Below, piece after piece: positions 1 through 64,000 of a DNA stretch of 64,000 bases. This DNA is from Dethiobacter alkaliphilus AHT 1 (GTDB lineage Bacteria; Bacillota; Dethiobacteria; Dethiobacterales; Dethiobacteraceae): contig NZ_ACJM01000004.1 of assembly GCF_000174415.1 (NCBI RefSeq), forward strand, positions 124,001-188,000. The letters run 5' to 3'. Position 1 is the stretch's first letter. Each line of letters begins with the position of its first letter. Both the position numbers and the translations under genes were made by a program. The notes beneath the pieces were generated by a model that ran no database searches, was not told the origin of the DNA, and saw nothing but the letters and a program-made list of their open reading frames with translations.

Positions 1-2043
1 ATGCACTTCATCCGGTGAGCCGTCGAAATCGGCAGACTTATCTGCCATTCGCCTTGCATACTCTCCGGACTTCTCGTAGGCCTCGTTGAGTGAAGAGTCA
101 AAGTGCTCCGTGCGCTCCGCCAGACGACGGGCAACGTTGCCGGATTTCTCATAGGCATCGTTAATTGAGGAATCAAAGTTACTGACGTATTTGCACATAT
201 TGGAAGCAATCTTGCCTGTCTGCAGATAGGTCTTGTTGATACCGGAGTCAAAGGAAGCTCCGAAGTTACAGCAAGTGTTTAAAAAGAACCGGGACAGCGG
301 CAGGAAAAAAACGTACTCAATACTAAACCATTCCGGTGCTTTCCACTGGAAGCCGCGGGTATGATCCAGGAAGAGATACATGACCGCAGCCACCCCTAAG
401 ACAATTAGCGGCTCTTTTAAGTCATACCAGAGGAAAAAGTTTATTTCACGCAAAGAATCAAAAACATAGGGGTCAAAGGTGAATCCGGCACTGGCGGGTA
501 TTACATAATTGTTGAGGATAAAGTTGGGGAAAAGCCCAATGGCCAAAATACCCGCTGCAAAAACTCCCAACACTGCTTTGATAAGCGGTGAAACAGAGAA
601 GTCCAGCTTTTCTTGTTCCGGCTTCGTCCGGCCCAAAAAGAGGCCGTTTAACAGCTTGGCAAAATACACAACGGTCATGGCACTGGCCAGCACATAGATC
701 TTTTCTCCCCACCACAGGCTGGTAAACTGTCCGCCGTAAGTGTAGGAGTAATCTATGGCCCGGTGCATAATGGCTTTGGAAGCATAGCCGTTTCCTCCCG
801 GTATCCCGGCAATGCCGATATAGGCAATCATAAATGTTACCAGCAGGAAGGGTACCTTTTTGGCCATACCGCCAATGCGGCTGATATCCACATCTTTTGT
901 TATCAGGTATACTGCTCCCACCGTAAAAAAGAGGGAGGCTTTAAAAATAGAGTGATTTATTATATGATACATTGCTCCGGCAAAACCAACACCGCCCCGG
1001 TCGTAACCGAGGAATACGGCAACGCCGATACTCATCAGAATATAGCCCATCTGACTAATACTACTGCAGCCTAAAATACGCTTAGCATTATTTTGAAGCA
1101 TAGCCAGTCCGGCACCCACCACCATGGTGATAAGGCCAAACCAGATGGTGGCAAAACCTATCCAGGTCATAATTTCCGCACCGGCAATTTCTACGGTGGG
1201 GTCTGCCGGGGTAAAAATCATCCCCATTACCCTGATTAAGCCGTAGGCTCCCGCTTTTAACATTACAGCTGAGGAAATGGCGTTGACAGGGGACGGTCCT
1301 TCTTCATAGGCCCGCGGCAACCAGATATGCAGCGGCACCATCCCCATTTTTGTACCGAAACCCACCATAAACAGAGGGATAACCACCAGCGGATTGATTC
1401 CGGACGCCAGTATCTCTTCCAGCATGGGGGCAATCTCTAAGGTGCCCAGGCCCCAGTACATGATAAAGATCCCCATCAAAAGCGCCAGGCCGCCGGCCAC
1501 ACCCATGTAAATGGTGATACTACCGGCCCTAAGCGCCGCGGGAGTTTGGCGGTGAATAATTAAGACGTAAGAGGAGAAAGTCATTAACTCAAAGAACAAA
1601 AACAGGCTGAACAGGTCTCCGGCCAAAACAATTCCCAGACAATGCGCAAGGGTGAAAATCAGGAAAAAGTAGAACCTGTTCTGCGCATGCTCCTCTTTCA
1701 TATAGACAGTGGCATAAATTGTGGCCAAAAGCCAGCTTCCGGCAAACAGGACGGCAAAGACAAAGCTGACAAAATCAGCACGGAAATAAAGCCCGTAATT
1801 CATCACGTCGGCAAAATGATATACCAGTGGCCCCTGTTGAACATAGGGGTAAATGGACATTACAATGCCGAAAGTAACCAGAGCCGTCAGTACCGCCAAC
1901 ACATTGCGCAGTCGCGCTGAGTAAAGGCCTGCCAGGAAGACGATAAATGAACCTAACAGCGGGAAAACAATTGCTGCCACCGGCAATAGTGAGGTAATAT
2001 TTTCAGTTGTGGCCATGATCTCCTGTGCAGCTTGAAAACTCAT
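1..2043 (-). CDS. Third proton-antiporter-like subunit (NuoL/MrpA type), 3' end beyond window
   Basis: Multi-pass membrane protein of the Complex I/Mrp antiporter superfamily, expected to move H+ or Na+ within the Mrp-type complex encoded upstream. It starts with ATG at 2043, five bases after the preceding subunit's stop, and is open through all 681 codons to the window edge. The proton_antipo_M core shows the channel Glu in an FFELM stretch near residue 150 and the Lys in GTKMGMVPLHIWLP near residue 230. After the last membrane segments, from about residue 598, comes a hydrophilic tail of 25-residue tandem repeats beginning FDSS/FDSG, with at least three units before the edge. Family members usually lack such a tail. 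The true C-terminus and what follows in the operon are not visible. Confidence 0.85.
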   Translation of the reverse strand, partial: MSFQAAQEIMATTENITSLLPVAAIVFPLLGSFIVFLAGLYSARLRNVLAVLTALVTFGIVMSIYPYVQQGPLVYHFADVMNYGLYFRADFVSFVFAVLFAGSWLLATIYATVYMKEEHAQNRFYFFLIFTLAHCLGIVLAGDLFSLFLFFELMTFSSYVLIIHRQTPAALRAGSITIYMGVAGGLALLMGIFIMYWGLGTLEIAPMLEEILASGINPLVVIPLFMVGFGTKMGMVPLHIWLPRAYEEGPSPVNAISSAVMLKAGAYGLIRVMGMIFTPADPTVEIAGAEIMTWIGFATIWFGLITMVVGAGLAMLQNNAKRILGCSSISQMGYILMSIGVAVFLGYDRGGVGFAGAMYHIINHSIFKASLFFTVGAVYLITKDVDISRIGGMAKKVPFLLVTFMIAYIGIAGIPGGNGYASKAIMHRAIDYSYTYGGQFTSLWWGEKIYVLASAMTVVYFAKLLNGLFLGRTKPEQEKLDFSVSPLIKAVLGVFAAGILAIGLFPNFILNNYVIPASAGFTFDPYVFDSLREINFFLWYDLKEPLIVLGVAAVMYLFLDHTRGFQWKAPEWFSIEYVFFLPLSRFFLNTCCNFGASFDSGINKTYLQTGKIASNMCKYVSNFDSSINDAYEKSGNVARRLAERTEHFDSSLNEAYEKSGEYARRMADKSADFDGSPDEVH

Positions 2044-2048
2044 GATGT

Positions 2049-3536
2049 TTAGAATCCTCCCCTGAGTAAGAAATCAGCGGCTACCCGTGAAAGGTCGAAG
2101 GGCAGATTGGAAGGCAGCAGCCCAAACAAAAGCGTACTTATTGCAAGAATAGCTACGGGAATCAGCATTTTATAAGGCGCTTCATTAATCTTAACCGGTT
2201 CATGCTCATGTCCGTGTTCTAAACCAAAGAAAGCGGAAATGATAATAGGCAGATAATAAAGACCGTTTAGCAAACTGCTGATTAAAAGAATCAGAACATA
2301 AAAAGGTACACCTGCATCCATGGCACCAAGCGCCAACGTCCACTTACTTAAGAAACCGTTAAATGGCGGAATACCGATCATAGCCAATGCGGCCAGAGTA
2401 AAGGCAAACATGGTAAAGGGCATCTGCTTACCTATACCGCCCAAATCCTTAATGTTACGTTTACCGGTTTTCAGGATAATGGCGCCGGCCGCCAAAAAGA
2501 GGGTGCTTTTCATAAATGCGTGACTGAAAATATGGAAGATGTTGCCGATAAGCGCCCGCTCTGTAAGCAGTGAAATACCCAGCAAAATATAACCCATTTG
2601 ACCGACGCTGGAGTAGGCCAGGCGTCGCTTTAAATCTTCCTGGGTGATGGCTACGGCGGAGCCCAGCAGGATGGTAATTACAGCTACCACGGCAATAATC
2701 AGCGTCCAGCCTGTTTCCTGCATAAACTCGATGCCGAACACGTGAAAGATTACACGCAATAAGCCATAAGCACCCGTTTTCAGCATGATCCCGGAAAGCA
2801 GGGCACTGGCCGGTGACGGCGCCACCGGATGGGCGTCAGGGAGCCAGACGTGCAGCGGGAACATGCCGGCTTTCATTCCAAAACCAATCAAGAAAGAAAT
2901 AAAAGCAAAAAATGCCAATGTACTTTGTTCCGCTATTAAAGTGGTCTCAGTGCTTAAAGAGACGGAACCGCCCAGTTCGAAGGTAATAATTATACCAAAG
3001 AAGAGAGCCAGACCGCCGATAATGGTCATAATCAGATACTTATAACCGGCGCGCAGAGCGTCGATGGTTTCTTCGTGGACCACCAACACATAAGAGATCA
3101 GCGACATTAATTCAAAGAATACAAACAGAGTGAAGAAATCACCGGCCATGAAAATTCCAAGGCAACCGGCCAGGGTAATCATTAATACCGGATAATAGCG
3201 GTTGCAACCATGCTCATGGCACATATAGTCCAAAGAATAAATAGCCACCAGCATCCAGACAAATGACGACAAGAGCGCCAGGGAAAAGCTGAGTATATCT
3301 ACCCGGAAGGAAATTTCCAGGTTAGGCAGCAATTCCAATACGCTGAACTGAATAATGTTTCCTTCCATAATATACGGATACAGGGCCGCGACGGAAAGGA
3401 AAGTCACGACGGAAGTAAATACTGCCAAAGCGTTGCGCATCTTTTCTGAATGCTGTTCCACGTAGTAGATTACCAAAGTCATAACCAGGGGGAACATCAC
3501 AACCCAGACAGGCAGGAAGGAGCTCGCCATTTCCAC
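2049..3536 (-). CDS. Antiporter-like subunit, MrpD/NuoN type (second copy)
   Basis: 495-residue polytopic membrane protein of the proton_antipo_M family, the middle of three large antiporter-like subunits in this operon. It has the FFELMSLISYVL segment with the conserved Glu, and GFGMKAGMFPLHVWLPDAH with the conserved Lys, both expected for a proton-pumping half-channel. A His-rich loop (HGHEHEP) lies near residue 445. The GTG start at 3536 is chosen because AAGGAG lies about 10 bases upstream; the next ATG, two codons in, is too far from it. It lies 57 bases after the upstream mrpD-like gene and 5 before the third subunit. Whether this copy carries Na+ or H+ cannot be told from sequence. Confidence 0.88.
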   Translation of the reverse strand: MEMASSFLPVWVVMFPLVMTLVIYYVEQHSEKMRNALAVFTSVVTFLSVAALYPYIMEGNIIQFSVLELLPNLEISFRVDILSFSLALLSSFVWMLVAIYSLDYMCHEHGCNRYYPVLMITLAGCLGIFMAGDFFTLFVFFELMSLISYVLVVHEETIDALRAGYKYLIMTIIGGLALFFGIIITFELGGSVSLSTETTLIAEQSTLAFFAFISFLIGFGMKAGMFPLHVWLPDAHPVAPSPASALLSGIMLKTGAYGLLRVIFHVFGIEFMQETGWTLIIAVVAVITILLGSAVAITQEDLKRRLAYSSVGQMGYILLGISLLTERALIGNIFHIFSHAFMKSTLFLAAGAIILKTGKRNIKDLGGIGKQMPFTMFAFTLAALAMIGIPPFNGFLSKWTLALGAMDAGVPFYVLILLISSLLNGLYYLPIIISAFFGLEHGHEHEPVKINEAPYKMLIPVAILAISTLLFGLLPSNLPFDLSRVAADFLLRGGF

Positions 3537-3593
3537 GATAATTCATCTCCTTTTGATGAAAGATTCTCTGCAGCTCACTTCATGATGTCGAAT

Positions 3594-5084
3594 TTATAAT
3601 AATCCCAGAAGTGACTGGGCAGCCCTGGTAACGACCCCCAACACCGTGGAGGGAAACACACCAAACCAGATGACACCAAAAGCCAAAAGCACCAGGGGAG
3701 CGGACATTTGCAGGGGCAACTTTTTCGGTTCCGCCACACGTCCTTCAGGCTCACCGAAGAATGCATTTACAATAATGGGCAAATAGTAGATGCCGTTAAG
3801 CAGACTACTGATTAGGATAACGGCGGCGAAAAAGGGCCTGCCGATGTCCAGGGAACCCAATGCCAGATACCACTTGGAGATAAAACCATTGGTGATGGGT
3901 ATGCCCACCATGGCAAAAGCTCCGATACTAAAGGCTACCGTGGGAATCAGCATGGTATGCCCGATTCCTTTAAGCTGACTGAGCTTGCGCGTCCCGGTAC
4001 AGTAAATAAATGCACCGGCAGAAAGAAAGAGCATCGCCTTCATAATGGCGTGGTTCAGGATATGCAAAATACCTCCGGTCAGAGCGGTCTCACTCATCAG
4101 GGCCACGCCCAGGAAAACATAACCGATTTGCGCAATACTGGAATAGGCCAGCATCTTTTTGATATCATCCTGCACAATGGCAAACATGGAACCAATTACA
4201 ATGGCCAGGGTGGACATCCATAAAAGAATCTCCATCACCGGAACCATACCTAACATTTCTGCCGGGAATACCTTGTACAACAGTTTAATCATTACAATGG
4301 CGTACACTTTAATAACCAGCCCGGAAAGCACTGCCGACGATGGAGAAGGGGCAGAAGAGTGGGCATCCGGCAGCCAGACGTGCAGGGGAAACAGCGCCGC
4401 TTTAACACCCAGGCCGGTCAGTAACAGTGCCAGGGCAGCCAAAAGATTATACGGATAAAGATACATGGCCTCCTGCAGTGCCCCGGACACAAAGACGAAA
4501 TTCAAATGACCGGTTACCATATAAATCATAGCAATTGCCAGAAGAATACACCCGGAACCTACAGCAGACAAAACCAGGTATTTAAAGGCCGCTTCAATAC
4601 ATTCACGGCTCTCTTTAATCGATATTATCCCACAGGAAGCAATAGCACAAATTTCTACGAAAACAAATAAGTTAAATAGGTCATTGGTCAGCACCATGCC
4701 CAGCATGGAGGCCATTAAAAGCAGATACAGAGTATAGTACCAGCCCACCACGCCTTCTTTTAGCTCGTGAAGCAGATCCTTTGTACCATAAAACAGAATG
4801 ATCAGACCCAGAGCCGACAGGGTGGCGGAGGCAAATGCCGCCAGATAATCAACGGTAAGTTCAATCCCCCAGGGAGGCGGCCAGTTACCCATTTCATAGG
4901 TAAAGGGCCCGGTGGTCATTACCTGCCAGACCATGTACAGTGAGGCCAGCAACATAAATACCAGGGCACTCAGGGTAGCTGGAGCCACCCAATTCTTGCG
5001 CCAGCGGCTGAAAACCGGTGCCAGATAAGCAAAGAACAGCGGAACTACCACAATTAAGGCGGGAAAGTGTTGTGTCAGGCTCAC
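3594..5084 (-). CDS. mrpD: Na+/H+ antiporter subunit MrpD-like
   Basis: 496-residue membrane protein of the MrpD/NuoN family, one of the ion-translocating subunits of a multisubunit cation/proton antiporter. Visible motifs are FVFVEICAIASCGI with the channel Glu and GLGVKAALFPLHVWLPDAHSSAPSPSS with the Lys and the typical Ser/Pro-rich turn. The start is GTG at 5084, preceded by GGAGGTG at good spacing; the start overlaps the stop of mrpC by four bases (GTGA), which suggests translational coupling. The length agrees with MrpD proteins. It is more MrpD-like than its two downstream partners by its position right after mrpC. Confidence 0.9.
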   Translation of the reverse strand: MSLTQHFPALIVVVPLFFAYLAPVFSRWRKNWVAPATLSALVFMLLASLYMVWQVMTTGPFTYEMGNWPPPWGIELTVDYLAAFASATLSALGLIILFYGTKDLLHELKEGVVGWYYTLYLLLMASMLGMVLTNDLFNLFVFVEICAIASCGIISIKESRECIEAAFKYLVLSAVGSGCILLAIAMIYMVTGHLNFVFVSGALQEAMYLYPYNLLAALALLLTGLGVKAALFPLHVWLPDAHSSAPSPSSAVLSGLVIKVYAIVMIKLLYKVFPAEMLGMVPVMEILLWMSTLAIVIGSMFAIVQDDIKKMLAYSSIAQIGYVFLGVALMSETALTGGILHILNHAIMKAMLFLSAGAFIYCTGTRKLSQLKGIGHTMLIPTVAFSIGAFAMVGIPITNGFISKWYLALGSLDIGRPFFAAVILISSLLNGIYYLPIIVNAFFGEPEGRVAEPKKLPLQMSAPLVLLAFGVIWFGVFPSTVLGVVTRAAQSLLGLL

Positions 5085-5464
5085 AGGGATTCACCTCCCC
5101 GGATGCGCATAATCTCTTCGGCATCAATGGTGCCGTAAGCTTTATAAATTTTAACAATTAAACTAAGTGCATAAGCACTTACACTGACGGCAACAACAAT
5201 CCCGGTAAGAATAAGTGCGGAAGGAAGCGGGTTTACATAGGTGTGGCCGGCACCCGGCTCGATGATGGGGGCGCGACCGCCATACACATAACCTGTGGCC
5301 ACAAAAAAGAGGAAAATTGCGGTCTCCATCACATTCATGCCGATAACTTTCTTAATCAGGTTATTATGGGTAAGCATGGTATGAAAGCCGATGACAAAGA
5401 GGACGATGGCAAAGAAATAATAACTGTTCTGGTGCAGTCGCAGCAGAATCTCAGTGATGGTCAT
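5081..5464 (-). CDS. mrpC: Na+/H+ antiporter subunit MrpC (NuoK-like)
   Basis: 127-residue protein with three predicted membrane helices, homologous to NuoK/MrpC. It carries the NLIKKVIGMNVMETAIFLF stretch with the membrane-embedded Glu typical of the family. The ATG at 5464 is preferred over an in-frame start 24 bases upstream because GAGGAGG sits 9 bases before it. It overlaps the end of mrpB by 14 bases and the start of mrpD by 4, so the three genes are probably translated together. Confidence 0.9.
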   Translation of the reverse strand: MTITEILLRLHQNSYYFFAIVLFVIGFHTMLTHNNLIKKVIGMNVMETAIFLFFVATGYVYGGRAPIIEPGAGHTYVNPLPSALILTGIVVAVSVSAYALSLIVKIYKAYGTIDAEEIMRIRGGESL

Positions 5465-5897
5465 GACTGTGGTCCTCCTCTCCCTCAATCAGGCTATAGA
5501 ACAATGTAATCATGGTACTGGCTACTTTGATACCCAACCCAAAGGTAATAATGGGTATTGCTCCGGCACTAAACAAATCGCCCAACTCACCCATGGGGAA
5601 GCCGGCCGCTCTGTTGCCCAGGAAATTAGTGCCCATAAAAATGGCCGCAATACCAATGGTGGCGAACAAGACTGCACCACCACTCTCCAATACGGTGGAA
5701 ACATCATGGGAGATTTTTTTAGAACCTTCCTTTAGGTTAAAGGACAGGGCAAACAGAATCATACTGGCACCAATAATAGCCCCGCCGGAAAACCCGCCCC
5801 CCGGTGAAAGGTGGCCATGAACCACTACGTACAGCCCATAGAGCTGTACAAAGGGCAAAATAATTCGGCTGATATAGCGAACAATTACGTCTTCCAT
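5451..5897 (-). CDS. mrpB: Na+/H+ antiporter subunit MrpB (MnhB domain)
   Basis: 148-residue membrane protein of the MnhB family. The first helix ends in the hallmark GHLSPGGGFSGG loop, followed by three more hydrophobic segments, and the protein ends in a His/Glu-rich tail (EGEEDHSHDHH). In Mrp antiporters this subunit packs beside the MrpA C-terminal modules. Here those modules are the two small separate genes just upstream, so this cluster has the split arrangement also seen in Mbh-type complexes. The His-rich end might bind metal, but that is speculation. Confidence 0.9.
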   Translation of the reverse strand: MEDVIVRYISRIILPFVQLYGLYVVVHGHLSPGGGFSGGAIIGASMILFALSFNLKEGSKKISHDVSTVLESGGAVLFATIGIAAIFMGTNFLGNRAAGFPMGELGDLFSAGAIPIITFGLGIKVASTMITLFYSLIEGEEDHSHDHH

Positions 5898-5922
5898 TTC
5901 GGTCAGTCACCTCGCATCTGCA

Positions 5923-6192
5923 TCAGTGCGCCTTCAAGTTGGCAATGGCGGCGGCAATGGCCACAAAAAGCACCGTAGCTTCGCCAATGGTATCAAAAGC
6001 GCGGTAGTCGGTAATAATGCTGGCAATCATATTCACGGCGCCGGTTTCCTCAATGCCCTGTTCCAGATAACGCTGCGGAACTTCATTATTGGTAGGATTG
6101 TTCGGATCACCAATAGCCGGCATTTCAAGTACGGTGACTACCAACATGATGCCAATGACTGCCAGAAGAACAACGGTTAATATTTTGCGCAT
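5923..6192 (-). CDS. Small MrpA-C-terminal/MbhE-like membrane subunit
   Basis: 89 residues, with an N-terminal membrane helix, a soluble stretch containing IGDPNNPTNNEVPQRYLEQG, and a second helix after the RAFDTIGEATVLFVAIAAA motif. This matches the part of MrpA, or the separate MbhE subunit of membrane-bound hydrogenases, that lies between the DUF4040 module and MnhB. The DTxGE motif with acidic residues in the membrane is a known feature of this module. It overlaps the DUF4040 gene by one base (TAATG-like junction at 6192) and lies 25 bases before mrpB. Confidence 0.82.
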   Translation of the reverse strand: MRKILTVVLLAVIGIMLVVTVLEMPAIGDPNNPTNNEVPQRYLEQGIEETGAVNMIASIITDYRAFDTIGEATVLFVAIAAAIANLKAH

Positions 6193-6431
6193 TATTCTTC
6201 CCTCCTGGTCTTACTGATGGTGGCCACCAGCAAAAATGTGGTTACACCTGCACCCATTGCCGCTTCTGTGATGGCAATATCCGGCGCTGCCAGCATCAGC
6301 CAAAGAATTGCCATAGTCAGGCTGTAAGCGGCAAAGATAATAACTGCGGCCAGCAAGTCCCTTGTCCGTGCTACGAAGATGGCACAAACTACGAGAAAAA
6401 CCAGCAGCAGATACTTAAGAACCTCAGTCAC
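6192..6431 (-). CDS. DUF4040 subunit (MbhD/MrpA C-terminal type)
   Basis: 79-residue hydrophobic protein with three predicted helices, matching the DUF4040 module that is fused to MrpA in classical Mrp systems and is a separate MbhD subunit in Mbh complexes. The motif APDIAITEAAMGAG with its buried acidic residues is clear. GTG at 6431 is chosen because GGAGG lies 9 bases upstream; the longer in-frame version to 6476 begins with a hydrophilic stretch that is just mrpG in another frame. It overlaps the end of mrpG by 8 bases. Confidence 0.85.
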   Translation of the reverse strand: MTEVLKYLLLVFLVVCAIFVARTRDLLAAVIIFAAYSLTMAILWLMLAAPDIAITEAAMGAGVTTFLLVATISKTRREE

Positions 6432-6756
6432 TGCACCGCACCTCCCCGGTCTTGTCCAGCTCGTATGAACCTTCACATACTCTGGCTTTATTCAGGAAAG
6501 CAGCGCGGGCGATTACGTGCGCTGAAGTGGGGTTTGTTATCCAGATAAAAAGGATCATAAAAAGAAGTTTTACGCTGGCCTCAGATATTCCGGAATAAAG
6601 GGCCAGGGCCAGCAGGATCAAGCCTGCTCCCAGGGTATCACACTTGGTGGTGGCGTGCATCCGGGTATAAACATCAGGTAGCCGCAACAGGCCCACAACT
6701 CCTACCATAAAGAAAAAGGTGCCGGCGGCAAGCAGTATTGTAATTATGACATTCAT
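6424..6756 (-). CDS. mrpG: Na+/H+ antiporter subunit MrpG
   Basis: 110-residue membrane protein of the MnhG/MrpG family, with three hydrophobic helices and the signature GLLRLPDVYTRMHATTKCDTLG between the first two. It then has a hydrophilic C-terminal tail (KARVCEGSYELDKTGEVRCSD) with two cysteines. It overlaps mrpF by four bases (ATGA) and the next gene by eight, in keeping with one polycistronic unit. Confidence 0.92.
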   Translation of the reverse strand: MNVIITILLAAGTFFFMVGVVGLLRLPDVYTRMHATTKCDTLGAGLILLALALYSGISEASVKLLFMILFIWITNPTSAHVIARAAFLNKARVCEGSYELDKTGEVRCSD

Positions 6757-7052
6757 TGGCTGTCCTCCTTATTCCAGGGCGCCCTTTCCATGTATTTGGC
6801 AATACCGATGGTGGTGGCAAAACTAATAAGTGCATAAACCATGGCTACATCCAGGAAGAACTCCTGATCAAAGACCATCGCCACAATTGAGATAATAACC
6901 ACCGTTTTGGTGCCGATAATATTAATTGAAACAACCCGGTCTGCTTCACTGGGGCCCACCACAGCCCGGTACAGACAGAGAAAAGTGGCAATCGCCATAA
7001 TAATTCCGGTACCAATCATAATCTGTTCGATTAAGCTAAGTTCAGGAAACAT
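6753..7052 (-). CDS. mrpF: Na+/H+ antiporter subunit MrpF
   Basis: 99-residue protein with three membrane helices, of the MrpF/MnhF family. The motif YRAVVGPSEADRVVSINIIGTKTV, with the Asp-Arg pair, is diagnostic. It starts with ATG at 7052 inside the last codons of mrpE (overlap of 11 bases) and ends overlapping mrpG. In solved Mrp structures E, F and G form a small bundle next to the A subunit; that is family knowledge. Confidence 0.92.
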   Translation of the reverse strand: MFPELSLIEQIMIGTGIIMAIATFLCLYRAVVGPSEADRVVSINIIGTKTVVIISIVAMVFDQEFFLDVAMVYALISFATTIGIAKYMERAPWNKEDSQ

Positions 7053-7554
7053 GTTTTTCCAACTCCTCGATTTCAGTCAGCTTGTCCTGCATGTCCCATG
7101 TTGCCACATCTTCAGCATTCTGGCGGGTAATGGCGTGAACATAAAAGATGCCTTCCTCAACTTCCACCGTTAGCGTACCCGGCGTCAGCGTAATGGAGTT
7201 AGCCAGAATCACACGGTTCAGCGGCTTTTTAACCTCAGTACGGTATTTGACAAACCCCGGAGAAATATCCATCTTTGGTCTTAGCACAATCTTGGCCACG
7301 TCCCAGTTGGCTTTAAAAATCTCCACCACCAGAATGTAGAAATACTTGATCCATCTGCCGATGGTGGCTTTATGATATAATGGACGCTCCTCCGGCTTTA
7401 ACAACAAATCATGATTGAAGCGCGCAATACCGTAGGAACAGAGAGCACCAATGAGCAGGTGCTGCCAGTTTACGCGCCAGGTAATGAGAATCCAGAATAT
7501 AAACAAGATGCCAACCATTACCCAAAATGTTGCACCGTATTTATTCTTGCTCAT
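7042..7554 (-). CDS. mrpE: Na+/H+ antiporter subunit MrpE
   Basis: 170-residue MnhE/MrpE family protein: two N-terminal membrane helices followed by a cytoplasmic domain containing [23 protein letters not shown] and the [16 protein letters not shown] motif typical of the family. ATG at 7554 is chosen because GGAGGG lies just upstream; this overlaps the end of moaC by 14 bases. It is the first antiporter gene of the operon, which then runs E-F-G-DUF4040-MbhE-like-B-C-D-D-A-like. Confidence 0.92.
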
Positions 7555-8044
7555 TGCTACCCTCCCTTTCACCGCGCAAATAGTGGCCGGATTTACCGCC
7601 GGCTTTTTCCATTAAACGAATGTTTCCGATAACCATATCTTTGTCAACTGCTTTACACATATCATAAATGGTAAGCGCCGCCACCGATGCGGCAGTAAGC
7701 GCTTCCATCTCCACCCCCGTCTGGCCTGTGGTACCTACCGTCGCCTCAATCTCAACCAGCGACTGCTCCCTGTCCAGGTCAAATTTTATATCCACGGAGG
7801 TCAGAAATAACGGATGACACATGGGAATAAGCCGGGCAGTATCTTTGGCGGCCATTACGCCGGCCACCTGGGCCACCGCCAGCACATCGCCTTTGGCAAT
7901 TCCGCCTGCAGCGATTCGCTCCAGTGTTTCCGGCTTCATTTTTATCTCACCACGGACCACAGCCACACGTTTTGTGCTGTTTTTGGCGGACACATCCACC
8001 ATTTTAGCGCGGCCCTGTTCATTGATATGTGTCAATTTATCCAT
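7541..8044 (-). CDS. moaC: Cyclic pyranopterin monophosphate synthase MoaC
   Basis: 167-residue MoaC, which converts the MoaA product into cyclic pyranopterin monophosphate in molybdenum cofactor synthesis. Family motifs include [14 protein letters not shown] near the N-terminus, LIPMCHPL, and [19 protein letters not shown], containing active-site residues. ATG at 8044 is preferred to the upstream in-frame ATG at 8074 because GGAGG stands seven bases before it. It is the promoter-proximal gene of the Mrp-type operon and overlaps mrpE, an odd pairing. No other moa genes lie in the window. Confidence 0.95.
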
Positions 8045-8081
8045 TTTATCCTCCGCATCTTTCCGGTCAGGCAATGCTTCT

Positions 8082-8110
8082 AGTGTACACCCGTACTAAA
8101 CACCTGTCAA
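8082..8110 (-). promoter_or_regulatory. Vegetative-type promoter of the moaC-mrp operon
   Basis: On the minus strand a consensus -35 TTGACA (8105-8110) is followed after exactly 17 bases by TACACT (8082-8087). The site lies 38 bases upstream of the moaC start and downstream of the rnf terminator, so the moaC-mrp unit has its own sigma-A-type promoter. Confidence 0.8.
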
Positions 8111-8148
8111 CGGAAAAAAACTGGAACGCATGTTACATTAGTTAAAAT

Positions 8149-8175
8149 GGTGCGGAAGGGAAACCCTTCCGCACC
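8149..8175 (-). terminator. Strong hairpin ending the rnf operon
   Basis: A perfect 12-bp inverted repeat, GGTGCGGAAGGG / CCCTTCCGCACC with a three-base loop, follows the rnfB stop by about 6 bases. On the minus strand it is followed by ATTTTAAC, a modest U-rich tract. It separates rnf from moaC-mrp. Confidence 0.8.
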
Positions 8176-8181
8176 GCTTTG

Positions 8182-8967
8182 TTATTCGATGGTGTTTCGT
8201 GGGCATACTTCCACGCAAGTTCCGCAGTTGTTGCAAATATAGCTGTCAATGGTGGCGATGTTGTTTTCCATGCGGATAGCATCCACCGGACATTTTTTAA
8301 CACAGATGTTACAGGCAATGCAGCCGCGCTCACATACTTCCTTGACCTTTTTGCCCTTATCCTGTGACTTACAGCGTACGTGGTGCACTGTCTTTGCATT
8401 TACCAGTTCGATTACCTGCCGCGGGCAGGTGTTTTTACACTTGCCGCAGCTGATGCAGGCATCCACATCAATGATGGGCAGACCCTTATCACTCATGGTG
8501 ATGGCATCTACCGGGCAAACGCGCTCACAGTTGCCAAGACCCAAACAACCATAGGAACAGGCAGTGGGGCCACCGGAAAACATCAGAGCAGCTTTACAAT
8601 CCTTTACACCATGGTACTGGTGCTTTTCCTTGGCAGTGGCGCAATCGCCCGCACAAGTGAGCTGCGCTACGTGCCTGGCCTCGGCATCCGGCGCTTCGGC
8701 TCCCAGGATTTCAGCGATTTTGTTTGCCACAGAGGCTCCGCCGGGAGTACAGCCGGAAACCGGTGCTTTCCCTGCCACCACTTCTTCGGCAAACTTAGCA
8801 CAACCGGCATAACCGCAGGCACCGCAGTTGGCGCCCAACAGCATTTCCTGTACCATCTCCACCTTGGGGTCCACTTCAACAGCAAACTTCTGAGAGGCAA
8901 ATGCCAGTGCCCCGCCAAAAGCCAACCCCAGACCGCCCAGGCTTGCAATTGCTGGTATTAAATCCAT
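8182..8967 (-). CDS. rnfB: Rnf complex subunit RnfB (ferredoxin-accepting iron-sulfur subunit)
   Basis: 261-residue subunit that takes electrons from ferredoxin and passes them into the Na+- or H+-translocating Rnf complex. An N-terminal membrane helix is followed by the Fe-S domain with CGACGYAGC and a later Cys, then a Cys-rich region with four ferredoxin-like groups: CSYGCLGLGNCERVCP, CISCGKCKNTCP, CERGCIACNICVKKCP and CNNCGTCVEVCP. The extra clusters are typical of clostridial RnfB and make it longer than the E. coli homologue. It is the last gene of the operon, 12 bases after rnfA. Confidence 0.95.
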   Translation of the reverse strand: MDLIPAIASLGGLGLAFGGALAFASQKFAVEVDPKVEMVQEMLLGANCGACGYAGCAKFAEEVVAGKAPVSGCTPGGASVANKIAEILGAEAPDAEARHVAQLTCAGDCATAKEKHQYHGVKDCKAALMFSGGPTACSYGCLGLGNCERVCPVDAITMSDKGLPIIDVDACISCGKCKNTCPRQVIELVNAKTVHHVRCKSQDKGKKVKEVCERGCIACNICVKKCPVDAIRMENNIATIDSYICNNCGTCVEVCPRNTIE

Positions 8968-8979
8968 ATTTTACGCCTC

Positions 8980-9555
8980 CTACATCATGCCTGTGAATCC
9001 CCCGAAAGCAAGGGAAAGGATTCCGGCTATAATCATCGCAATGGATACACCGCGGAAATGCTTGGGCAGAAAAGCCATGTCCAGACGTTCCCGCGCTCCG
9101 GCCAATATAACCAGCGCCAGAGTAAAACCGGCAGCAGCCGACAAGCCAAAAACTACCGCTTCAAACAGATTGTAGCCTTCCTGGATACTGAGAATTGCCA
9201 TACCCAGTACTGCACAGTTAGTGGTAATCAGGGGCAAAAAGATGCCCAAAGACTGGTATAGAGTGGGGCTGACCTTACGAACAACAAGTTCCACAAACTG
9301 AACCAGTGAAGCAATTACCAGAATGAACACAATGGTCTGCAGATACTGTAAATCAAAGCGTTCCAGCACATAATACTGCAGAATCCATGTCACCAAAGAG
9401 GCCATACCCATAACAAACGTTACCGCCATACCCATTCCCAGTGAAGTGTCTACTTTTTTGGAAACGCCCATAAACGGGCAGATACCCAGAAAACGGACCA
9501 GCACGAAGTTACTGACAAAAATGGCCCCGAAAACAATTGCAAAAATTTCACCCAC
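8980..9555 (-). CDS. rnfA: Rnf complex membrane subunit RnfA
   Basis: 191-residue membrane protein with six predicted helices, of the RnfA/NqrE family. The N-terminal half has the conserved NFVLVRFLGICPFMGVSKK with a Cys, and the second half LITTNCAVLGMAI with the matching Cys. In solved Rnf/Nqr structures these pseudo-symmetric cysteines hold a membrane-embedded Fe-S cluster. It lies 14 bases after rnfE and 12 before rnfB. Confidence 0.95.
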   Translation of the reverse strand: MGEIFAIVFGAIFVSNFVLVRFLGICPFMGVSKKVDTSLGMGMAVTFVMGMASLVTWILQYYVLERFDLQYLQTIVFILVIASLVQFVELVVRKVSPTLYQSLGIFLPLITTNCAVLGMAILSIQEGYNLFEAVVFGLSAAAGFTLALVILAGARERLDMAFLPKHFRGVSIAMIIAGILSLAFGGFTGMM

Positions 9556-9569
9556 AGTCTACCCCTCCT

Positions 9570-10172
9570 TTACTCCAGTTTAAACTTCGCAGATAACGCA
9601 CTCATTACGGCCAGCAAGAGACCCAAAGCCAGGAACGCTCCTGCCGGTGAGCCAAAGACCTGAAATGGCTGATACCAATCAGCTCCGAGGATTTCAATTT
9701 GAAAGATGGTACCCTGTGCCAACAGTTCGCGGACTGCCGCCAGAATTGTCAGCGCCAGCGTAAACCCAAGGCCCATACCCAACCCATCGGCCAGTGAATG
9801 AATGACAGGTTGCTTGGAAGCAAATGCTTCCGCACGTCCCAGCACCAGGCAGTTTACCACAATCAGCGGCACAAAAATGCCCAACTGAGAATGTAGTACA
9901 GGCATATAGGCATTAAGCACCATATCTACCATGGTAACAAACGTTGCGATAACGATAATAAAAATGGGAATTCTGATTTTTGATGGGATTACCCCTTTTA
10001 AAAGGGAGATTACCAGGTTTGAAGCCACAAGCACCGCAGTGGTGGCAAGACCCATTCCAAAGCCGTTCTCTGCCAAACCGGTAACAGCCAGTGTGGGACA
10101 GAGCCCCAAAAGTAACCGGAAGACGGCATTCTCTTTGATAATGCCCTTGGAAAATTCTTTCATAATACTCAT
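9570..10172 (-). CDS. rnfE: Rnf complex membrane subunit RnfE
   Basis: 200-residue membrane protein homologous to RnfE/NqrD and, more distantly, to RnfA. It has LLGLCPTLAVTG near the N-terminus and LIVVNCLVLGRAEAFASK in the middle, each with the conserved Cys that pairs with RnfA to bind an intramembrane Fe-S centre. The start ATG at 10172 follows rnfG by 15 bases. Normal length and no missing motif. Confidence 0.95.
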   Translation of the reverse strand: MSIMKEFSKGIIKENAVFRLLLGLCPTLAVTGLAENGFGMGLATTAVLVASNLVISLLKGVIPSKIRIPIFIIVIATFVTMVDMVLNAYMPVLHSQLGIFVPLIVVNCLVLGRAEAFASKQPVIHSLADGLGMGLGFTLALTILAAVRELLAQGTIFQIEILGADWYQPFQVFGSPAGAFLALGLLLAVMSALSAKFKLE

Positions 10173-10187
10173 CTTTTCACCCCCCGG

Positions 10188-11003
10188 CTATTGCGCCAGT
10201 GCATTTAGCACGGCATTCTTAATTCCATTACTGCTGCCTGTAGCTTGGCTTACCGCATCAACATCAAGGGACTGCTCGGCAATGATGTCGTCGATAACCT
10301 GCTCGGCATCGGCAAAGATACCTGGTGTATCATCGTGGTCGGTTACAGTTATTTCAGTAATCTCTCCACCGGATACTGTAACTTCCACAGTTACGTCACT
10401 CTTAAACCCGGAAGCGGTTCCGGTGTAGGTGCCGTCTTCCAGCGCGTCCATATCAACGGTGGGAGCATCAGGAACAGCGTCCGCATCACCGAAGCGCAGG
10501 ACAATTTCCATCAATTCACTTTCTACTCCATTTATCATGGCTCGGGTAGAGACAGTTGCACCGGAAATAACATCCACATGATCAGCAATGTTATCTTCTA
10601 ACCCCAGGCCTTCAAACTGCTCCAGGTAGTCTGCCCGGGTAATCACATCACCCAGGCCGGCTGTTTCCGACTGAGAAATGACGGTTACACCAACAATTTC
10701 ACCTTCATCGTTTACACCCAGGTTAAAGCGGATGGTACCGCCGTAGCCTTCGGTGCGTCCTTCGGCCAGAACGCCGATGTAGTTACCGTCGGCATCATAG
10801 GCCACAAAACCTTTATAGCCGTCCACTTCTTTTTCCTCGAAATCTTCGATGGCGGGGAACAGCTCTTCCAGCTCAGCTACCGTTTCCTCATATATACGAG
10901 CCTCAACAACTGCTGAGGTAATGTCATTGGTAACCGCCAGAGCCCCGGCCGCCACCGCACAGATAATGGCCAGTATCAGCCCGTTACGGATAATGTCTTT
11001 CAT
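10188..11003 (-). CDS. rnfG: Rnf complex FMN subunit RnfG with an extra C-terminal FMN-binding domain
   Basis: 271-residue electron-transfer subunit on the outer face of the membrane, anchored by one N-terminal helix (residues about 7-25). The usual FMN_bind domain ends in DVISGATVS around residues 144-152, the motif that receives covalent FMN. The protein then continues with DGTYTGTASGFKSDVTVEV and ends with DAVSQATGSSNG around residues 249-260, the layout of a second FMN_bind domain. Ordinary RnfG proteins are near 190-220 residues with one such domain. ATG at 11003 overlaps the last base of rnfD. Whether the second domain is flavinylated is not known. Confidence 0.9.
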   Translation of the reverse strand: MKDIIRNGLILAIICAVAAGALAVTNDITSAVVEARIYEETVAELEELFPAIEDFEEKEVDGYKGFVAYDADGNYIGVLAEGRTEGYGGTIRFNLGVNDEGEIVGVTVISQSETAGLGDVITRADYLEQFEGLGLEDNIADHVDVISGATVSTRAMINGVESELMEIVLRFGDADAVPDAPTVDMDALEDGTYTGTASGFKSDVTVEVTVSGGEITEITVTDHDDTPGIFADAEQVIDDIIAEQSLDVDAVSQATGSSNGIKNAVLNALAQ

Positions 11004-11929
11004 TATTTAGCCACCTCCCCGTATTTGGTGGGCAGGGTCAGGTTGTCAATCAACGGTGTGAGGGCGTTCATTAAGAGGATAGCAAATGTCACGCCTTCGG
11101 GGAATGCGCCGTAGAGACGCACCAGCATGGTCATCACACCACAGCCGATACCGAAGATTAGACGGCCCCGTGCTGTAACGGGTGAGGTTACCATATCGGT
11201 GGCCATAAACAGAGCACCCAGCAGCACACCACCGGCCAGCACATGGAACAGCCCTGCGGAAACCATGGCCATGGGCGAGCCGAACCCTTCAAACAACAGA
11301 CCCATTACAAAAACTGTACCGATATAGCCGCCGGGAATACGCCAGTCAATGTGTCCTTTATAGAACAACCAGGCGGCGCCGAGAATGAGAGCAAAGGCGC
11401 TTGTCTCACCTAAAGAACCGGGAATGGCGCCCACAAACAGATTAGTAAAGCTAAAAGCATCGGCGCCCAACTCCAGCGGTGTTGCCGCCGTAGTTAAGTC
11501 CACCGGACGAACCCAGTAAGTTAAATGACCTGCCCAGGATGCCAGCAAAATGGCGCGGGCCACCAGAGCCGGGTTAAAGATATTGTTACCAATTCCACCA
11601 AAGACCTGCTTACCGATAATAATTGCGATGGCACCACCCAGCACACTGATCCACCAGGGCACTGCAGGCGGAAGCACCATAGCCAACAGCAAGCCGGTTA
11701 CAGCAGCACTGCCGTCGCCAAAAATATTCTTTTCCCTCAGCACCAGCGCTTCGGCGACCATGGCGGAAACTGTGCAGAGCACCATGGTTAAAAGTGCGGG
11801 CCAGCCAAAAAAGATCACACCGGCCAGTGCGGCGGGAAATAAAGCTACGAGAACGTCGATCATCACGCTTTGCACCGATTCAGGTGTTTTAATGTGCGGC
11901 GATGACGTAACGATTAGTTTTCTTTCCAT
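11003..11929 (-). CDS. rnfD: Rnf complex membrane flavoprotein RnfD
   Basis: 308-residue membrane protein of the RnfD/NqrB family, normally carrying a covalent FMN. Several helices are visible; the loop with LTTAATPLELG near residue 155 sits where the flavinylation motif is expected. Conserved parts include GGIGNNIFNPALVARA near residue 110 and FMATDMVTSPVTARGRLIFG near 240. It starts 28 bases after rnfC and runs into rnfG. Confidence 0.95.
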   Translation of the reverse strand: MERKLIVTSSPHIKTPESVQSVMIDVLVALFPAALAGVIFFGWPALLTMVLCTVSAMVAEALVLREKNIFGDGSAAVTGLLLAMVLPPAVPWWISVLGGAIAIIIGKQVFGGIGNNIFNPALVARAILLASWAGHLTYWVRPVDLTTAATPLELGADAFSFTNLFVGAIPGSLGETSAFALILGAAWLFYKGHIDWRIPGGYIGTVFVMGLLFEGFGSPMAMVSAGLFHVLAGGVLLGALFMATDMVTSPVTARGRLIFGIGCGVMTMLVRLYGAFPEGVTFAILLMNALTPLIDNLTLPTKYGEVAK

Positions 11930-11957
11930 CTGGTTATCCCTCCTTTACCTTTGCACG

Positions 11958-13280
11958 TTACTTTCTGCGTTTGGCCGCAATATCACCTTTGGCCATCCGG
12001 ATCCATTGTACCAACGGACGTTTGGCAGGACAGATATATGTGCAGCAACCACATTCAATACAATCCATAGCGTTAAATGCTTCCGCCTTGTCGTACATGC
12101 CGTGCTCCACCGAACCACCGATAAAGAGAGGCATGATGCTGACGGGGCAGACTTCCACACATTTGGCACACTTAATACAGGGACGGATTTCATCCAGCGT
12201 TACCTCAGCGTCGGTGAGGCAGAGAATACCGGATGTCCCCTTAATGACCGGCTGATTCTCCGGACCGGACTGGGCCAGACCCATCATGGGTCCACCGAGA
12301 ATCATCTTACGGATATTGGGCTTAAAGCCGCCGCACTGCTCGATTACCTCTTCCATGGGCGTACCCACGCGAACCAGCATGTTTTTCGGCTCGTTAATAC
12401 CGGAACCGGTAATTGTGACGTTGCGCTCAATCAAAGGCTTCCCTAAACGAATAGCCTCGGAAATGGCAATGCATGTACCAACGTTTTGCACTACACAACC
12501 CACCATGGAGGGCAGGCCGCCGGAGGGCACTTCCCTGCCGGTAAATACACTAATTAACTGCTTTTCTGCGCCCTGCGGATACTTGGTGTGCAGAGCGTGC
12601 ACCTCAATGTTGTCAATTCCTTCCGCCGCTTTCTTCATGGCTTCCACCGCATCGGGCTTGTTGTCCTCAATGCCGATGTACCCCTTCGGCGCATTTACAA
12701 CCTTCATTACGGTCTGCAGGCCGATGACCACATCTTCCGGACGCTCCAGCATGGCCCGGTGGTCGGATGTCAGATACGGTTCACATTCAGCCGCGTTGAT
12801 TAACACGTAGTCAATCTTCTGATCCGGTGGCGGAGATACCTTGACATGCGTAGGGAACGTGGCCCCACCCATTCCTACAATCCCTGCCTCGCGGATTATT
12901 TTTTTCAAATCATCCACACCAAGGTTCTTCCAGTCATCATTGGGCTTTACATCTTCATGCCAGGTATCCTGGAAGTCGTTCTCAATGAACACAGCCTGAA
13001 CCGGACGGCCCAGCGGATGGTTACACATGTCAATCTTAACCACTTTACCGGACACACTGGAGTGAACCGGGGCAGAGACAAATCCTTTGCTGTCACCGAC
13101 TTTCTGACCCACTTTCACTTCGTCCCCTACAGCCACCAAAGGCTCACAAGGTGCGCCAATATGCTGCGACATCGGGATGATAGCCACAGTGGGGGGCTTT
13201 GCTGGGACGACAGGCTTCTTCTCGGTCGCACTTTTAAAGTGGCCGGGATGAACGCCTCCCTTAAACGTCTTAAAGCTCAT
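11958..13280 (-). CDS. rnfC: Rnf complex NADH-binding subunit RnfC
   Basis: 440-residue peripheral subunit that exchanges electrons with NAD+/NADH. The N-terminal barrel domain contains HIGAPCEPLVAVGDEVKVGQ. The nucleotide/FMN-binding region carries GIVGMGGATFPTHVK, and the C-terminal ferredoxin domain has CIKCAKCVEVCP and CIECGCCTYICP for two 4Fe-4S clusters. It is the first gene of rnfCDGEAB, the order usual for Clostridia. The start ATG is preceded by AAAAGGGGTG. Length is normal. Confidence 0.95.
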   Translation of the reverse strand: MSFKTFKGGVHPGHFKSATEKKPVVPAKPPTVAIIPMSQHIGAPCEPLVAVGDEVKVGQKVGDSKGFVSAPVHSSVSGKVVKIDMCNHPLGRPVQAVFIENDFQDTWHEDVKPNDDWKNLGVDDLKKIIREAGIVGMGGATFPTHVKVSPPPDQKIDYVLINAAECEPYLTSDHRAMLERPEDVVIGLQTVMKVVNAPKGYIGIEDNKPDAVEAMKKAAEGIDNIEVHALHTKYPQGAEKQLISVFTGREVPSGGLPSMVGCVVQNVGTCIAISEAIRLGKPLIERNVTITGSGINEPKNMLVRVGTPMEEVIEQCGGFKPNIRKMILGGPMMGLAQSGPENQPVIKGTSGILCLTDAEVTLDEIRPCIKCAKCVEVCPVSIMPLFIGGSVEHGMYDKAEAFNAMDCIECGCCTYICPAKRPLVQWIRMAKGDIAAKRRK

Positions 13281-13576
13281 ATGCTCAATTCACCCCTTTT
13301 AATAAAATTTTAATATTTTTGCTGAACATTGAGGTATTCGAGAAATCTATGAGAAATCCTGCACCAGTCTTTTTTTTTCGTCAAAATTTTCATTCCAGCG
13401 CAGGAAAAACATAGCGCATACACCAATAAACCTTTAAGCGTATAAGCCTCCCCTTCTTTTCTTATTAGTTTTAGAAGTGAAACATTCCGCAAACATAAAA
13501 CAATTTCAACATCGACACTAAAATACCTGCCCTCAAATTCAAAAATATTGAATTCACATAAATATATTATTATACG
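13281..13576. other. Intergenic leader upstream of rnfC
   Basis: About 300 AT-rich bases between the folC terminator and rnfC. It must hold the rnf promoter, but I could not pick one convincing -35/-10 pair. A 60-codon minus-strand ORF at 13310-13492 has no ribosome binding site and no recognisable family, so I do not call it a gene. No riboswitch consensus was recognised. Confidence 0.5.
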
Positions 13577-13605
13577 AAAAAACTCCTGGACTCACAGGAG
13601 TTTTT
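13577..13605 (-). terminator. Terminator of the valS-folC unit
   Basis: ACTCCTG / CAGGAGT stem with a six-base loop, flanked by A-runs and T-runs on both sides, begins 11 bases after the folC stop on the minus strand and is followed there by a run of T. It could also work in the other direction. Confidence 0.85.
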
Positions 13606-13615
13606 CTTCATATCT

Positions 13616-14911
13616 TTAGAGAAAATGTTTTTTCAAAACTTCCCTGGCTTCGCTGATGGTGTATAAAGAACCGGAGATGCAAAGGGCTTCTTCCTCACCG
13701 GTTTGGGCAAGCCCCAGCGCCACCGCCTCCTCCACCGTGTCAGTTGCCGCCACCGGAGCGCTTGTATAGCGGCGGGCAAGCTCCGCCACCTCCCGGGGGT
13801 TTGACGCCCGGGGGTTATCCGGCTTGGTAACAATCAATCCCGCTGTGGCCAGCGGCACAATTAGGCTGAGAATTTCATCCACCGCCTTATCACCCAGTAT
13901 CCCCAGCACCAACCGGAGAGGGCGGCCATCCAGAATGGTATCCAGCGCGCTTTTGAGGGCTTTAATTCCGTCAATGTTATGCGCACCATCCACCAGCACC
14001 AGAGGGCGGCGGGAAAAAACCTCCAACCTGCCGGGCCATTTGGCCGCCGCCAGTCCGCGGTAAATAGCGTCTGTATCAAGGGGGACAGGCAGTAATTCCC
14101 TGGTGGCCACAGCCAGCGCCGCGTTGCGGACCTGATGCGGCCCCAAAAGGGAAATCTGCAGATTATCCAGCTTACGCTGCCTGCTCCAATAGTTAAATAC
14201 CTGGCCGTCGAGGGAAGCAGACAGTTGTTCATATCCAAAATCCCTGTCCATTTCTACCAAAGTGGCGCCCCGCTCCACGGCCACAGAGCGAAACACCTGC
14301 AAAGCGTCCTCTTTTTCCGCCGCGGTAACAGCGGGGGTAGAAGGTTTAATAATGCCGGCCTTTTCAAAGGCAATGGCGGAGATGGTATCGCCCAGCACCT
14401 GCGTATGCTCCAGGCCGATATTGGTCAGTACCGACACAGCCGGCTCAATTACATTGGTGGCATCAAGGCGCCCTCCCAGGCCCACCTCCATAATTACCCA
14501 GTCAGGCTGCTCCTCTGCAAAATAAAGAAAAGCCAGAGCGGTAACCACCTCAAACTCTGTGGGCTGGCCCGCTTCCGTCTGCGAAATTTCCTCCACATGC
14601 CTGCGGATTTGGGTCACCAGTTCAGCCAACCGGTTTTCATCAATGTCGCCGCCGTTAATGGCCATGCGATTTGTAAATGCCTCTAAATAGGGGGATGTAT
14701 ACAGGCCCACCTGCAGGCCCTGGGCCTCCAGCATGGATGCCAGAAAAGCGGCGGTGGATCCTTTCCCGTTAGTTCCGGCAATATGAATGCAGCGGATTTT
14801 TTTCTGGGGATCTTCCAGTCGCCTGAGCAGCTCGGTTATCCGCTCCAGGCCGGGATTGATGCCAAAGCGGTACAAACTGTGAATCCAGTCAATTGCTTCA
14901 TTATAGTTCAA
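13616..14911 (-). CDS. folC: Folylpolyglutamate synthase / dihydrofolate synthase FolC
   Basis: 431-residue Mur-ligase-family enzyme that adds glutamate to folates, often also to dihydropteroate. The P-loop HIAGTNGKGSTAAFLASML is at residues about 43-61, and the C-terminal ligase domain contains the LVDGAHNIDG motif near residue 313. It lies 19 bases after valS on the same strand, the standard Firmicutes arrangement, and ends at an intrinsic terminator. Length is normal. Confidence 0.95.
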   Translation of the reverse strand: MNYNEAIDWIHSLYRFGINPGLERITELLRRLEDPQKKIRCIHIAGTNGKGSTAAFLASMLEAQGLQVGLYTSPYLEAFTNRMAINGGDIDENRLAELVTQIRRHVEEISQTEAGQPTEFEVVTALAFLYFAEEQPDWVIMEVGLGGRLDATNVIEPAVSVLTNIGLEHTQVLGDTISAIAFEKAGIIKPSTPAVTAAEKEDALQVFRSVAVERGATLVEMDRDFGYEQLSASLDGQVFNYWSRQRKLDNLQISLLGPHQVRNAALAVATRELLPVPLDTDAIYRGLAAAKWPGRLEVFSRRPLVLVDGAHNIDGIKALKSALDTILDGRPLRLVLGILGDKAVDEILSLIVPLATAGLIVTKPDNPRASNPREVAELARRYTSAPVAATDTVEEAVALGLAQTGEEEALCISGSLYTISEAREVLKKHFL

Positions 14912-14930
14912 AGCTTGCGGCCTCCTGACG

Positions 14931-17576
14931 TTACTCTAAACTGCGGATACGTTCTGCCACCTTGTCGCGTTTAAGCTGATAATCCTCTGCCTTGGCCCTT
15001 TCTTCGGCCACCACTTCTTCCGGGGCCTTGGCCAGAAAACCCTGGTTGGAAAGCTTGCCGGCGGAGCGCTTCAGTTCAGCATCCAGCTTTTTCAACTCTT
15101 TTTTTAGTCTGGCCAATTCCTGTTCCAGATCAACCAGTCCGACCAGCGGCAGGTAAATGTCTGTATCGCCCACAACGGCGGTCAGCGCCTGTTTGGGTTT
15201 TTCCGCCAGGGTAGAAACAATCTCCACCTCATCCAGGGATGCCAGCTTCTGCAGCATGGATGTCCCGTCCTTTAACGCCGCGGCAGCAGCATCACTACCG
15301 GTATGAAGGATTACCTTGGCCTTTTTGGCCGGGGGCAGCTGCACTTCACTGCGCAAATAGCGCACAGTCCTGGTAACTTCCATCACCACATCCATATTGG
15401 CATGGGCCCGGGCAAAGTCCAGGGAATCATCATACTCAGGGAAGAGCGCCAGCACAATGGTTTCTCCCTCATGGGGGAGTTTTTGCCAGATTTCCTCGGT
15501 AATGAAAGGCATAAAGGGATGCAAAAGGCGCAGTGTCCTGTCCAGCACATAGGTCAGCACAGAACGGACCGCGTTTTTTTCCGCTTCGCTTTCTGCGTTA
15601 TACAGCGGTATTTTTGCCATCTCAATATACCAGTCGCAAAAATCGCTCCAGAGGAATTCATAGATTGTGCGGGCAGCCTCACCCAGTTCGTAGGCATCCA
15701 TTAAACGATTTACTTCCCGCACCGTTTTGTTATACCGGTGCAGAATCCAGCGGTCAGCATCGGTCAGACCGCTGGACAGATCAACCTGGTCCACCGTAAA
15801 ATCATCCAGGTTCATTAATACAAACCTGGAAGCATTCCAGATTTTGTTAGCAAAATTACGGCTGTTTTCCACACTCTCCTGGCGGAAGCGCTGGTCATTG
15901 CCGGGTCCCTGCCCGGTAATCAAAGTGAACCGCAGGGTATCTGCCCCGTACTCATCAATAATTTGCAGCGGGTCCACACCGTTCCCCAGGGATTTACTCA
16001 TTTTACGTCCCTGAGCATCACGCACCAGTCCATGGATATATACGGTATGGAAAGGAATCTCCTCCATAAACTCCAGCCCCATAAAAATCATGCGGGCTAC
16101 CCAGAAATAAATAATATCATAGCCGGTAACCAGCACATCGGTGGGGTAGAAATGTTTCAGGTCCTTTGTTTCATCGGGCCAACCCAAAGTGGAAAAAGGC
16201 CAGAGTGCAGAAGAGAACCAGGTATCCAACACATCGTCGTCCTGTACCAAAGAAGAGCTTCCACATTGCTTACAGCTTTGCGGCTCTTCTCTGGAAACAA
16301 TTGTTTCGCCGCAGTCACAGTACCAGGCCGGAATGCGGTGCCCCCACCAAATCTGACGGGATATACACCAGTCCCGGATGTTTTCCACCCAGTTTAAATA
16401 AACCTTGGTAAACCGCTCCGGCACAAAACGGATGTCACCGTTTTTAACCCGTTCAATGGCCGGCTTGGCCAGAGGTTTCATGCGCACAAACCACTGTTTG
16501 GACAAAAGCGGTTCAATTACCGTACTGCAGCGCTGGCAGTGCCCCACCGCATGGGTGTGGTCTTCGGCTTTTAAAAGAACGCCGGCCTCTTTTAAGTCCG
16601 CCACCACCTGCTTGCGGGCCTCATAGCGGTCCAGCCCGGAATATTTTCCCGCCTCCTCGGTCATGGTGCCGTCATTACCGATAACCACCACCGAGGGAAT
16701 GTTATGGCGCTCCGCCATGGCAAAATCATTAGGGTCATGAGCCGGTGTGATCTTTACCGCTCCACTGCCAAACTCCGGATCCACATAGTCATCGGCTATT
16801 ACCGGAATGGGCCGGTTCATAAGCGGCAGCATTACTGTTTTGCCAATCAGATGCTGGTAGCGTGAATCCTGGGGATGAACCGCCACCGCCGTATCACCCA
16901 GCATGGTTTCCGGACGGGTAGTGGCCACCACCAGATGCTCATCGCTGTCTGTAAGGGGATAACGGATAAAGGTCAGTGCCCCTTCCTGGTCTTCATGTTC
17001 CACCTCAATATCGGAAAGGGCCGTGAGGCAGCGGGGGCACCAGTTAATAATATAATCACCACGGTAAATCAGGCCCCGTTCATACAGGGTAACAAAAACT
17101 TCGCGCACGGCGTGGGAACAGCCCTCATCCATGGTAAAACGCTCCCGCGACCAGTCGCAGGAAACACCAAGCTTCTGCAGCTGCCTGATGATGCGGGCAT
17201 GGTACTCCTCTTTCCAGTCCCATACTTTATCAAGGAAAGCTTCCCGTCCCAAATCATAACGGGATACCCCATCGGCAGCCAGGTGTTCTTCCACCTTAAT
17301 CTGGGTAGCAATACCGGCATGGTCGGTGCCGGGCAGCCACAGGGTATCAAAGTCCTGCATGCGCTTGCGACGGATTAAAATGTCCTGAATGGTATTATCC
17401 AGTGCATGTCCCATATGTAGTGTACCGGTTACATTGGGCGGGGGAATTACAATGGTAAAAGGTTCTTTGTCCGGATCACCCGGCGCCTGGAAATTGTTAT
17501 TATCCAACCACTTTTGGTACAGCCTGTCCTCCACGTTGGCAGGATCATAAACAGGAGCAAGATTTTTATCGGGCAT
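14931..17576 (-). CDS. valS: Valyl-tRNA synthetase
   Basis: 881-residue class I aminoacyl-tRNA synthetase. It has the HIGH-type motif in PPNVTGTLHMGHALDN near residue 47, the editing (CP1) domain in the middle, and GRKMSKSLGNG near residue 525. The anticodon-binding domain is followed by a C-terminal coiled-coil arm (residues about 810-881, Lys/Glu-rich) typical of ValRS. ATG at 17576 follows an AGGAGG-like site. No T-box leader was recognised in the 288 bases upstream, which instead hold repeats. Confidence 0.96.
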   Translation of the reverse strand: MPDKNLAPVYDPANVEDRLYQKWLDNNNFQAPGDPDKEPFTIVIPPPNVTGTLHMGHALDNTIQDILIRRKRMQDFDTLWLPGTDHAGIATQIKVEEHLAADGVSRYDLGREAFLDKVWDWKEEYHARIIRQLQKLGVSCDWSRERFTMDEGCSHAVREVFVTLYERGLIYRGDYIINWCPRCLTALSDIEVEHEDQEGALTFIRYPLTDSDEHLVVATTRPETMLGDTAVAVHPQDSRYQHLIGKTVMLPLMNRPIPVIADDYVDPEFGSGAVKITPAHDPNDFAMAERHNIPSVVVIGNDGTMTEEAGKYSGLDRYEARKQVVADLKEAGVLLKAEDHTHAVGHCQRCSTVIEPLLSKQWFVRMKPLAKPAIERVKNGDIRFVPERFTKVYLNWVENIRDWCISRQIWWGHRIPAWYCDCGETIVSREEPQSCKQCGSSSLVQDDDVLDTWFSSALWPFSTLGWPDETKDLKHFYPTDVLVTGYDIIYFWVARMIFMGLEFMEEIPFHTVYIHGLVRDAQGRKMSKSLGNGVDPLQIIDEYGADTLRFTLITGQGPGNDQRFRQESVENSRNFANKIWNASRFVLMNLDDFTVDQVDLSSGLTDADRWILHRYNKTVREVNRLMDAYELGEAARTIYEFLWSDFCDWYIEMAKIPLYNAESEAEKNAVRSVLTYVLDRTLRLLHPFMPFITEEIWQKLPHEGETIVLALFPEYDDSLDFARAHANMDVVMEVTRTVRYLRSEVQLPPAKKAKVILHTGSDAAAAALKDGTSMLQKLASLDEVEIVSTLAEKPKQALTAVVGDTDIYLPLVGLVDLEQELARLKKELKKLDAELKRSAGKLSNQGFLAKAPEEVVAEERAKAEDYQLKRDKVAERIRSLE

Positions 17577-17639
17577 ATAAAAAGCCTCCTAACTAAAAAA
17601 CGCATAATGTCTTTATTCAATATACCCAATGGCATAAGT

Positions 17640-17860
17640 GATGTCAAGAAAAGTGGACATGAGACAAAGGGGACAGGTGATTTTGTCTCACCTTTCTGGA
17701 CGGGGGAACCCTCTGCGAGGACAGGCAGGTTTGTTTGTCCTCGTTTAGGAGCTAGCCCAATCACTAAAAAACAACTAGGGACGGACCATAGATTGCGCTT
17801 GCAAAAGGTCCGTCCCTTAAATTTTGTGGACAATTAAACCTGTCCCTCTGTCCACGGGTT
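17640..17860. repeat. GGGACA-type nested inverted repeats between engB and valS
   Basis: Several inverted repeats lie close together: GAGACAAA / TTTGTCTC (17661-17668 and 17682-17689), GGGACGGACC / GGTCCGTCCC (17778-17787 and 17807-17816, perfect 10 bp) and GTGGACA / TGTCCAC (17826-17832 and 17849-17855). A 22-base stretch at 17708-17729 recurs exactly at 44320-44341. GGGACAGG/CCTGTCCC words occur in both places. These look like members of a small palindromic repeat family; the open frames across them are not genes. Confidence 0.7.
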
Positions 17861-17864
17861 AGTG

Positions 17865-18458
17865 CTATTGTTCGTTTTGCACAAACTGCTGAATTACCTT
17901 CCAGATATCATCTTTGCCTTCGCCGGTTTTGGCTGAAAACATGATCACCGGCCCCTGGGAGCCCAGGCCCAGGCCTTCCCGCACCTGTTTGACGTGCTTT
18001 TGCCTGTTGCCGCGGGAAATCTTATCCGCTTTGGTGGCCACAATAATGGTGGGGATATTGAAGTGAATCAGCCACTGATACATGGCAAGGTCGTCGGCGG
18101 TGGGCGGATGGCGCAAATCTACCAGCTGAGCCACCACCTGCAGGGTCTCCCTTGTTTGCAGGTAGTTTTCAATTAACAGGCCCCACTGCTTCTTCATTTC
18201 ATGGGACACGCGGGCAAAACCATAGCCCGGCAAATCAGCAAAGTAGAAGGCTTCATTGATGAGGAAAAAGTTAATCAGCCGTGTTTTCCCTGGGTTGCCG
18301 CTGGTCAAAGCCAGCTTTTTGCGGTTTACCAGAGAATTTAACAGCGTAGATTTACCCACATTGGAGCGGCCCACAAAGGCCACCTCCGGCAGCATATCGG
18401 TGGGAAACTGCTCGGCCCCTGCCGCACTGATGATAAATTCGGCTGACTTAATCTTCAT
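17865..18458 (-). CDS. engB: Ribosome-biogenesis GTPase EngB (YsxC/YihA)
   Basis: 197-residue TrmE-Era-EngA-EngB-type GTPase needed for assembly of the 50S subunit. G1 is [15 protein letters not shown]3 is DLPGYG, and G4 is in VATKADK with G5 near [11 protein letters not shown] at 18458 (MKIKSAEF) is chosen because the longer in-frame version up to 18515 only reads the end of lon in another frame. It overlaps the lon stop by 11 bases, the usual lonA-engB pairing in Firmicutes. Confidence 0.95.
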
Positions 18459-20775
18459 CTTTTGCTTCCGCCAAGGCGTGCTCCAGCACCTGGTCCATAT
18501 GCTCCACCAGGACAAACTCCAGTTTGCGGCGCACGTTATCGGGTATTTCCGAAATGTCTTTTTTGTTTTCCGCCGGTAGCAGAATGGTTTTAATGCCGGC
18601 CCGATGGGCAGCCAGAACCTTTTCCTTCACACCGCCGATGGGCAGTACACGCCCGCGCAGGGTAATCTCTCCGGTCATGGCCACTGTCCGGCAGGATGGG
18701 CGTTGTGTCAGTGCGGAAATCAGTGCCGTAGCCATGGTGATGCCGGCGGAAGGCCCGTCTTTGGGAATGGCGCCTTCGGGAATATGAACATGGATATCAT
18801 ATTTTTCATGGAAATCTTCCTCAATGCCCAGCTCATTGGCCCGGGTCCGAATATAGGACAGGCCGGCCTGAGCAGACTCCCGCATCACATCGCCAAGCTT
18901 ACCGGTGAGCATGAGCTTGCCTTTGCCTTTCATCAGCGTCACTTCAATCACCAGGGTATCGCCGCCCACTTCGGTCCAGGCCAGGCCCGTGGCAATGCCC
19001 ACCTCATCTTCTTTTTCCGCCATGCCGAACCGGTAGCGCGGAATGCCAAGATACTTATCCAGGTTCTGCACAGTGATGGCAGCGCGTTTTTTCTCATCCC
19101 GCACCACCTCTTTTGCCGTCTTGCGGCAAATGGAGGCCAACTGCCTTTCCAGGTTACGTACCCCTGCTTCCCGGGTGTACTGCCGGATAATTTTGCGCAG
19201 CGTTTTCTCCGACACGGTAAGGTTTTTCTTAGTCAAACCGTGCTCTTTAATCTGCTTGGGCAGTAGATACCGCTCCGCAATCTTAACCTTCTCTTCTTCG
19301 GTATAGCCGGGGATGTAGATTGTTTCCATGCGGTCCAAAAGCGGCTGAGGAATATTATAAAGAGTATTGGCAGTGGTCAGAAACATCACATTGGACAAAT
19401 CAAAGGGGATTTCCAGATAGTGATCGGCAAAACTGTTGTTCTGCTCCGGGTCCAATACTTCAAGAAGCGCCGCCGACGGGTCTCCCCTAAAATCGGTGGA
19501 CATCTTATCGATTTCATCCAGCAAAAAGACCGGGTTTTGGGACTTGGCCTGCCGCATGGCCTGAATAATCCGGCCCGGCATAGCGCCCACATATGTTCTG
19601 CGATGGCCCCGGATTTCCGCTTCATCGCGCACACCGCCCAGAGACATCCGGACAAAATTTCTCTCCAGCGCACGGGCAATGGAACGGGCCAGCGAAGTTT
19701 TACCCACACCGGGCGGACCCACCAGGCAAAGAATGGGGCCTTTTAGCTTTTTGGCCAGCTGCCGTACCGCCAGATACTCAATAATACGTTCCTTTACTTT
19801 TTCCAAACCATAATGATCTTCATCCAGTATTTCCTCCGCCCGGTTTAAATCCAGGCGGTCATCGGTCTGATAAACCCAGGGAATAGCCAGAATCCAGTCC
19901 AGATAATTGCGGATAACCACCGCTTCTGCCGCAGCAGGCGGCATCTTCTCCAGGCGCTCCACCTCTTTGAGCGCTTTCTCTTCCACCTCTTCAGGCAACT
20001 CCGCCTCGGATATTTTCTCCCTGTATTCATCTGCTTCCGCCATCCGTTCATCTTTTTCGCCCAGTTCTTTTTGGATGGCCTTCATTTGTTCGCGCAAATA
20101 ATATTCTTTTTGTGTCCGCTCCATTTGCTTGCGAACCCGCAGATTTATCTTGCGCTCTATTTCCAGAACTTCCATCTCATGGCTTAAGATGGCGGATAAC
20201 TTATCCAGACGGTCCCGCGGCGACGTGGCTTCCAAAATATCCTGCTTCTGCTGGATTTTAAGCGTCAGATGAGAGGCAATAATGTCGGCCAGCCGTCCCG
20301 GCTCGTCAATGGAAGATACCGTCACCAAAGTTTCCGGCGGTATCTTTTTACTCAGCTTGATATACTGCTCAAACTGGTAAAGCACGCTGCGCATCAATGC
20401 TTCAACTTCCACGCTTTTCCCATTGTCATCATCCAATTCTTCCGCTTCCACTTTAAAAAACGGATCGGACTCAACAAACTCCCGGACATAGGCCCGGGAC
20501 AGCCCTTCCACCAGAACACGGATGGTTCCGCCGGGGAGCTTGAGCATTTGCTTAATTTGCGCTACGGTCCCCATGGAATAGATTTCTTCAGGGGTTGGTT
20601 CATCAATACGTGCTTCTTTTTGCGCCACCAGCAGGACTTTATTATCCTCGACCATGGCCTGCTCCAGTGCGCTTACAGACCGCTCCCTGCCCACATCCAA
20701 GTGGAGCACCATATTGGGAAATACCAGAATACCCCGCAATGGCAACAACGGCAATGTTTTAGTTTTTTCAGCCAT
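18448..20775 (-). CDS. lon: ATP-dependent protease La (LonA)
   Basis: 775-residue cytoplasmic ATP-dependent serine protease. The N-terminal substrate-binding domain begins [20 protein letters not shown] coiled-coil region precedes the AAA+ module with Walker [14 protein letters not shown] and Walker [10 protein letters not shown]. The C-terminal protease domain has the catalytic Ser in [14 protein letters not shown] and the Lys partner in [10 protein letters not shown]. Length is typical. It lies downstream of lonB, engB overlaps its end, and its leader has a notable stem (20817-20874). Confidence 0.97.
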
Positions 20776-20816
20776 GGAGTTTCAACCTCCATTCCTTTTT
20801 ATGTCTTGTTTTCTGT

Positions 20817-20874
20817 AGGAAATCATAGCTATTCCGGCCTTTTAACGTATTCGCCCACCACGCAGGGATTTCCT
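20817..20874 (-). promoter_or_regulatory. Stem-bounded leader element upstream of lon
   Basis: Perfect 8-bp arms AGGAAATC (20817-20824) and GATTTCCT (20867-20874) enclose 42 bases. In minus-strand sense the interior contains GGTGGGCGAATACG and AAGGCCGGAATAGC. It ends 41 bases before the lon start codon. It resembles short palindrome-bounded elements I associate with Clostridia leaders, but I cannot name the family. It could be an operator, an RNA hairpin or a dispersed repeat. Confidence 0.5.
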
Positions 20875-20950
20875 TTATATAGTTCTCAAATGTTACCATT
20901 TTGTAAGAACCACGGATAAACCTGGCTGCAGGGGAGAAAGAGGTTAAAAT

Positions 20951-22627
20951 CTACACAGGGGAAGCCGACAACACCGCTGCCTGCCCCGTATGTGCGGACT
21001 TGCTTTCCTCCTGCAACGCATGCTTGAACACATCTCCCAGCGAGTCAACGGCCACAACTTCCACATCAGGAATCTTAGCAAAAGCCTGCTGCCAGTTTTC
21101 CCGCGGGATGATAACTTTTCGGGCCCCCGCCTGACGGGCGGCATCCACCTTGCTGACTACTCCGCCCACCGGACGGACAAAACCGCGCACAGAAATCTCT
21201 CCCGTCATGGCCACCGTATTTAAAACAGGAATGCCGGTGAGAGAAGAATAGATGGCGGTGGCAATGGAAATGCCCGCCGAGGGGCCATCGATGGGTGTGC
21301 CGCCGGGGAAGTTGACATGGATATCGTATTCGTTGGGGTCCACATCCAGATGATCCCGCAGAACGGTCAGTACGTTTTCCACCGAACCCTTAGCCATGCT
21401 TTTGCGTCGGATCACCCGGCGCGCACTGCCCATTTCTTCTTCCTCCACCACACCGGTTACATGGACATGCCCCCGCCCAGGCCCTAAGTGATGAGAGGCC
21501 ACTTCTATTTCAATAATGGTTCCCATGCTGGGACCGTACACAGCCAGGCCGTTAACGTAGCCCACCTGCGGCCTGGGGGGAATTTTCTTTTCCGGCCGGG
21601 GCGACATCTGACTGGCGTTTACTACCCACTCCACATCCTGCAGGCGTAAATGCTTATTTTCCTGATGATCACACAAAGCTATCCCGGCAGCAATCTGCAC
21701 CGTGTTCACCGCTTCGCGGCCATTGGTGGCATATTTTTTGATTACCTCCAATGCGCTGTCTTCCATCACGAACTCAATGCGCTTGGCCGCATTCAGGGCC
21801 ACCTGTCCGATTTCTTCGGGCAAAAGCCCACGGAAGAAAACCTCCAGGCAGCGTGAACGTATGGCCGGCGGAATATCTTCCGGGGTCCGGGTGGTGGCAC
21901 CTATCAGGCGAAAATCGGCGGGGAGGCCGTTTTGGAATATTTCATGAATGTGCTGCGGAACATTTTTATCTTCCGGGTTATAATACGCACTCTCCAAAAA
22001 CACTTTCCGGTCTTCCAGCACCTTAAGCAGTTTATTCATTTGTGTGGGATGTAATTCGCCGATTTCATCAATAAAAAGGACGCCTCCATGGGCCTTACTT
22101 ACCGCTCCCGGTTTGGGCTGGGGAATACCAGCCATTCCCATGGGACCGGCACCCTGATAAATAGGATCATGAACCGAACCGATGAGGGGATCGGCAATCC
22201 CGCGCTCATCGAACCTGGCGGTGGTGGCATCCAGTTCCACAAACTTGGCATCACTGTTAAAGGGAGAACCCGAATTCCGCTTGGCTTCTTCCAGCACAAG
22301 GCGTGCCACCGCAGTCTTACCAACCCCCGGCGGACCATAAACAATTACATGCTGCGGGTTGGGACCGCACAAAGCTGCCCGCAGAGATTTCAACCCTTCC
22401 TCCTGCCCGATGATTTCCGAAAACGAAGCAGGCCGGGTTTTTTCAGCCAAAGGTTCAGTCAGGCTTATTTCCCGCATTCGTCGCAACTGCTCCATCTCTT
22501 TGCGGGACTCCTTGTCCACCGCCACTTTGCTGGACTGCTGCGAACGCAACAAGTTCCAAAAATACAGGCCAATGACTATGGCAAAAAAAACTTGTACAAA
22601 ACCGATTATCGGCGCTAAGTTTGTCAC
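20951..22627 (-). CDS. lonB: Membrane-anchored ATP-dependent protease LonB
   Basis: 558-residue protein of the Bacillus LonB type, tied to sporulation in that group. It has one N-terminal membrane helix (residues about 8-27), an AAA+ domain with Walker [16 protein letters not shown] and Walker B VLFIDEIGEL, and a C-terminal Lon protease domain with PIDGPSAGISIATA and the catalytic Lys in VVSKVDAARQAG. The long Lon N-domain is absent, as in the family. It sits between clpX, from which it is separated by a terminator, and lonA. Confidence 0.93.
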   Translation of the reverse strand: MTNLAPIIGFVQVFFAIVIGLYFWNLLRSQQSSKVAVDKESRKEMEQLRRMREISLTEPLAEKTRPASFSEIIGQEEGLKSLRAALCGPNPQHVIVYGPPGVGKTAVARLVLEEAKRNSGSPFNSDAKFVELDATTARFDERGIADPLIGSVHDPIYQGAGPMGMAGIPQPKPGAVSKAHGGVLFIDEIGELHPTQMNKLLKVLEDRKVFLESAYYNPEDKNVPQHIHEIFQNGLPADFRLIGATTRTPEDIPPAIRSRCLEVFFRGLLPEEIGQVALNAAKRIEFVMEDSALEVIKKYATNGREAVNTVQIAAGIALCDHQENKHLRLQDVEWVVNASQMSPRPEKKIPPRPQVGYVNGLAVYGPSMGTIIEIEVASHHLGPGRGHVHVTGVVEEEEMGSARRVIRRKSMAKGSVENVLTVLRDHLDVDPNEYDIHVNFPGGTPIDGPSAGISIATAIYSSLTGIPVLNTVAMTGEISVRGFVRPVGGVVSKVDAARQAGARKVIIPRENWQQAFAKIPDVEVVAVDSLGDVFKHALQEESKSAHTGQAAVLSASPV

Positions 22628-22692
22628 ATCTTTCCCCCCTTGGTCAAACTAACACATTTTGCTCTTGCGTTAGTATTACCCAAGGGAGGATG

Positions 22693-22719
22693 AAAAAACC
22701 GCCCCTTTAAGGGCGGTTT
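22693..22719 (-). terminator. Terminator after clpX
   Basis: AAACCGCCC / GGGCGGTTT, a perfect 9-bp stem with a six-base loop, ends the tig-clpP-clpX unit. On the minus strand it is followed by a run of six T. Confidence 0.9.
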
Positions 22720-22727
22720 GTAATAAC

Positions 22728-23990
22728 TTAAGCCGATTCTTCTTTTTTCTTTTTGCGCTTATCAGCTGTAACCAAAATGGGTTTTTCCTTATTCTGAATG
22801 GCTTCTTTGGTAATAATGCATTTGCCGATATCATCCCGGGTAGGCAGCTCATACATCACATCCAGAAGTATACCTTCCAGGATGGCTCTCAGGCCACGGG
22901 CTCCGGTATTACGCCGGATCGCTTCCTCGGCAATAATCTCCAGTGTGCCATCCTTAAATTCCAGATTCACACAATCCAGCTCAAACAGTTTCTGATACTG
23001 CTTGGTCAGGGCGTTGCGGGGTTCGGTAAGAATCCGCACCAGTGCTTCCTCATCCAAAGCATCCAGAGTTGCCACCACCGGTACACGGCCCACAAATTCA
23101 GGAATTAACCCGTATTTAATCAGATCCTGTGGCAGGACATGACGCAAAATTTCTCCGATGTTGCCGTCCTGTTTTGCAGCGACTTCGGCACCAAAACCAA
23201 TGCCTTTTTTGCCGATACGGTCCTGAATCAGTTTTTCAATTCCATCAAAAGCTCCGCCGCAAATAAAGAGGATATTGGTGGTGTCAATCTGCATGAATTC
23301 CTGATGGGGATGCTTGCGGCCGCCCTGTGGCGGGACGCTGGCCACCGTTCCTTCCAGGATCTTCAGCAGTGCCTGCTGCACACCTTCACCGGACACATCT
23401 CGTGTTATGGATGGATTGTCGGTCTTGCGAGCAATTTTATCAATCTCGTCAATGTAGACAATGCCCTTTTCAGCCTTTTCCAAATCATAATCGGCAGACT
23501 GAATCAGCTTCAGTAAAATATTTTCCACATCTTCACCGACATAACCGGCCTCCGTCAAAGAGGTGGCGTCGGCGATGGCAAAAGGCACATTCAGGATTCT
23601 GGCCAAAGTTTGCGCCAGAAGGGTTTTACCCACACCTGTGGGTCCAATCAAAGCGATGTTACTTTTTTGGATCTCCACATCATCGGGCTTTTGTTCGGTA
23701 TTAATGCGTTTGTAATGATTGTAAACCGCCACCGCCAGGGATTTCTTGGCTTCGTCCTGACCAATAATGTACTGGTCCAGGATATCCTTGATTTCCGTGG
23801 GCTTTGGTAGCTCAACCAGGTCAAGCTCCATTTCTTCAGAAAGCTCTTCCTCGATGATTTCATTGCAAAGTTCAATACACTCATCGCAAATGTAAACACC
23901 GGGACCTGCCACCAGCTTGCGTACCTGTTCCTGGGTCTTGCCGCAGAAGGAACACTTCAGTTGCCCCTTCTCATCGTTGAACTTAAACAT
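22728..23990 (-). CDS. clpX: ATP-dependent Clp protease ATP-binding subunit ClpX
   Basis: 420-residue AAA+ unfoldase that feeds substrates to ClpP. The N-terminal zinc-binding domain shows CSFCGKTQ...CDECIELC. Walker A is [15 protein letters not shown] and Walker [12 protein letters not shown], with the IGF-like loop GIGFGAEV that docks on ClpP near residue 270. The C-terminal tail is Lys/Glu-rich. It follows clpP by 21 bases. Standard length. Confidence 0.97.
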
Positions 23991-24011
23991 AAATTTCCCT
24001 CCTAGAGGAGT

Positions 24012-24593
24012 CTAACGTTTCTCCAGTACGCCGTCAATTAAACCATACTCTTTTGCCTGCTCTGCCGACATGAAATAATCACGGTCCGTATCCCGGGCAA
24101 TTTGCTCCACCGGTTTTCCGGTATGGCCTGACAGAATTTCATTTAACCGCTCACGGATCCGCAGAATTTCCTTGGCATGGATTTCAATATCCACCGCCTG
24201 ACCCTGCGCACCACCGAGAGGCTGGTGAACCATAATGCGGGAGTTGGGTAGCGAAAAACGCTTGCCGTCCGCACCGGCGGCTAATAGCACCGCGCCCATG
24301 CTGGCGGCTAAACCAACACAGATGGTTGAAACATCCGGCTTGATATACTGCATTGTGTCATAGATGGCCAGCCCGGCATAGACAGATCCACCGGGAGAAT
24401 TAACATAAATATTAATGTCTTTCTCCGGATCTTCAGACTCTAAAAACAATAACTGGGCAATGACCAGATTCGCCACATTATCGTCAATGGGGCTGCCGAT
24501 AAAGATAATGCGGTCTTTTAACAGCCGTGAATAAATGTCATAGGCACGCTCACCGCGATTGGTTTGTTCAACCACCATCGGTACCAGATTCAT
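24012..24593 (-). CDS. clpP: ATP-dependent Clp protease proteolytic subunit ClpP
   Basis: 193-residue serine protease forming the ClpP chamber. The catalytic Ser is in [14 protein letters not shown] (about residue 97), the His in [11 protein letters not shown] (about 122) and the Asp in [11 protein letters not shown] (about 171). The N-terminal [20 protein letters not shown] is typical. It lies 11 bases after tig and 21 before clpX. Confidence 0.97.
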
Positions 24594-24604
24594 CAGGATC
24601 CCTC

Positions 24605-25921
24605 CTACTCTTCCTGCTTGGGCTCGGAAGCAGCTACGTCGGTGATTTTTGCTTCCTCCATCAGGAAGTCCACAGCTTTGCGGAACTTGATTTCCTGGCG
24701 GAGTACATTGGACTGCCCCTGTGCTTCAAAGTATTCTTTGATTGTTTCCACAGGCTGGCCGTAGCTCTCCGCAAACTTTTCAATTCGCTCTTCTACTTCT
24801 TCGTCCGTGGCCTCAATTCCTTCTTTTTCAATAATTGCATCCAACACCAGGTTTGCCTTAACACGCTGCCCGGCCTCTTCCCGCTTCTCTTCCCGCAAGT
24901 CTTCCATGGTCTTGCCGGTCAGAGAAGTAAACTTCTCCAGTGTAAGGCCCTGCATACGTAAGAACTGTTCCATTTCCCCGGTCATGCGATCGATTTCGCG
25001 CTCCACCATGGGGTCGGGCACCGGAGCTTCGGAATTTGCAGCCACTGCCTGCACCACTTTTTCTTCCACTACTGTCTTGGCTCTGTTTTCCTCTTCCTCT
25101 TTCAGCTTATTCAAAACGTCTTCTTTTAATTCAGCAAGAGTACCGAATTCCGATACTTCTGCTGCAAAATCATCATTGAGCTCCGGGTATTCTTTCCTCT
25201 TAACTTCCTGAACTTTCACCTTAAAGGTAACAGGCTTACCCGCCAAATCCTCGCTGTGATAGTCTTCAGGGAAGGTAACATCAATATCCTTCTCCTCGCC
25301 GGCTTTCATGCCCACAACCTGCTCTTCAAAGCCGGGGATAAAAGAACCGGAACCAACTTCCAGGGAATGGCCTTCAGCGCTGCCGCCTTCAAATGGCTCT
25401 CCGTCTTTATAGCCGGTGAAATCAATTACAGCCAAATCACCCTGTTCTACCGCGCCGTCCACCACATGCATCTTAACATGTTCATGCCTCATGGCATCAA
25501 GCTTCTTTTCCACGTCATCTTCGGTAATTTCCTTGAGCTCGCGGGTAACTTCCACGCCACGGTATTCGCCCAGCTCAACTTCCGGCTTAACCTCAACAGT
25601 GGCCTTAAAAATAAAAGGCTTGCCCTTTTCCATTTGTACCAGGTCAATCTCCGGTCTGTCAATCGGTTCGATTCCCGCTTCTTCCACCGCATTGTCATAA
25701 GCGTCGGGAACCATAATTTCCAAAGCCTCTTCATAGAGGACTTCCGGGCCAAACCGACTTTCCAGGATGGGGCGTGGTACCTTTCCCTTGCGGAAACCGG
25801 GTAAGCTTACCTGTTTAACCACTTTCTTATAAGCCTGATTCAGTGCATCTTCCACCACGGGCTGTTCAACTTCAATTTCTAAAGCAACTTTGCTGCCGTC
25901 TATTTTCTCCACTTTAACCAT
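24605..25921 (-). CDS. tig: Trigger factor
   Basis: 438-residue ribosome-bound chaperone and peptidyl-prolyl isomerase. The ribosome-binding domain has the GFRKGKVPR signature near residue 43, the FKBP domain includes [18 protein letters not shown] and [11 protein letters not shown], and the long C-terminal helical domain is Glu-rich. ATG at 25921 is preceded by AAGGAG with eight bases of spacing. It is first in tig-clpP-clpX. Confidence 0.97.
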
Positions 25922-26124
25922 GTACTATGCTCCTTTATTAAGTATTTTATTTTATGCAAACAGGTTTTACCTGTGTCATATCGCATATATTATTTCTGCC
26001 AGAGTCTGAGATGAAGGTACCATAAAAGTTTAAGTCTGCCAAGTATTTTACCATTAATTTAAGTAAAATGAAAGCTAAATCCCCTTACAACGGAAAAAAT
26101 ATCAAAAAAGCAGGTCAAAGTATC
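25922..26124. other. Leader region of tig
   Basis: About 200 AT-rich bases between repeat element A and tig. It has a small hairpin, ACAGGT-TTT-ACCTGT (25960-25974). A weak minus-strand TTGGCA-N17-TACCTT pair near 26040 might be the promoter, but I would not rely on it. Confidence 0.35.
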
Positions 26125-26228
26125 AAGAAAGGCGCGCTCTTTCGGTTTCCTCAGCGCGCGGTTTTCAGTACTGCTTACATTAACAGCTTCGCTATCTGCG
26201 AAGCGTTAGAATTTCCCAGCAGTATAAA
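26125..26228. repeat. Structured intergenic repeat, copy A
   Basis: One of three related elements of about 100 bases (others at 29420 and 36882). Pairing in this copy: GCGCGCT (26132-26138) with AGCGCGC (26153-26159), TACTGCT (26169-26175) with AGCAGTA (26218-26224), and the enclosed hairpin GCTTCGC / GCGAAGC (26186-26192 and 26198-26204). It shares AAGAAA, TCGGTTTCCTCAGCG, AAGCGTTA and AATTTCC with the other copies. It lies directly beyond the tRNA-Gly terminator in the minus direction and upstream of tig. Confidence 0.75.
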
Positions 26229-26248
26229 AAAACGCCAAAGTGGCGTTT
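26225..26248 (-). terminator. Terminator of tRNA-Gly(GCC)
   Basis: AAACGCCA / TGGCGTTT with a three-base loop, followed on the minus strand by a run of seven T. It lies 8 bases after the tRNA 3' end. Confidence 0.9.
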
Positions 26249-26256
26249 ATATTTTA

Positions 26257-26331
26257 TGGAGCGGAAAACGAGATTCGAACTCGCGACCCTCGCCTTGGCA
26301 AGGCGATGCTCTACCACTGAGCTATTTCCGC
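26257..26331 (-). tRNA. tRNA-Gly (anticodon GCC)
   Basis: The minus strand folds as a standard cloverleaf. The acceptor GCGGAAA pairs with TTTTCCGC sequence, the anticodon loop is TTGCCAA with GCC, and the T-loop reads GTTCGAATC. The 3' CCA is encoded. It stands alone, divergent from the selenoprotein gene, and has its own terminator. Confidence 0.96.
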
Positions 26332-26599
26332 AGGTATAAAACTAATATAGAGTATAAAATTTTTTACCTCCAAAGTCAAGCCCTTCGACTAATTTCCAAA
26401 ACCCACCCTTTCTGATTATAACCTTTAGTTATAGCTATACAACATAGTTATGACATTCACAAACAAAACCCCTGTATTTATTGGCTTTATCCCCTCCTCC
26501 GGGACAAAGCAGCCCGTTTTGGGCCCCCATTTCAGGCAGGATGTTTATGATAGGCGTGACTAATATATTAGTAATCAAATATGTAAGGGGGTAACTACA
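26332..26599. promoter_or_regulatory. Divergent control region between tRNA-Gly and the Sec cytochrome gene
   Basis: 268 bases with starts on both sides. A perfect 14-bp palindrome, ACTAATATATTAGT (26559-26572), lies 27 bases before the GTG start of the cytochrome gene and could be an operator covering the -10/+1 region. A TAATAT inside it could act as a -10, but no convincing -35 was found. AAGGGGG at about 26585-26591 is the ribosome binding site. Confidence 0.5.
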
Positions 26600-27400
26600 G
26601 TGGCTGAAGAAAAAGGATTGTCAAGAAGAACATTGCTAAGGGGGGCAGGGTACTCACTGGCCGGCCTCACCCTGGCCGGTACAGTTGGTATGCTGCTGCC
26701 GGGATGCGGCACAGATGAAGGGACTGCTGCAGAAAACGGGGAGGTTGCAGCTGCTAAGTGGCCATTAAATTATGCTAAACTGGATCCAGATGAAGCGGCG
26801 CAAAGAGGGTACGATGCCTATTGGGAGGACGGCTGAGGCTACGGTGTAGCCCAAGGTCTTTTGGGCTATTTGGCTGAAGAAGTGGGTTATCCGTTTAACC
26901 AGATTCCCGCCGAAACATTTGGTTCTTACCGAGGCGGCGTGGAAGGCTGGGGATCAATCTGTGGAGCACTGGTTCCTGCCATCTCCGTCATTAATCTGGT
27001 GGTAGACAAAGAAGACAGAGCTTCCCTGGTTAACGAACTGATGGCCTGGTACAAGGAATTTCCCTTCCCCGAATTCCAACCGGCAGGGCTGGATTTGCCC
27101 GGCGTCCCCATTAACTCCAGCCTGTGCCATGTTTCCGTGACCAAATGGATGGAGGAAACAGGGTATGGCCCCAGAAGCTCTCCGGAGCGCGGCGAAAGGT
27201 GTGCCGGCCTCACTGCAGATGTAAGCAAATTCACCGCCGCCATGCTCAACAAATACTTCGAAGAAGGCTCCTATACCGGACAATACGCAGTATCCCCCGC
27301 AACAGGCCAGTGTATGGCCTGTCACGAAGAAAATGTTAAACCGTATGCTCACGGTAAGGAAGACTGCATAGAATGTCACGGTGACCCGCACGAGGATTAA
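26600..27400 (+). CDS. Predicted selenoprotein: Tat-exported split-Soret-type diheme cytochrome c lipoprotein (TGA at 26834-26836 read as Sec)
   Basis: Read through one TGA, the frame gives 266 residues. GTG at 26600 follows AAGGGGG by eight bases. Residues 8-15 (SRRTLLRG) form a twin-arginine signal and LLPGC puts a lipidation Cys at 36. The body has Sec79, Cys121 (in GWGSICGALVPA), Cys176 (SSLCHVSV) and Cys201 (ERCAGL), the spacing of the four conserved Cys of the C_GCAxxG_C_C family. CMACH (238-242) and CIECH (256-260) are two heme c sites. This combination is that of split-Soret cytochrome c from sulfate reducers, where four Cys are thought to hold an Fe-S cluster. Homology continues across the TGA (GYGVAQGLLGYLAEEVGYP follows it), and a SECIS-like hairpin follows. 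A sequencing error or nonsense mutation is the alternative. It is the only plus-strand gene in the window. selA/selB/selC are not in the window. Confidence 0.85.
26846..26869 (+). promoter_or_regulatory. Bacterial SECIS-like hairpin
   Basis: The stem GUAGCCCAA / UUGGGCUAU (9 pairs, one G-U at the base) has a six-base loop GGUCUU (26855-26860). It begins 9 bases after the TGA, and the loop begins 18 bases after it. Bacterial SECIS elements put a loop with G in its first two positions 16-37 bases after the UGA; the E. coli fdhF loop likewise contains GGUCU. An alternative shorter pairing GGCTAC / GTAGCC right after the TGA competes with the base of this stem. Confidence 0.8.
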
Positions 27401-27410
27401 GGTACATGCA

Positions 27411-27441
27411 AAAACCACGGGTATATATACCCGTGGTTTTT
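27411..27441. terminator. Bidirectional terminator between the Sec cytochrome gene and the tRNA-Leu cluster
   Basis: AAAACCACGGGTATA / TATACCCGTGGTTTT forms a perfect long stem with A-run and T-run flanks on both strands. It lies 10 bases after the cytochrome stop codon and 18 after the 3' end of the convergent tRNA-Leu. Confidence 0.92.
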
Positions 27442-27458
27442 ATCTACATAAATTTAAA

Positions 27459-27544
27459 TGGTGCGGGCGAAGGGACTTGAACCCCCAAGGGAAAAACCCA
27501 CTAGATCCTAAGTCTAGCGCGTGTGCCAATTTCGCCACGCCCGC
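27459..27544 (-). tRNA. tRNA-Leu (anticodon TAG)
   Basis: Minus-strand type II cloverleaf with a long variable arm. Acceptor GCGGGCG pairs with CGCCCGC, the anticodon loop is CTTAGGA (TAG), and the T-loop reads GTTCAAGTC. The 3' end CGCCCGC-A-CCA is encoded. Last gene of an Arg-His-Leu cluster. Confidence 0.96.
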
Positions 27545-27561
27545 CCAAAAAAAAACAATAT

Positions 27562-27639
27562 TGGGGTGGATGATGGGACTCGAACCCACGGCCCCCAGAG
27601 CCACAATCTGGTGCTCTAACCACCTGAGCTACACCCACC
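27562..27639 (-). tRNA. tRNA-His (anticodon GTG)
   Basis: Acceptor GTGGGTG is preceded by the extra G at position -1 that marks tRNA-His; the discriminator is C followed by an encoded CCA. The anticodon loop is TTGTGGC (GTG). Middle of the Arg-His-Leu cluster. Confidence 0.96.
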
Positions 27640-27666
27640 GCATTAACAAAAAAGTAAATAACATAG

Positions 27667-27742
27667 TGGCACGCCTGGTAGGATTCGAACCTACGACCCA
27701 CGGATTAGAAGTCCGTTGCTCTATCCCCTGAGCTACAGGCGT
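27667..27742 (-). tRNA. tRNA-Arg (anticodon TCT)
   Basis: Acceptor ACGCCTG pairs with CAGGCGT, the anticodon loop is CTTCTAA (TCT), and the T-loop reads GTTCGAATC. Discriminator G plus CCA are encoded. First gene of the Arg-His-Leu cluster. Confidence 0.96.
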
Positions 27743-27858
27743 ATGCAAAGAATAGTATAGCTGAAATCAAACTTAAAATCAAGGTCTTTTATACTATTAT
27801 TTTTTGGCAACAGAGGAAGTTATCCAGGACATAATAAAAAGGACCGGTTCCAGCAAGA

Positions 27859-27884
27859 GAAAACCACCCCCTAAAGGGTGGTTT
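27859..27884 (-). terminator. Terminator after the first OFA transporter gene
   Basis: AAACCACCC / GGGTGGTTT with a six-base loop, followed on the minus strand by a short T-run, 17 bases after the stop codon. Confidence 0.8.
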
Positions 27885-27901
27885 GATTGCAAAATATCTG
27901 C

Positions 27902-29218
27902 TTAACTGCTAATGGCTCTAAGGCGCAGGCTGATTTCCTGCTCACAGTGCGGGCAGAGCAGCACTCCTGCGGGAACCTGTTTTGCCGCAGTTTCTTTTTC
28001 GGGCGCTTTGGTCAGAACAGCCAACAGCACACCTAACACACTGAGACCGGCTGAAATAGCAAAGGCTATCCCATACGTTCCTGTCATATCACGGACCAAG
28101 CCTCCGATTAGGGGACCAAAAACGCCACCGGCTCCCCAGGCTGTAAAGACAAGCCCGTAATTAACACCGAGATTCTTCAGGCCAAAATAGTCTGCCGTCA
28201 GCGCAGGGAACAGGCTGAGCATGCCCCCGAAAGCAAAGGCAACAAAAGCTGTTCCGGTAAACAAAGTCAGCGCTGTTTGGAACTGGGCAAAGAACGCAAA
28301 GCAAACAACCTGGATCAGGAAAATAATAACCAGTGTCATTCTACGATCCAGCTTATCCGATATTACACCGCAGCCGACCCGTCCCAGACAATTAAACACC
28401 GCGTACACCGAGATAAGGGCGAAAGCCGCCCCGTCAGAGAGCGCAGCCTGTTCTAAGCCAATATCCCTTAACTGGCCGATAATCATCAGCCCGGCAAATG
28501 TGCCAAAACAAAACATAATCCATAAACCATAAAACTGAGGTGTCCGAACTACCTGCTTCCAGTCAAAATCCAGACCGGAACTTTTATTCTGTTTTATTAC
28601 TTTGATAGCTTTGAATTTATCTACAGGTGGTGCCGGCACATAATCTTCCGGCGGATTAGAGATAAACTGTGCAAAAGTAAAAATAGCAGCACAAAAACCC
28701 AAACCCAGAATAATCATGGTCATTTCTATACCAAACCTGGCCAGCAAAACCTGAGTCAGGGGGGCTACATAAATACCCGCCAGTCCAAAGCCACTAACCA
28801 CGATTCCGGCAATCAGACCACGCTTATGCGGTCCAAACCACTTCAGGGCGGCAGGAGTTGCCGCTGCATAGCCAAAACCCATTGCCGAACCAAAAACCAC
28901 ACCGAAAAATATCGAAAGACCTACAACGGATAAAAACAAGCCTGACAACACAAAACCTATTCCTGTAAGAATGGCAGAAGCTAATATTATTTTTTTGGGT
29001 CCCATACGGTCCTGCAGGCGACCACCGGGAACCATCAGCAATGCAAATAGTGCACAAGCAACCATATAAGGAATTTGGGATTGCGTTGCGGTCCACCCCA
29101 AGGCACGCAGTTCATTGGCAAAAGCTCCCCAGGAATAAAGCACACCTAACGCCAGGTTTACACCCAGCCCCGCAAACGTAACAATCCATCCTTTTTTCGA
29201 ACCTATAACTGTACCCAT
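27902..29218 (-). CDS. OFA-family MFS transporter (oxalate/formate-antiporter type), copy 1
   Basis: 438-residue permease with 12 predicted helices of the oxalate:formate antiporter family in the major facilitator superfamily. Visible are GVLYSWGAFANELRALGWTATQSQIPY at the N-terminus, the GGRLQDRMGPKK loop between helices 2 and 3, and KWFGPHKRGLIAGIVVSGFGLAG. Family members carry small carboxylates such as oxalate, formate, pyruvate or lactate; the substrate here is not predictable. The C-terminal tail carries a CPHC pair, unusual for an MFS protein. A paralogue lies 363 bases upstream. ATG at 29218 has GAGGGAGG before it. Confidence 0.88.
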   Translation of the reverse strand: MGTVIGSKKGWIVTFAGLGVNLALGVLYSWGAFANELRALGWTATQSQIPYMVACALFALLMVPGGRLQDRMGPKKIILASAILTGIGFVLSGLFLSVVGLSIFFGVVFGSAMGFGYAAATPAALKWFGPHKRGLIAGIVVSGFGLAGIYVAPLTQVLLARFGIEMTMIILGLGFCAAIFTFAQFISNPPEDYVPAPPVDKFKAIKVIKQNKSSGLDFDWKQVVRTPQFYGLWIMFCFGTFAGLMIIGQLRDIGLEQAALSDGAAFALISVYAVFNCLGRVGCGVISDKLDRRMTLVIIFLIQVVCFAFFAQFQTALTLFTGTAFVAFAFGGMLSLFPALTADYFGLKNLGVNYGLVFTAWGAGGVFGPLIGGLVRDMTGTYGIAFAISAGLSVLGVLLAVLTKAPEKETAAKQVPAGVLLCPHCEQEISLRLRAISS

Positions 29219-29419
29219 TTTCCTCCCTCTTTTCTCTAAGCTTACAATAAACTACCGTTCTTTATTTCTACCTACACAACATATACCGCCTCCCCCCTGG
29301 AAAACTGTAATGAATTTTATCTTTTTTCTAAAAATTTCAAATAGTCATTATATTATATACTTTCTATCTTTTGATTTTCCTGCTTTAGCACATAAAAGTT
29401 TTTCCAAAATTCAACAAAC
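29219..29419. other. Leader of the first OFA transporter gene
   Basis: About 200 very AT-rich bases between repeat copy B and the transporter start. On the minus strand several TATAAT-like words occur (around 29350), so a promoter is likely, but I could not fix one pair. GGGGGGAGGCGG lies mid-leader and GAGGGAGG directly before the ATG. Confidence 0.35.
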
Positions 29420-29521
29420 AAGAAATCGTCGCTTATTCGGTTTCCTCAGCGCACGCTTTCAGTGCCGGTTTCCAATGCAGTTTTGCTGGCTGCAAAGCGT
29501 TATAATTTCCGGCATAAAAAA
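29420..29521. repeat. Structured intergenic repeat, copy B
   Basis: Second copy of the roughly 100-base element. Pairing: CGCT (29430-29433) with AGCG (29448-29451), TGCCGG (29463-29468) with CCGGCA (29509-29514), and the inner hairpin GTTTTGC / GCAAAGC (29480-29486 and 29492-29498) with one G-U pair in the plus-strand RNA. Stem sequences differ from the other copies while pairing is kept. It lies between the terminator of OFA copy 2 and the leader of OFA copy 1. Confidence 0.75.
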
Positions 29522-29557
29522 AATAATGCCGTGCGAATGATTCACACGACATTATTT
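29515..29557 (-). terminator. Terminator of the second OFA transporter gene
   Basis: Outer stem AAATAATG / CATTATTT (29521-29528 and 29550-29557) continues into CGTG / CACG. On the minus strand it is followed by a run of eight T. It begins 25 bases after the stop codon. Confidence 0.88.
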
Positions 29558-29581
29558 GATACTTGAGCTCTGCTACTAGAT

Positions 29582-30877
29582 TTAGCCTGCCTTGCCGCCG
29601 GCCTCGAAAATATTCTCTCCACAGGCAGGACAGACACTGGATGAGGAAACCAAAACCTTTCTCTCCGATGGTGCTTTGGTGGTGAGCGCCAGCAAAATCC
29701 CTACTGCACTGAGAGCCACAGCAACGATGTAGCTGATATTATATGTCCCGGTAACATCACGGACCACGCCGCCCAGCAACGGACCGAATACACCGCCGGC
29801 ACCCCAGGCGGTAAACACCAGGCCATAGTTCAGGCCTAAGTTTTTAACACCAAAATAGTCGCAGGTGATGGAGGGAAACAGGCTGAGCATCCCGCCGTAG
29901 GCGAAGGCCACCACAGCTGTTCCGGCAAACAGTGTAAAGGGTGTGGTAAAACCGGAAAAGAAGCTGAAAGTGAAAACCTGAATCATAAAAATGGAAACCA
30001 CCGTCATTCTCCTGTCCAGCTTATCGGAGATAAACCCACAGCAAATACGGCCAAGGGAATTACAGACAGCGAAGAATACCACCAACGCTGTAGCCCACTG
30101 CGGAGTCAGGGACGCCTGCTCAATACCGATACTTCTCAGCTGACCGATAATCAACAGCCCGGCTAAAGCACCAAAACAGAACATGAGCCACAGGCTGTAA
30201 AACTGAGGAGTACGGACCATCTCTTTCCATTCATAATTTGCTTCGGCACAGGTTGTTTTCTTTGTGCCCTTTACCAGGGTAGGCGGCTGTTGCGGCACGT
30301 AGTCTGCGGGAGGGTTGGCCATAAAACGGGAAAACACAAATAAGGCAATACTAAAAATGGCTCCCAGGATATAAAAGGTAGAAGTAAGTCCGAATTGCTC
30401 AATCAGGTATCCGGCCAGCGGAGCGGCATAAACGCTGGCTATGCCAAAACCGCTTACCACAATCCCGGAAATCAGGCCACGCTTATGTGCGCCAAACCAC
30501 TTGATGGCCGTAGGAGTGGTGGTAGCATAACCAAAACCGATGGCGGCTCCAAACAGCATACCAAAGAAAATTGATAACCCGGCTACAGTCAGTATCAAGC
30601 CGGACATCAGAAAACCTATGGCCGTTAAAACGGCGGCAGTTAAGATTACCGGCTTAGGGCCCAACTTGTCCTGCAATCTTCCTCCAGGCACCATTAACAG
30701 GGCAAACATAGCACAGGCCACCATGTACGGAATCTGCGTTTGGGTGGCGGTCCAACCATAATTGGACTGCAGGGCCTCGGCAAACATTCCCCAGGAATAA
30801 AGCACTCCCAGACTGAGGTTAGACCCGAAACCGGCAAAAGCAACGACCCAACCCTTTTTCTGATTCAACTCTGACAT
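29582..30877 (-). CDS. OFA-family MFS transporter (oxalate/formate-antiporter type), copy 2
   Basis: 431-residue paralogue of the neighbouring transporter, with the same 12-helix plan: GVLYSWGMFAEALQSNYGWTATQTQ, GGRLQDKLGPKP and KWFGAHKRGLISGIVVSGFG. The tail again has a paired-Cys motif, CPACGENIF, as if half of a zinc ribbon were kept in both copies. A probable substrate is a small monocarboxylate or dicarboxylate. It has its own promoter-like site and terminator, so the two copies are separate transcription units. Confidence 0.88.
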   Translation of the reverse strand: MSELNQKKGWVVAFAGFGSNLSLGVLYSWGMFAEALQSNYGWTATQTQIPYMVACAMFALLMVPGGRLQDKLGPKPVILTAAVLTAIGFLMSGLILTVAGLSIFFGMLFGAAIGFGYATTTPTAIKWFGAHKRGLISGIVVSGFGIASVYAAPLAGYLIEQFGLTSTFYILGAIFSIALFVFSRFMANPPADYVPQQPPTLVKGTKKTTCAEANYEWKEMVRTPQFYSLWLMFCFGALAGLLIIGQLRSIGIEQASLTPQWATALVVFFAVCNSLGRICCGFISDKLDRRMTVVSIFMIQVFTFSFFSGFTTPFTLFAGTAVVAFAYGGMLSLFPSITCDYFGVKNLGLNYGLVFTAWGAGGVFGPLLGGVVRDVTGTYNISYIVAVALSAVGILLALTTKAPSERKVLVSSSSVCPACGENIFEAGGKAG

Positions 30878-30910
30878 TGATCTCTCCCTTTCGTTTTATG
30901 TATTGTGTGG

Positions 30911-30939
30911 ATTATAAGTTCTCTCTCTATAAGTGACAC
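30911..30939 (-). promoter_or_regulatory. Putative promoter of the second OFA gene
   Basis: On the minus strand GTGTCA (30934-30939) is followed after 17 bases by a perfect TATAAT (30911-30916), 33 bases before the ATG. The -35 matches consensus at four of six bases. Confidence 0.5.
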
Positions 30940-30984
30940 AATTAACTCAACAAGCAAAAAATTCTGTCAATTTTCCGTGCATGC

Positions 30985-31008
30985 AAAAAGCCACCCCTTG
31001 GGGTGGCC
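30985..31008 (-). terminator. Terminator of the tRNA-Pro/tRNA-Gly pair
   Basis: GCCACCCC / GGGGTGGC with a two-base core, followed on the minus strand by TTTTTG, about 40 bases after the tRNA-Gly 3' end. Confidence 0.85.
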
Positions 31009-31048
31009 TTAAAATCCTAAAAGCCACTGCTATAAACTTAAGTAGAAA

Positions 31049-31122
31049 TGGAGCGGGTGATGGGAATCGAACCCACGTGACCAGCTTGGAAGGCTGGGGC
31101 TCTACCATTGAGCTACACCCGC
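31049..31122 (-). tRNA. tRNA-Gly (anticodon TCC)
   Basis: Acceptor GCGGGTG pairs with CACCCGC, the anticodon loop is CTTCCAA (TCC), and the T-loop reads GTTCGATTC. 3' T-CCA is encoded. It complements the GCC-reading tRNA-Gly at 26257. Confidence 0.96.
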
Positions 31123-31149
31123 ATGCTACCAAAATCTATTGTATTGAAA

Positions 31150-31226
31150 TGGTCGGGGCGACAGGATTCGAACCTGCGGCCCCTTGGTCCCAAACCAAGT
31201 GCGCTACCAAACTGCGCTACGCCCCG
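31150..31226 (-). tRNA. tRNA-Pro (anticodon TGG)
   Basis: Acceptor CGGGGCG pairs with CGCCCCG, the anticodon loop is TTTGGGA (TGG), and the T-loop reads GTTCGAATC. 3' A-CCA is encoded. It begins 58 bases after the rdgB stop on the same strand and may be co-transcribed with rph-rdgB, since no terminator is seen between them. Confidence 0.96.
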
Positions 31227-31284
31227 AACATGTGGCAAAAATCAGTATAACAAAAAGGGAGATGTTTGTCAAAGGAAATTTTTA

Positions 31285-31887
31285 TCATTGGCCCTCTGAA
31301 GCTATTTGTTTAAGAATCTTCATGGCTTGTTCCATAGCCCTTGCCCGATGACTGATGCGGTTTTTTTCTTCCCCTGTCATTTGGGCAAAGGTTTTTCCGG
31401 TGTGGGGCACCAAAAATAATGGGTCATAACCAAAACCGCCGCTGCCCTGTGGGGAAAAAGCTATTATGCCCTCCACCGCCCCCTCGGCAAATTGGGTATC
31501 TTTGCCCGGGCGGGCAATGGCAATAACCGCCCGAAACCGTGCTGTGCGCTTTTCTTCCGGCACATCTGCCAGCTTGTCCAGTAATTTTTTATTATTGGCT
31601 TCATCACCCTGCCCTTCACCGGCATAACGCGCTGAATAGACTCCGGGTTCGCCACCTAAAGCGTCCACTTCCAGGCCGGAATCATCGGCCAGCGCCCACT
31701 CTCCGGTAAGGCGCGCCACAGTTTCCGCCTTAAGGGCGGCATTCTCTCTAAAAGTGCTGCCCGTTTCTTCTATTTCCGGCAAATTAGGGTAAGCAGAAAG
31801 GGAAACCGGCTCCAGTGGCGAGTCGGCCAACAATTGGGCAAATTCCCGCAGCTTCCCTTCATTTCTACTGGCAATTATCAGCTTCAT
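31285..31887 (-). CDS. rdgB: Non-canonical purine NTP pyrophosphatase (XTP/dITP diphosphatase)
   Basis: 200-residue Ham1/RdgB-family house-cleaning enzyme that hydrolyses dITP and XTP. Motifs are [13 protein letters not shown] at the N-terminus, [25 protein letters not shown] in the middle and FGYDPLF near residue 150. ATG overlaps the rph stop by four bases, and gerM-rph-rdgB matches the B. subtilis order. Confidence 0.95.
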
Positions 31888-32603
31888 TTGAGCCCTCCCA
31901 GCAGAAGCCTTTTTTGATAATCCACAATTTCATCTATGCCTTTGGCAGCCAAATCCATCATTTCATCCATGGCCTGCCTGGAAAATGCTGCGCCTTCTGC
32001 TGTCCCCTGTACTTCCACAATGTTGCCGCTGCCGGTCATAACCACATTCATGTCCACATCGGCCTTGCTGTCTTCGGAGAAAGCCAAATCCAGCATCAGC
32101 TTGTCATCCACGATGCCGATACTGGTGGCGGCCAAATAGTCTGTAACAGGAACTTCAGAAAGAGTCCCGGCGGCTACCAGCTTGGATAATGCCAGATACA
32201 GAGCCACAAAAGAGCCGCTGATGGCAGCAGTTCTGGTGCCGCCATCAGCCTGGACCACGTCGCAGTCAACCCAAACTGTGCGTTCTCCCAGCGCCTTTAA
32301 ATCCACCACAGAACGCAGGGCCCGCCCTATCAGGCGTTGAATTTCTGAGCTGCGCCCGGAAATTTTACCCCGTTCACGCATGGTGCGGATCTGTGTGGCC
32401 CGCGGCAGCATGGCATATTCGGCGGTAACCCAACCCTTATTTTCACCACGCAGAAACGGTGGCACTTTTTCTTCCACTGAGGCGGTACAGATAACCCGCG
32501 TATCTCCAACTTCAATCAGGACTGATCCTTCCGGGTATTTTAAAAATTCAGGTGTTATTTTCAGCGGCCGCATTTCATCGGTTCGCCTGCCGTCCACTCG
32601 CAT
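31884..32603 (-). CDS. rph: Ribonuclease PH
   Basis: 239-residue phosphorolytic 3'-5' exoribonuclease that trims tRNA 3' ends. It carries [16 protein letters not shown], the [25 protein letters not shown] region with phosphate-binding residues, and [16 protein letters not shown]. Full length. The next gene overlaps its stop; gerM lies upstream with 72 bases between. Confidence 0.96.
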
Positions 32604-32675
32604 ATCTAGCCCTCCAAATATTGGTTCATTTCATTGCACGACTTTTATTATAGCCGCAAAGACAGCTAAGTTCAA

Positions 32676-33677
32676 CTACTGGGTACCCACCGCTGTATTC
32701 CACTGTTTGGGCCGGCCAAACGTTTCCGGAAAGTGGATACCGGCGGGAAATTGCGGCGGTTCTCCGTCGGACAAAAGGGAAATATCCATTACTCCGGAAA
32801 TCTCTGTTAAAGTCAAGGCAACCTGATGCCGGATACGGTCTGCAGCCAACTGGCCGCCGCCCACCGCAGCGAAATCACCGCTCACAAGTATGGTGACCTG
32901 ATCACCCTCCGTTGATACACTTTGCAGCTCCAGATCTTTTGGCAGTGCGGAAAACAGCGGGCTGCCGGGGCCCGGCCCTTTTATCAGTTCCTGCACCACG
33001 TCCTGCAGGGGATTATCTGTTTTTTCCACAATCCGTGTAACCGGCACATAAAAGGCATTTTCACCCACCGGATAAAGAAAATACAATAAAATCTGTTTTG
33101 TGTCGGCAAAATCATCCACCTCGGGTGATATTTCCAGGTTAAGCCCCAAATCACGATCAAAGGGCTCTGCGGCCGTCAGGCTGCCGTGAAATGCGGGTAC
33201 CTTTCCCTCCACCATAATTTCCACTTCATGAATGGTGGGAAACTCGGTCAAAGTAAAAACAATGCCGCTGATAATCTGCCGTTCAAGTTCCGGATTGTAC
33301 TGCAAAAATTCCTCGCTGAAGTCCACCCTGGCCAGTCCGTCCCGAATGGTAAGCCCCAAAACCTGGGTTCCGGCAGGCAAAAGCGGTACCAGGCCCAGAT
33401 TGGCAATGGGTGCAGGGAGATTACCTTCACGCGTGTACAGTAAAGTAGCTTTGGCTATCCCTTCTTCCCAGGGAATTCCGATACGCACCGGTACCAGGAC
33501 CTGGCCTTCTTGTGCCGGCAGGTAAAAAACCGTTTCCCGCAATTCCCGGTCCGGGTCTATAAGCTCGTCCCCGTTTTCCGGGGGCACTACATTCTCCTGG
33601 GTATCCCGATCCAGTAAACCACAGCCACTCAAAAACAACAATATCAGTATTGCAAGCAAGCAGGTTGTTTTGCGCAT
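32676..33677 (-). CDS. gerM: GerM-like spore lipoprotein with two GerMN domains
   Basis: 333-residue exported lipoprotein. A Lys/Arg start, hydrophobic stretch and FLSGC put the lipidation Cys near residue 19. Two GerMN domains follow, roughly residues 50-165 and 190-310, each with the LTxFPTIHEVEIMVEGK-type or LTEISGVMDISLLSDGEPP ending. GerM takes part in sporulation and germination in Bacillus. Upstream of rph as in that genus. This is one of the signs that the host makes spores. Confidence 0.87.
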   Translation of the reverse strand: MRKTTCLLAILILLFLSGCGLLDRDTQENVVPPENGDELIDPDRELRETVFYLPAQEGQVLVPVRIGIPWEEGIAKATLLYTREGNLPAPIANLGLVPLLPAGTQVLGLTIRDGLARVDFSEEFLQYNPELERQIISGIVFTLTEFPTIHEVEIMVEGKVPAFHGSLTAAEPFDRDLGLNLEISPEVDDFADTKQILLYFLYPVGENAFYVPVTRIVEKTDNPLQDVVQELIKGPGPGSPLFSALPKDLELQSVSTEGDQVTILVSGDFAAVGGGQLAADRIRHQVALTLTEISGVMDISLLSDGEPPQFPAGIHFPETFGRPKQWNTAVGTQ

Positions 33678-33753
33678 TTCTTTCCCCCCGTACCATTTTA
33701 TACAATCATGGTATGAGCAGGTGAGGAAAGATATGCCAAACTATGCGGGAAGG

Positions 33754-34284
33754 CTATTTAGACTTAATCTTTCTGAAATAACCGCCTAAAATTTTTCTGG
33801 TGTCAAAAACACTGACAAAGGCATGCTCATCGGTATCACGGATAATAGACATCAGGACGGGGATATCCTTGCGCTTCAGCAACACATGCAACAATTGGTG
33901 CGATCCTTCCCGGCCGCACCCTTCTAAAACTGTCACACCAAAGCCGTTTTCCCGCAATTTTTCAGTCAGCTCTTCGGCATTCTCGCGGGAAATTACCTGG
34001 GCAGTGGAAAAGCCCAGCGCCAGCCTTTCTTCGATTTTAGTGCCGGCATAATTACCTGCGGCAAAACCCAGAGCATAAACTATCAGGCGGGTGGGATTAT
34101 CCAGAGTGTCGATTACCCTGGCCAGTGCCAGGATATAAATAATTGATTCAAAAAAACCTATGCCGGCGGCGCTGCCGGGCTTGCCCCGCATCACCATCAG
34201 AATACGTACAGTGGCCAGCGTCATATCAAGGACCCGGGCCAGAAAGATAAACGCATAGTCCAAAAGCAAAATCAAAAACATCAT
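33754..34284 (-). CDS. UPF0316/DUF2179 membrane protein (YebE-like)
   Basis: 176 residues: three predicted N-terminal membrane helices (DUF5698-type, with ARVLDMTLATVRILMVMRGK) and a C-terminal DUF2179 domain (about 110-170) with GFGVTVLEGCGREG and HAFVSVFDTRKILGGYF. DUF2179 is a small alpha/beta domain, probably ligand-binding; the biological role is not established. It lies between gerM and disA and may belong with the disA-radA unit. Two adjacent ATG codons compete for the start. Confidence 0.85.
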   Translation of the reverse strand: MMFLILLLDYAFIFLARVLDMTLATVRILMVMRGKPGSAAGIGFFESIIYILALARVIDTLDNPTRLIVYALGFAAGNYAGTKIEERLALGFSTAQVISRENAEELTEKLRENGFGVTVLEGCGREGSHQLLHVLLKRKDIPVLMSIIRDTDEHAFVSVFDTRKILGGYFRKIKSK

Positions 34285-34324
34285 ATCACCAACCGAAAAA
34301 AAGTTTCCTCCTCATCACCTAAGC

Positions 34325-35395
34325 TTAAAGATGCCGTTCAATAAATATCTGCTCACGCAAACGTCCAAGGCCGCTGCGGATGTTTCTGGCACGGGCTTCC
34401 CCAATGCCTTCCACCTCATCAAGCACTTCCTCACCGGCCCGCAGTACTCCCTGCAGAGTACCAAACTGCTCCACCAGGTTTTCGATTACCGGCATGGGCA
34501 GGCGGGGAATCTTATCAAGAATACGATAGCCCCGTGGAGATGCGGCCGTTTCCAGAATAGCAGGGCCACTGTGACCAAGCATTTTCGCCAGCGCGTTGTT
34601 GTCGGACAAAGCATTGGACAAATCACGGCGCAATTGCTCCAATACTTTTTCCGGTTCAATACCATCAGCGGCATAATCACGCACCAATAACAGCGCTTCC
34701 TCTTCCACATTACTTAAAAGCTCTTCCAACTGCATCTCAATGAGACGCCCCTCTGTACCCAATTCCACAATGTAGCGCTCAATCATTTCCGCCACCCGCA
34801 GCACCATTTCCACCCGGCGCAGTACAAGAAACACATCATTAAAACTGGCCAAATCTTCAAATTCCAAAGCACTTAAAGAAACCAGGGTCTGACGCAGGAC
34901 ATTACGGTACTTTTCCAGAGTTTGCAGCGCCTGATTTGCTTTGTTGATAATAACGCTCACATCCCGCAGCGCATAGCGTACTGCACCCTGATAAACGGTA
35001 ATGATGCTGCGCCGCTGTGAAATGGAGATTACCACCTCTTCAGTCTGCTTAGCCACCCGCTCGGCAATACGATGCCGGATACCGGTTTCCTGTGAGGGAA
35101 TGGCAGGATCGGGATTTAACTGAGCATTGGCAAACAAGATTTTTTTACATTGCGAACAGAGAATGATGGCGCCATCCAGCTTTGCCAACTCATAAAGCCG
35201 GGCCGGGGTAAGCTCCACGTCCAGCCTGAACCCGCCCTCCATCATCGCTTCGATACGTGGGCTCCATCCCATCACAATCAGAGCACCGGTTCTTGCCCCC
35301 AGAATATTCTCCAGAGCTTCCCGAACAGGCGTCCCCGGAGACAGCCGCCGCAGGGTTTTTTTTAGAACTCGGTTTTCTTCCTTTTTTTTGGCCAT
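34325..35395 (-). CDS. disA: DNA-integrity scanning diadenylate cyclase DisA
   Basis: 356-residue enzyme that makes c-di-AMP and pauses at branched DNA. The DAC domain has LDGAIILCSQCKKILFANAQL (DGA motif) and ETGIRHRIAERVAKQT (RHR motif). A helical spine follows, and the C-terminal helix-hairpin-helix domain (VLDEVEGIGEARARNI) binds DNA. ATG at 35395 is chosen over 35401 because the G-run SD has six bases of spacing to it, and the length equals known DisA. It follows radA by 20 bases, as in many Firmicutes. Confidence 0.95.
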   Translation of the reverse strand: MAKKKEENRVLKKTLRRLSPGTPVREALENILGARTGALIVMGWSPRIEAMMEGGFRLDVELTPARLYELAKLDGAIILCSQCKKILFANAQLNPDPAIPSQETGIRHRIAERVAKQTEEVVISISQRRSIITVYQGAVRYALRDVSVIINKANQALQTLEKYRNVLRQTLVSLSALEFEDLASFNDVFLVLRRVEMVLRVAEMIERYIVELGTEGRLIEMQLEELLSNVEEEALLLVRDYAADGIEPEKVLEQLRRDLSNALSDNNALAKMLGHSGPAILETAASPRGYRILDKIPRLPMPVIENLVEQFGTLQGVLRAGEEVLDEVEGIGEARARNIRSGLGRLREQIFIERHL

Positions 35396-35415
35396 CGCCA
35401 TCCCCCCAGTCCATT

Positions 35416-36768
35416 TTAAACTGCAGAGCAAGCCTGATCCAGTGTGGATACAGAAACAAGTTCCATGCCGGCACCATCACGCAATCCCGACACATTATAT
35501 TTGGGCACCACCGCCCGCTTAAAGCCCAACCGGGCACCTTCATGCAGCCTTTGTTCCAAATGGGGAACACCGCGCACTTCACCTGCCAGGCCAACTTCAC
35601 CGACAAACAGAGTATCTGCGGCAACGGGCCGGTCGCGAAATGAACTGAGCAAGCTGGCCGCCACCGCCAAGTCCACTGCCGGCTCCAAAAGGCGTACACC
35701 TCCGGCAGCATTGACAAAGACATCGTAGTCCAGAATCTGCAAACCAATATGTCGCTCCAGCACCGCCAGTATCAGGGAAACCCGGTTTAAATCCACTCCT
35801 GTGGCCATGCGCCGGGAATTGCCGCCGTAGCGGCTTGGCGTCACCAGAGCCTGTATTTCTACCAGAAGCGGGCGGGTCCCCTCCATGGAGGCAGTCACCA
35901 CCGAACCGGGCGCATTGGCCGGGCGCTGTGAAAGAAGCCATTCCGAAGGATTGGCCACCTCTTTTAAGCCGGAGGTTTCCATGGTAAACAGACCTATCTC
36001 GTGGGTGGATCCAAAGCGATTTTTAACCGCCCTTAGAATGCGGTAAAGATGCTGCCGGTCTCCTTCAAAGTACAGGACGCAGTCCACCATATGCTCTAAA
36101 AGCCTGGGTCCGGCAATCTGCCCTTCCTTTGTTACATGACCGATAATCATCACCGCAATGTTTTCATTTTTTGCCAGCCGCATCCAGGTGGCGGTTGCCT
36201 CCTTAAGCTGGCTCACACTGCCGGCAGCAGAGGTGAGTTCCGGCCTGTAGACCGTCTGTATGGAATCCACAATGACCACGTCGGGACGGATGGCAAGCAC
36301 CTGCTCCTCAATGGCCGTCATGTCTGTTTCCGCCAGAATAAGAATATCACTGTTTACCCCCAGGCGTCTGGCGCGCATTTGCAGCTGTGCCGGAGACTCT
36401 TCGCCGGCCACATACAGAACCTTCTTTCCTGCCGTCCCCAACCCGCGGGCGGCCTGCAATACCAAAGTGGACTTACCGATACCGGGGTCCCCGCCGATCA
36501 ATACCAGGGAACCGGGCACCATCCCTCCGCCCAAAACGCGGTCCAGTTCAATACTGCCGGTGGATATCCGTGCCGATTCCGCCATATCACTTACACTGCT
36601 CAGGGACTGCGCTTTGGCCTGCGTTCCCTTGCGGGTAGAGCCTTTAGCCTGTGAGCGTAATTCCTCAGCCATTTGATTCCATTCTCCGCACCCGGGACAC
36701 TTTCCCAGCCATTTGGGAGATTCATACCCGCATTGTGTACAAAAAAACACCGTTTTTCCCCTTGACAA
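35416..36768 (-). CDS. radA: DNA repair protein RadA (Sms)
   Basis: 450-residue RecA-like helicase that helps branch migration in recombination. It has the zinc finger CTQCGYESPKWLGKCPGCGEW, Walker A GGDPGIGKSTLVLQ, the RadA motif KNRFGSTHEIG near residue 250 and a C-terminal Lon-like domain. The TTG at 36768 is chosen for the GGTGAGG four bases upstream and because it gives the canonical N-terminus. Upstream lies repeat copy C. Confidence 0.95.
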   Translation of the reverse strand: MSRGKTVFFCTQCGYESPKWLGKCPGCGEWNQMAEELRSQAKGSTRKGTQAKAQSLSSVSDMAESARISTGSIELDRVLGGGMVPGSLVLIGGDPGIGKSTLVLQAARGLGTAGKKVLYVAGEESPAQLQMRARRLGVNSDILILAETDMTAIEEQVLAIRPDVVIVDSIQTVYRPELTSAAGSVSQLKEATATWMRLAKNENIAVMIIGHVTKEGQIAGPRLLEHMVDCVLYFEGDRQHLYRILRAVKNRFGSTHEIGLFTMETSGLKEVANPSEWLLSQRPANAPGSVVTASMEGTRPLLVEIQALVTPSRYGGNSRRMATGVDLNRVSLILAVLERHIGLQILDYDVFVNAAGGVRLLEPAVDLAVAASLLSSFRDRPVAADTLFVGEVGLAGEVRGVPHLEQRLHEGARLGFKRAVVPKYNVSGLRDGAGMELVSVSTLDQACSAV

Positions 36769-36881
36769 GACGCCTCACCCCGATACCTTTCTCTGTTTAG
36801 AGTATTTGATTTATGGCACCACGTCAAGGGTTACAGACAAAGTATAACATTTGAACCAACTAAATACCTGTATTTTCGCTT

Positions 36882-36979
36882 AAGAAAGGTACGCTTATTC
36901 AATTCCTTCAACAGCTTTTCAATACTGGTTACCTTAGCTACTTCGCAAACGGCGAAGCGTTATAATTTCCAGTATAAAA
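36882..36979. repeat. Structured intergenic repeat, copy C
   Basis: Third copy of the element seen at 26125 and 29420. Pairing: ATACTGG (36922-36928) with CCAGTAT (36969-36975), inner hairpin CTTCGC / GCGAAG (36941-36946 and 36952-36957); the 5' stem is weak here. It again abuts the terminator of a minus-strand operon (the ABC system) and lies upstream of the next gene (radA). Confidence 0.75.
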
Positions 36980-37020
36980 CAAAACACCTCTTGCTTAGTG
37001 TTCCCGCAAAAGGTGTTTTT
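36979..37020 (-). terminator. Terminator of the DUF2318/ABC operon
   Basis: AAAACACCT (36981-36989) pairs with AGGTGTTTT (37011-37019); the loop is long (21 bases). A-runs and T-runs flank it. It follows the stop of the last permease gene. Confidence 0.7.
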
Positions 37021-37026
37021 TACTTT

Positions 37027-38223
37027 TTAAAAAAAGCGTAGTGCTTCAGCCGGATCCAACCGGGCCGCTTTCACCGCCGGATACAGACTTGATACTGCCG
37101 CCAGCGCCGCCGACAGCAGCACAGACATGGCCAGTGTCTGGGAGTTCCAGTCTATTGTGACCTGCATTCCCGCCAAAAAGGGACCAAACAGGCGGGCCAG
37201 GGCCAAACCGGCTATATACCCCACCGCACCGGCCAGAAAGCTGATGAGAACCGCCTCCAGCACCACAATGGCTGCCACGTGAGAGCTGCGAAACCCGATG
37301 GCCCGGAAAATCCCGATTTCCCTGGTACGGTCATTAACGGAAGTCAGGGTGGTAACAAGCACGGTCAACACCGTAACAAAAAGAATCACACTGCTTAGTA
37401 TCAGTCCGAAAGAATAAAAGCGGTCGATGGTCTCTTCCCTAATCAACGCCGCCTGCCGCAGCGCTGTAACCCGGGCATTGGGCAGGACATCGGAGAGCTG
37501 AGCCACCGCTTCCTCCACCGGACAGAAATTGCAGTAGGCGGCAATTTCAATCATGGATAACTGCCCGGGCCGGCCCAATAGACGCTGGGCAGTGGGTAAT
37601 GCGGTAAAAATCAGACCGTCCTCCTGTCCACCGGTCTGGTTAAACACACCGTAAACCATAAACTGTTTATCATTTAGCAAAATAGTATCCCCGGCACTCT
37701 TTTCCAAAGCCCGGGCTGTGGCGGACCCCAGCAAAACTCCGTCTTCGGGAAGCTCCCAAAAAGCCAAATCCGGGACCGGTTCTTCCGGCGCACCGGCATA
37801 CTCTGCCAGGGAAAACCAAGGCTTAAGGGTCGCTTCCTGACTGATATCACCACCCACCAGCAGTGCCGGCTTGTCGCCTGCTTCCACCGCACCCACCAAC
37901 TTGGGCTGAATAATATTAATGCTTTTACGTTCCGGAATGGTGTCGATTTTGGGCAAATCGTCTTCAGTGAGACTTTCTGTATTGTAGGACACATCCACCG
38001 TATGTACGCCGCCGTAGGTGAGCTGGGTCCCTTCCGCCTGAGGCAGGATGACAATATTAGCACCAAACTCGTCCAGCCTGTCCCCTAACTCCAGCCGCAT
38101 AGCCTCCACTATGCTCAAAAGAGCAACCACCGAGGCTACTCCGATAATGAGGCCCAAAGCCACAAGTAACGCTTTTACTTTCCGCCTTTTCAGGTTGCTA
38201 AAGGCAATGGTGTATAAATCCAT
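37027..38223 (-). CDS. FtsX/MacB-type ABC transporter permease with external CxxC, copy 1
   Basis: 398-residue permease with one N-terminal helix, a large extracytoplasmic domain (about 45-265) and three C-terminal helices, ending SLYPAVKAARLDPAEALRFF, the FtsX-type finish. The external domain carries AAYCNFCPVEEAV near residue 230, a CxxC shared with the third permease of the operon but not the second. The transporter class uses ATP to drive movement of the external domain rather than always to carry a substrate. Downstream end of the operon; 98 bases and a hairpin separate it from the previous permease gene. Confidence 0.85.
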   Translation of the reverse strand: MDLYTIAFSNLKRRKVKALLVALGLIIGVASVVALLSIVEAMRLELGDRLDEFGANIVILPQAEGTQLTYGGVHTVDVSYNTESLTEDDLPKIDTIPERKSINIIQPKLVGAVEAGDKPALLVGGDISQEATLKPWFSLAEYAGAPEEPVPDLAFWELPEDGVLLGSATARALEKSAGDTILLNDKQFMVYGVFNQTGGQEDGLIFTALPTAQRLLGRPGQLSMIEIAAYCNFCPVEEAVAQLSDVLPNARVTALRQAALIREETIDRFYSFGLILSSVILFVTVLTVLVTTLTSVNDRTREIGIFRAIGFRSSHVAAIVVLEAVLISFLAGAVGYIAGLALARLFGPFLAGMQVTIDWNSQTLAMSVLLSAALAAVSSLYPAVKAARLDPAEALRFF

Positions 38224-38282
38224 ATCTGCTGCCTCCGGATGTGAATAACTTCACTTCATTGTAGCATGGCAGCTAATAAAAG

Positions 38283-38309
38283 AAAACACCTTCTGTTGCC
38301 AGAAGGTGT
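38283..38309 (-). terminator. Hairpin between two permease genes
   Basis: ACACCTTCTG / CAGAAGGTGT, a perfect 10-bp stem with a four-base loop, followed on the minus strand by TTTTCTTTTATT. It could stop part of the transcripts before the last permease gene (37027-38223). Confidence 0.8.
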
Positions 38310-38321
38310 AAATCTATTTCA

Positions 38322-39581
38322 CTAAATGAAACGCAGTGCTTCCACCGGGTCAAGCTGAGAGGCCTGACGGGCTGGGTAGATACTGGCCAAAAGGCCGATT
38401 ACCACTGCCAGGAATATGGCCAAGAGAAACATATCCAAGCGCCAGGGAACCTGAATGTCCATGTTGGCCAGCAGAGGGCCGGCGTAGCGTGCCACCGACA
38501 TACCGGCCAGATAGCCCAGGATTCCTCCCACCACACTGATGAGGACCCCTTCCAGCAGAATAATTTTTGTTACATGGGACTTGCGGAAACCTATGGCGCG
38601 AAACACTCCGATTTCCCTGGTCCGCTCCCGTACTGCACCGGACATGGTCAGAGCCACTACCAACAGGCCCACCAATAGAATCAACACCGATACGGACATG
38701 CCAAAACGTACCAGGCGCGTTAACATTTCATCCCGCCGCAGCGCTTCCTGCCGCAGGCTGGTAATCTCTGCGTGGGGCAGGGCGTCATTTAGCTGAGATA
38801 AAAGCGCCTCTTCCGAACCCAGCGTATAATCGGCGGCCATTTCAATCAGTGTCACTTCACCGGGGCGCTCAAGCAGTGACTGAGCCGCACTGATGTTCAT
38901 AAAAATCTGTTCATCTTCGGCGGAACCGCTGTCCTCCAACACGGCAAACACCTGAAAATCTGTGCCGGAGAGGGTCAGATAATCACCTTCCATCACTCCC
39001 AGGTTTGCTGCCAGGGTGGAGCCAAGCATAAGTTCGCTGTCGCTGAGAACCAGTCTGTCCAGATCTTCCCGGGCCAGATCCAGCCGCTCAAACTCCATCA
39101 CTTCACCGTCTTCACCCACCATTACCTCGGTGGCATCTTCCATCATTTCATCTTCACTGCGCAGGCGCAACCATGGTTTTACCATAAATTCCTGCTGCAA
39201 AACGGCGCCCACCACAATGAGGTTCTGTTCAGCTTCTGTGGTAGCTACTCCTAACAATTTTGGCGCAACAGCCCGGAGCATATCCCGGGAAGACACGCCG
39301 TCGATGGCTTCCACATCCTCAAGAGTCAATACCTCCACATCAAACATGGCTGCCGGCAGGGTTATACCGCCATAGGAGAAAGTGAGTTCTCCCGCATCGG
39401 GGGTAATAACCACATTGGCCCCAAATTCTGATACCTGCCGTGTCATTTCCACCTGCATGGTTTCCACCACGCTGTAAACAGATACCATGGTGGCAATGCC
39501 GATCACCAGGCCCAGCAGCACAAACACCATTTTAGCCTTGCGGCGGCGGAGGTTATTTATAGCAATATGGTAAAGCTGCAT
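38322..39581 (-). CDS. FtsX/MacB-type ABC transporter permease, copy 2 (no CxxC)
   Basis: 419-residue paralogue of its neighbours with the same plan: an N-terminal helix, an external domain, three C-terminal helices and SIYPARQASQLDPVEALRFI at the end. The external domain is more acidic and has an insert (SEDEMMEDATEVMVGEDGEV near residues 140-160). Where the other two permeases read AYCNFCP, this one reads AADYTLGSE, so the CxxC is lost or never present. It may form a heterodimer with one of the others. It lies 12 bases after the ATPase gene. Confidence 0.85.
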   Translation of the reverse strand: MQLYHIAINNLRRRKAKMVFVLLGLVIGIATMVSVYSVVETMQVEMTRQVSEFGANVVITPDAGELTFSYGGITLPAAMFDVEVLTLEDVEAIDGVSSRDMLRAVAPKLLGVATTEAEQNLIVVGAVLQQEFMVKPWLRLRSEDEMMEDATEVMVGEDGEVMEFERLDLAREDLDRLVLSDSELMLGSTLAANLGVMEGDYLTLSGTDFQVFAVLEDSGSAEDEQIFMNISAAQSLLERPGEVTLIEMAADYTLGSEEALLSQLNDALPHAEITSLRQEALRRDEMLTRLVRFGMSVSVLILLVGLLVVALTMSGAVRERTREIGVFRAIGFRKSHVTKIILLEGVLISVVGGILGYLAGMSVARYAGPLLANMDIQVPWRLDMFLLAIFLAVVIGLLASIYPARQASQLDPVEALRFI

Positions 39582-39593
39582 ATTATCCCTCCA

Positions 39594-40310
39594 TTACCCT
39601 TTGTGGCCGGAAACCAGCTGCAAAATCTCCGCTTTATCGGTGCAGATCTCTCCGTCCTTCATCAGGATCGTACGTCCCATATATTTGGTGTTGTCCGGAT
39701 TATGGGTCACCATCAGTACAGTGAGCCCGTCGTCGTTTAGTTTTTGAAACAAAGCCATGATTTCATCACCGGTTTTGGTATCCAGGCTTCCTGTGGGCTC
39801 GTCGGCTAATACCACCGGCGGCTCATTGACGATGGCCCGGGCAATGGCCACCCGCTCCTGCTCACCGCCGGACATCTGGTTGGGCAAGCGGTTCATTTTA
39901 CCGGCCAGGCCCACCCGGCAAAGAACGTTTTCTGCCATTTCCCGTTTAACTTTGTTGGGATGACTGGTTGTGGTAAGGGGCAGCATTACGTTCTCTGCAG
40001 CGGTCAGATAGGGAATCAACTGAAACTGCTGAAACACAAAGCCCAGATACTCGCGGCGGAAATCAGCCCGTTTTTCCGATGAAAGCTGATATAAATCAAT
40101 GCCGTCAATCTCCATGGTTCCCGTTGTGGGCGGGTTCAGCCCACCCAAAATAGAGAGCAGCGTACTTTTACCTGAGCCGGAGTGGCCCATTACCGCCACC
40201 GATTCCCCACTGAAGATATCCAACGTCACACCGCGCAGTGCGTGCACTTCATCGCCCATTGATTTATAGGTTTTAGTCAAATCTTTCATGGAAATCATGA
40301 TATCACTCAT
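39594..40310 (-). CDS. ABC transporter ATP-binding protein (MacB/LolD family)
   Basis: 238-residue ATPase: Walker [17 protein letters not shown], signature [19 protein letters not shown], Walker [18 protein letters not shown] and switch His in VTHNPDN. The family works with FtsX-type permeases. It is the only ATPase for three permeases in this operon, so it must be shared or the permeases must pair differently. It lies 24 bases after one permease gene and 12 before another. Confidence 0.92.
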
Positions 40311-40334
40311 GTCAATTCCTCCTCATTGGTTCAG

Positions 40335-41534
40335 CTAGATAAAGCGCAGCGCTTCTGCCGGATCCAGCTTGGCAGCCTTAAGCGCAGGGTAGGTGCTGGC
40401 CAAAAGGGCCAATACAGCCGATAAAAGAATAGCCGGCAGAATCAAATCATAACGAAGTGGGACACTGCCCTGGATTTGCGCCAAAAACGGTCCGGCCACA
40501 CTGGCGGCGGCGCTGCCTAATAAATAGCCGGCCAACCCGCCCAAAATGCTTACCATTCCCGCTTCCAGATAAACAATTTCCATCACATGAGCCCGCCTGA
40601 AGCCAATGGCTCTGAAAATACCGATTTCCCGTGTCCTTTCATTAACCGAAGACAGCATGGTTGTCAGTACCACTAGTGCGGCAATTAACAAAACCACACC
40701 GGAAAGAGCATAACCAAAGGCAGTAAACTGATCAATGGTCTGATAACGGAACTGGGCCGCCTGCCGCAGTGCGATTACGTTGGCGTTGGGCAATGCGTCG
40801 GAAAGACCGATTACAACCTCTTCAATGGGGCAGAAGTTACAATAGGCGGAAACTTCTATCATAGTCAGTTCGCCGGGTCGTCCCAATAATCCTTGCACCA
40901 CAGGCAAATTGGCGTAAATCAAGCCGTCTTCCTCCGTGCCCATAGGGGCAAGAACCCCAAAAACAGTGAATGTCTCTTCATTGATCTCCAGTCTGTCACC
41001 GGCATTCTTGTCCAGAACCCTGGCGGCGGAAGAGCCCAGAATAATTCCATCTTCCGGCACATCCAACAGAGCCAGCTCTCCTACGCTCTCTCCCCGGCCC
41101 ACACCATCCTGGGACTGCAGGGAGAACCAGGGTTTTTGGGTAAATTCCCTCTTGGTATCCACACCTACAATCAAACCGTTTTGTCCTTCAGCCTGGACAG
41201 CACCCACCAGTTTGGGAGATACAATATTCACATAGTCTACCACCGAAGATTCATATATCTTAGGGATATCATCTTCGGTAAGAGTTTCCATATCAAAAGT
41301 CACACCGGAAACCATGGTGCCGCCATAATCCAGCTCCACCCCTTCAGAGCGAGGCATAATTACTGCATTGGCACCAAACTCATCAATGCGGTCGCCAAGC
41401 TCCAGTCGCATGGCTTCCACTATGCTGAGCATGGCCACCACCGTGGCCACACCCACCACCAGTCCCAACATCAGAAATAGCATTTTCATCTTGCGGCGCT
41501 TCAAATTGTTGACGGCAATTTGAAAAATATTCAT
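40335..41534 (-). CDS. FtsX/MacB-type ABC transporter permease with external CxxC, copy 3
   Basis: 399-residue permease: N-terminal helix, external domain and three C-terminal helices, ending STYPALKAAKLDPAEALRFI. The external domain has SAYCNFCPIEEVV near residue 230, closely matching copy 1. Copies 1 and 3 are the closer pair. In Campylobacter the p19 iron locus has two such permeases, an ATPase and a DUF2318 protein; the same partners here suggest a metal- or redox-related role at the cell surface. It is the first permease gene of the operon. Confidence 0.86.
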   Translation of the reverse strand: MNIFQIAVNNLKRRKMKMLFLMLGLVVGVATVVAMLSIVEAMRLELGDRIDEFGANAVIMPRSEGVELDYGGTMVSGVTFDMETLTEDDIPKIYESSVVDYVNIVSPKLVGAVQAEGQNGLIVGVDTKREFTQKPWFSLQSQDGVGRGESVGELALLDVPEDGIILGSSAARVLDKNAGDRLEINEETFTVFGVLAPMGTEEDGLIYANLPVVQGLLGRPGELTMIEVSAYCNFCPIEEVVIGLSDALPNANVIALRQAAQFRYQTIDQFTAFGYALSGVVLLIAALVVLTTMLSSVNERTREIGIFRAIGFRRAHVMEIVYLEAGMVSILGGLAGYLLGSAAASVAGPFLAQIQGSVPLRYDLILPAILLSAVLALLASTYPALKAAKLDPAEALRFI

Positions 41535-41555
41535 ATGTTCACCCCTGTCGCTTGG

Positions 41556-42023
41556 CTACATTAGGTATAACTGGCCACGAGAATGTCCGATTCGCATTAC
41601 CTGCTGACCATCTTTATAGATAAAGATCTCCTGATGACAGCCAAATTCCTGCACATCGACCCGGAGGCTATCCACATCCTCATCGCCTGTTTGTTCAAAG
41701 TAGAAATTAAGGCCTAGCTGCTCTAACTCAGCGGCGTTGGCCGGTGCACCACCCACAGCGGCTCCACCGCCGGCGCCGCCGCCACAGCAGCCGCCGCCAC
41801 CGGCAAAACCGGCATCTCCTCCTGTGCGGGCATAGATAAAGTTATTTATACCCATCACCGCAATTATGGCAATGAGAGCCACGATGACATAATCCTTGGT
41901 GCCGCCGCCTCCCCCTCCGCCGTTGGAGGAGCGCTTGGGGGGCTTAGGCGGCCGCGTAGGCCGCTGCTCTTCTCCAAAATCCCATTCCTCTTCAGAAATA
42001 ATGTCTTTTGCCACTACCTGCAC
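41556..42023 (-). CDS. Membrane protein with Gly-rich Cys-Cys linker, unknown family
   Basis: 155 residues: an acidic and Pro-rich cytoplasmic N-terminus (RPTRPPKPPKRSS), a Gly run, one membrane helix (about 45-66), then the external linker FAGGGGCCGGGAGGGAAVGG with two adjacent Cys, and a small domain with VDVQEFGCHQEIFIYKDGQQ. I do not recognise the family. The Cys-Cys pair and the later Cys-His could bind metal or form disulfides. It lies between the DUF2318 gene and the permease gene, so it is probably a component of the same system. The ORF is well supported by spacing (15 and 21 bases). Confidence 0.7.
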   Translation of the reverse strand: MQVVAKDIISEEEWDFGEEQRPTRPPKPPKRSSNGGGGGGGTKDYVIVALIAIIAVMGINNFIYARTGGDAGFAGGGGCCGGGAGGGAAVGGAPANAAELEQLGLNFYFEQTGDEDVDSLRVDVQEFGCHQEIFIYKDGQQVMRIGHSRGQLYLM

Positions 42024-42038
42024 CTCACTTTTTAAAAC

Positions 42039-42626
42039 TTACAGAGCGCGGATTCTCCAGTCCAGCACTTCCTGCTCATCAATAATAATCAAGCCGTCTT
42101 CAATAACCGGGTACATATCGGTGGGCGGATATTGACCGCAAGCCTGCACACCGGCAATAAATTCATGGTCCTCAATGGTGAATGTGGTCTGGCAATTGCC
42201 GCACACAATGGTTTCACCGGCCAGGGAGTATGTGGTTCCTCTGCAGGGCTCACACATACTGCTTCCCACAAACAAACGGCCTGTGGGGGTAATATAGGCC
42301 ATGATAGGCACCATCTCTCCCAGTTCGTTTTCACCTTCAAAATACACAATATTATTTTGGTTCACTTCATCAAAAGAAATTTTAATCTGGCCGTCTTCAA
42401 AGATCGGCTCCACTGTGGTCATTCCGATAAACTGTCCAATATAAGAGCGTGGTTCTGCCACCGGTTCGCCAAAGTACTCAATGTTACGGTCGTCTCCACC
42501 ACCAATAAACTGGGTGGCAATAAAAATCACTGCCGCCACTGCCACCAAAACACCGACAATCATGGGCGTTTTGCTCTTTTGCGGCTGGGTAAACTGTTCT
42601 TTCTTGCCAACTTTTTTCTTAGACAC
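42039..42626 (-). CDS. DUF2318 membrane-anchored redox/metal protein
   Basis: 195-residue protein with a Lys-rich start, one membrane helix (about 20-40) and an external domain of the DUF2318 family. It has CEPCRGTTYSLAGETIVCGNC, two CxxC pairs arranged like a rubredoxin or Rieske knuckle, and a further Cys in GVQACGQYPP. DUF2318 proteins occur beside FTR1/p19 iron uptake genes and FtsX-type ABC transporters (Campylobacter Cj1660-Cj1663). No FTR1 or p19 gene lies here. The GTG start at 42626 follows GGGAGG by nine bases. First gene of the operon, behind a promoter with a BlaI-type operator. Confidence 0.82.
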   Translation of the reverse strand: MSKKKVGKKEQFTQPQKSKTPMIVGVLVAVAAVIFIATQFIGGGDDRNIEYFGEPVAEPRSYIGQFIGMTTVEPIFEDGQIKISFDEVNQNNIVYFEGENELGEMVPIMAYITPTGRLFVGSSMCEPCRGTTYSLAGETIVCGNCQTTFTIEDHEFIAGVQACGQYPPTDMYPVIEDGLIIIDEQEVLDWRIRAL

Positions 42627-42646
42627 GTTAAGCTTCCTCCCTTGAC

Positions 42647-42665
42647 CTACTAAGGTCTGTAGTAG
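42647..42665. promoter_or_regulatory. Operator-like inverted repeat at the DUF2318/ABC operon
   Basis: CTACTA-N7-TAGTAG, perfect half-sites, covers roughly positions +2 to +20 of the transcript predicted from the promoter at 42674-42702. Read on the minus strand it is CTACTACAGACCTTAGTAG, nearly the same as the site at 44258-44276 beside blaI. The ACTACA half resembles known MecI/BlaI operators. Confidence 0.7.
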
Positions 42666-42673
42666 TTGTTTTT

Positions 42674-42702
42674 ATTATAAGGCTTGTGAAAAACAAATAC
42701 AA
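42674..42702 (-). promoter_or_regulatory. Promoter of the DUF2318/ABC operon
   Basis: Minus strand: TTGTAT (42697-42702), 17 bases, then TATAAT (42674-42679). The operator-like repeat lies immediately downstream, where a bound repressor would block transcription. Confidence 0.7.
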
Positions 42703-42776
42703 TGCATAAGTTTGACAGTTTTGTGAACAATTCCATAAGACTTATGGAAGCTTTCACAGTCAGGTAAGAAATTTGT

Positions 42777-42805
42777 AAAAACAGGAGGGGGTTCCCCCCT
42801 GTTTT
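42777..42805 (-). terminator. Terminator of blaI-blaR
   Basis: AAAACAGG-A-GGGG / CCCC-C-CCTGTTTT stem with one internal mismatch and a three-base loop, 14 bases after the M56 peptidase stop. A-run on the 5' side gives the T-run on the minus strand. Confidence 0.8.
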
Positions 42806-42818
42806 TACGACAAAATTG

Positions 42819-43787
42819 TTAACAAATATACCCAAGATATAGAACGGTAAATGTTGTTACTGAAAACATTAAAGTGAGAAATAACACTTGTGGAAGTTTA
42901 TTCTCCACTACATCTGCAGCTAGTAAGCTGTGGATACGCTCTTCCATATGCTGCTTCTTTCCCACAAATCCTGCAGCCACACCGGGACTTACATCCTTTT
43001 GCTCCACAACAATACGCCAGGACTTCAAAAGTGTGGCGGCATAAGTTTTGGTACGGCCCATAGCTGCCACCGCTTCCTGGTCACACAACCGTTCCCGCTC
43101 CAACAGATAGCGATCCAGCAAAATGGTGCTAAATGGACTGAAAAACATTAAATCCCGGGCCAAATGAAAGAGCCATCCGCTTAAGGTATCACCACGACGG
43201 ACATGAATTAATTCGTGCAACAATACTCCTTCAATCTCTGTATCGGATAATTGCTCCAACAGTGGCAGGCTGACTACCACCACGGGCCGAAACAGTCCGC
43301 CGGCAAAGGCCACAAACCCTTTCCGCCCGGTGAAAACAACTTTGGGCACACTCATTTGCCACCGGTCGCAATATTTTTTCATAATGGTATCCACCCGTAA
43401 GCTCTGCTCCGCGGAGGGGTTAAGGGCACTGGCATGCAGCCTCCCAAGATAAAGAGTACTTCCCGCAGCTTTTAGTAGCCCTAAAACAATTAACAGCACC
43501 AATATCGGACCCAAAAAACGTATTGCCATGTCACCTGCCCGGCAGAACAGATCAAACAGCTGCCAGAATGGGCCTGCAGGATAATAACCGGTACGGCACT
43601 GGGTAGTTAAAACTGTATGATATAGGAAAAAGGCAGCAAAAGGCACGATTAAAGCCACCATATACATACTCATCCGCTGTTTTGGATGGGTAATCTCAAA
43701 AACCTTCAGACAGAGATATACCAACGGAAAGATAAAGAAATAGCCAAAAAACACATACACGAAAAAAGTATGCAGGCTAGTCGGCAT
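42819..43787 (-). CDS. BlaR1/MecR1-type M56 membrane metallopeptidase without a sensor domain
   Basis: About 322 residues. Membrane helices flank a cytoplasmic zinc peptidase loop with HELIHVRRGD (HExxH) and the second metal-binding region ERLCDQEAV. In BlaR1 an external penicillin-binding domain senses the drug; here the protein ends after a last helix (TFTVLYLGYIC) with no such domain. It should cleave or inactivate the BlaI-like repressor encoded just before it, on a signal that cannot be read from sequence. The ATG at 43787 is chosen for GGTGA five bases upstream; 43799 is possible. The start overlaps the end of the repressor gene. Confidence 0.85.
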   Translation of the reverse strand: MPTSLHTFFVYVFFGYFFIFPLVYLCLKVFEITHPKQRMSMYMVALIVPFAAFFLYHTVLTTQCRTGYYPAGPFWQLFDLFCRAGDMAIRFLGPILVLLIVLGLLKAAGSTLYLGRLHASALNPSAEQSLRVDTIMKKYCDRWQMSVPKVVFTGRKGFVAFAGGLFRPVVVVSLPLLEQLSDTEIEGVLLHELIHVRRGDTLSGWLFHLARDLMFFSPFSTILLDRYLLERERLCDQEAVAAMGRTKTYAATLLKSWRIVVEQKDVSPGVAAGFVGKKQHMEERIHSLLAADVVENKLPQVLFLTLMFSVTTFTVLYLGYIC

Positions 43788-44211
43788 CAGCGTCACCATC
43801 CTTGTGTGCCGCCAATAACTTTTCCAGTTTTTCTATGGTTTCCCGGTCGTCGCTTTTTACACGGGTCATAAAATGGGCCAGCGTTGCATCGGCAAAATCC
43901 TCCAGCAAGCTGTCCAATACGTTGCCCACCACACCCTGGGTAAACTCATCCCGGCTCATTGCCGGTATAAAAAACGAGGTATTGCCCTGCTTGCGCTTCT
44001 CCAGTATTTTCTTGTCGGACAAGCGCCCCATGATGGTCATCACCGTAGTATAGGCAATTTTACGGCGAGCAGCCAAATCTTCAAAAACATCCCGCACACA
44101 AACTTCACAGTCTTTGCGCCAGATAATGTCCATAATTTCGCTTTCCAGGTTACCCAGGATTTTGTTTAAACCCTGCATACCTGGCTTAAAATCTACGGGC
44201 AGCTTCTTCAT
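43777..44211 (-). CDS. BlaI/MecI/CopY-family transcriptional repressor
   Basis: 144-residue winged-helix repressor. The DNA-binding part has LGNLESEIMDIIW, the recognition region ARRKIAYTTVMTIMGRLSDKKILEKR, and a C-terminal dimerisation part (about 75-130) that is the usual protease target. ATG at 44211 follows GGAGG by nine bases; the longer ORF up to 44373 only reads the GGGACA repeat region. It probably represses itself and the DUF2318/ABC operon, because the same operator-like repeat stands at both promoters. Confidence 0.9.
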   Translation of the reverse strand: MKKLPVDFKPGMQGLNKILGNLESEIMDIIWRKDCEVCVRDVFEDLAARRKIAYTTVMTIMGRLSDKKILEKRKQGNTSFFIPAMSRDEFTQGVVGNVLDSLLEDFADATLAHFMTRVKSDDRETIEKLEKLLAAHKDGDADAD

Positions 44212-44241
44212 CCTTTGCCACCTCCTTTTCCTCATGTTCTG

Positions 44242-44270
44242 ATTATACCCCATGCATCTACTACAGACAA
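44242..44270 (-). promoter_or_regulatory. Promoter of blaI-blaR
   Basis: Minus strand: TTGTCT (44265-44270), 17 bases, then a perfect TATAAT (44242-44247), 31 bases before the repressor ATG. The -35 hexamer lies inside the operator-like repeat. Confidence 0.8.
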
Positions 44271-44276
44271 TAGTTG
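44258..44276. promoter_or_regulatory. Operator-like inverted repeat at the blaI promoter
   Basis: CTACTACAGACAATAGTTG: half-sites CTACTA and TAGTTG seven bases apart, covering the -35 box. It matches the operator at 42647-42665 (opposite strand) in 15 or more of 19 positions. Confidence 0.7.
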
Positions 44277-44310
44277 TTTTTTTCACTTGTGTAATCCAAA
44301 GCACCAATGG

Positions 44311-44520
44311 GACACGGGGACCCTCTGCGAGGACAGGCAGGCCTGGGACACGGGGACAGGTCAACTGTCCCATTTTGGAAAAAAGTGCTTATGCACAGAA
44401 AAGCCCTTCACCATTGAAGGGCTTTCACTTTTCTATAAATTCTATAAAATGCAACTCATATCTTAATGTCCCTTCTCTTTTCAGCGTGGACGAATTTTGG
44501 GACAAGGAACCTGTCCCCGT
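44311..44520. repeat. GGGACA-type repeats downstream of pyrE
   Basis: GGGACACGGGGA words, a 22-base stretch at 44320-44341 identical to 17708-17729, and the inverted repeat GGGACA / TGTCCC at 44500-44518. Same family as the cluster at 17640-17860. The pyrE terminator lies inside the region. Confidence 0.65.
44398..44425 (-). terminator. Terminator downstream of the pyr operon
   Basis: AAAGCCCTTCA / TGAAGGGCTTT, perfect 11-bp stem with a four-base loop, about 100 bases after the pyrE stop. Confidence 0.85.
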
Positions 44521-44526
44521 GTCCCA

Positions 44527-45102
44527 TTATTTTCGGCTGCCGGGTTTGACGGCGGGGGTTCCTTCTTTGCAGAGTGGGCAGTCTGTGGGGTCAAATGATT
44601 CTACAGCGACCTGAATCAGGGAAGCGTAGGGGACACCAAAATCAGCTTGGCCTGCGCTGCGGTCCACGATGGAGCCCACACCGATTACTTCTCCGCCTAA
44701 GTCCTTAATTACCTCAATTGCTTCCCGAACCGAACCTCCGGTGGTCACCACATCTTCCACCACCAAAACACGCTCACCGGGCTGAATAACAAAACCACGG
44801 CGTAAAGTCATGGTGCCTTCTTTATCCCGCTCCACAAAAAGTCCGCGGGTTTTCATGGCCCGGGCCGTCTCATAAGCCATGACCACACCGCCCAGTGCAG
44901 GCCCCACAACCACATCAACGTCTTTATCCTCAAACTGCTTTGCCAGTGCTGCGCAAAGTTCCTGGGCAAATTCCGGATATTGAAAAACACGGGCGCACTG
45001 CAGATAACGGTTACTGTGCCGGCCCGAGGTGAGCTGAAAATGTCCTTCCAGTAAAACATCGGCTTTTTTAAAAATCTCCAAAACCCGTTCCCTTGTAAGC
45101 AT
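44527..45102 (-). CDS. pyrE: Orotate phosphoribosyltransferase
   Basis: 191-residue enzyme joining orotate to PRPP. The PRPP-binding motif is VLVVEDVVTTGGSVREAI near residue 115, and the N-terminal GHFQLTSGRHSNRYLQC is the substrate-binding strand. The C-terminal region has CPLCKEGTPAVKPGSRK, a small Cys pair seen in some clostridial PyrE. It lies 14 bases after pyrF and is the last gene of the operon. Confidence 0.95.
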   Translation of the reverse strand: MLTRERVLEIFKKADVLLEGHFQLTSGRHSNRYLQCARVFQYPEFAQELCAALAKQFEDKDVDVVVGPALGGVVMAYETARAMKTRGLFVERDKEGTMTLRRGFVIQPGERVLVVEDVVTTGGSVREAIEVIKDLGGEVIGVGSIVDRSAGQADFGVPYASLIQVAVESFDPTDCPLCKEGTPAVKPGSRK

Positions 45103-45116
45103 ATTACCAATCCTCT

Positions 45117-45824
45117 CTACTCAATTTCCGCCAGCAGCCTTTTGGCCGCTTCTGCCGGGTCTTCAGCCTTGGTCAGCGGGCGGCCCACCACAAGATAGTC
45201 GGCACCCTGCTTTAGCGCATCCTTTGGCGTCACAATTCTGCTTTGGTCATCACCGGCAGCCCAGGCGGGCCTAATACCCGGTGTTACAATCACGAAATCT
45301 TCGCCGCAGGCTTTTCTGATCCAGGGTATTTCTCTGGCTGAAGCCACTACGCCGTCTAAGCCCGCTTGCTGGCATTGCCGAGCTAAGGCCCCCACATGTT
45401 CCGGCAGGCTGCGGGTAACACCCAGTTCATCCTGCAGCTCCTCCTCCGACATGGAGGTGAGGACGGTAACACCGATTAACAGTGGTGCCGGTATGCCCAG
45501 TTTTTCAGCACGCTTTTTTGCCGCTGCTGCGGTATCAGCCATCATTTTTTTGCCGCCGGAGGCGTGGACGTTAAACATAAAAGCACCCAGCCCCACCACC
45601 GCTTCCGCAGCACGGGCGGCGGTGTTGGGAATGTCATGAAACTTCAAATCCAAAAAAACCTTGCCGCCGGCGTCAGCTATTGTTTTTACAATGCCGGGGC
45701 CGGTATTATTATACAGCTGCAGTCCCACTTTAAAAGCGCCCACATGATCCCGCAGAGCGGTGGTCAACGCCAGTGCTTCCTGCTGTGTATCCACATCAAG
45801 GGCCACAATTATTTTTTCACGCAT
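45117..45824 (-). CDS. pyrF: Orotidine 5'-phosphate decarboxylase
   Basis: 235-residue TIM-barrel enzyme making UMP. The catalytic Asp-Lys-Asp array is in VFLDLKFHDIPNTA near residue 60, and the phosphate-binding loop is DYLVVGRPLTKAEDP at the C-terminus. The ATG at 45824 lies inside the end of pyrD (overlap of 16 bases); a GTG two codons earlier has poor SD spacing. Confidence 0.95.
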   Translation of the reverse strand: MREKIIVALDVDTQQEALALTTALRDHVGAFKVGLQLYNNTGPGIVKTIADAGGKVFLDLKFHDIPNTAARAAEAVVGLGAFMFNVHASGGKKMMADTAAAAKKRAEKLGIPAPLLIGVTVLTSMSEEELQDELGVTRSLPEHVGALARQCQQAGLDGVVASAREIPWIRKACGEDFVIVTPGIRPAWAAGDDQSRIVTPKDALKQGADYLVVGRPLTKAEDPAEAAKRLLAEIE

Positions 45825-46759
45825 CCGCACTCATCTCCTGTTTTTTGCCATTCTTTTTTAGCCAGTCCCACAATTTCCTGTACCGAGGAATATCCCTCTT
45901 CCTCTAAGTACCTGTGGATTCCCTGCACCGTTTCCGGACAGACGGTGGGATTAACAAAATTGGCAGCGCCGATGGCCACAGCCGTTGCTCCGGCCAGCAA
46001 AAACTCCACCGCATCCTGGGCGCTGCTTATGCCTCCCATGCCGATAACGGGAATATTAACCGCTTCCGTTACCTGCCAGACCATACGCAATGCCACCGGC
46101 TTTACTGCAGGGCCTGATAACCCACCGGTTAAATTGGCCAGCACAGGGCGCTTTGTATGCGTATCAATGGCCATTCCCAACAAGGTATTAATCAGGGAAA
46201 GGGCATCGGCGCCCCCTTCTTCTGCCGCTTTGGCGATACCGGCAATATCGGTAACATTGGGAGACAGTTTTATAATCAGCGTTTTATCCGTTAAAGACCG
46301 CAACTCTTTTACCAGGGCGGACACCACTGCAGGATCGGTACCAAAGGCCATGCCGCCGGCCTTTACATTGGGACAGGAGATATTTATTTCATAAGCGGCG
46401 GCCGCTTCCACCTCTTCCAACACCGCGATAACCGCCCGGTACTGCTCCACGCTGTGACCGGCCACATTAACTATTACCGGCGCACCAACGTTCTCAAGCG
46501 CCCGGATTTTTTCTTTGGCAGCCTTTACTCCGGGATTTTGCAGGCCAATGGCATTTAACATCCCGGCGGGAGTTTCCGCCAGCCGCACCGGCGGATTACC
46601 TGCACAGGGCTCGGCAGTTGTCCCTTTAACTACAATGGCACCCAGCCTGGCAAGGTCAAAAAAGGGCGCATACTCTTCTCCGTAGCCAAAGCATCCGGAA
46701 GCAGGCATTACCGGGTTTTTTAAAGTCAATTGGCCAATCTTTACCGTTAAATCAGGCAT
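45809..46759 (-). CDS. pyrD: Dihydroorotate dehydrogenase, class 1B catalytic subunit
   Basis: 316-residue FMN enzyme that oxidises dihydroorotate, working with PyrK to use NAD+. Motifs include ASGCFGYGEEYAPFFDL near the N-terminus, NISCPNVKAGGMAFG with the catalytic Cys, and GMGGISSAQDAVEFLLAGATAVAIG for FMN phosphate. ATG at 46759 overlaps the pyrK stop by eight bases; the longer ORF to 46927 reads only the pyrK frame shadow. Confidence 0.95.
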   Translation of the reverse strand: MPDLTVKIGQLTLKNPVMPASGCFGYGEEYAPFFDLARLGAIVVKGTTAEPCAGNPPVRLAETPAGMLNAIGLQNPGVKAAKEKIRALENVGAPVIVNVAGHSVEQYRAVIAVLEEVEAAAAYEINISCPNVKAGGMAFGTDPAVVSALVKELRSLTDKTLIIKLSPNVTDIAGIAKAAEEGGADALSLINTLLGMAIDTHTKRPVLANLTGGLSGPAVKPVALRMVWQVTEAVNIPVIGMGGISSAQDAVEFLLAGATAVAIGAANFVNPTVCPETVQGIHRYLEEEGYSSVQEIVGLAKKEWQKTGDECGCVKK

Positions 46760-47513
46760 TGGCAAACACCTCCCTACCGGCAAAAACCGGGCCGTCCACA
46801 CAAACCCGCTTATATTCTCCAGAGGTTCCCACCGGGACGACACAGCCCAGGCAGGCACCCACACCACAAGCCATCCGGGCCTCCAGCGATACATAGCAGG
46901 TTCGGTTATACCGGGCGGCAATGGCACTTACCTGACGGAGCATTCCCTCCGGGCCGCAGGCAAATACATGGGCCTCGCGCTGGGCAATGGCCTTTTGGGC
47001 CAACTCGGTAACAAAACCATGGTAACCTGCGGAACCATCATCGGTGGCTTCAGCATATTCACTTACCAGGTTTTCGTAATCTTTCTGCATTACCAGCTCA
47101 TCTTTAGTCCTGGCACCGTAAAAGAAATAAACATCCTGCCCCGCCTCCCGCAGAGAGCGCAGCAGGTAATAAAGCGGTGCGGCACCTATGCCGCCCGCCA
47201 CCACCACAGCAGGGCCCTTGTGGTGTGGAAAGCCATTACCTAAAGGCCCTACAATATCCACGGTATCTCCCGCGTTTTTGGCAGACAAAAGAGTGGTACC
47301 CCGTCCGGCTGCCCGGTACAGAAGTGTCAGGCTGTCTTCTGAACAGTCATGGACGCTGATGGGCCGCCGCAGGTAGGGATCATGGGTCTCTCCCACCGCC
47401 ACCTGAACAAACTGGCCCGGCCTGGCACCGGTTTTACCCCTAAGCACCAGACGGCGGACCTGACTGCCCACCTGCTGGTGGCTGATAATCTCCAACGACA
47501 TTTTTTTCGTCAT
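46752..47513 (-). CDS. pyrK: Dihydroorotate dehydrogenase electron-transfer subunit PyrK
   Basis: 253-residue FAD and 2Fe-2S protein passing electrons from PyrD to NAD+. The FAD-binding RRPISVHD motif is near residue 55, the NAD-binding GGIGAAPLYYLLRSL near 110 and the cluster ligands in MACGVGACLGCVVP plus a Cys in KRVCVDG. The ATG at 47513 follows GGAAAGG by nine bases and comes one base after the pyrC stop. A second ATG at 47501 is possible. Confidence 0.94.
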   Translation of the reverse strand: MTKKMSLEIISHQQVGSQVRRLVLRGKTGARPGQFVQVAVGETHDPYLRRPISVHDCSEDSLTLLYRAAGRGTTLLSAKNAGDTVDIVGPLGNGFPHHKGPAVVVAGGIGAAPLYYLLRSLREAGQDVYFFYGARTKDELVMQKDYENLVSEYAEATDDGSAGYHGFVTELAQKAIAQREAHVFACGPEGMLRQVSAIAARYNRTCYVSLEARMACGVGACLGCVVPVGTSGEYKRVCVDGPVFAGREVFANA

Positions 47514-47514
47514 A

Positions 47515-48795
47515 TTACTCAACCTTTCCATCCCGCATTACCACTGTACCCGCCACCATGGTGAGAACAGGAATGCCGGTCACCGGCCAGCGGTCAAAAG
47601 GCGTGTTTTTTCCTTTGGAATAAAACCGTTCTTTCTCTATAATCTGCTCTTGTTGGGTATCAATTATGGCCAGATCTGCAGCGCCGCCGGGCTTCAGTGT
47701 TCCGTGGGGAACGCCAAGAATGGCCGCCGGGCGCCACGACATGCGCTCCACCAATTGCGAAAGCGAGATAACTCCCGGGCGGACCAGATGGGTATACAAA
47801 AGAGGAAACGCCGTTTCCAGGCCCACAATGCCAAAGGGGGCTGAGATAAAATCATTTGCTTTCTCGCTCTCGGTATGCGGAGCATGGTCTGTACCCACCG
47901 CATCAATGGTGCCGTCGGCCAAGCCCTTCCTCACTGCCGCCACATCTTCTGCCGTCCGCAGCGGTGGCTTCATTTTGGCATTGGTATTGTATCCTTCTAC
48001 CGCTTCATCAGTAAGCAGCAAATGATGCGGTGTCACCTCCGCTGTAACCGGGATACCTTCTTTTTTCGCCTTGCGGATCAGCTCCACCGCTTCGGCACAG
48101 GACACATGCATAATGTGGATGCGGCAGCCCGTTTCTTTGGCCAGCACTAAATCACGGGCCAGCATAACAGTTTCTGCCGCCGCAGGCATTCCCTGCAAAC
48201 CAAGGCGCGCCGACACCACGCCTTCATGAAGCTGACCGTTTCCGGCCAACGCCTCTTCTTCGCAGTGTTCAAAAAGGGGGATATCCAACTCTCGGCAGTA
48301 TAACATGGCATTTCTCAGCAGCCGGGCATCTGGAACACCCCGACCATCATCTGTGACAGCCCGGGCACCCTGCTTTACCATGCCGCCGATTTCTGCCAGT
48401 TCGTTGCCTTCGGATCCTTTGGTAACAGCTCCCACAGGCCACACACGTACCAGATTGGCTTTGGCCGCCAGCTCATTCTGCCGGGCAACCATTTGCGCAT
48501 TATCTATCACCGGCCTAGTGTTTGGTAAGGCGGTGATGCCGGTGTACCCTCCCGCTGCAGCTGCGCGGCTGCCGGTAAGTACTGTCTCCTTGGCCTCACC
48601 ACCGGGCTGGCGCAGGTGGGTATGTAAATCAATAAACCCGGGCACCACCACTTTGCCGGCGGCATCAATGATTTCCCGGCCCTCCGCCTCGATGTTTTGG
48701 GCAATCCGGGCAATTTTGCCCTCTGCCACCAGCACATCAAAAATACCGTCTATATTCTGGGAGGGGTCTACCACTGTGCCCCCGCGAATAACCAT
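47515..48795 (-). CDS. pyrC: Dihydroorotase
   Basis: 426-residue type I dihydroorotase, closing carbamoyl-aspartate. The zinc motif FIDLHTHLRQPG is near residue 55, IHIMHVSCAEAVEL and EVTPHHLLLTDEA carry further metal His, and VGTDHAPHTESEK has the catalytic Asp. The start at ATG 48795 gives MVIRGGTVVDP; a GTG at 48810 would add five residues. It sits between pyrB and pyrK. Confidence 0.94.
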   Translation of the reverse strand: MVIRGGTVVDPSQNIDGIFDVLVAEGKIARIAQNIEAEGREIIDAAGKVVVPGFIDLHTHLRQPGGEAKETVLTGSRAAAAGGYTGITALPNTRPVIDNAQMVARQNELAAKANLVRVWPVGAVTKGSEGNELAEIGGMVKQGARAVTDDGRGVPDARLLRNAMLYCRELDIPLFEHCEEEALAGNGQLHEGVVSARLGLQGMPAAAETVMLARDLVLAKETGCRIHIMHVSCAEAVELIRKAKKEGIPVTAEVTPHHLLLTDEAVEGYNTNAKMKPPLRTAEDVAAVRKGLADGTIDAVGTDHAPHTESEKANDFISAPFGIVGLETAFPLLYTHLVRPGVISLSQLVERMSWRPAAILGVPHGTLKPGGAADLAIIDTQQEQIIEKERFYSKGKNTPFDRWPVTGIPVLTMVAGTVVMRDGKVE

Positions 48796-48820
48796 TTCCA
48801 ACCCATTCACCTCATTTTAT

Positions 48821-49729
48821 TCAGGTTAACACACGGTCCAATACCGCCATTCTTACCGCCACACCGTTGTTAATCTGTTTGATAATCCGGGAACGTGGGG
48901 AATCATAAGCTGCCGCAGACAGCTCCACGCCCACATTCACTGGTCCGGGGTGCATAATAATGGCCTCTTTTTTCATAAGTTCCAACCGCCTGTTATTAAT
49001 CCCGTAATAATCAGCATATTCTGCCAGGGAAGGCAGCAGGCCGCCTTGCTGACGTTCCCACTGGATACGCAGCAAATAGACAACATCCGCTTCTGCCAGC
49101 GCCAGATCCACATCGGCCACCAACTCCGCTCCTAATGCCGACATTTCCGGCGGCACCAGGGTAGGGGGGCCTGCCATCTGCACTTTCAGGCCCATGGCCT
49201 GCATGGCAAACAGATTGGACCGGGCAACCCGGCTGTGCCGGATATCTCCCACAAACAGCACTTTGCGGCCGGCCAAAGTATCATATTCCTGCCGGATAGT
49301 CAATAAATCCAACATCGCCTGGGTAGGATGCTGATGCCAGCCGTCACCGGCATTGATGACCGGGATGTCCAACTTTTGGGCCAAAAACTCCGGGATTCCC
49401 GAAGAAGCATGGCGCACCACCAGAGCACTGATACCCATGGCCTGCAGTGTTCTGGCAGTATCCAGCACACTTTCACCTTTGACCAGACTGCTGGACGCAG
49501 TTTGCAGTTCAACCACTTCTGCTCCCAGGTTTTTAGCGGCACGCTCAAAGGAACTCTTTGTCCGGGTACTGGGTTCAAAAAACAGCAGACCCACCATTTT
49601 ACCACGCAAAGTATCCAGAGGCAGCAAGGTGCCCCCGTTATTTATACCATGGTAATGCTGTGCTGCATTCAACAAATCATGTATTTCCTGCTGCGACATC
49701 TGATAAGTGCTGAGAAAATGATTAATCAT
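48821..49729 (-). CDS. pyrB: Aspartate carbamoyltransferase catalytic subunit
   Basis: 302-residue enzyme with the carbamoyl-phosphate motif FFEPSTRTKSSFERAAKNLG near residue 50, GDGWHQHPTQAMLDLLTI in the middle and HPGPVNVGVE near the C-terminus. No regulatory subunit (pyrI) follows, as in most Firmicutes. No PyrR-type attenuator was recognised upstream. Confidence 0.96.
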   Translation of the reverse strand: MINHFLSTYQMSQQEIHDLLNAAQHYHGINNGGTLLPLDTLRGKMVGLLFFEPSTRTKSSFERAAKNLGAEVVELQTASSSLVKGESVLDTARTLQAMGISALVVRHASSGIPEFLAQKLDIPVINAGDGWHQHPTQAMLDLLTIRQEYDTLAGRKVLFVGDIRHSRVARSNLFAMQAMGLKVQMAGPPTLVPPEMSALGAELVADVDLALAEADVVYLLRIQWERQQGGLLPSLAEYADYYGINNRRLELMKKEAIIMHPGPVNVGVELSAAAYDSPRSRIIKQINNGVAVRMAVLDRVLT

Positions 49730-49741
49730 ATTTAACCTCCG

Positions 49742-50344
49742 CTAACAACCGGCAGCGGCCAGTAGTCGTTTAGACACAGCAATACCCAGCATATACAATG
49801 AAGCTGTGGGCAGATATGTGGGCGATGAAGCGTCAAATAAAATATTGGCTTTGGCGGGAAATTCATCATCCCCCAGCCAGATCATAAAGGCTAAGGGCAG
49901 GCGGGGGAAGGCGGGAATTATGGCTCCGACATGGCCCAGATCCGTTTTCGTGGCTCCCAATGTTTCCGCAGCCTGCAAAAACTTTTCAGAATCATCACCT
50001 AACGCTTTGGCCAGCGGGAAAATGGCCTCCTGCTGAAATGGTGCAAAGTGATGCGGTCCCCCGGGCAGCTCCAGAAAAGATAACCACTGCTCCCGACAGG
50101 GCAAACCGCTTGCACCGGCCAGATACTGCAAAATAATTATCAGTTCCTCATGGGGCAGGGGCGGCCAGTCTCTGACAGTTACTTCTCCCTCCGGATGGGT
50201 CACAGTGCAGTGCTGTCCCAGATAATCAATAATAATAGCACGCCCGTCCTCTATACACCGGCCTCCGGCCAAATCGGCCATAACCGCCGGATCCTTTGCC
50301 GCAAAATCACGCAACGCGTCAAAATAAGCCTGTTTGTACTGCAT
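49742..50344 (-). CDS. DUF3786 protein at the head of the pyr operon
   Basis: 200-residue soluble protein matching DUF3786: LAGGRCIEDGRAIIIDYLGQHCTV near the start, PHEELIIILQYLAGASG, then GPHHFAPFQQEAIFPLAKALG, and a C-terminal FPRLPLAFMIWLGDDEFPAKANILFD region. The role is unknown; the family is common in anaerobes. ATG at 50344 is chosen over 50356 because GGAGG stands six bases before it. It lies 12 bases upstream of pyrB, so it should be transcribed with the pyrimidine genes. Confidence 0.78.
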   Translation of the reverse strand: MQYKQAYFDALRDFAAKDPAVMADLAGGRCIEDGRAIIIDYLGQHCTVTHPEGEVTVRDWPPLPHEELIIILQYLAGASGLPCREQWLSFLELPGGPHHFAPFQQEAIFPLAKALGDDSEKFLQAAETLGATKTDLGHVGAIIPAFPRLPLAFMIWLGDDEFPAKANILFDASSPTYLPTASLYMLGIAVSKRLLAAAGC

Positions 50345-50435
50345 AAATGCCTCCATCTTTAAGATTCCGTTACTAGTTCGTCATATTCAGACTGTTTTCC
50401 TTTTTTTCCCCCAAAACCGCCGTGCCGCAAAGCAA

Positions 50436-50460
50436 AGAAAAAGACGCCTGCAGGCGTCTT
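50436..50460 (-). terminator. Terminator after the gene at 50465
   Basis: The palindrome AAGACGCCTG / CAGGCGTCTT is followed on the minus strand by TTTTCTTT, 4 bases after the stop. The central bases form the loop. Confidence 0.8.
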
Positions 50461-50464
50461 AGTG

Positions 50465-50908
50465 TCAAGCCACAGGCAGGACAATCTTCCGGCCTGTTTT
50501 TCCTTTGCGGAAAAGTGGATGAAACATGACTTCATGGTTGACACGCCATAGATTGTCATCATAGCGGAGAGCCAGCTTCATACAATGGTCGGGAAACTTT
50601 TCATAACGCAAAAGTGATGCCACCTGGTAGTAAAAATCACGGCCTTCCCTGGTCAGCGCCAGGCGATCCGGCAGGACCATTTTATTCTTCCTTAAATCAG
50701 CCACAATGCTCTGCACTTCAAAGCTATAAACGCCGCTGGACCCTTTGTAAAAATCATAACGAATGCCGGGCCTCTCCACAGGACTGGATGCGGCGCTAGC
50801 CAAAAACAAGAAGTTGTGCAGCGTACGGGGCCGGTCAAAGGTAAAGGTGGCAAAAAGCTTAAGCACCAGCACATGGTGCAGAGTATAAGTAAAAGAGTAG
50901 ACAGTCAT
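50465..50908 (-). CDS. Uncharacterised protein, possible YwgA/DUF4065-like fold
   Basis: 147 residues. The middle part, with YDFYKGSSGVYSFEVQSIVADLRKNKMVL, recalls small winged-helix-like proteins of the YwgA/SocA group (GPYS-type strand followed by a helix), but the match is by eye and weak. The C-terminus is basic (FRKGKTGRKIVLP). Codon use looks native and a terminator follows. It is a single-gene unit between the pyr operon and the GGDEF gene. Confidence 0.6.
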   Translation of the reverse strand: MTVYSFTYTLHHVLVLKLFATFTFDRPRTLHNFLFLASAASSPVERPGIRYDFYKGSSGVYSFEVQSIVADLRKNKMVLPDRLALTREGRDFYYQVASLLRYEKFPDHCMKLALRYDDNLWRVNHEVMFHPLFRKGKTGRKIVLPVA

Positions 50909-50993
50909 GTTATCGCCCTTTCGTTAAAGCTTACACCTTCAGTTTTGTCTCAAACCCGCTAAATTATGCCCTGGCATGCCATGGAAAAGGAAG

Positions 50994-51024
50994 CAAAAAA
51001 CCAGCCTGCCGCAGCAAGCTGGTT
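50994..51024 (-). terminator. Terminator overlapping the end of the GGDEF gene
   Basis: AACCAGC / GCTGGTT stem with an internal G-C-rich loop, followed on the minus strand by TTTTTTG. The 3' side overlaps the stop codon region at 51023. Confidence 0.75.
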
Positions 51025-52417
51025 ATGATGATACTCTTTGCATTTTCCGCCTTGTTTCTTTTATCTTATACAGCTGATCGTCGGCTTGCTTTACCAGCTC
51101 CACCTTATCTTTTGCTGAAACCGGATAAGTGGCGCTGCCAATTGAAACCGACAATTGTCCCCCTGGCATCCGGGAAAAACCGGGGAAGTTATGATGAGAG
51201 ATTTTTTCTGTAATCCTGGCCACCAACTGCTGCGCTCCAATCTCATCGGTATTGGGTAAAATCACCACAAATTCATCCCCACCGTAGCGGGCCGTCAAAT
51301 CGCTTTCCCGCACCGCAGTTTGCAAAACCTGTCCAAATTGCCGCAGCAGCTTATCTCCTTCGGGATGGCCAAAGGTATCATTATACAGCTTAAAGTTATC
51401 CAAATCCATCATCAGCAGGCTAAGTGGTTTATTTTCCCGCTGGGCACGTTTTAATTCTTTGTCCAGCATCTCCTGAAAATAACGGTGATTGTATAATTCG
51501 GTTAGCTCGTCAATCAAAGCCTTTTTCTCCATCTCCCGGTACAGCTTGGCATTCTTAATGGCCAGGGTCATCTGATTGGCAAAGGTCTGCAACAGTTCAC
51601 GGCGCTCCGGTGTAAAATCATAACGCTCCATATTAGCCAGTATTATTACTCCCAGCTTCTCACCCTGATAAATCAGCGGCAGCGCAGCTTCAGAGCTGTG
51701 GCCTAATTGATTAACCCAGGTCTTATCGGTAATACGTTCATCAGTTAACGGATCCTCAATATAAACGCCTTCTTCGGAGGACAGGGCCAACCCGGGCAGG
51801 CAAAAATCCACCGAAAATGTATCGGCAGCGCCGAAGACAGGGGGCACATTACTGGCTGCTTTACGCAAAATTTTCCCTTCATCTTCCAGAAGCCAGACAT
51901 CTGCATAGTCAAAACCCAGGCTTTTGCGGATAATGGCCAGGCACTGCTCCAGTACATGCTGCGGATCCAGAGAAAAGGCAAACAACTCACTGGCCTCAAA
52001 CAATGATTTTAACTGCTTGTTTTGTGCTTCGGCGGCACGTCTGGAGCGGAGGGAACTTTCCGCCAGGCAGCCCACACAAAGAGCCAAAATAAGAGAGCCG
52101 CCCGTTACCATTGCTCCCTGGATACGCATACCGCTAAAGGCCAGGTGGGAAAAAGGCATTACGGCAAAGAAAACAGCCGGCACAGCCAGGGCGATAGCCA
52201 CCGCCCGGACTCCCTTTTTACCCCAATAATATGGCAGGGCAAGTGAAGGGATAAAATAGGGCCACCACATTATTTGCTTTCCCGCGTCCTGAGCCGGCCC
52301 ATCACCGGACACAACTTCGGGTATAAAAACCATTATCAAAATGGGAACAGCGTACAACAACATAGAAAAAGTGAGCAGGACAACAGAGGGACGTCGCAGA
52401 CTACCCATAATCTCCAT
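51023..52417 (-). CDS. Membrane diguanylate cyclase with GAF and GGDEF domains
   Basis: 464 residues. The N-terminal region has four or five membrane helices (residues about 10-125), a GAF domain (about 140-290) follows a short coiled coil (RSRRAAEAQNKQLKSLFEA), and the GGDEF domain (about 300-460) contains LTELYNHRYFQEMLD and the active site RYGGDEFVVILPN. It should make c-di-GMP. An inhibitory RxxD site is not obvious. A c-di-GMP-binding candidate (ComFB family) lies about 1 kb further upstream. The start may be GTG (52420) or ATG (52417). Confidence 0.92.
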   Translation of the reverse strand: MEIMGSLRRPSVVLLTFSMLLYAVPILIMVFIPEVVSGDGPAQDAGKQIMWWPYFIPSLALPYYWGKKGVRAVAIALAVPAVFFAVMPFSHLAFSGMRIQGAMVTGGSLILALCVGCLAESSLRSRRAAEAQNKQLKSLFEASELFAFSLDPQHVLEQCLAIIRKSLGFDYADVWLLEDEGKILRKAASNVPPVFGAADTFSVDFCLPGLALSSEEGVYIEDPLTDERITDKTWVNQLGHSSEAALPLIYQGEKLGVIILANMERYDFTPERRELLQTFANQMTLAIKNAKLYREMEKKALIDELTELYNHRYFQEMLDKELKRAQRENKPLSLLMMDLDNFKLYNDTFGHPEGDKLLRQFGQVLQTAVRESDLTARYGGDEFVVILPNTDEIGAQQLVARITEKISHHNFPGFSRMPGGQLSVSIGSATYPVSAKDKVELVKQADDQLYKIKETRRKMQRVSS

Positions 52418-52525
52418 CACAGCTCACCTTCCTATCTTTAAGTTAATAAGACTCCCTAGTTTAATTCTTCACAAACGGACAAAATCCTTGCATTACTGTA
52501 AAAATTAGCAAAAGAAATTCTAATT

Positions 52526-53269
52526 TTACAGGTTTTCAATTTCAGCTATTATATCAGTCAGGACCTGGCCGGACCCTTCGCGAATTACAACCTGGGCATG
52601 ATCATCGTAAGGAGTGGACCCTCTATTAATTATCAGTAGGTTTTTGGCATACCGCGGCAGAAACCCCACCGGCGCTACCTGAAGGCTCGATCCCACCACC
52701 AGCATACAGTCACACTTTAGAGCCTCCCGGTGAGCCAACTGAAAGTCAGGGGGCATCTCTTCACCAAACAAAGTAACATCCGGCTTTACAGTGTTGCCGC
52801 CGCAATGCGGGCAGTCCGGGTCCTTACCTGCTGTTAAAAGCAGGTTCAAATCTGCCAGTCCACTTTTTTTACGGCAATCATGGCAGGTCCCGGTCTGAAA
52901 TGACCCATGCACTTCCAGCACGTTTTTAGAACCGGCTTTCTGGTGGAGCCCATCTACGTTTTGGGTAATTAGGGACTTAATGATTCCGCTGGTTTCCAAG
53001 TCGGCCAATGCTGTGTGGCCGGGGTTGGGCTCCGCTTTATCAATGACCTTTAGTAACGGATGTATCCTGCGATAAAAAGAGTGGGGATCGCGCTGGAAAC
53101 TATCTATGGTAAAGTCTTCCGGATCTTCTTTTTCCCAAAGACCGGTACCGGGGCTGCGAAAATCGGGGATGCCGCTTTCGGTGGATATTCCCGCACCGGT
53201 AAGAACCACAGCATAATTTGCCGAGCTAAGCAGCCGGGCTGCTTTTTTAATGGATTCAGGTAATGGCAA
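52526..53269 (-). CDS. NAD-dependent protein deacetylase, sirtuin (CobB/SrtN type)
   Basis: 247-residue Sir2-family enzyme. Motifs are VVLTGAGISTESGIPDFRSP, LITQNVDGLHQKAGS and LEVHGSF with the catalytic His. Zinc ligands are in CHDC and CPHC. The TTG start at 53269 follows AGGAG by six bases. It removes acyl groups from lysines, for instance on acetyl-CoA synthetase. It is single, 109 bases before the GGDEF gene. Confidence 0.94.
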   Translation of the reverse strand: MPLPESIKKAARLLSSANYAVVLTGAGISTESGIPDFRSPGTGLWEKEDPEDFTIDSFQRDPHSFYRRIHPLLKVIDKAEPNPGHTALADLETSGIIKSLITQNVDGLHQKAGSKNVLEVHGSFQTGTCHDCRKKSGLADLNLLLTAGKDPDCPHCGGNTVKPDVTLFGEEMPPDFQLAHREALKCDCMLVVGSSLQVAPVGFLPRYAKNLLIINRGSTPYDDHAQVVIREGSGQVLTDIIAEIENL

Positions 53270-53297
53270 AGTTTTCTCCTCCAGTCATTTTCTCAAA

Positions 53298-53582
53298 TCA
53301 GTTATTGGGCTCATGTCGTGGGTTTTTGCGGACCAGATTAACCGCTTTATTTACCGCTGCCACCACATCCACATAGCGTTGAATTTGCAAAACTTCAGCT
53401 TTAGAGTAGGTAGCACCTCTCTGTGTCACTACATAGCGTGATGGCAGTTCATTTAATGCCACTGCTGCAATATCCATCCGACAGGACTCACATCTGCAAA
53501 CATCACTTTGTTCAGAAGCCAGTATTTCATCAAGTCGCTGAAAAACCAACTCCTCCATCAGGTTCCGGAGTTCTATTTGCAT
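53298..53582 (-). CDS. ComFB-family protein (late competence / cyclic dinucleotide binding candidate)
   Basis: 94-residue protein matching the ComFB family: NLMEELVFQRLDEIL at the start, VCRCESCRMDIAAVALNELPSRYVVT with four Cys/His-like positions (CRCESC), and VDVVAAVNKAVNLVRKNPRH at the end. In Bacillus ComFB lies in the comF operon; in cyanobacteria ComFB-like proteins have been reported to bind cyclic nucleotides. Nearby GGDEF synthase makes that worth testing. The ATG follows a G-rich SD. It overlaps the end of the next upstream gene by 53 bases. Confidence 0.85.
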   Translation of the reverse strand: MQIELRNLMEELVFQRLDEILASEQSDVCRCESCRMDIAAVALNELPSRYVVTQRGATYSKAEVLQIQRYVDVVAAVNKAVNLVRKNPRHEPNN

Positions 53583-54165
53583 ACCCCCCCACCTCTTCCT
53601 TCATGTTTTCTGTAATTATACCATATATGCCTGAGTTTTCCTGCCTGTAGGGGGAAATAGTAAAATAATTTAAATAATTGTGCGAAGCGTCACCCATGGT
53701 CAGGCAATACTGCTCAAAGATACTAGCCTCCAAACTATGTGTCTTACGCAGCCTGTGGTGGACCGTACGCATGGACTGCAGTACTGTGATTTCCTGCCCC
53801 CCTTCCAGCCGGATTGTGGCAGGCTCCGGCTGCGGGCTCACCTCCAAAATAGAACGCAACCGAAAGTAACCGTACGCCGGGTCTCCGCTGACCAACGGTT
53901 TTCTTAGTTTAACGGGAACATAGATAAACAGTGGCGCCAAAACCAAAGGAACCAGATTTTTTTGTTTTACCACCGGACCAAACTTGCGCCTCGACTCCCT
54001 GACATCCACAGCAAAAGCTGCTGCCAGCCGTGCTATAAAAGTAGTTAAGCGCATTTCTACCCAACCCGTTGTGCCGTCACGAAAAAACACCTCCACCCCG
54101 GAACCTAAACCTGACCGGTAAGCAGGCATAAAAGCAGCAATACGCATTACATCTCTGATATGCAA
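53530..54165 (-). CDS. Uncharacterised protein with faint ComK resemblance
   Basis: 211 residues from the TTG at 54165. The middle region LVPLVLAPLFIYVPVKLRKP, then GYFRLRSILEV, then TIRLEGGQEITVLQSMRTVHHRLRKTHSLE has the order of a competence factor ComK-like core (hydrophobic PxF strand, Trp/Tyr-x-x, then a basic strand), but this is weak, by eye. The C-terminal 25 residues (NRTPEPDGGVGF) read over the ComFB start. The TTG has AAGGAGG eight bases upstream; that SD is inside the preceding hairpin. An ATG at 54147 is possible. Confidence 0.5.
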   Translation of the reverse strand: MHIRDVMRIAAFMPAYRSGLGSGVEVFFRDGTTGWVEMRLTTFIARLAAAFAVDVRESRRKFGPVVKQKNLVPLVLAPLFIYVPVKLRKPLVSGDPAYGYFRLRSILEVSPQPEPATIRLEGGQEITVLQSMRTVHHRLRKTHSLEASIFEQYCLTMGDASHNYLNYFTISPYRQENSGIYGIITENMKEEVGGYANRTPEPDGGVGFSAT

Positions 54166-54199
54166 AAATAAAACCTCCTTACTGTTATGTAAGGAGGTT
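54166..54199 (-). terminator. Hairpin that both ends the TPR gene and holds the SD of the next gene
   Basis: A perfect 11-bp stem, AACCTCCTTAC / GTAAGGAGGTT, with a six-base loop and a following TTTATTTT on the minus strand has the layout of an intrinsic terminator. Its 3' arm contains AAGGAGG, the SD of the gene starting at 54165. Readthrough transcripts would have this SD paired. Confidence 0.7.
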
Positions 54200-54242
54200 C
54201 TGCCTGCTCATTATATGCAAGAGCTTTTCTGTTTGTTCATAC

Positions 54243-55406
54243 CTACTTTAAGAAATCACTGCGCAAATAAGCCATCATATTTCGATGTGCTTTCTCATCC
54301 AAATCCAGCGCCTTGTTAATTTCCCGAAAACGGCTGGAAATACTGGAAGAGGACACTTTATATTCATCCGCTAATTCCTTTTGTGTCAGGGAAAGGAAAT
54401 GAAAACGCGCCAGGCTGTACTCCAGAGCCGCAGCCCAGGTTTCCACTTTTACAATCCGCGGTGTTTCCGGATACACGGTATTAATATAGTCCAGCCAGAT
54501 AGCCTGAATATCTTCAAAAAACCCGTCCTCATAACAATTGCTTTTACGCATATTTTGCATGGCACAATCAACTACCTGCTGCCATTCTTTCTTCCAAACA
54601 GGCATGTTAAATGCATAGTTATCTAAATCAAGCTCTGTTATCCGGCCCTCCTGGAAGGTCTGAACTTTTCCATCATAGCCCATGTTTTTTAACTCCAACA
54701 GAGCCAGCTGACGAAATCGCTCCTTAATCCAGGGGTTCTTTACAAAACGACGCAATACCTTACAAGCCGCATCGCCACCAATTTTACCATAAAAATGCAG
54801 GATTTCTTCTTTAAATTCATCAGATTCATGATATAGACGGTTTGCCAGCGCTTTGCGAAAACCTTTATTGCTGTTAAATAACTGCACCAGCTCTTCTGTG
54901 CTGCCCGTTTCCAAGACACGGTCCAGAAACAGATCCCGTTCCACATAGTTAGGTGATAATTCTTCTAAGGAGCCGTCTTCATCCAAAGCATCCAAAAGCT
55001 CCATGGCCTCAAAGGACATTTCGCCATCAGGCTCTGCCTGCAGATAACGGATTAAATATTCCCGGGACTTATCCATATCCTCCAGCAGCCCGTAATTGAT
55101 GCCCAGCAAAAAGTAACAATCCCCCAGAGTATCATCCAGTTCCGCAATAATATGCAAAAAAATGCGGTTTGCTTCTTTGAGACGGCCCAGTTTGCTCAGC
55201 ATGCATGCCAGGTTGTAATGATTAAAGGCGTTATCCGGTTCGGCAGCCACAGCACGCTGAAAAAATCTCAGAGCCTTGTCGGGCTTGTTTTTTTGGTAAT
55301 AGAACATGCCTTTTTGCAAATAGAAACCTGCGTCCTGCTCAAAAGGAACAATATTGCCATGAATCAGAACACCGCCTGTTTCTTTTTTTTGTCCTACATC
55401 TTTCAT
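54243..55406 (-). CDS. TPR-repeat protein with C-terminal HTH
   Basis: About 387 residues from ATG 55406. The N-terminal 130 residues hold TPR units (KPDKALRFFQRAVAAEPDNAFNHYNLACML and GRLKEANRIFLHII). The middle has a helical region, and the C-terminus has a sigma-like helix-turn-helix: LTQKELADEYKVSSSSISSRFREINKALDLD. It might be a regulator that reads a protein partner through the TPRs. The longer ORF to 55499 lacks an SD. It lies 36 bases after yhaM, probably in the same transcript. Confidence 0.75.
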   Translation of the reverse strand: MKDVGQKKETGGVLIHGNIVPFEQDAGFYLQKGMFYYQKNKPDKALRFFQRAVAAEPDNAFNHYNLACMLSKLGRLKEANRIFLHIIAELDDTLGDCYFLLGINYGLLEDMDKSREYLIRYLQAEPDGEMSFEAMELLDALDEDGSLEELSPNYVERDLFLDRVLETGSTEELVQLFNSNKGFRKALANRLYHESDEFKEEILHFYGKIGGDAACKVLRRFVKNPWIKERFRQLALLELKNMGYDGKVQTFQEGRITELDLDNYAFNMPVWKKEWQQVVDCAMQNMRKSNCYEDGFFEDIQAIWLDYINTVYPETPRIVKVETWAAALEYSLARFHFLSLTQKELADEYKVSSSSISSRFREINKALDLDEKAHRNMMAYLRSDFLK

Positions 55407-55441
55407 GTTCTCACCACCATTAATCCGATTTAAAATCTGTT

Positions 55442-56404
55442 TTATTCCGCCAGCCCTAGATATACGTCCCTTTCCAGTAACCGGTCGTAATCGGTCCATC
55501 CATCAGGCTTGCTTCCCTTGCCTGCCACCTGCGCAAACTGGTTCAAGCGGGCCGAAACCAAATCTGCATGATGCAGGGCAAATGCGGCAAATGTTCTGGG
55601 AACCTCAGGTGAACCCCACTCCTTCTGCCCATGATGAGAAAGTATGAGATGTGACAGTTCCATCTGCAGCTCTGCAGGAAAGCCAGGTATCTGCCGTACT
55701 CGCTCATCCAGCATTTCTTTGCCGATGACAATGTGGCCAATGAGTTTTCCTCTTGTTGTCATCTCAAAAGTCAGGCTCTTTGTATCATACTCCTCGATTT
55801 TACCCATGTCATGCATCAGCGCCCCGCACAGCAACAGCGACTGATCCAGTTCATGATAAGACCTGGCAAAGCGGTAACACAAAGCAGCCACTTCCAGGGA
55901 ATGCTCCAAAAGCCCGCCCACATAGTTATGATGAACAGACCTTGCAGCCGGCGCCTCACTGTACAGGCGAAAAAACTCTTTATCTTCAAAAAATGATTTC
56001 ATTAGCTCCGCCAGATGCGGCTGCGTAATTTCAGTGAGAATATGGCGCAGCTCACCAAGCATATCTTCCCGCTCCCGCGGTGCTACCCGCTGAAAAAACT
56101 GACGCTGCACCTCTTCAGGCGGCACAGGCTCCAACCCGGAAACCACCAGCTGTGGCCCCCGGTAATGACCCACCTCACCACGGACACGCAGCACATCGCC
56201 AATTTCAAACCTACCGGCCAGCTCCGGCCCTTTATCCCAGGCCACCGCTCGAATGGTACCACTTCTGTCGGCCAATTGCATACGCAAAAACTGCTCTCCG
56301 GCCCGGTTAGGCTGATTAAAAGCAATCAAAGTTTTTTCTGTAGCCACAAACTCACTGTGCACCGTATCCCCTGTTTTCAAATCCGATATAAATTGTTTAT
56401 CCAA
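55442..56404 (-). CDS. yhaM: 3'-5' exoribonuclease YhaM family
   Basis: 320-residue protein with an N-terminal OB-fold (LKTGDTVHSEFVATEKTL, RVRGEVGHYRGPQLVVSGLEPV) and an HD phosphohydrolase domain: VHHNYVGGLLEHSLEVAALC, then CGALMHDMGKIEEYD and HLILSHHGQKEWGSPE. This fits YhaM/CBF1 exoribonucleases of Firmicutes. Length is normal. It opens a short unit with the TPR gene. Confidence 0.9.
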   Translation of the reverse strand: MDKQFISDLKTGDTVHSEFVATEKTLIAFNQPNRAGEQFLRMQLADRSGTIRAVAWDKGPELAGRFEIGDVLRVRGEVGHYRGPQLVVSGLEPVPPEEVQRQFFQRVAPREREDMLGELRHILTEITQPHLAELMKSFFEDKEFFRLYSEAPAARSVHHNYVGGLLEHSLEVAALCYRFARSYHELDQSLLLCGALMHDMGKIEEYDTKSLTFEMTTRGKLIGHIVIGKEMLDERVRQIPGFPAELQMELSHLILSHHGQKEWGSPEVPRTFAAFALHHADLVSARLNQFAQVAGKGSKPDGWTDYDRLLERDVYLGLAE

Positions 56405-56719
56405 ACCGTTGCCTCCATAAGAAAGACACGCTTATGCAGTTCCCTAAAGGCGTGGCTTTCAACTCTCTTTACACTATATTCAGCATAACGGTTTGATTTC
56501 CTCTTTCGACATAATCCGGAGTATTTATTTATCCCAAGCTTTCATCACACAAAAAAAACCGACCACCCGGCCGGCAAATGGATATGTGCGCTTCTTGCCA
56601 CAGAACTCACTCATACCCAATACCATTATATACAAAATTCAACTTTTTATAACATTGTCAAAGAATAGTGCTTTTGGGGGCCATTTGTCCTGACATGATA
56701 AGACAGACGCCTTTTAGCA
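56405..56719. other. Intergenic region between yhaM and the first response regulator gene
   Basis: About 315 bases, AT-rich in its right half. It should contain the yhaM promoter. On the minus strand GAAAGCCACGCC and a short purine-rich run occur upstream of yhaM; I looked for a riboswitch there and could not assign one. No tRNA or convincing small ORF. Confidence 0.35.
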
Positions 56720-56764
56720 AAAAAAAAGACTAAACAGTTGATTCATCCACTGTTTAGTCTTTTT
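56720..56764 (-). terminator. Terminator of the first HK/RR pair
   Basis: AAAAAGACTAAACAGT / ACTGTTTAGTCTTTTT, a perfect 16-bp stem with a ten-base loop. Its arm includes the last codons of the response regulator gene; a T-run follows on the minus strand. Confidence 0.92.
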
Positions 56765-57401
56765 TACTAAACATTGATTTGCGTTTGGTCACATAAGCTG
56801 CCGCCGCAGCCCGGTTGGCCAGATTTAGTTTGGAAAAAATGTTGGAAACGTAATTTCGAACAGTCTTTTCTGCCAAGAATATGGCGTCGGCAATTTGCTG
56901 ATTTGTTTTTCCCTCAGCAATCAACATTAAAATTTTCCGCTCAGTTTCGGTAAGCTTAGCCTCGTTTTCTTTTTCGGTGGCAATATCTTTCATCCGCCCC
57001 ATCACTTTTCCTGTAATGCTGGGGTCAAGAAGTGATTCCCCCTGGGCCACCCGCTCCACCGATTCAATTAACTTGTCATTATCCATTTGTTTTAAAACAT
57101 ACCCGGAAGCACCGGCCATAATGGAAGCATAAACAGCTTCATCGTCGGCATATGAGGTCAGCATAATCACCTTAATATCACTGGAAACGCCACGAATTTC
57201 CCGGCAAGCCTCTATCCCGTTCATATCCGGCATTCTGATATCCATAACCACCACATCCGGCTTTTCCTGCTTTGCTATTTCTATAGCTTCCTCACCGGAT
57301 TCTGCCTCTCCCACCACAGTAAAATTATCCTGTAATTCCAGCAAAGACTTCAGACCCATACGCACCACAGCATGGTCGTCAACAATTAGAACTCGAATCA
57401 T
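56754..57401 (-). CDS. NarL-type response regulator, copy 1
   Basis: 215 residues. The receiver domain has [13 protein letters not shown], the phospho-Asp in [14 protein letters not shown] (about residue 54) and Thr/Lys switch residues in MLTSYADDE and GYVLKQ. The LuxR-type HTH has [40 protein letters not shown]. The start ATG overlaps the end of the kinase gene by four bases. It is one of three paralogues within 8 kb that nearly share the recognition helix, so they might bind similar DNA. Confidence 0.95.
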
Positions 57402-58888
57402 ACCGGTTCCCCTTTCATTTCACCTTCCGACCCAAAATATTGGGCATTTCTGATAAAAGAACTCTGCAAATAACTGAGTTTGGTGTAAGGAAGGGTTATC
57501 TCAAAACGTGTCCCCTCCCCCGGTGCCGCATGAAACACAATTGTTCCCTGCAGCATAACAACCCGATGGAAGATGTTGTCCAAACCCTGATTCTGTCCGG
57601 CCTGCGGATCTATCTTTACAGTTTGCGGATTAAAGCCAACTCCGTCGTCAAATATTCTGAGCACAAGGTTGTCCTCTCTAAAACTAACCCTTACCGTAAC
57701 CGTAGAGGCACGCGAGTGTTTTGCAGCATTGGACAACAGCTCCCGCACAATTTGCAGTATATGATTAACCTGCACAATGTTCAAGTCACCAACCTGTTTT
57801 CCCTCCACGGAAAATTCCACTTCCATAACTGCATTTTCACGGTATTCAACGATTAACTGCTGCAAAGCTTCTTTTAAGGAAACACTTAAATAGTCGTCCA
57901 GATGCAGCTCCTCAATATAATCACGAACATCCTGAATGATTTTATCCAAATCTTTTTTTACAAACTCCATTTGCCGATCCGCCTCTTCAGGCTTCTTCCG
58001 GCATAGAATAGTAAACTGTTTCAGCTTTAGCCCCACACCGTAAATAGACTGAATAATCCCGTCATGCAGCTCCCGGGCAATACGGTCCCGCTCCTCGGCC
58101 AATACCTGACGCTTCAAAGCCTTTTCCAGGCGGTGTTCCCTTTCCACCTCAAAAACACTGACAATCTTGACCACCAAATAAGTCATGACAATCAGGTAGA
58201 TGGAGCGAAAAAAAACAATGGGCGCCCCTACAAAAGCCTCAAATGTCTCCCGGTTTAGAATTGCCGCCGGCCAGAGAATAGCGTGGGAGGGAACCATGCC
58301 GATTATAAAAACCCCGAAAAAAAACGTATACGCCAGTCCCTTAATATGATTCACCAATGAAGGAATATTAAACTTTTCCACTTCTTTACTGTGCTGAATC
58401 AAACCATATCCCGTGAAAAAAAGCCCTGGAGCAGAAAACATATAACGTGAAAGATTGTCTATCATCATCAGATATAAGTGCTGGTTACCCAAAGCCCAAA
58501 CAAATGCAATCATCAGCAACCATAACCCACTGACTGCAAGAATAACCCGCTTTAAGCTCCTTACCTGAGGGTAGATATCGGCGACCAGGCGAAAACCAAG
58601 CCAAAAGATAACCTGATAAGCAACAGCCTTCAGAAAAAGATCACCGGAACTTAAAATTTGCACCCACTCTGCAGATAGCCCACTTTCCTTAATTAACAAG
58701 ATAATGGTAATAAGTTCGGTAATGCCGAATAAAGCCCCATAAACCGCCAATAGCCATAAAGATTTAGCTAACTTTAGCTCACTGCTCCGGTTAATTTTCA
58801 AGGCAATGGCAAAAGCATACAAAAAAAACAGCATCATGTAAATGATACGCATGAGCAGCATATTTTCAGCAAAAAATTCACTGATCAT
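57398..58888 (-). CDS. 7-TM sensor histidine kinase, HisKA_3 type, copy 1
   Basis: 496 residues. Seven or so membrane helices (about 10-245) have only short loops, so the signal may be sensed in the membrane. Then a coiled-coil linker, the phospho-His site in [22 protein letters not shown] (about residue 280) and a HATPase domain ending [11 protein letters not shown]. NarX/DesK-like kinase class. The membrane part shares [18 protein letters not shown] and ITELI stretches with copy 2, so both may read the same kind of cue. Overlaps its response regulator gene. Confidence 0.93.
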
Positions 58889-59039
58889 TCACACACATCC
58901 TCGCGCTGACTTCTTTAAGTATATTCTGCTCCCCTATTCTAAATCCTCCCTGCCATCAGACATTTATCATTAAAAACCGAGTCTAATGACCCCCCTCTAA
59001 GCAGATACTTTTGCCCTCTAACGAACGTTATGCCAGCAC

Positions 59040-59073
59040 AAAAAAAGAGTCTGGAGCAATCGCTTCAGACTCT
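59040..59073 (-). terminator. Terminator of the hexaheme cytochrome gene
   Basis: AGAGTCTG / CAGACTCT stem with a 12-base loop, then a run of T on the minus strand, about 40 bases after the stop codon. Confidence 0.88.
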
Positions 59074-59112
59074 GTATACCACAGGTTCTACACCTTAACA
59101 GCTTTAATTATG

Positions 59113-60558
59113 CTATTCAATTAACCAGGGCCAGTTATTTTCCTCAGGCCACTCTTCTTCAGGCAAGCCAATTACACGACCTTCGTCGTCAAGTCTGAAG
59201 GTATGCTGCATAGCTCTGCCACTAAATTCAGGCTCATCATCCCAACCGCGTCGACCGTCCATGACTTCACGAATAGATTCCTTTGTATCGTATACCCCTT
59301 CATGGCAGGGAGCGCAGGATTCTTCCATTGTTACAATTACTTCCGGCGATGAACCATATTCTCTAAACTGCTGTCCCTCATCATTTGCTCCATGAACAGA
59401 GTGACAGTCAATGCAAGCCCAGTCTGCTTTAGGGCCTAACTGTAAGTCAAAGCCCCACTGGTGCCAGCCGCGGCCTTTACCATCGGCAGATACCCGACGC
59501 CATTCTTCACCCCAGGTAGGCAGAATAAACTCTACATGGTCTTCTAAATTATCGCCTGGCAGGAAACCATAAGCGTCTCCCCAGCGGACTTCAGGATCAA
59601 AGTGCTTATTGGCTGTTGTTCTGGTATGACACTGTTCGCACGCATCATTTTGCTGCTTGGTAGTCATATCCGAGAAACTGACAATCAAATCTTCATTCAT
59701 GGGATCGGCAGCATGATCACCACCGGGTCCGTGGCAGGCTTCACAACCAACGGCCATATCCGCCACCAGTTCTGTTGCAATCAAGTCAGGATTTTCTAAA
59801 TTGGCAGGTACATTTAAACCTGTCGCATGACATCCGCCGCAATTGTCATCCCATCTGCGGACATCATTACGGTCGGCCCATACGCCGCCTGTCGGTTCAC
59901 CATCTAATGTTTGTGACCAATTGCCGCCGTCTCTGTCATACCTGACCTGATATTTAAGCAGGTAATTGCCGCCACCATCATAAATATTGGTAAAGTTTGT
60001 GGCCCGCCTCTTATTGCCATGACCAAATACTTCCACATCAACGGTGTGCAAAATTTCTCCATCTTCCGCAGTAAACCGTGCTTCAAACTCCCTGTCGCCT
60101 AAATGATATATATAAACTCCGTCTACATCATTAACTTCAGTTCCCTGTACCACAAAATCTTTGGTACCGGCAATTCCTGAAGGCTCATCTTCATCAATCA
60201 TAATCGGGTTTCCCAAACCCTCCGACAAATCATTCCACGTGATTCCGTCTTCTAAATTACCGTTAAATATATCATCATAAAGCATATCCGGTGTTTGCAT
60301 GGAAACAGAATGCCAGGTTCCCTGCCAAGCTTCATACTCTGCAGAGTGACAACCCTGGCAAGCATCAGACCCTACATAATTACCATACTCAGGGATATCC
60401 GATGTTTCTTCCGGAACTTCTTCTCCATTCTCACCGTTTACATTTTCATTATTATTGTTCTCTTCGTTGGCAGGTGTGTCTCCGCAACCAGTTATTGAGA
60501 AAACCATCACAAGTGTCAGTAAAAAAATACCTAACGTCATCCATCTTTTTCTCTTCAT
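59113..60558 (-). CDS. Hexaheme cytochrome c lipoprotein
   Basis: 481 residues from ATG 60558. A basic start, hydrophobic stretch and SITGC give a lipoprotein signal (Cys near residue 25), followed by an acidic Asn/Glu-rich linker. Six CxxCH motifs follow: CQGCH, CGGCH, CEACH, CEQCH, CIDCH and CAPCH. The layout (first heme, then a long gap with a beta-rich part, then five) resembles cytochrome c554/multiheme proteins anchored on the outside of the membrane; a specific electron acceptor cannot be told. It is flanked by kinase/regulator pairs. The longer ORF to 60606 has no SD. Confidence 0.9.
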   Translation of the reverse strand: MKRKRWMTLGIFLLTLVMVFSITGCGDTPANEENNNNENVNGENGEEVPEETSDIPEYGNYVGSDACQGCHSAEYEAWQGTWHSVSMQTPDMLYDDIFNGNLEDGITWNDLSEGLGNPIMIDEDEPSGIAGTKDFVVQGTEVNDVDGVYIYHLGDREFEARFTAEDGEILHTVDVEVFGHGNKRRATNFTNIYDGGGNYLLKYQVRYDRDGGNWSQTLDGEPTGGVWADRNDVRRWDDNCGGCHATGLNVPANLENPDLIATELVADMAVGCEACHGPGGDHAADPMNEDLIVSFSDMTTKQQNDACEQCHTRTTANKHFDPEVRWGDAYGFLPGDNLEDHVEFILPTWGEEWRRVSADGKGRGWHQWGFDLQLGPKADWACIDCHSVHGANDEGQQFREYGSSPEVIVTMEESCAPCHEGVYDTKESIREVMDGRRGWDDEPEFSGRAMQHTFRLDDEGRVIGLPEEEWPEENNWPWLIE

Positions 60559-60943
60559 TACAGAAATTCCCCCTTTTTTTACCCTACACAAAGTCACACT
60601 TAACAAGTTTTGCCGCGGTCATAATAATCCTGGTCTGTGTCCTTTTATTTAGCCCCCCTTTTTTGTTAAACTGCCCTATTCACCCCCCGTCTCCTGCAAA
60701 TTATTTGTAACTTATTTCACAACTTCTTCACAATTAGGCTTAAACCTGTAGTAATTAATCACAAACAGCTGTGCCAAATGTCCCATATCTGCTTTTCTCC
60801 TCTATCATCTGAACAATATTTGAAAACAACCGCCAATTTTTATCCCCTATATACCATATTCCCCCCGCCCTTCCCCGCTAACGGGCATTAGGCACAAATG
60901 TACCTGCCGAATGTCCCAACCGGCTTAATGCCCATTCAGGAGC
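60559..60943. promoter_or_regulatory. Control region of the hexaheme cytochrome gene
   Basis: About 385 bases. TTCACAA occurs twice in direct orientation, 11 bases apart (60716-60722 and 60727-60733), one helical turn. AATGTCCCA occurs at 60777-60785 and 60910-60918 and again at 63266-63274 beside the third regulator gene. An inverted repeat GGGCATTA / TAATGCCC spans about 60884-60934. These are candidates for binding by the NarL-type regulators. No single promoter could be fixed. Confidence 0.4.
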
Positions 60944-60985
60944 AAAAAAACGGCTCTCAGGAACATTACCTGAAAGCCGTTTTTC
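60944..60985 (-). terminator. Terminator of the second HK/RR pair
   Basis: AAAAACGGCT / AGCCGTTTTT outer stem with an inner CAGG / CCTG helix; T-run on the minus strand, 8 bases after the stop. Confidence 0.9.
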
Positions 60986-60992
60986 TATCTAT

Positions 60993-61640
60993 TTAAGATT
61001 TAATAAAGAACCCTGGGCTTTTTTTCGATACGTACGCTGCCGCCGCCGCTCGATTTGATAAATTAAGTTTCAAAAATATCTTGGATACATAATTGCGCAC
61101 AGTCTTTTCAGCCAGGAAAATTTCCTCTGCAATCTGCTTGTTGGTTTTTCCTTCCGCAATCAACAATAACACTTTCTTTTCCATCTCGGTTAGCGTCTTC
61201 CCACTTTGCTTTCCGGCAGCAATATTTTTCATTTGCGACAGAACCTTAAAGGTGACCTGTGGGTCCAACAACGATTCCCCGGCGGCCACCCGTTCTATGG
61301 CCTCTACCAGCTTGGCGCTATCTGTCTTTTTCAGTATATATCCCATGGCTCCCGCCATAATAGAGGCATAAACCGCCTCATCATCACCGTATGAAGTTAA
61401 CATAACAACCTTGGTCTCCGGCACATTGGCCACAACTTCCTGACACGCTTCAATCCCGTTCATCCCGGGCATCCTGATATCCATCACCACCACATCCGGC
61501 CTCGTTGCTTTGGTCAAAGGCAAAACGTCCTCCCCACGTGCGCACTCACCCACAACTTCAAAGTTATCATATAGCTCTATCAGCGACTTTAGCCCAAACC
61601 TCACCACCGCATGGTCGTCGACAATCAGAACTCTAATCAT
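60993..61640 (-). CDS. NarL-type response regulator, copy 2
   Basis: 215 residues, laid out as copy 1: [13 protein letters not shown], phospho-Asp in [14 protein letters not shown], switch Lys in GYILKKTDS, and [43 protein letters not shown]. It starts one base after the cognate kinase stop. It lies upstream of the hexaheme cytochrome gene and ends in its own terminator. Confidence 0.95.
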   Translation of the reverse strand: MIRVLIVDDHAVVRFGLKSLIELYDNFEVVGECARGEDVLPLTKATRPDVVVMDIRMPGMNGIEACQEVVANVPETKVVMLTSYGDDEAVYASIMAGAMGYILKKTDSAKLVEAIERVAAGESLLDPQVTFKVLSQMKNIAAGKQSGKTLTEMEKKVLLLIAEGKTNKQIAEEIFLAEKTVRNYVSKIFLKLNLSNRAAAAAYVSKKSPGFFIKS

Positions 61641-63167
61641 CTACTCGCCCCCCGTATAACTCTTGGCCTTAAAATAACTGGGATCCTTAATCAGCACACC
61701 TTCACCGCACCTTGCTTTCTTATAAGGTACATTAATTTCAAAATTTGTTCCCTGCCCGGGCGCCGCATGAAAAACAACCGTACCCTGCATCATTCCCACA
61801 CGGTAAAAAACGTTCTTTAACCCCTGTCGCCCGCTACCACGCTGAGGGCCGTCCAGTTCCACCGGATCAAAACCCACCCCGTTGTCACTGATACGTATCC
61901 TGATATTTTCCGCACCAAAGTTAATGAATACCTCAGATCGTTCAGCACGGGAATGCTTGGCAATGTTAGTCAGCAACTCCTTTAACGATTGAAGCAGATT
62001 GTTAGTCTGGATAATATTTAAATCAGCCGCAGGCTTTCCTTGCACAGTCAGGTTAATCTGCATCATAGAGTACTCTTTAACTTCTTCCACCAACTGACGC
62101 GCCCCTTCTTCAAGCGATGTGGTGGAAAAATCAGGCGACTGCAGCTCCTGAATATAATCACGAATGTCCTGGATAATATTATCCAGCTCATCCCTGCCGC
62201 AGCGAAGCTGTCTTTTTGCCTCCGCTAACCGTTTATCCGCCAATAATAAAGACTGCTCCATCTTCAGCCCCACACCGTAAATAGATTGAATAATACCATC
62301 ATGGAGCTCCCTGCCAATTCGCTCCCGCTCCTCCATCAGCACCTGCTGCCGCATAGCCTCTTCCAGCCGGAACTCCCTTTCCACCTCAAATACATCCACA
62401 ATCCTGATTACAAAATAAGTAATAAAGATCAGAATCCACGAGCGAAAAAAAATCACCGACACACCAAAAAAGTCCATAAACGCCTCTCTGTTCAGGACGG
62501 TGGCCGGCCATATAACCGGCTCATTGGCAATGGTACCAATAAATAAGGCTGCCCCAAAAAAGGTAATAGCCATCCCCCTCAGGTTATTAACCAGAGAAGT
62601 TACATGAAACATGGCCACTTCCCTTTTTTGCAGCCATAGGCCTACCCCCGACATCAAAAAGCCCGGCAAAGCCAGCATATAGCGCGATAAATTGTTAATC
62701 ATCGCCCAATGCAGCTCTCCTCCCTGAATACCTAACATATATACCGCCAACATTACCCAGGCCGAACATATCACAACGCCGATAATCTTTAAAACAGAAT
62801 ACTTTTCAAAGTAGTCGGTAATCAGGCAAATCCCCAGCCAGAGAATAAACATAAAAGACCCGGCTTTAAAGAAAAGCTCCGCATACTGAAGAGTCACATC
62901 CATTACCGGAAGAGCCTCAACCGAACTTATTTTATGGACAAATATTATCAACTCGGTAATTCCATGCATAATGGCATATCCGGCCAACAACCAAAGACTA
63001 CGGGCCAGACGCAGCTCACTCTTCTTGTTGGTCTTTAAAATAATAGCAGAACCCATTACAAAAAAGAGAATAGCGTATACCACCAGCATAAAAAGCCTGT
63101 TGTCAAAGTAAAAACCCAGCATAGCGCACCCCCTACAAAAAGTGAAAAAGAGAACATGCATAATCAT
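61641..63167 (-). CDS. 7-TM sensor histidine kinase, HisKA_3 type, copy 2
   Basis: 508 residues. The membrane part (about 20-260, seven helices) is paralogous to copy 1, with VIWPATVLNREAFMDFFGVSVIFFRSW and HGITELI. The phospho-His site is in [24 protein letters not shown], followed by the HATPase domain with DNGVGFDPVEL and a GTNFEINVPY end. No periplasmic sensing domain is visible. It is adjacent to regulator copy 2 with no gap. Confidence 0.93.
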   Translation of the reverse strand: MIMHVLFFTFCRGCAMLGFYFDNRLFMLVVYAILFFVMGSAIILKTNKKSELRLARSLWLLAGYAIMHGITELIIFVHKISSVEALPVMDVTLQYAELFFKAGSFMFILWLGICLITDYFEKYSVLKIIGVVICSAWVMLAVYMLGIQGGELHWAMINNLSRYMLALPGFLMSGVGLWLQKREVAMFHVTSLVNNLRGMAITFFGAALFIGTIANEPVIWPATVLNREAFMDFFGVSVIFFRSWILIFITYFVIRIVDVFEVEREFRLEEAMRQQVLMEERERIGRELHDGIIQSIYGVGLKMEQSLLLADKRLAEAKRQLRCGRDELDNIIQDIRDYIQELQSPDFSTTSLEEGARQLVEEVKEYSMMQINLTVQGKPAADLNIIQTNNLLQSLKELLTNIAKHSRAERSEVFINFGAENIRIRISDNGVGFDPVELDGPQRGSGRQGLKNVFYRVGMMQGTVVFHAAPGQGTNFEINVPYKKARCGEGVLIKDPSYFKAKSYTGGE

Positions 63168-63273
63168 ACTGACCCTGTCTCTTATACTTATTCACCCCTT
63201 GTGCCCTGATACCTCCCGACAAAAGACAGTCTTCCTTCAACAGTTGCCCATCCTTTTCCAGGACTAATGTCCC

Positions 63274-63309
63274 AAAAAAATAATTCAGAGATTATCCTCT
63301 GAATTATTT
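63274..63309 (-). terminator. Terminator at the end of the third regulator gene
   Basis: AAATAATTCAGAG / CTCTGAATTATTT, a perfect 13-bp stem with a six-base loop, overlaps the stop codon; T-run on the minus strand. Confidence 0.9.
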
Positions 63310-63960
63310 AGACATCTTCATGCTCTGTATTAGAGGCTTTGTCCTGGAAACATAAGCTGCAGCAGCAGCCCTGTTTGCCAGATTCAGCTTACTAAAAATT
63401 TTAGAAACATAGTTTCTGACCGTCTTTTCCGCCAAAAAAAGCTCCTCGGCGATCTCTTTGTTTCTTTTTCCCTCTGCTATCAAAACCAAAATCTTTTTTT
63501 CCGTCTCCGACAGCTTTGCTTCGTACTGGGTAGCCGCCGCAATTTCCTTCATCCGCTTCAATACTTTCCCCGTAACATGTGGATCCAACAAAGACTCATT
63601 CCTGGCAGCCTGCTCTATGGCCTCCAGCAACTTAGCATTATCGGTCTGCTTAAGAACATATCCGGAAGCACCGGCCAGAATAGCAGAATATATAGCTTCA
63701 TCATCGGCATAGGAGGTGAGCATAATCACCTTTGTGTCAGGCACAGCCTCCACAATGGCCCGACACGCATCTATACCACTCATCCCCGGCATCCGCACAT
63801 CCATCACAACCACATCCGGCACCGTCTCCCGCGCCACCTCCACTGCCTCTTCACCACTGCCGGCCTCGGCAATTACAGAAAAATCCCCATGCAGTTCAAT
63901 GAGACTCTTTAACCCCACCCGCACCACAGCGTGATCATCAACAATCATCACCCGAACCAT
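63304..63960 (-). CDS. NarL-type response regulator, copy 3
   Basis: 218 residues: [12 protein letters not shown], phospho-Asp in DVVVMDVRMPGMSG, switch Lys in GYVLKQTDN, and [51 protein letters not shown] stands nine bases before the ATG. By analogy with copies 1 and 2 its kinase gene should lie just beyond 64000; that is inference. Confidence 0.94.
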   Translation of the reverse strand: MVRVMIVDDHAVVRVGLKSLIELHGDFSVIAEAGSGEEAVEVARETVPDVVVMDVRMPGMSGIDACRAIVEAVPDTKVIMLTSYADDEAIYSAILAGASGYVLKQTDNAKLLEAIEQAARNESLLDPHVTGKVLKRMKEIAAATQYEAKLSETEKKILVLIAEGKRNKEIAEELFLAEKTVRNYVSKIFSKLNLANRAAAAAYVSRTKPLIQSMKMSK

Positions 63961-64000
63961 CTCAGCTCTCCTCCTGCCTCATTAAGCTTAACCGATGAAG

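Follow-up and report, generated by a model that had tools for sequence, protein, structure and literature searches.

The split-Soret cytochrome c of Desulfovibrio desulfuricans ATCC 27774 (PDB 1h21; NCBIfam NF047622), whose PDB title reports a novel iron centre, shares a common predicted fold, two C-terminal CxxCH motifs and four aligned cysteine positions with the protein described here. The two differ at the first of these positions, which is cysteine in the Desulfovibrio protein and selenocysteine (Sec) in ours, and ours additionally carries a Tat/lipobox-like leader and belongs to a Bacillota host. In genetic screens of Desulfovibrio alaskensis, split-Soret cytochromes were without phenotype (PMC4215793). 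The C-GCAxxG-C-C selenoproteins of forms 1 and 2 (PF09719; TIGR01909, '(seleno)protein') provide the second point of comparison. PF09719 is an already known selenoprotein family, and C-GCAxxG-C-C proteins are listed among the predicted selenoproteins in two reviews (PMC13188914, PMC9312934), which include no heme-bearing or split-Soret form among them. Sec at or near a metal centre, replacing a cysteine metal ligand, occurs in FdhA, [NiFeSe] hydrogenase, HdrA and CopZ-like (2Fe-2S) selenoproteins. None of these is a diheme c-type cytochrome, and the site considered here would be extracytoplasmic. Our literature search found no report of a Sec-containing diheme split-Soret cytochrome, although the Haft 2023/2025 selenoprotein papers and the 2003 split-Soret paper may mention one. 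Neither did it find a report of the SECIS element, the multiple Sec/Cys switches, the His177 pattern or the YeeE-TusA-TatC link described below, any of which the same three papers may also mention.

The window, which is the whole stretch of 64,000 nucleotides analysed (contig 4, 124001-188000, of a genome of 3,112,004 bases in 34 contigs), contained a reading frame from a GTG at 26600 to a TAA at 27398-27400, interrupted by a single in-frame TGA at codon 79. A sequence-only reading of this DNA had proposed that the TGA at 26834 links two halves of one protein, and homology was indeed found to span both sides of it. The features of the locus are as follows.

26585..26592, plus strand: Shine-Dalgarno-like AAGGGGGT, 7 nt upstream of the GTG, read directly.
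26600..27400, plus strand: complete gene, opening with GTG and closing with TAA at 27398-27400, for a Sec-containing diheme cytochrome of split-Soret type, 266 residues long.
26621..26638, plus strand: twin-arginine (Tat) motif SRRTLL; a Tat-like motif is also present in most homologues.
26696..26707, plus strand: lipobox-like LPGC, in which C36 is a candidate for lipid attachment; a Pro at -2 is unusual, and relatives have LSGC, LAGC or LTGC.
26834..26836, plus strand: TGA, selenocysteine codon 79, first position of the Cys/Sec tetrad by homologue alignment.
26846..26869, plus strand: bacterial SECIS hairpin with a 10-bp stem, conserved 6-bp core at 26849-26854 / 26861-26866.
26960..26962, plus strand: Cys121, second tetrad cysteine, invariant in the homologue alignment.
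27125..27127, plus strand: Cys176, third tetrad cysteine, invariant in the homologue alignment.
27128..27130, plus strand: His177, probable distal heme ligand beside the tetrad, a role suggested by its correlation with the heme tail in homologues.
27200..27202, plus strand: Cys201, fourth tetrad cysteine, invariant in the homologue alignment.
27311..27325, plus strand: heme c site 1, CMACH (residues 238-242), read from the translation.
27365..27379, plus strand: heme c site 2, CIECH (residues 256-260), read from the translation.
27411..27440, plus strand: inverted repeat AAAACCACGGGTATATATACCCGTGGTTTT with a T-rich run at its end, probable intrinsic terminator, read directly.

Most of what had been read from the letters was borne out. 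The good Shine-Dalgarno sequence was located upstream of the start, both CxxCH motifs lay in the C-terminal tail, and the predicted Tat-exported lipoprotein agreed with the presence of SRRTLL and the lipobox-like LPGC. The terminator said to close the gene is visible as an inverted repeat, though it was missing from the output of a simple terminator scan. The cytochrome gene had also been called the only plus-strand gene in 64 kb, which holds for ORFs of at least 150 aa, since 51 of the 52 such ORFs were on the minus strand and it was the sole exception. The tRNA genes flanking it were on the minus strand as well, and it stood alone between them. Six of the 52 window ORFs ended with TGA as a normal stop; the genetic code is therefore not reassigned. 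Two adjacent, similar transporters resembling the MFS oxalate/formate antiporter family adjoined the cytochrome gene on the minus strand (27902-30877), and relatives showed no sign of linkage between such a pair and the cytochrome.

The joined protein matched 1h21 with E-values of 2.9e-37 (sequence) and 9.8e-67 (profile) at 35% identity. An AlphaFold2 model (pLDDT 87, pTM 0.81, 49 sequences) superposed on 1h21 with a TM score of 0.80 by target and an rmsd of 1.9 A over 217 columns, and 1h21 was its only PDB structural match at E <= 0.001. As modelled, the gene product has the split-Soret cytochrome c fold. In the 1h21 alignment, U79 faced the Cys of GCGFG, the first tetrad cysteine, in line with the proposal that Sec79 corresponds to the first of four conserved cysteines. 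The match to NF047622 (E 2.5e-53, 181.3 bits over 8-261) was below the equivalog cut-off of 400 bits, and the protein is therefore a homologue rather than an equivalog by the NCBI rule. It scored above the Pfam gathering score for PF09719 (46.7 versus 27 bits) and below the NCBI cut-off for TIGR01909 (26.4 versus 47.4 bits). The C_GCAxxG_C_C-type domain assigned earlier was thus recovered as PF09719, while the pattern itself was followed only loosely (U79; SICGALV; LCH; RCAG). No relatives were found in plasmids or in IMG/VR viral contigs, and PHROGs gave no family. Several heme-less Sec relatives with a Tat signal (L016, L052-L055, L058) may be of the C-GCAxxG-C-C selenoprotein kind.

The codon-79 column was occupied by Sec in 29 and by Cys in 37 of 66 homologue rows, a few of them near-identical and two partial, and by no other residue, which answers the question of whether homologues have Cys or Sec at this position. 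Cys121, Cys176 and Cys201 were never replaced in the rows covering them, so that all four tetrad positions were invariant as Cys or Sec, heme-less relatives included. A search of GTDB contigs gave nine homologue loci, seven with TGA at the same codon. Within the order, a homologue was present in 9/20 genomes and the TGA form in eight of those nine, including the genome of the window; within the phylum, a homologue was present in 52/398 genomes. On a maximum-likelihood tree of 64 sequences, seven changes between Sec and Cys were needed, and the same number when only starred branches were counted. As judged from this tree, Sec and Cys have been swapped at least seven times at the first tetrad position. 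The genome itself encodes a Cys-type split-Soret paralogue (contig 5, 167369-168133; L037/L108) with a Tat signal and two CxxCH motifs, divergent from tatC. In another genome (L045/L109; G019 C13), a Sec form is directly followed by a Cys form that the end of the contig truncates, forming a natural Sec/Cys tandem pair. A tandem array of four split-Soret paralogues was found elsewhere (L085/L155; G228 C64:74000-79800), with a single CxxCH in three of them and none in one.

The earlier reading had not considered a SECIS. Since Rfam contained no family matching the one in the window, the element was tested by alignment. The window hairpin, GUAGCCCAAG-GUCU-UUUGGGCUAU, had a computed folding energy of -12.9 kcal/mol (z -2.8). 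Counted from the T of the TGA, its apical GGU lay at offset 21. This offset is identical in E. coli fdhF and in fdhA of the same genome, which has a UGA and a SECIS with the loop GGUCU. The six-pair core was present at the same offset in 20 Sec relatives, with GG on the 5' side of the loop and compensatory exchanges from G-C to C-G and from A-U to G-C or U-A. In these relatives the stem was 97.5% paired, with 13 double-sided changes compared with 3.2 in shuffles, whereas the same region in 20 Cys relatives was 60% paired without an excess of double-sided changes. A synonymous-codon fold test gave a mean z of -1.77 for Sec and -0.04 for Cys forms (p ~5e-8, with homologues that are not independent). 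In a close pair, the hairpin of the Sec form (L045, GCCGAA-GGTCTT-TTCGGC) has decayed in the Cys form (L046, GCTGAT-GCGCTT-TTGGGT). In a further Sec group (L077, L083, L084) the hairpin was a different one, with an AGUU loop farther downstream, as expected if Sec arose separately there.

The genome contained all four genes of the Sec machinery that the earlier reading had named as a check, and none of the three refuting outcomes listed there was encountered. The genes selA, selB and selD were clustered on contig 1 (107068-111301), and the tRNA-Sec gene (selC, 70 bits) at 86930 had the anticodon TCA (UCA). In-frame TGA codons were also present in selD and fdhA. Among the other genomes with a homologue, selA was above the cut-off in 47/53. 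The remaining six were G186, G189, G276, G319, G388 and G402. G186, a MAG of 90% completeness whose selD contains a UGA, was the only Sec-form genome among them; in the other five, every match listed was a Cys form.

If the UGA were an ordinary stop, the locus would be a recent pseudogene or two separate genes. Standard gene finders would close the first half of the gene at the TGA, and the Cys paralogue elsewhere in the genome could take over. We nevertheless consider an ordinary stop scarcely credible: 28 further homologue rows had TGA at this codon, the downstream half was fully conserved together with both heme sites, the SECIS covaried, and the TGA was the sole internal stop. A sequencing error was ruled out, since these 28 rows are from independent assemblies. 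A suppressor tRNA inserting cysteine or tryptophan at the UGA would find a possible candidate on contig 3, where another tRNA has a body resembling that of tRNA-Sec. Its anticodon, GCA, reads UGC/UGU and not UGA, other genes are terminated by TGA, and a conserved SECIS would be pointless; such suppression therefore seems highly improbable. The contig 3 gene (124334-124423; L002:1501-1590) scored 58.5 bits to RF01852, above the cut-off, and would encode a tRNA-Sec-like tRNA-Cys. On the sequence evidence, it is essentially certain that codon 79 encodes selenocysteine. The organism, an anaerobe of soda-lake type, almost certainly makes an exported two-heme electron-transfer protein with Sec in place of the first of four cysteines that would hold an iron-sulfur cluster.

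Two readings of the role of Sec79 were weighed, as a ligand of an iron-sulfur cluster and as a catalytic selenol. Most Sec residues are catalytic. A selenol paired with a cysteine could act on sulfane sulfur or peroxide; the tetrad would then form disulfide/selenosulfide pairs, and the hemes would give or take electrons. The name of PF09719, 'putative redox-active protein', the sulfur-handling TusA and YeeE in the module of the relatives (see below) and the fact that, of the four cysteines, it is invariably the same one that gives way to Sec, as expected for a chemically special position, are all in its favour. However, four invariant Cys/Sec positions are unlike a two-residue active site, and the one family member studied contains, to judge from its PDB title, an iron centre. 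Heme c is normally attached outside, after the unfolded chain has been exported, and a Tat motif is thus unusual on a c-type cytochrome. Here the motif (present in 19/23 Sec heme forms) suggests that a cofactor is loaded inside the cytoplasm, which also counts against the selenol. We regard catalysis by Sec79 as possible but rather doubtful, and prefer the cluster-ligand reading, which the earlier reading had itself put forward as conjecture, as the fairly probable one. The 2003 split-Soret paper reportedly described an Fe-S EPR signal, and the iron centre is said to be missing from the crystal (1h21). There would be precedent for Fe-S ligation by Sec, since HdrA and the (2Fe-2S) CopZ-like protein are on selenoprotein lists. 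The cluster-ligand reading is strengthened by the Tat signal and by the way His177 tracks with the heme tail: this residue was present in 52/52 alignable heme forms and in 1/12 heme-less forms, the one exception being a copy inside a tandem array of heme forms. The simplest reading of this pattern is that His177 is probably the distal ligand of a heme, and its place directly after Cys176 would put the tetrad beside that heme. Of the family hallmarks, bis-His hemes stacked across a dimer and a split Soret band, the correlation suggests the distal ligand alone.

Genes for YeeE/YedE (PF04143, as one gene or two halves), TusA, LysR and TatC were recurrent neighbours of the relatives, for Sec and Cys forms alike. 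YeeE was near 16/58 of the loci; among loci flanked on each side by 3.5 kb or more, it was near 8/21 of the Sec and 5/25 of the Cys ones, one locus being counted under both labels. The chance expectation, based on three PF04143 places in a 3.1-Mb genome, was ~1%. The module was absent beside the cytochrome gene of the window. The neighbourhoods of the relatives share a PF04143 YeeE/YedE and a TusA-family gene with the YeeE/TsuA-YeeD/TsuB thiosulfate uptake, SoxT and YedE selenium transport systems; the papers covered here describe no split-Soret cytochrome or dedicated TatC with them. YeeE-YeeD imports and decomposes thiosulfate (PMC11073785), and a YedE-like protein serves selenium transport in Methanococcus according to a work cited in PMC11582611. 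Because of this transporter, and because selA was present in all module-bearing genomes examined, a selenium role for the module is conceivable. The neighbours of the relatives suggest that thiosulfate, sulfane sulfur or selenium undergoes redox chemistry outside the cytoplasm.

The sequences establish that codon 79 specifies Sec, and likewise the homology, the SECIS, the invariance of the tetrad and the genes found near relatives; what we infer is the ligation of cluster and hemes, the substrate and the direction of electron flow. In the mechanism we favour, UGA79 is decoded as Sec by SelB and tRNA-Sec, guided by the hairpin beginning 9 nt behind the codon. With a Tat signal and a probable lipid anchor, the N-terminal helical domain probably folds and takes up a cofactor in the cytoplasm before Tat exports the protein, which then stays attached to the membrane on its outer side. 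Two hemes c would be added to the C-terminal tail; ResB, for heme c maturation, is present in the genome. The split-Soret family is reported to have an iron-sulfur centre, which Sec79, Cys121, Cys176 and Cys201 would most likely hold here; selenium would tune how labile or reactive the centre is, or its potential. Electrons would move between this centre and the hemes, one of them probably ligated by His177, and would be used outside the membrane in redox reactions of thiosulfate, of sulfane sulfur or of some selenium compound, before or during import. As a whole, a Sec-containing split-Soret protein with a cluster, hemes and a redox role in sulfur or selenium handling is in our judgement a reasonably probable explanation. 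More tentatively, with somewhat less than even confidence, the exported, Sec-ligated Fe-S cluster wired to two hemes c could carry electrons for a YeeE-TusA-TatC system that has gone unrecognised, one for redox chemistry of thiosulfate, sulfane sulfur or selenium compounds outside the membrane, with at least seven Cys/Sec swaps and distinct SECIS hairpins inside the coding sequence.

Sec as a cluster ligand is rarely testable, and here the protein is small and its hemes are built-in redox reporters. Natural Cys twins are at hand in the genome's own Cys paralogue and in the close pair L045/L046, together with repeated independent Sec/Cys switches. The import genes for sulfur or selenium and TatC give a functional lead for split-Soret cytochromes and for the heme-less PF09719 selenoproteins. 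The same genome also has a YeeE-TusA-LysR-TatC module without a split-Soret gene (contig 6, 41050-44670 onward; L114:5050-12848). It adjoins a cysteine-synthase-type PLP enzyme (PF00291), ThiS, ThiF, a second TusA and a PF03601 transporter, neighbours that point to sulfur assimilation. The tatC frame of this module matched the first 169 of 208 profile positions, with a further TatC match overlapping in another frame, and the gene may be frameshifted.

Follow-up and report, generated by a model that had tools for sequence, protein, structure and literature searches.

A bacterial SECIS-type hairpin after the in-frame TGA of a split-Soret-like PF09719 gene in Dethiobacter alkaliphilus

In bacteria selenocysteine (Sec) is inserted when SelB, with GTP and Sec-tRNASec, binds the loop of a SECIS element and delivers Sec at a UGA, and in the SECIS of E. 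coli fdhF a bulged U on the 5' side of the upper stem is important. The split-Soret cytochrome c of PDB entry 1h21 is that of Desulfovibrio desulfuricans ATCC 27774. A study of split-Soret cytochrome c by Abreu et al., cited in PMC5701242, names a novel iron centre in its title. According to PMC4215793, no phenotype was seen for mutants of split-Soret genes in D. alaskensis under the energetic conditions that were tried. The general bSECIS model (PMC13188914) has a spacing of 16–37 nt between UGA and apical loop, a loop of 3–9 nt, an upper stem of 4–16 bp, a G in the first two loop bases and an energy of -7.5 kcal/mol or lower. Two forms, 1 and 2, of C-GCAxxG-C-C selenoproteins (PF09719) are listed in PMC13188914 and PMC9312934; bSECIS elements are thus a known kind of signal, and Sec is already known from proteins of PF09719. 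The form 2 protein may belong to the split-Soret-like branch, and a literature search covering few subscription journals did not find split-Soret cytochrome c joined with selenocysteine or selenoprotein.

The window analysed here is a stretch of 64,000 nucleotides of D. alkaliphilus AHT 1 (contig NZ_ACJM01000004.1, positions 124,001 to 188,000). On its plus strand a CDS extends from a GTG start at 26600 to a TAA at 27398–27400, and codes for 266 residues when the in-frame TGA at 26834–26836, codon 79, is read as Sec. The TGA is followed by a spacer of 9 nt (26837–26845) and a hairpin at 26846–26869, with the 5' arm GTAGCCCAA (26846–26854), the loop GGTCTT (26855–26860, GGUCUU in RNA) and the 3' arm TTGGGCTAT (26861–26869), all on the plus strand; the arms form nine contiguous pairs without a bulge, one of them G-U. 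The SECIS-like hairpin that an earlier note had described after the TGA is therefore present with its GGUCUU loop, and of the distance of 18 bases that the note gave to both stem and loop, the loop start is indeed at 18 nt but the stem start at 9 nt. The loop lies 18 nt from the UGA, or 19 nt if a G-U pair closes it, and has 6 nt, or 4; the stem has 9 pairs, or 10; the loop starts with GG and the energy is -12.8 kcal/mol, all of which falls within the bSECIS limits, and the in-frame UGA is aligned with Cys in homologues, as the model also has it. Eighteen TGAs in the window can be read through with at least 60 codons on each side, and two of them, at 26834 and 34144, have a hairpin of -7.5 kcal/mol or lower.

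Folding of 26834–26880 (47 nt), which the note had proposed, gives -17.3 kcal/mol against -11.8 in shuffles (z -2.40, 3 of 200 shuffles equally low), with the hairpin in the minimum free energy (MFE) fold. The hairpin is also in the MFE folds of stretches of 39 nt (z -2.25) and 101 nt, although the total energy of the latter is unremarkable (z -0.44). That the 101-nt context fold is not unusual would suit a reading in which the TGA is a real stop, a sequencing error or a pseudogene mutation while codon choice gives rise to the hairpin as a side effect, and so would the nine pairs that form in 1445 of 20000 (7.2%) synonymous-codon draws made with the protein fixed and pooled codon usage. Since nine pairs arise this often, a single sequence cannot settle the matter; the window sequence, only moderately unusual, is by itself a SECIS case of only moderate strength, and the decisive evidence is comparative. 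An Rfam scan had no SECIS match at the gathering score, nor with a lax E-value, where the sole match was a chance lncRNA (E 2.4), which says nothing against a SECIS.

Homologues were collected from three overlapping sets, with matches in 9 of 19 genomes for the family, 17 of 97 for the class and 52 of 398 for the phylum, and named records contributed 9 loci; relatives in the Desulfobacterota lie outside the sample. The 94 loci gave 99 gene matches, counted after L077, with a gap at the column, had been removed, and without 10 duplicates there are 89 distinct genes in which the codon-79 column is aligned. In this set, which took in all TGA-flagged matches and left out some weaker TGA-less phylum matches, the column codon is TGA in 36 genes, TGC in 29 and TGT in 24, and nothing else in any of the 89; L089 was flagged for a TGA, yet its column codon is TGC. 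A paralogue in the same genome (L064, G000:C5:167369–168127), 39% identical, belongs to the Cys forms and has neither the TGA nor a hairpin that passes the bSECIS rules. Codon 79 is the first of four cysteine positions of the family, the other three being Cys121 (26960–26962, Cys in 88 of 89 rows, 1 gap), Cys176 (27125–27127, 86 of 89, 3 gaps) and Cys201 (27200–27202, 86 of 89, 3 gaps), all with Cys in every homologue row that has a residue there. Further downstream, sequence and homologue alignment place two haem c attachment motifs, CMACH at 27311–27325 and CIECH at 27365–27379. A stop, an error or a decaying gene is hard to reconcile with 36 distinct homologues that have TGA at this very column and 53 others that all have Cys, or with a downstream half that retains every family cysteine and both haem motifs. 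One TIGR01909 match with an internal TGA, at G051:C66:11513–11890, was seen among the matches listed for 149 genomes.

The published bSECIS limits (PMC13188914, section 5) were coded and applied to the homologue genes. Of the 36 TGA genes 35 pass, as against 3.9 expected when synonymous codons are drawn at random; of the 53 Cys genes 1 passes, with 1.2 expected. The exceptions are the TGA gene L082, with a hairpin of -6.8 kcal/mol just outside the -7.5 limit, and the Cys gene L037, which passes with -9.1; the expectation that homologues with Sec carry the hairpin is thereby borne out. On an unrooted tree of 87 proteins, two short rows being excluded, the Sec/Cys label switches at least 7 times. 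Of 7 contrasts that are independent of one another, an average of 6.6 have the hairpin on the Sec side and 0 the opposite way (sign test, median p 0.016). The Sec gene L031 and the Cys gene L029 are sisters with support 100/100, and the best bSECIS-type energy is -7.9 kcal/mol in the former and 0.1 in the latter, the hairpin being lost in the Cys copy. At G018:C13:19559–21226 (L028/L031) the copy with Sec stands in tandem with a truncated one that has Cys, and L029 lies in G012. A hairpin that tracks the TGA across homologues and tree is a further point against a by-product of codon choice beside a stop, error or mutation, and we regard that explanation as exceedingly improbable.

Ten more distant TGA genes are placed among Cys genes in the tree. 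In L078, L080 and L081 the hairpin is at 20 nt with the loop GTT, in L079 and L084 at 20 nt with GGTC or AGTT, and in L082, L083, L085, L086 and L087 at 31 nt with AGTT. Because the placement of the SECIS differs in this way, the distribution suggests that Sec may have been gained separately several times at column 79, with unrelated SECIS elements; losses are also possible.

Covariation was examined in the 26 TGA genes that have at least five of the six inner pairs, a set that coincides exactly with the TGA rows at least 40% identical to the window protein. The inner six pairs, 26849–26854 with 26861–26866, make up a conserved core at 26849–26866 and hold in 96.8% of the cells, a percentage inflated by this selection, and in slid registers the pairing falls to 50% of the cells or less. 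Nine pairs are found in the window, as had been noted, but only these six are conserved in relatives; the nine-pair stem was rejected as a conserved unit, the outer three pairs holding in just 11, 6 and 9 of the 26 rows. A basal helix GGCUA/UGGCU of the 39-nt fold was rejected likewise (56.2% against 55.5% in shuffles). The covariation looked for in the stem is there: three inner pairs have two-sided changes in 20 cells against 4.7 in shuffles, and 0 of 500 shuffles reach as high, with the reservation that related rows are not independent and may surpass shuffles of this kind even where no structure exists. As the rows were picked by pairing, the percentage paired is the weaker evidence, and more weight falls on the Sec/Cys contrast and on the changes at both sides of a pair. 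The loop starts with GG in 25 of the 26 genes and with AG in one, so that the conserved G which the note had asked for is found at the second base in 26/26 and at the first in 25/26.

The codons at +6 and +9 after Sec (26852–26863 in the window) are CAA-TTG, CAG-CTG, GAG-CTC, GAA-TTC, GAT-ATC, GAC-TTC or GAT-TTC in the window gene and its 25 relatives. Their residues vary jointly in the main Sec branch, as Q-L, E-L or E-F, D-I or D-F, which is expected if the codons pair in the RNA; the stem thus appears to dictate which residues co-occur at these two positions. A hairpin model built from the 26 rows, the window sequence among them, gives 55.4 bits at the site and 13.1 at the next best place in the window. 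No second good match was found with it in the own genome, where the next has 13.4 bits, and the model is therefore gene-specific.

The same rows bear on a second hairpin, GGCTAC-GGT-GTAGCC at 26837–26851 of the plus strand, which adjoins the TGA and which the note had called a switch or nothing. It exists, and in the window sequence its six pairs GGCUAC/GUAGCC share bases with the 5' arm of the SECIS, so that two mutually exclusive hairpins might alternate between a SECIS-competent and an incompetent fold. Its pairs are not conserved, however, forming in 69.2% of the cells against 72.7% in shuffles; compensatory change at them is not in excess, and the MFE fold of both the 47-nt and the 39-nt stretch takes the SECIS. 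A switch is accordingly very unlikely, and most probably the competing hairpin has no role.

The genome has a tRNASec at G000:C1:86930 with anticodon UCA and G73, and selA, selB and selD are adjacent in a row on contig C1. A formate dehydrogenase selenoprotein of its own (Fdh-alpha, L149, a TIGR01591 match) has an in-frame TGA and, at 18 nt, the loop GGTCT on the stem GTGGCC/GGCCAC, and the window element consequently has a geometry that is used elsewhere in the genome. The selD gene (L059, G000:C1:110375–111301) also has an in-frame TGA, after which no hairpin in accordance with the bSECIS rules was found, the most stable one having a CCCG loop at 15 nt. A tRNASec-like tRNACys with a long variable arm (L002, G000:C3:124334–124423) scores 58.5 bits to the tRNASec family and is folded by ARAGORN with an acceptor stem of 8 bp, and such a tRNA calls to mind a reading of the UGA as cysteine by a SelB-dependent tRNACys(UCA) of the selC* type, as in some Desulfobacterales. 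In PMC7609411, selC* tRNAs with a UCA anticodon are described; the anticodon of L002 is GCA, which would not read UGA, and L002 therefore speaks against cysteine decoding of that kind. The UCA tRNA of the genome has G73 and is called tRNASec by ARAGORN, selA and selD are present, and selB has a single match above the cut-off in the genome, all of which makes decoding as cysteine very improbable.

We conclude, with a probability of about 96%, that the hairpin is a bacterial SECIS at which SelB with Sec-tRNASec(UCA) delivers Sec at codon 79. Computation shows the reading frame, the column of Sec and Cys codons, a covarying hairpin that is inherited together with the TGA, and the machinery genes, and SelB binding and Sec insertion in the cell are what we infer from these. 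The mRNA hairpin at 26846–26869 would present its GGU loop 18 nt past the UGA, SelB with GTP and Sec-tRNASec(UCA) would bind this loop, and the bound SelB should then place selenocysteine at codon 79 rather than let translation terminate.

The product of 266 residues scores 46.7 bits with PF09719 (C_GCAxxG_C_C), above the Pfam gathering score of 27. With the TIGR01909 model for C-GCAxxG-C-C (seleno)proteins it has 26.4 bits, below the curated cut-off of 47.4, and with the split-Soret cytochrome c equivalog NF047622 it has 181.3 bits (E 2.5e-53), below the cut-off of 400; the two CxxCH haem motifs after a four-Cys domain that belong to NF047622 are found. Because it reaches neither of these two curated cut-offs, the protein is named split-Soret-like. 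The N-terminus, read from the sequence, has the RR motif SRRTLLRG, presumably a twin-arginine signal, and LLPGC, which we take to be lipobox-like. The protein is thus predicted to be exported, and the exported product would probably carry electrons via its two haems.

Among the 36 TGA genes, 8 have no CxxCH motif. One of these, L087, reaches the contig end; the other seven (L016, L035, L038, L040, L041, L050 and L107), Sec forms of about 211–217 residues that stop before it, appear to have no haem domain. As the Sec domain occurs without haems in these seven genes, Sec seems to be independent of the haem domain. The four conserved Cys/Sec positions are natural candidate ligands of an iron centre, and a redox role may be ascribed to Sec. 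A tentative proposal, which we hold to be rather doubtful, is that Sec is the ligand or redox partner of an iron centre, a selenolate-iron wired to the stacked haems, in a column that became Sec several times with the SECIS at 18, 20 or 31 nt.

The gene is followed by a probable terminator at 27410–27441 on the plus strand, a perfect palindrome with a terminal T run 3' of the stop codon, seen in the sequence and not picked up by a consensus scan. On the minus strand, two similar neighbouring open frames at 27902–29218 and 29582–30877 resemble, by eye, major facilitator transporters.

What appears as a gene in two pieces becomes one selenoprotein gene, and the use of Sec by the exported split-Soret-like branch of PF09719 is strongly supported for many genomes of the phylum. 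With at least 7 Sec/Cys switches, and with hairpins that appear and vanish together with Sec, the family offers a good natural experiment for studying how SECIS elements evolve.

Compared with known systems, the window hairpin fits all four constraints of the general bSECIS model (PMC13188914). It is like the SECIS of the E. coli formate dehydrogenase type in being a stem-loop just past the UGA, at 18 nt and with a loop starting GGU, and unlike that of E. coli fdhF in having no bulged U in the stem; a conserved lower stem is lacking as well. With the SECIS of the organism's own Fdh-alpha gene it shares the 18 nt from TGA to loop, which in L149 is GGTCT, but the six-pair stem of the latter has an unrelated sequence. 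The tRNACys of the genome (L002) resembles the selC* tRNACys of PMC7609411. Forms 1 and 2 of the C-GCAxxG-C-C selenoproteins (MGD8741185.1, WP_012158890.1) are alike in belonging to the same Pfam family and in having Sec in a redox-type protein; a difference is that the window protein stays below the TIGR01909 cut-off. The split-Soret cytochrome c 1h21 is aligned over residues 59–261 of the window protein (E 2.9e-37) and likewise has two CxxCH motifs, but it has Cys at the position where the window protein has Sec.
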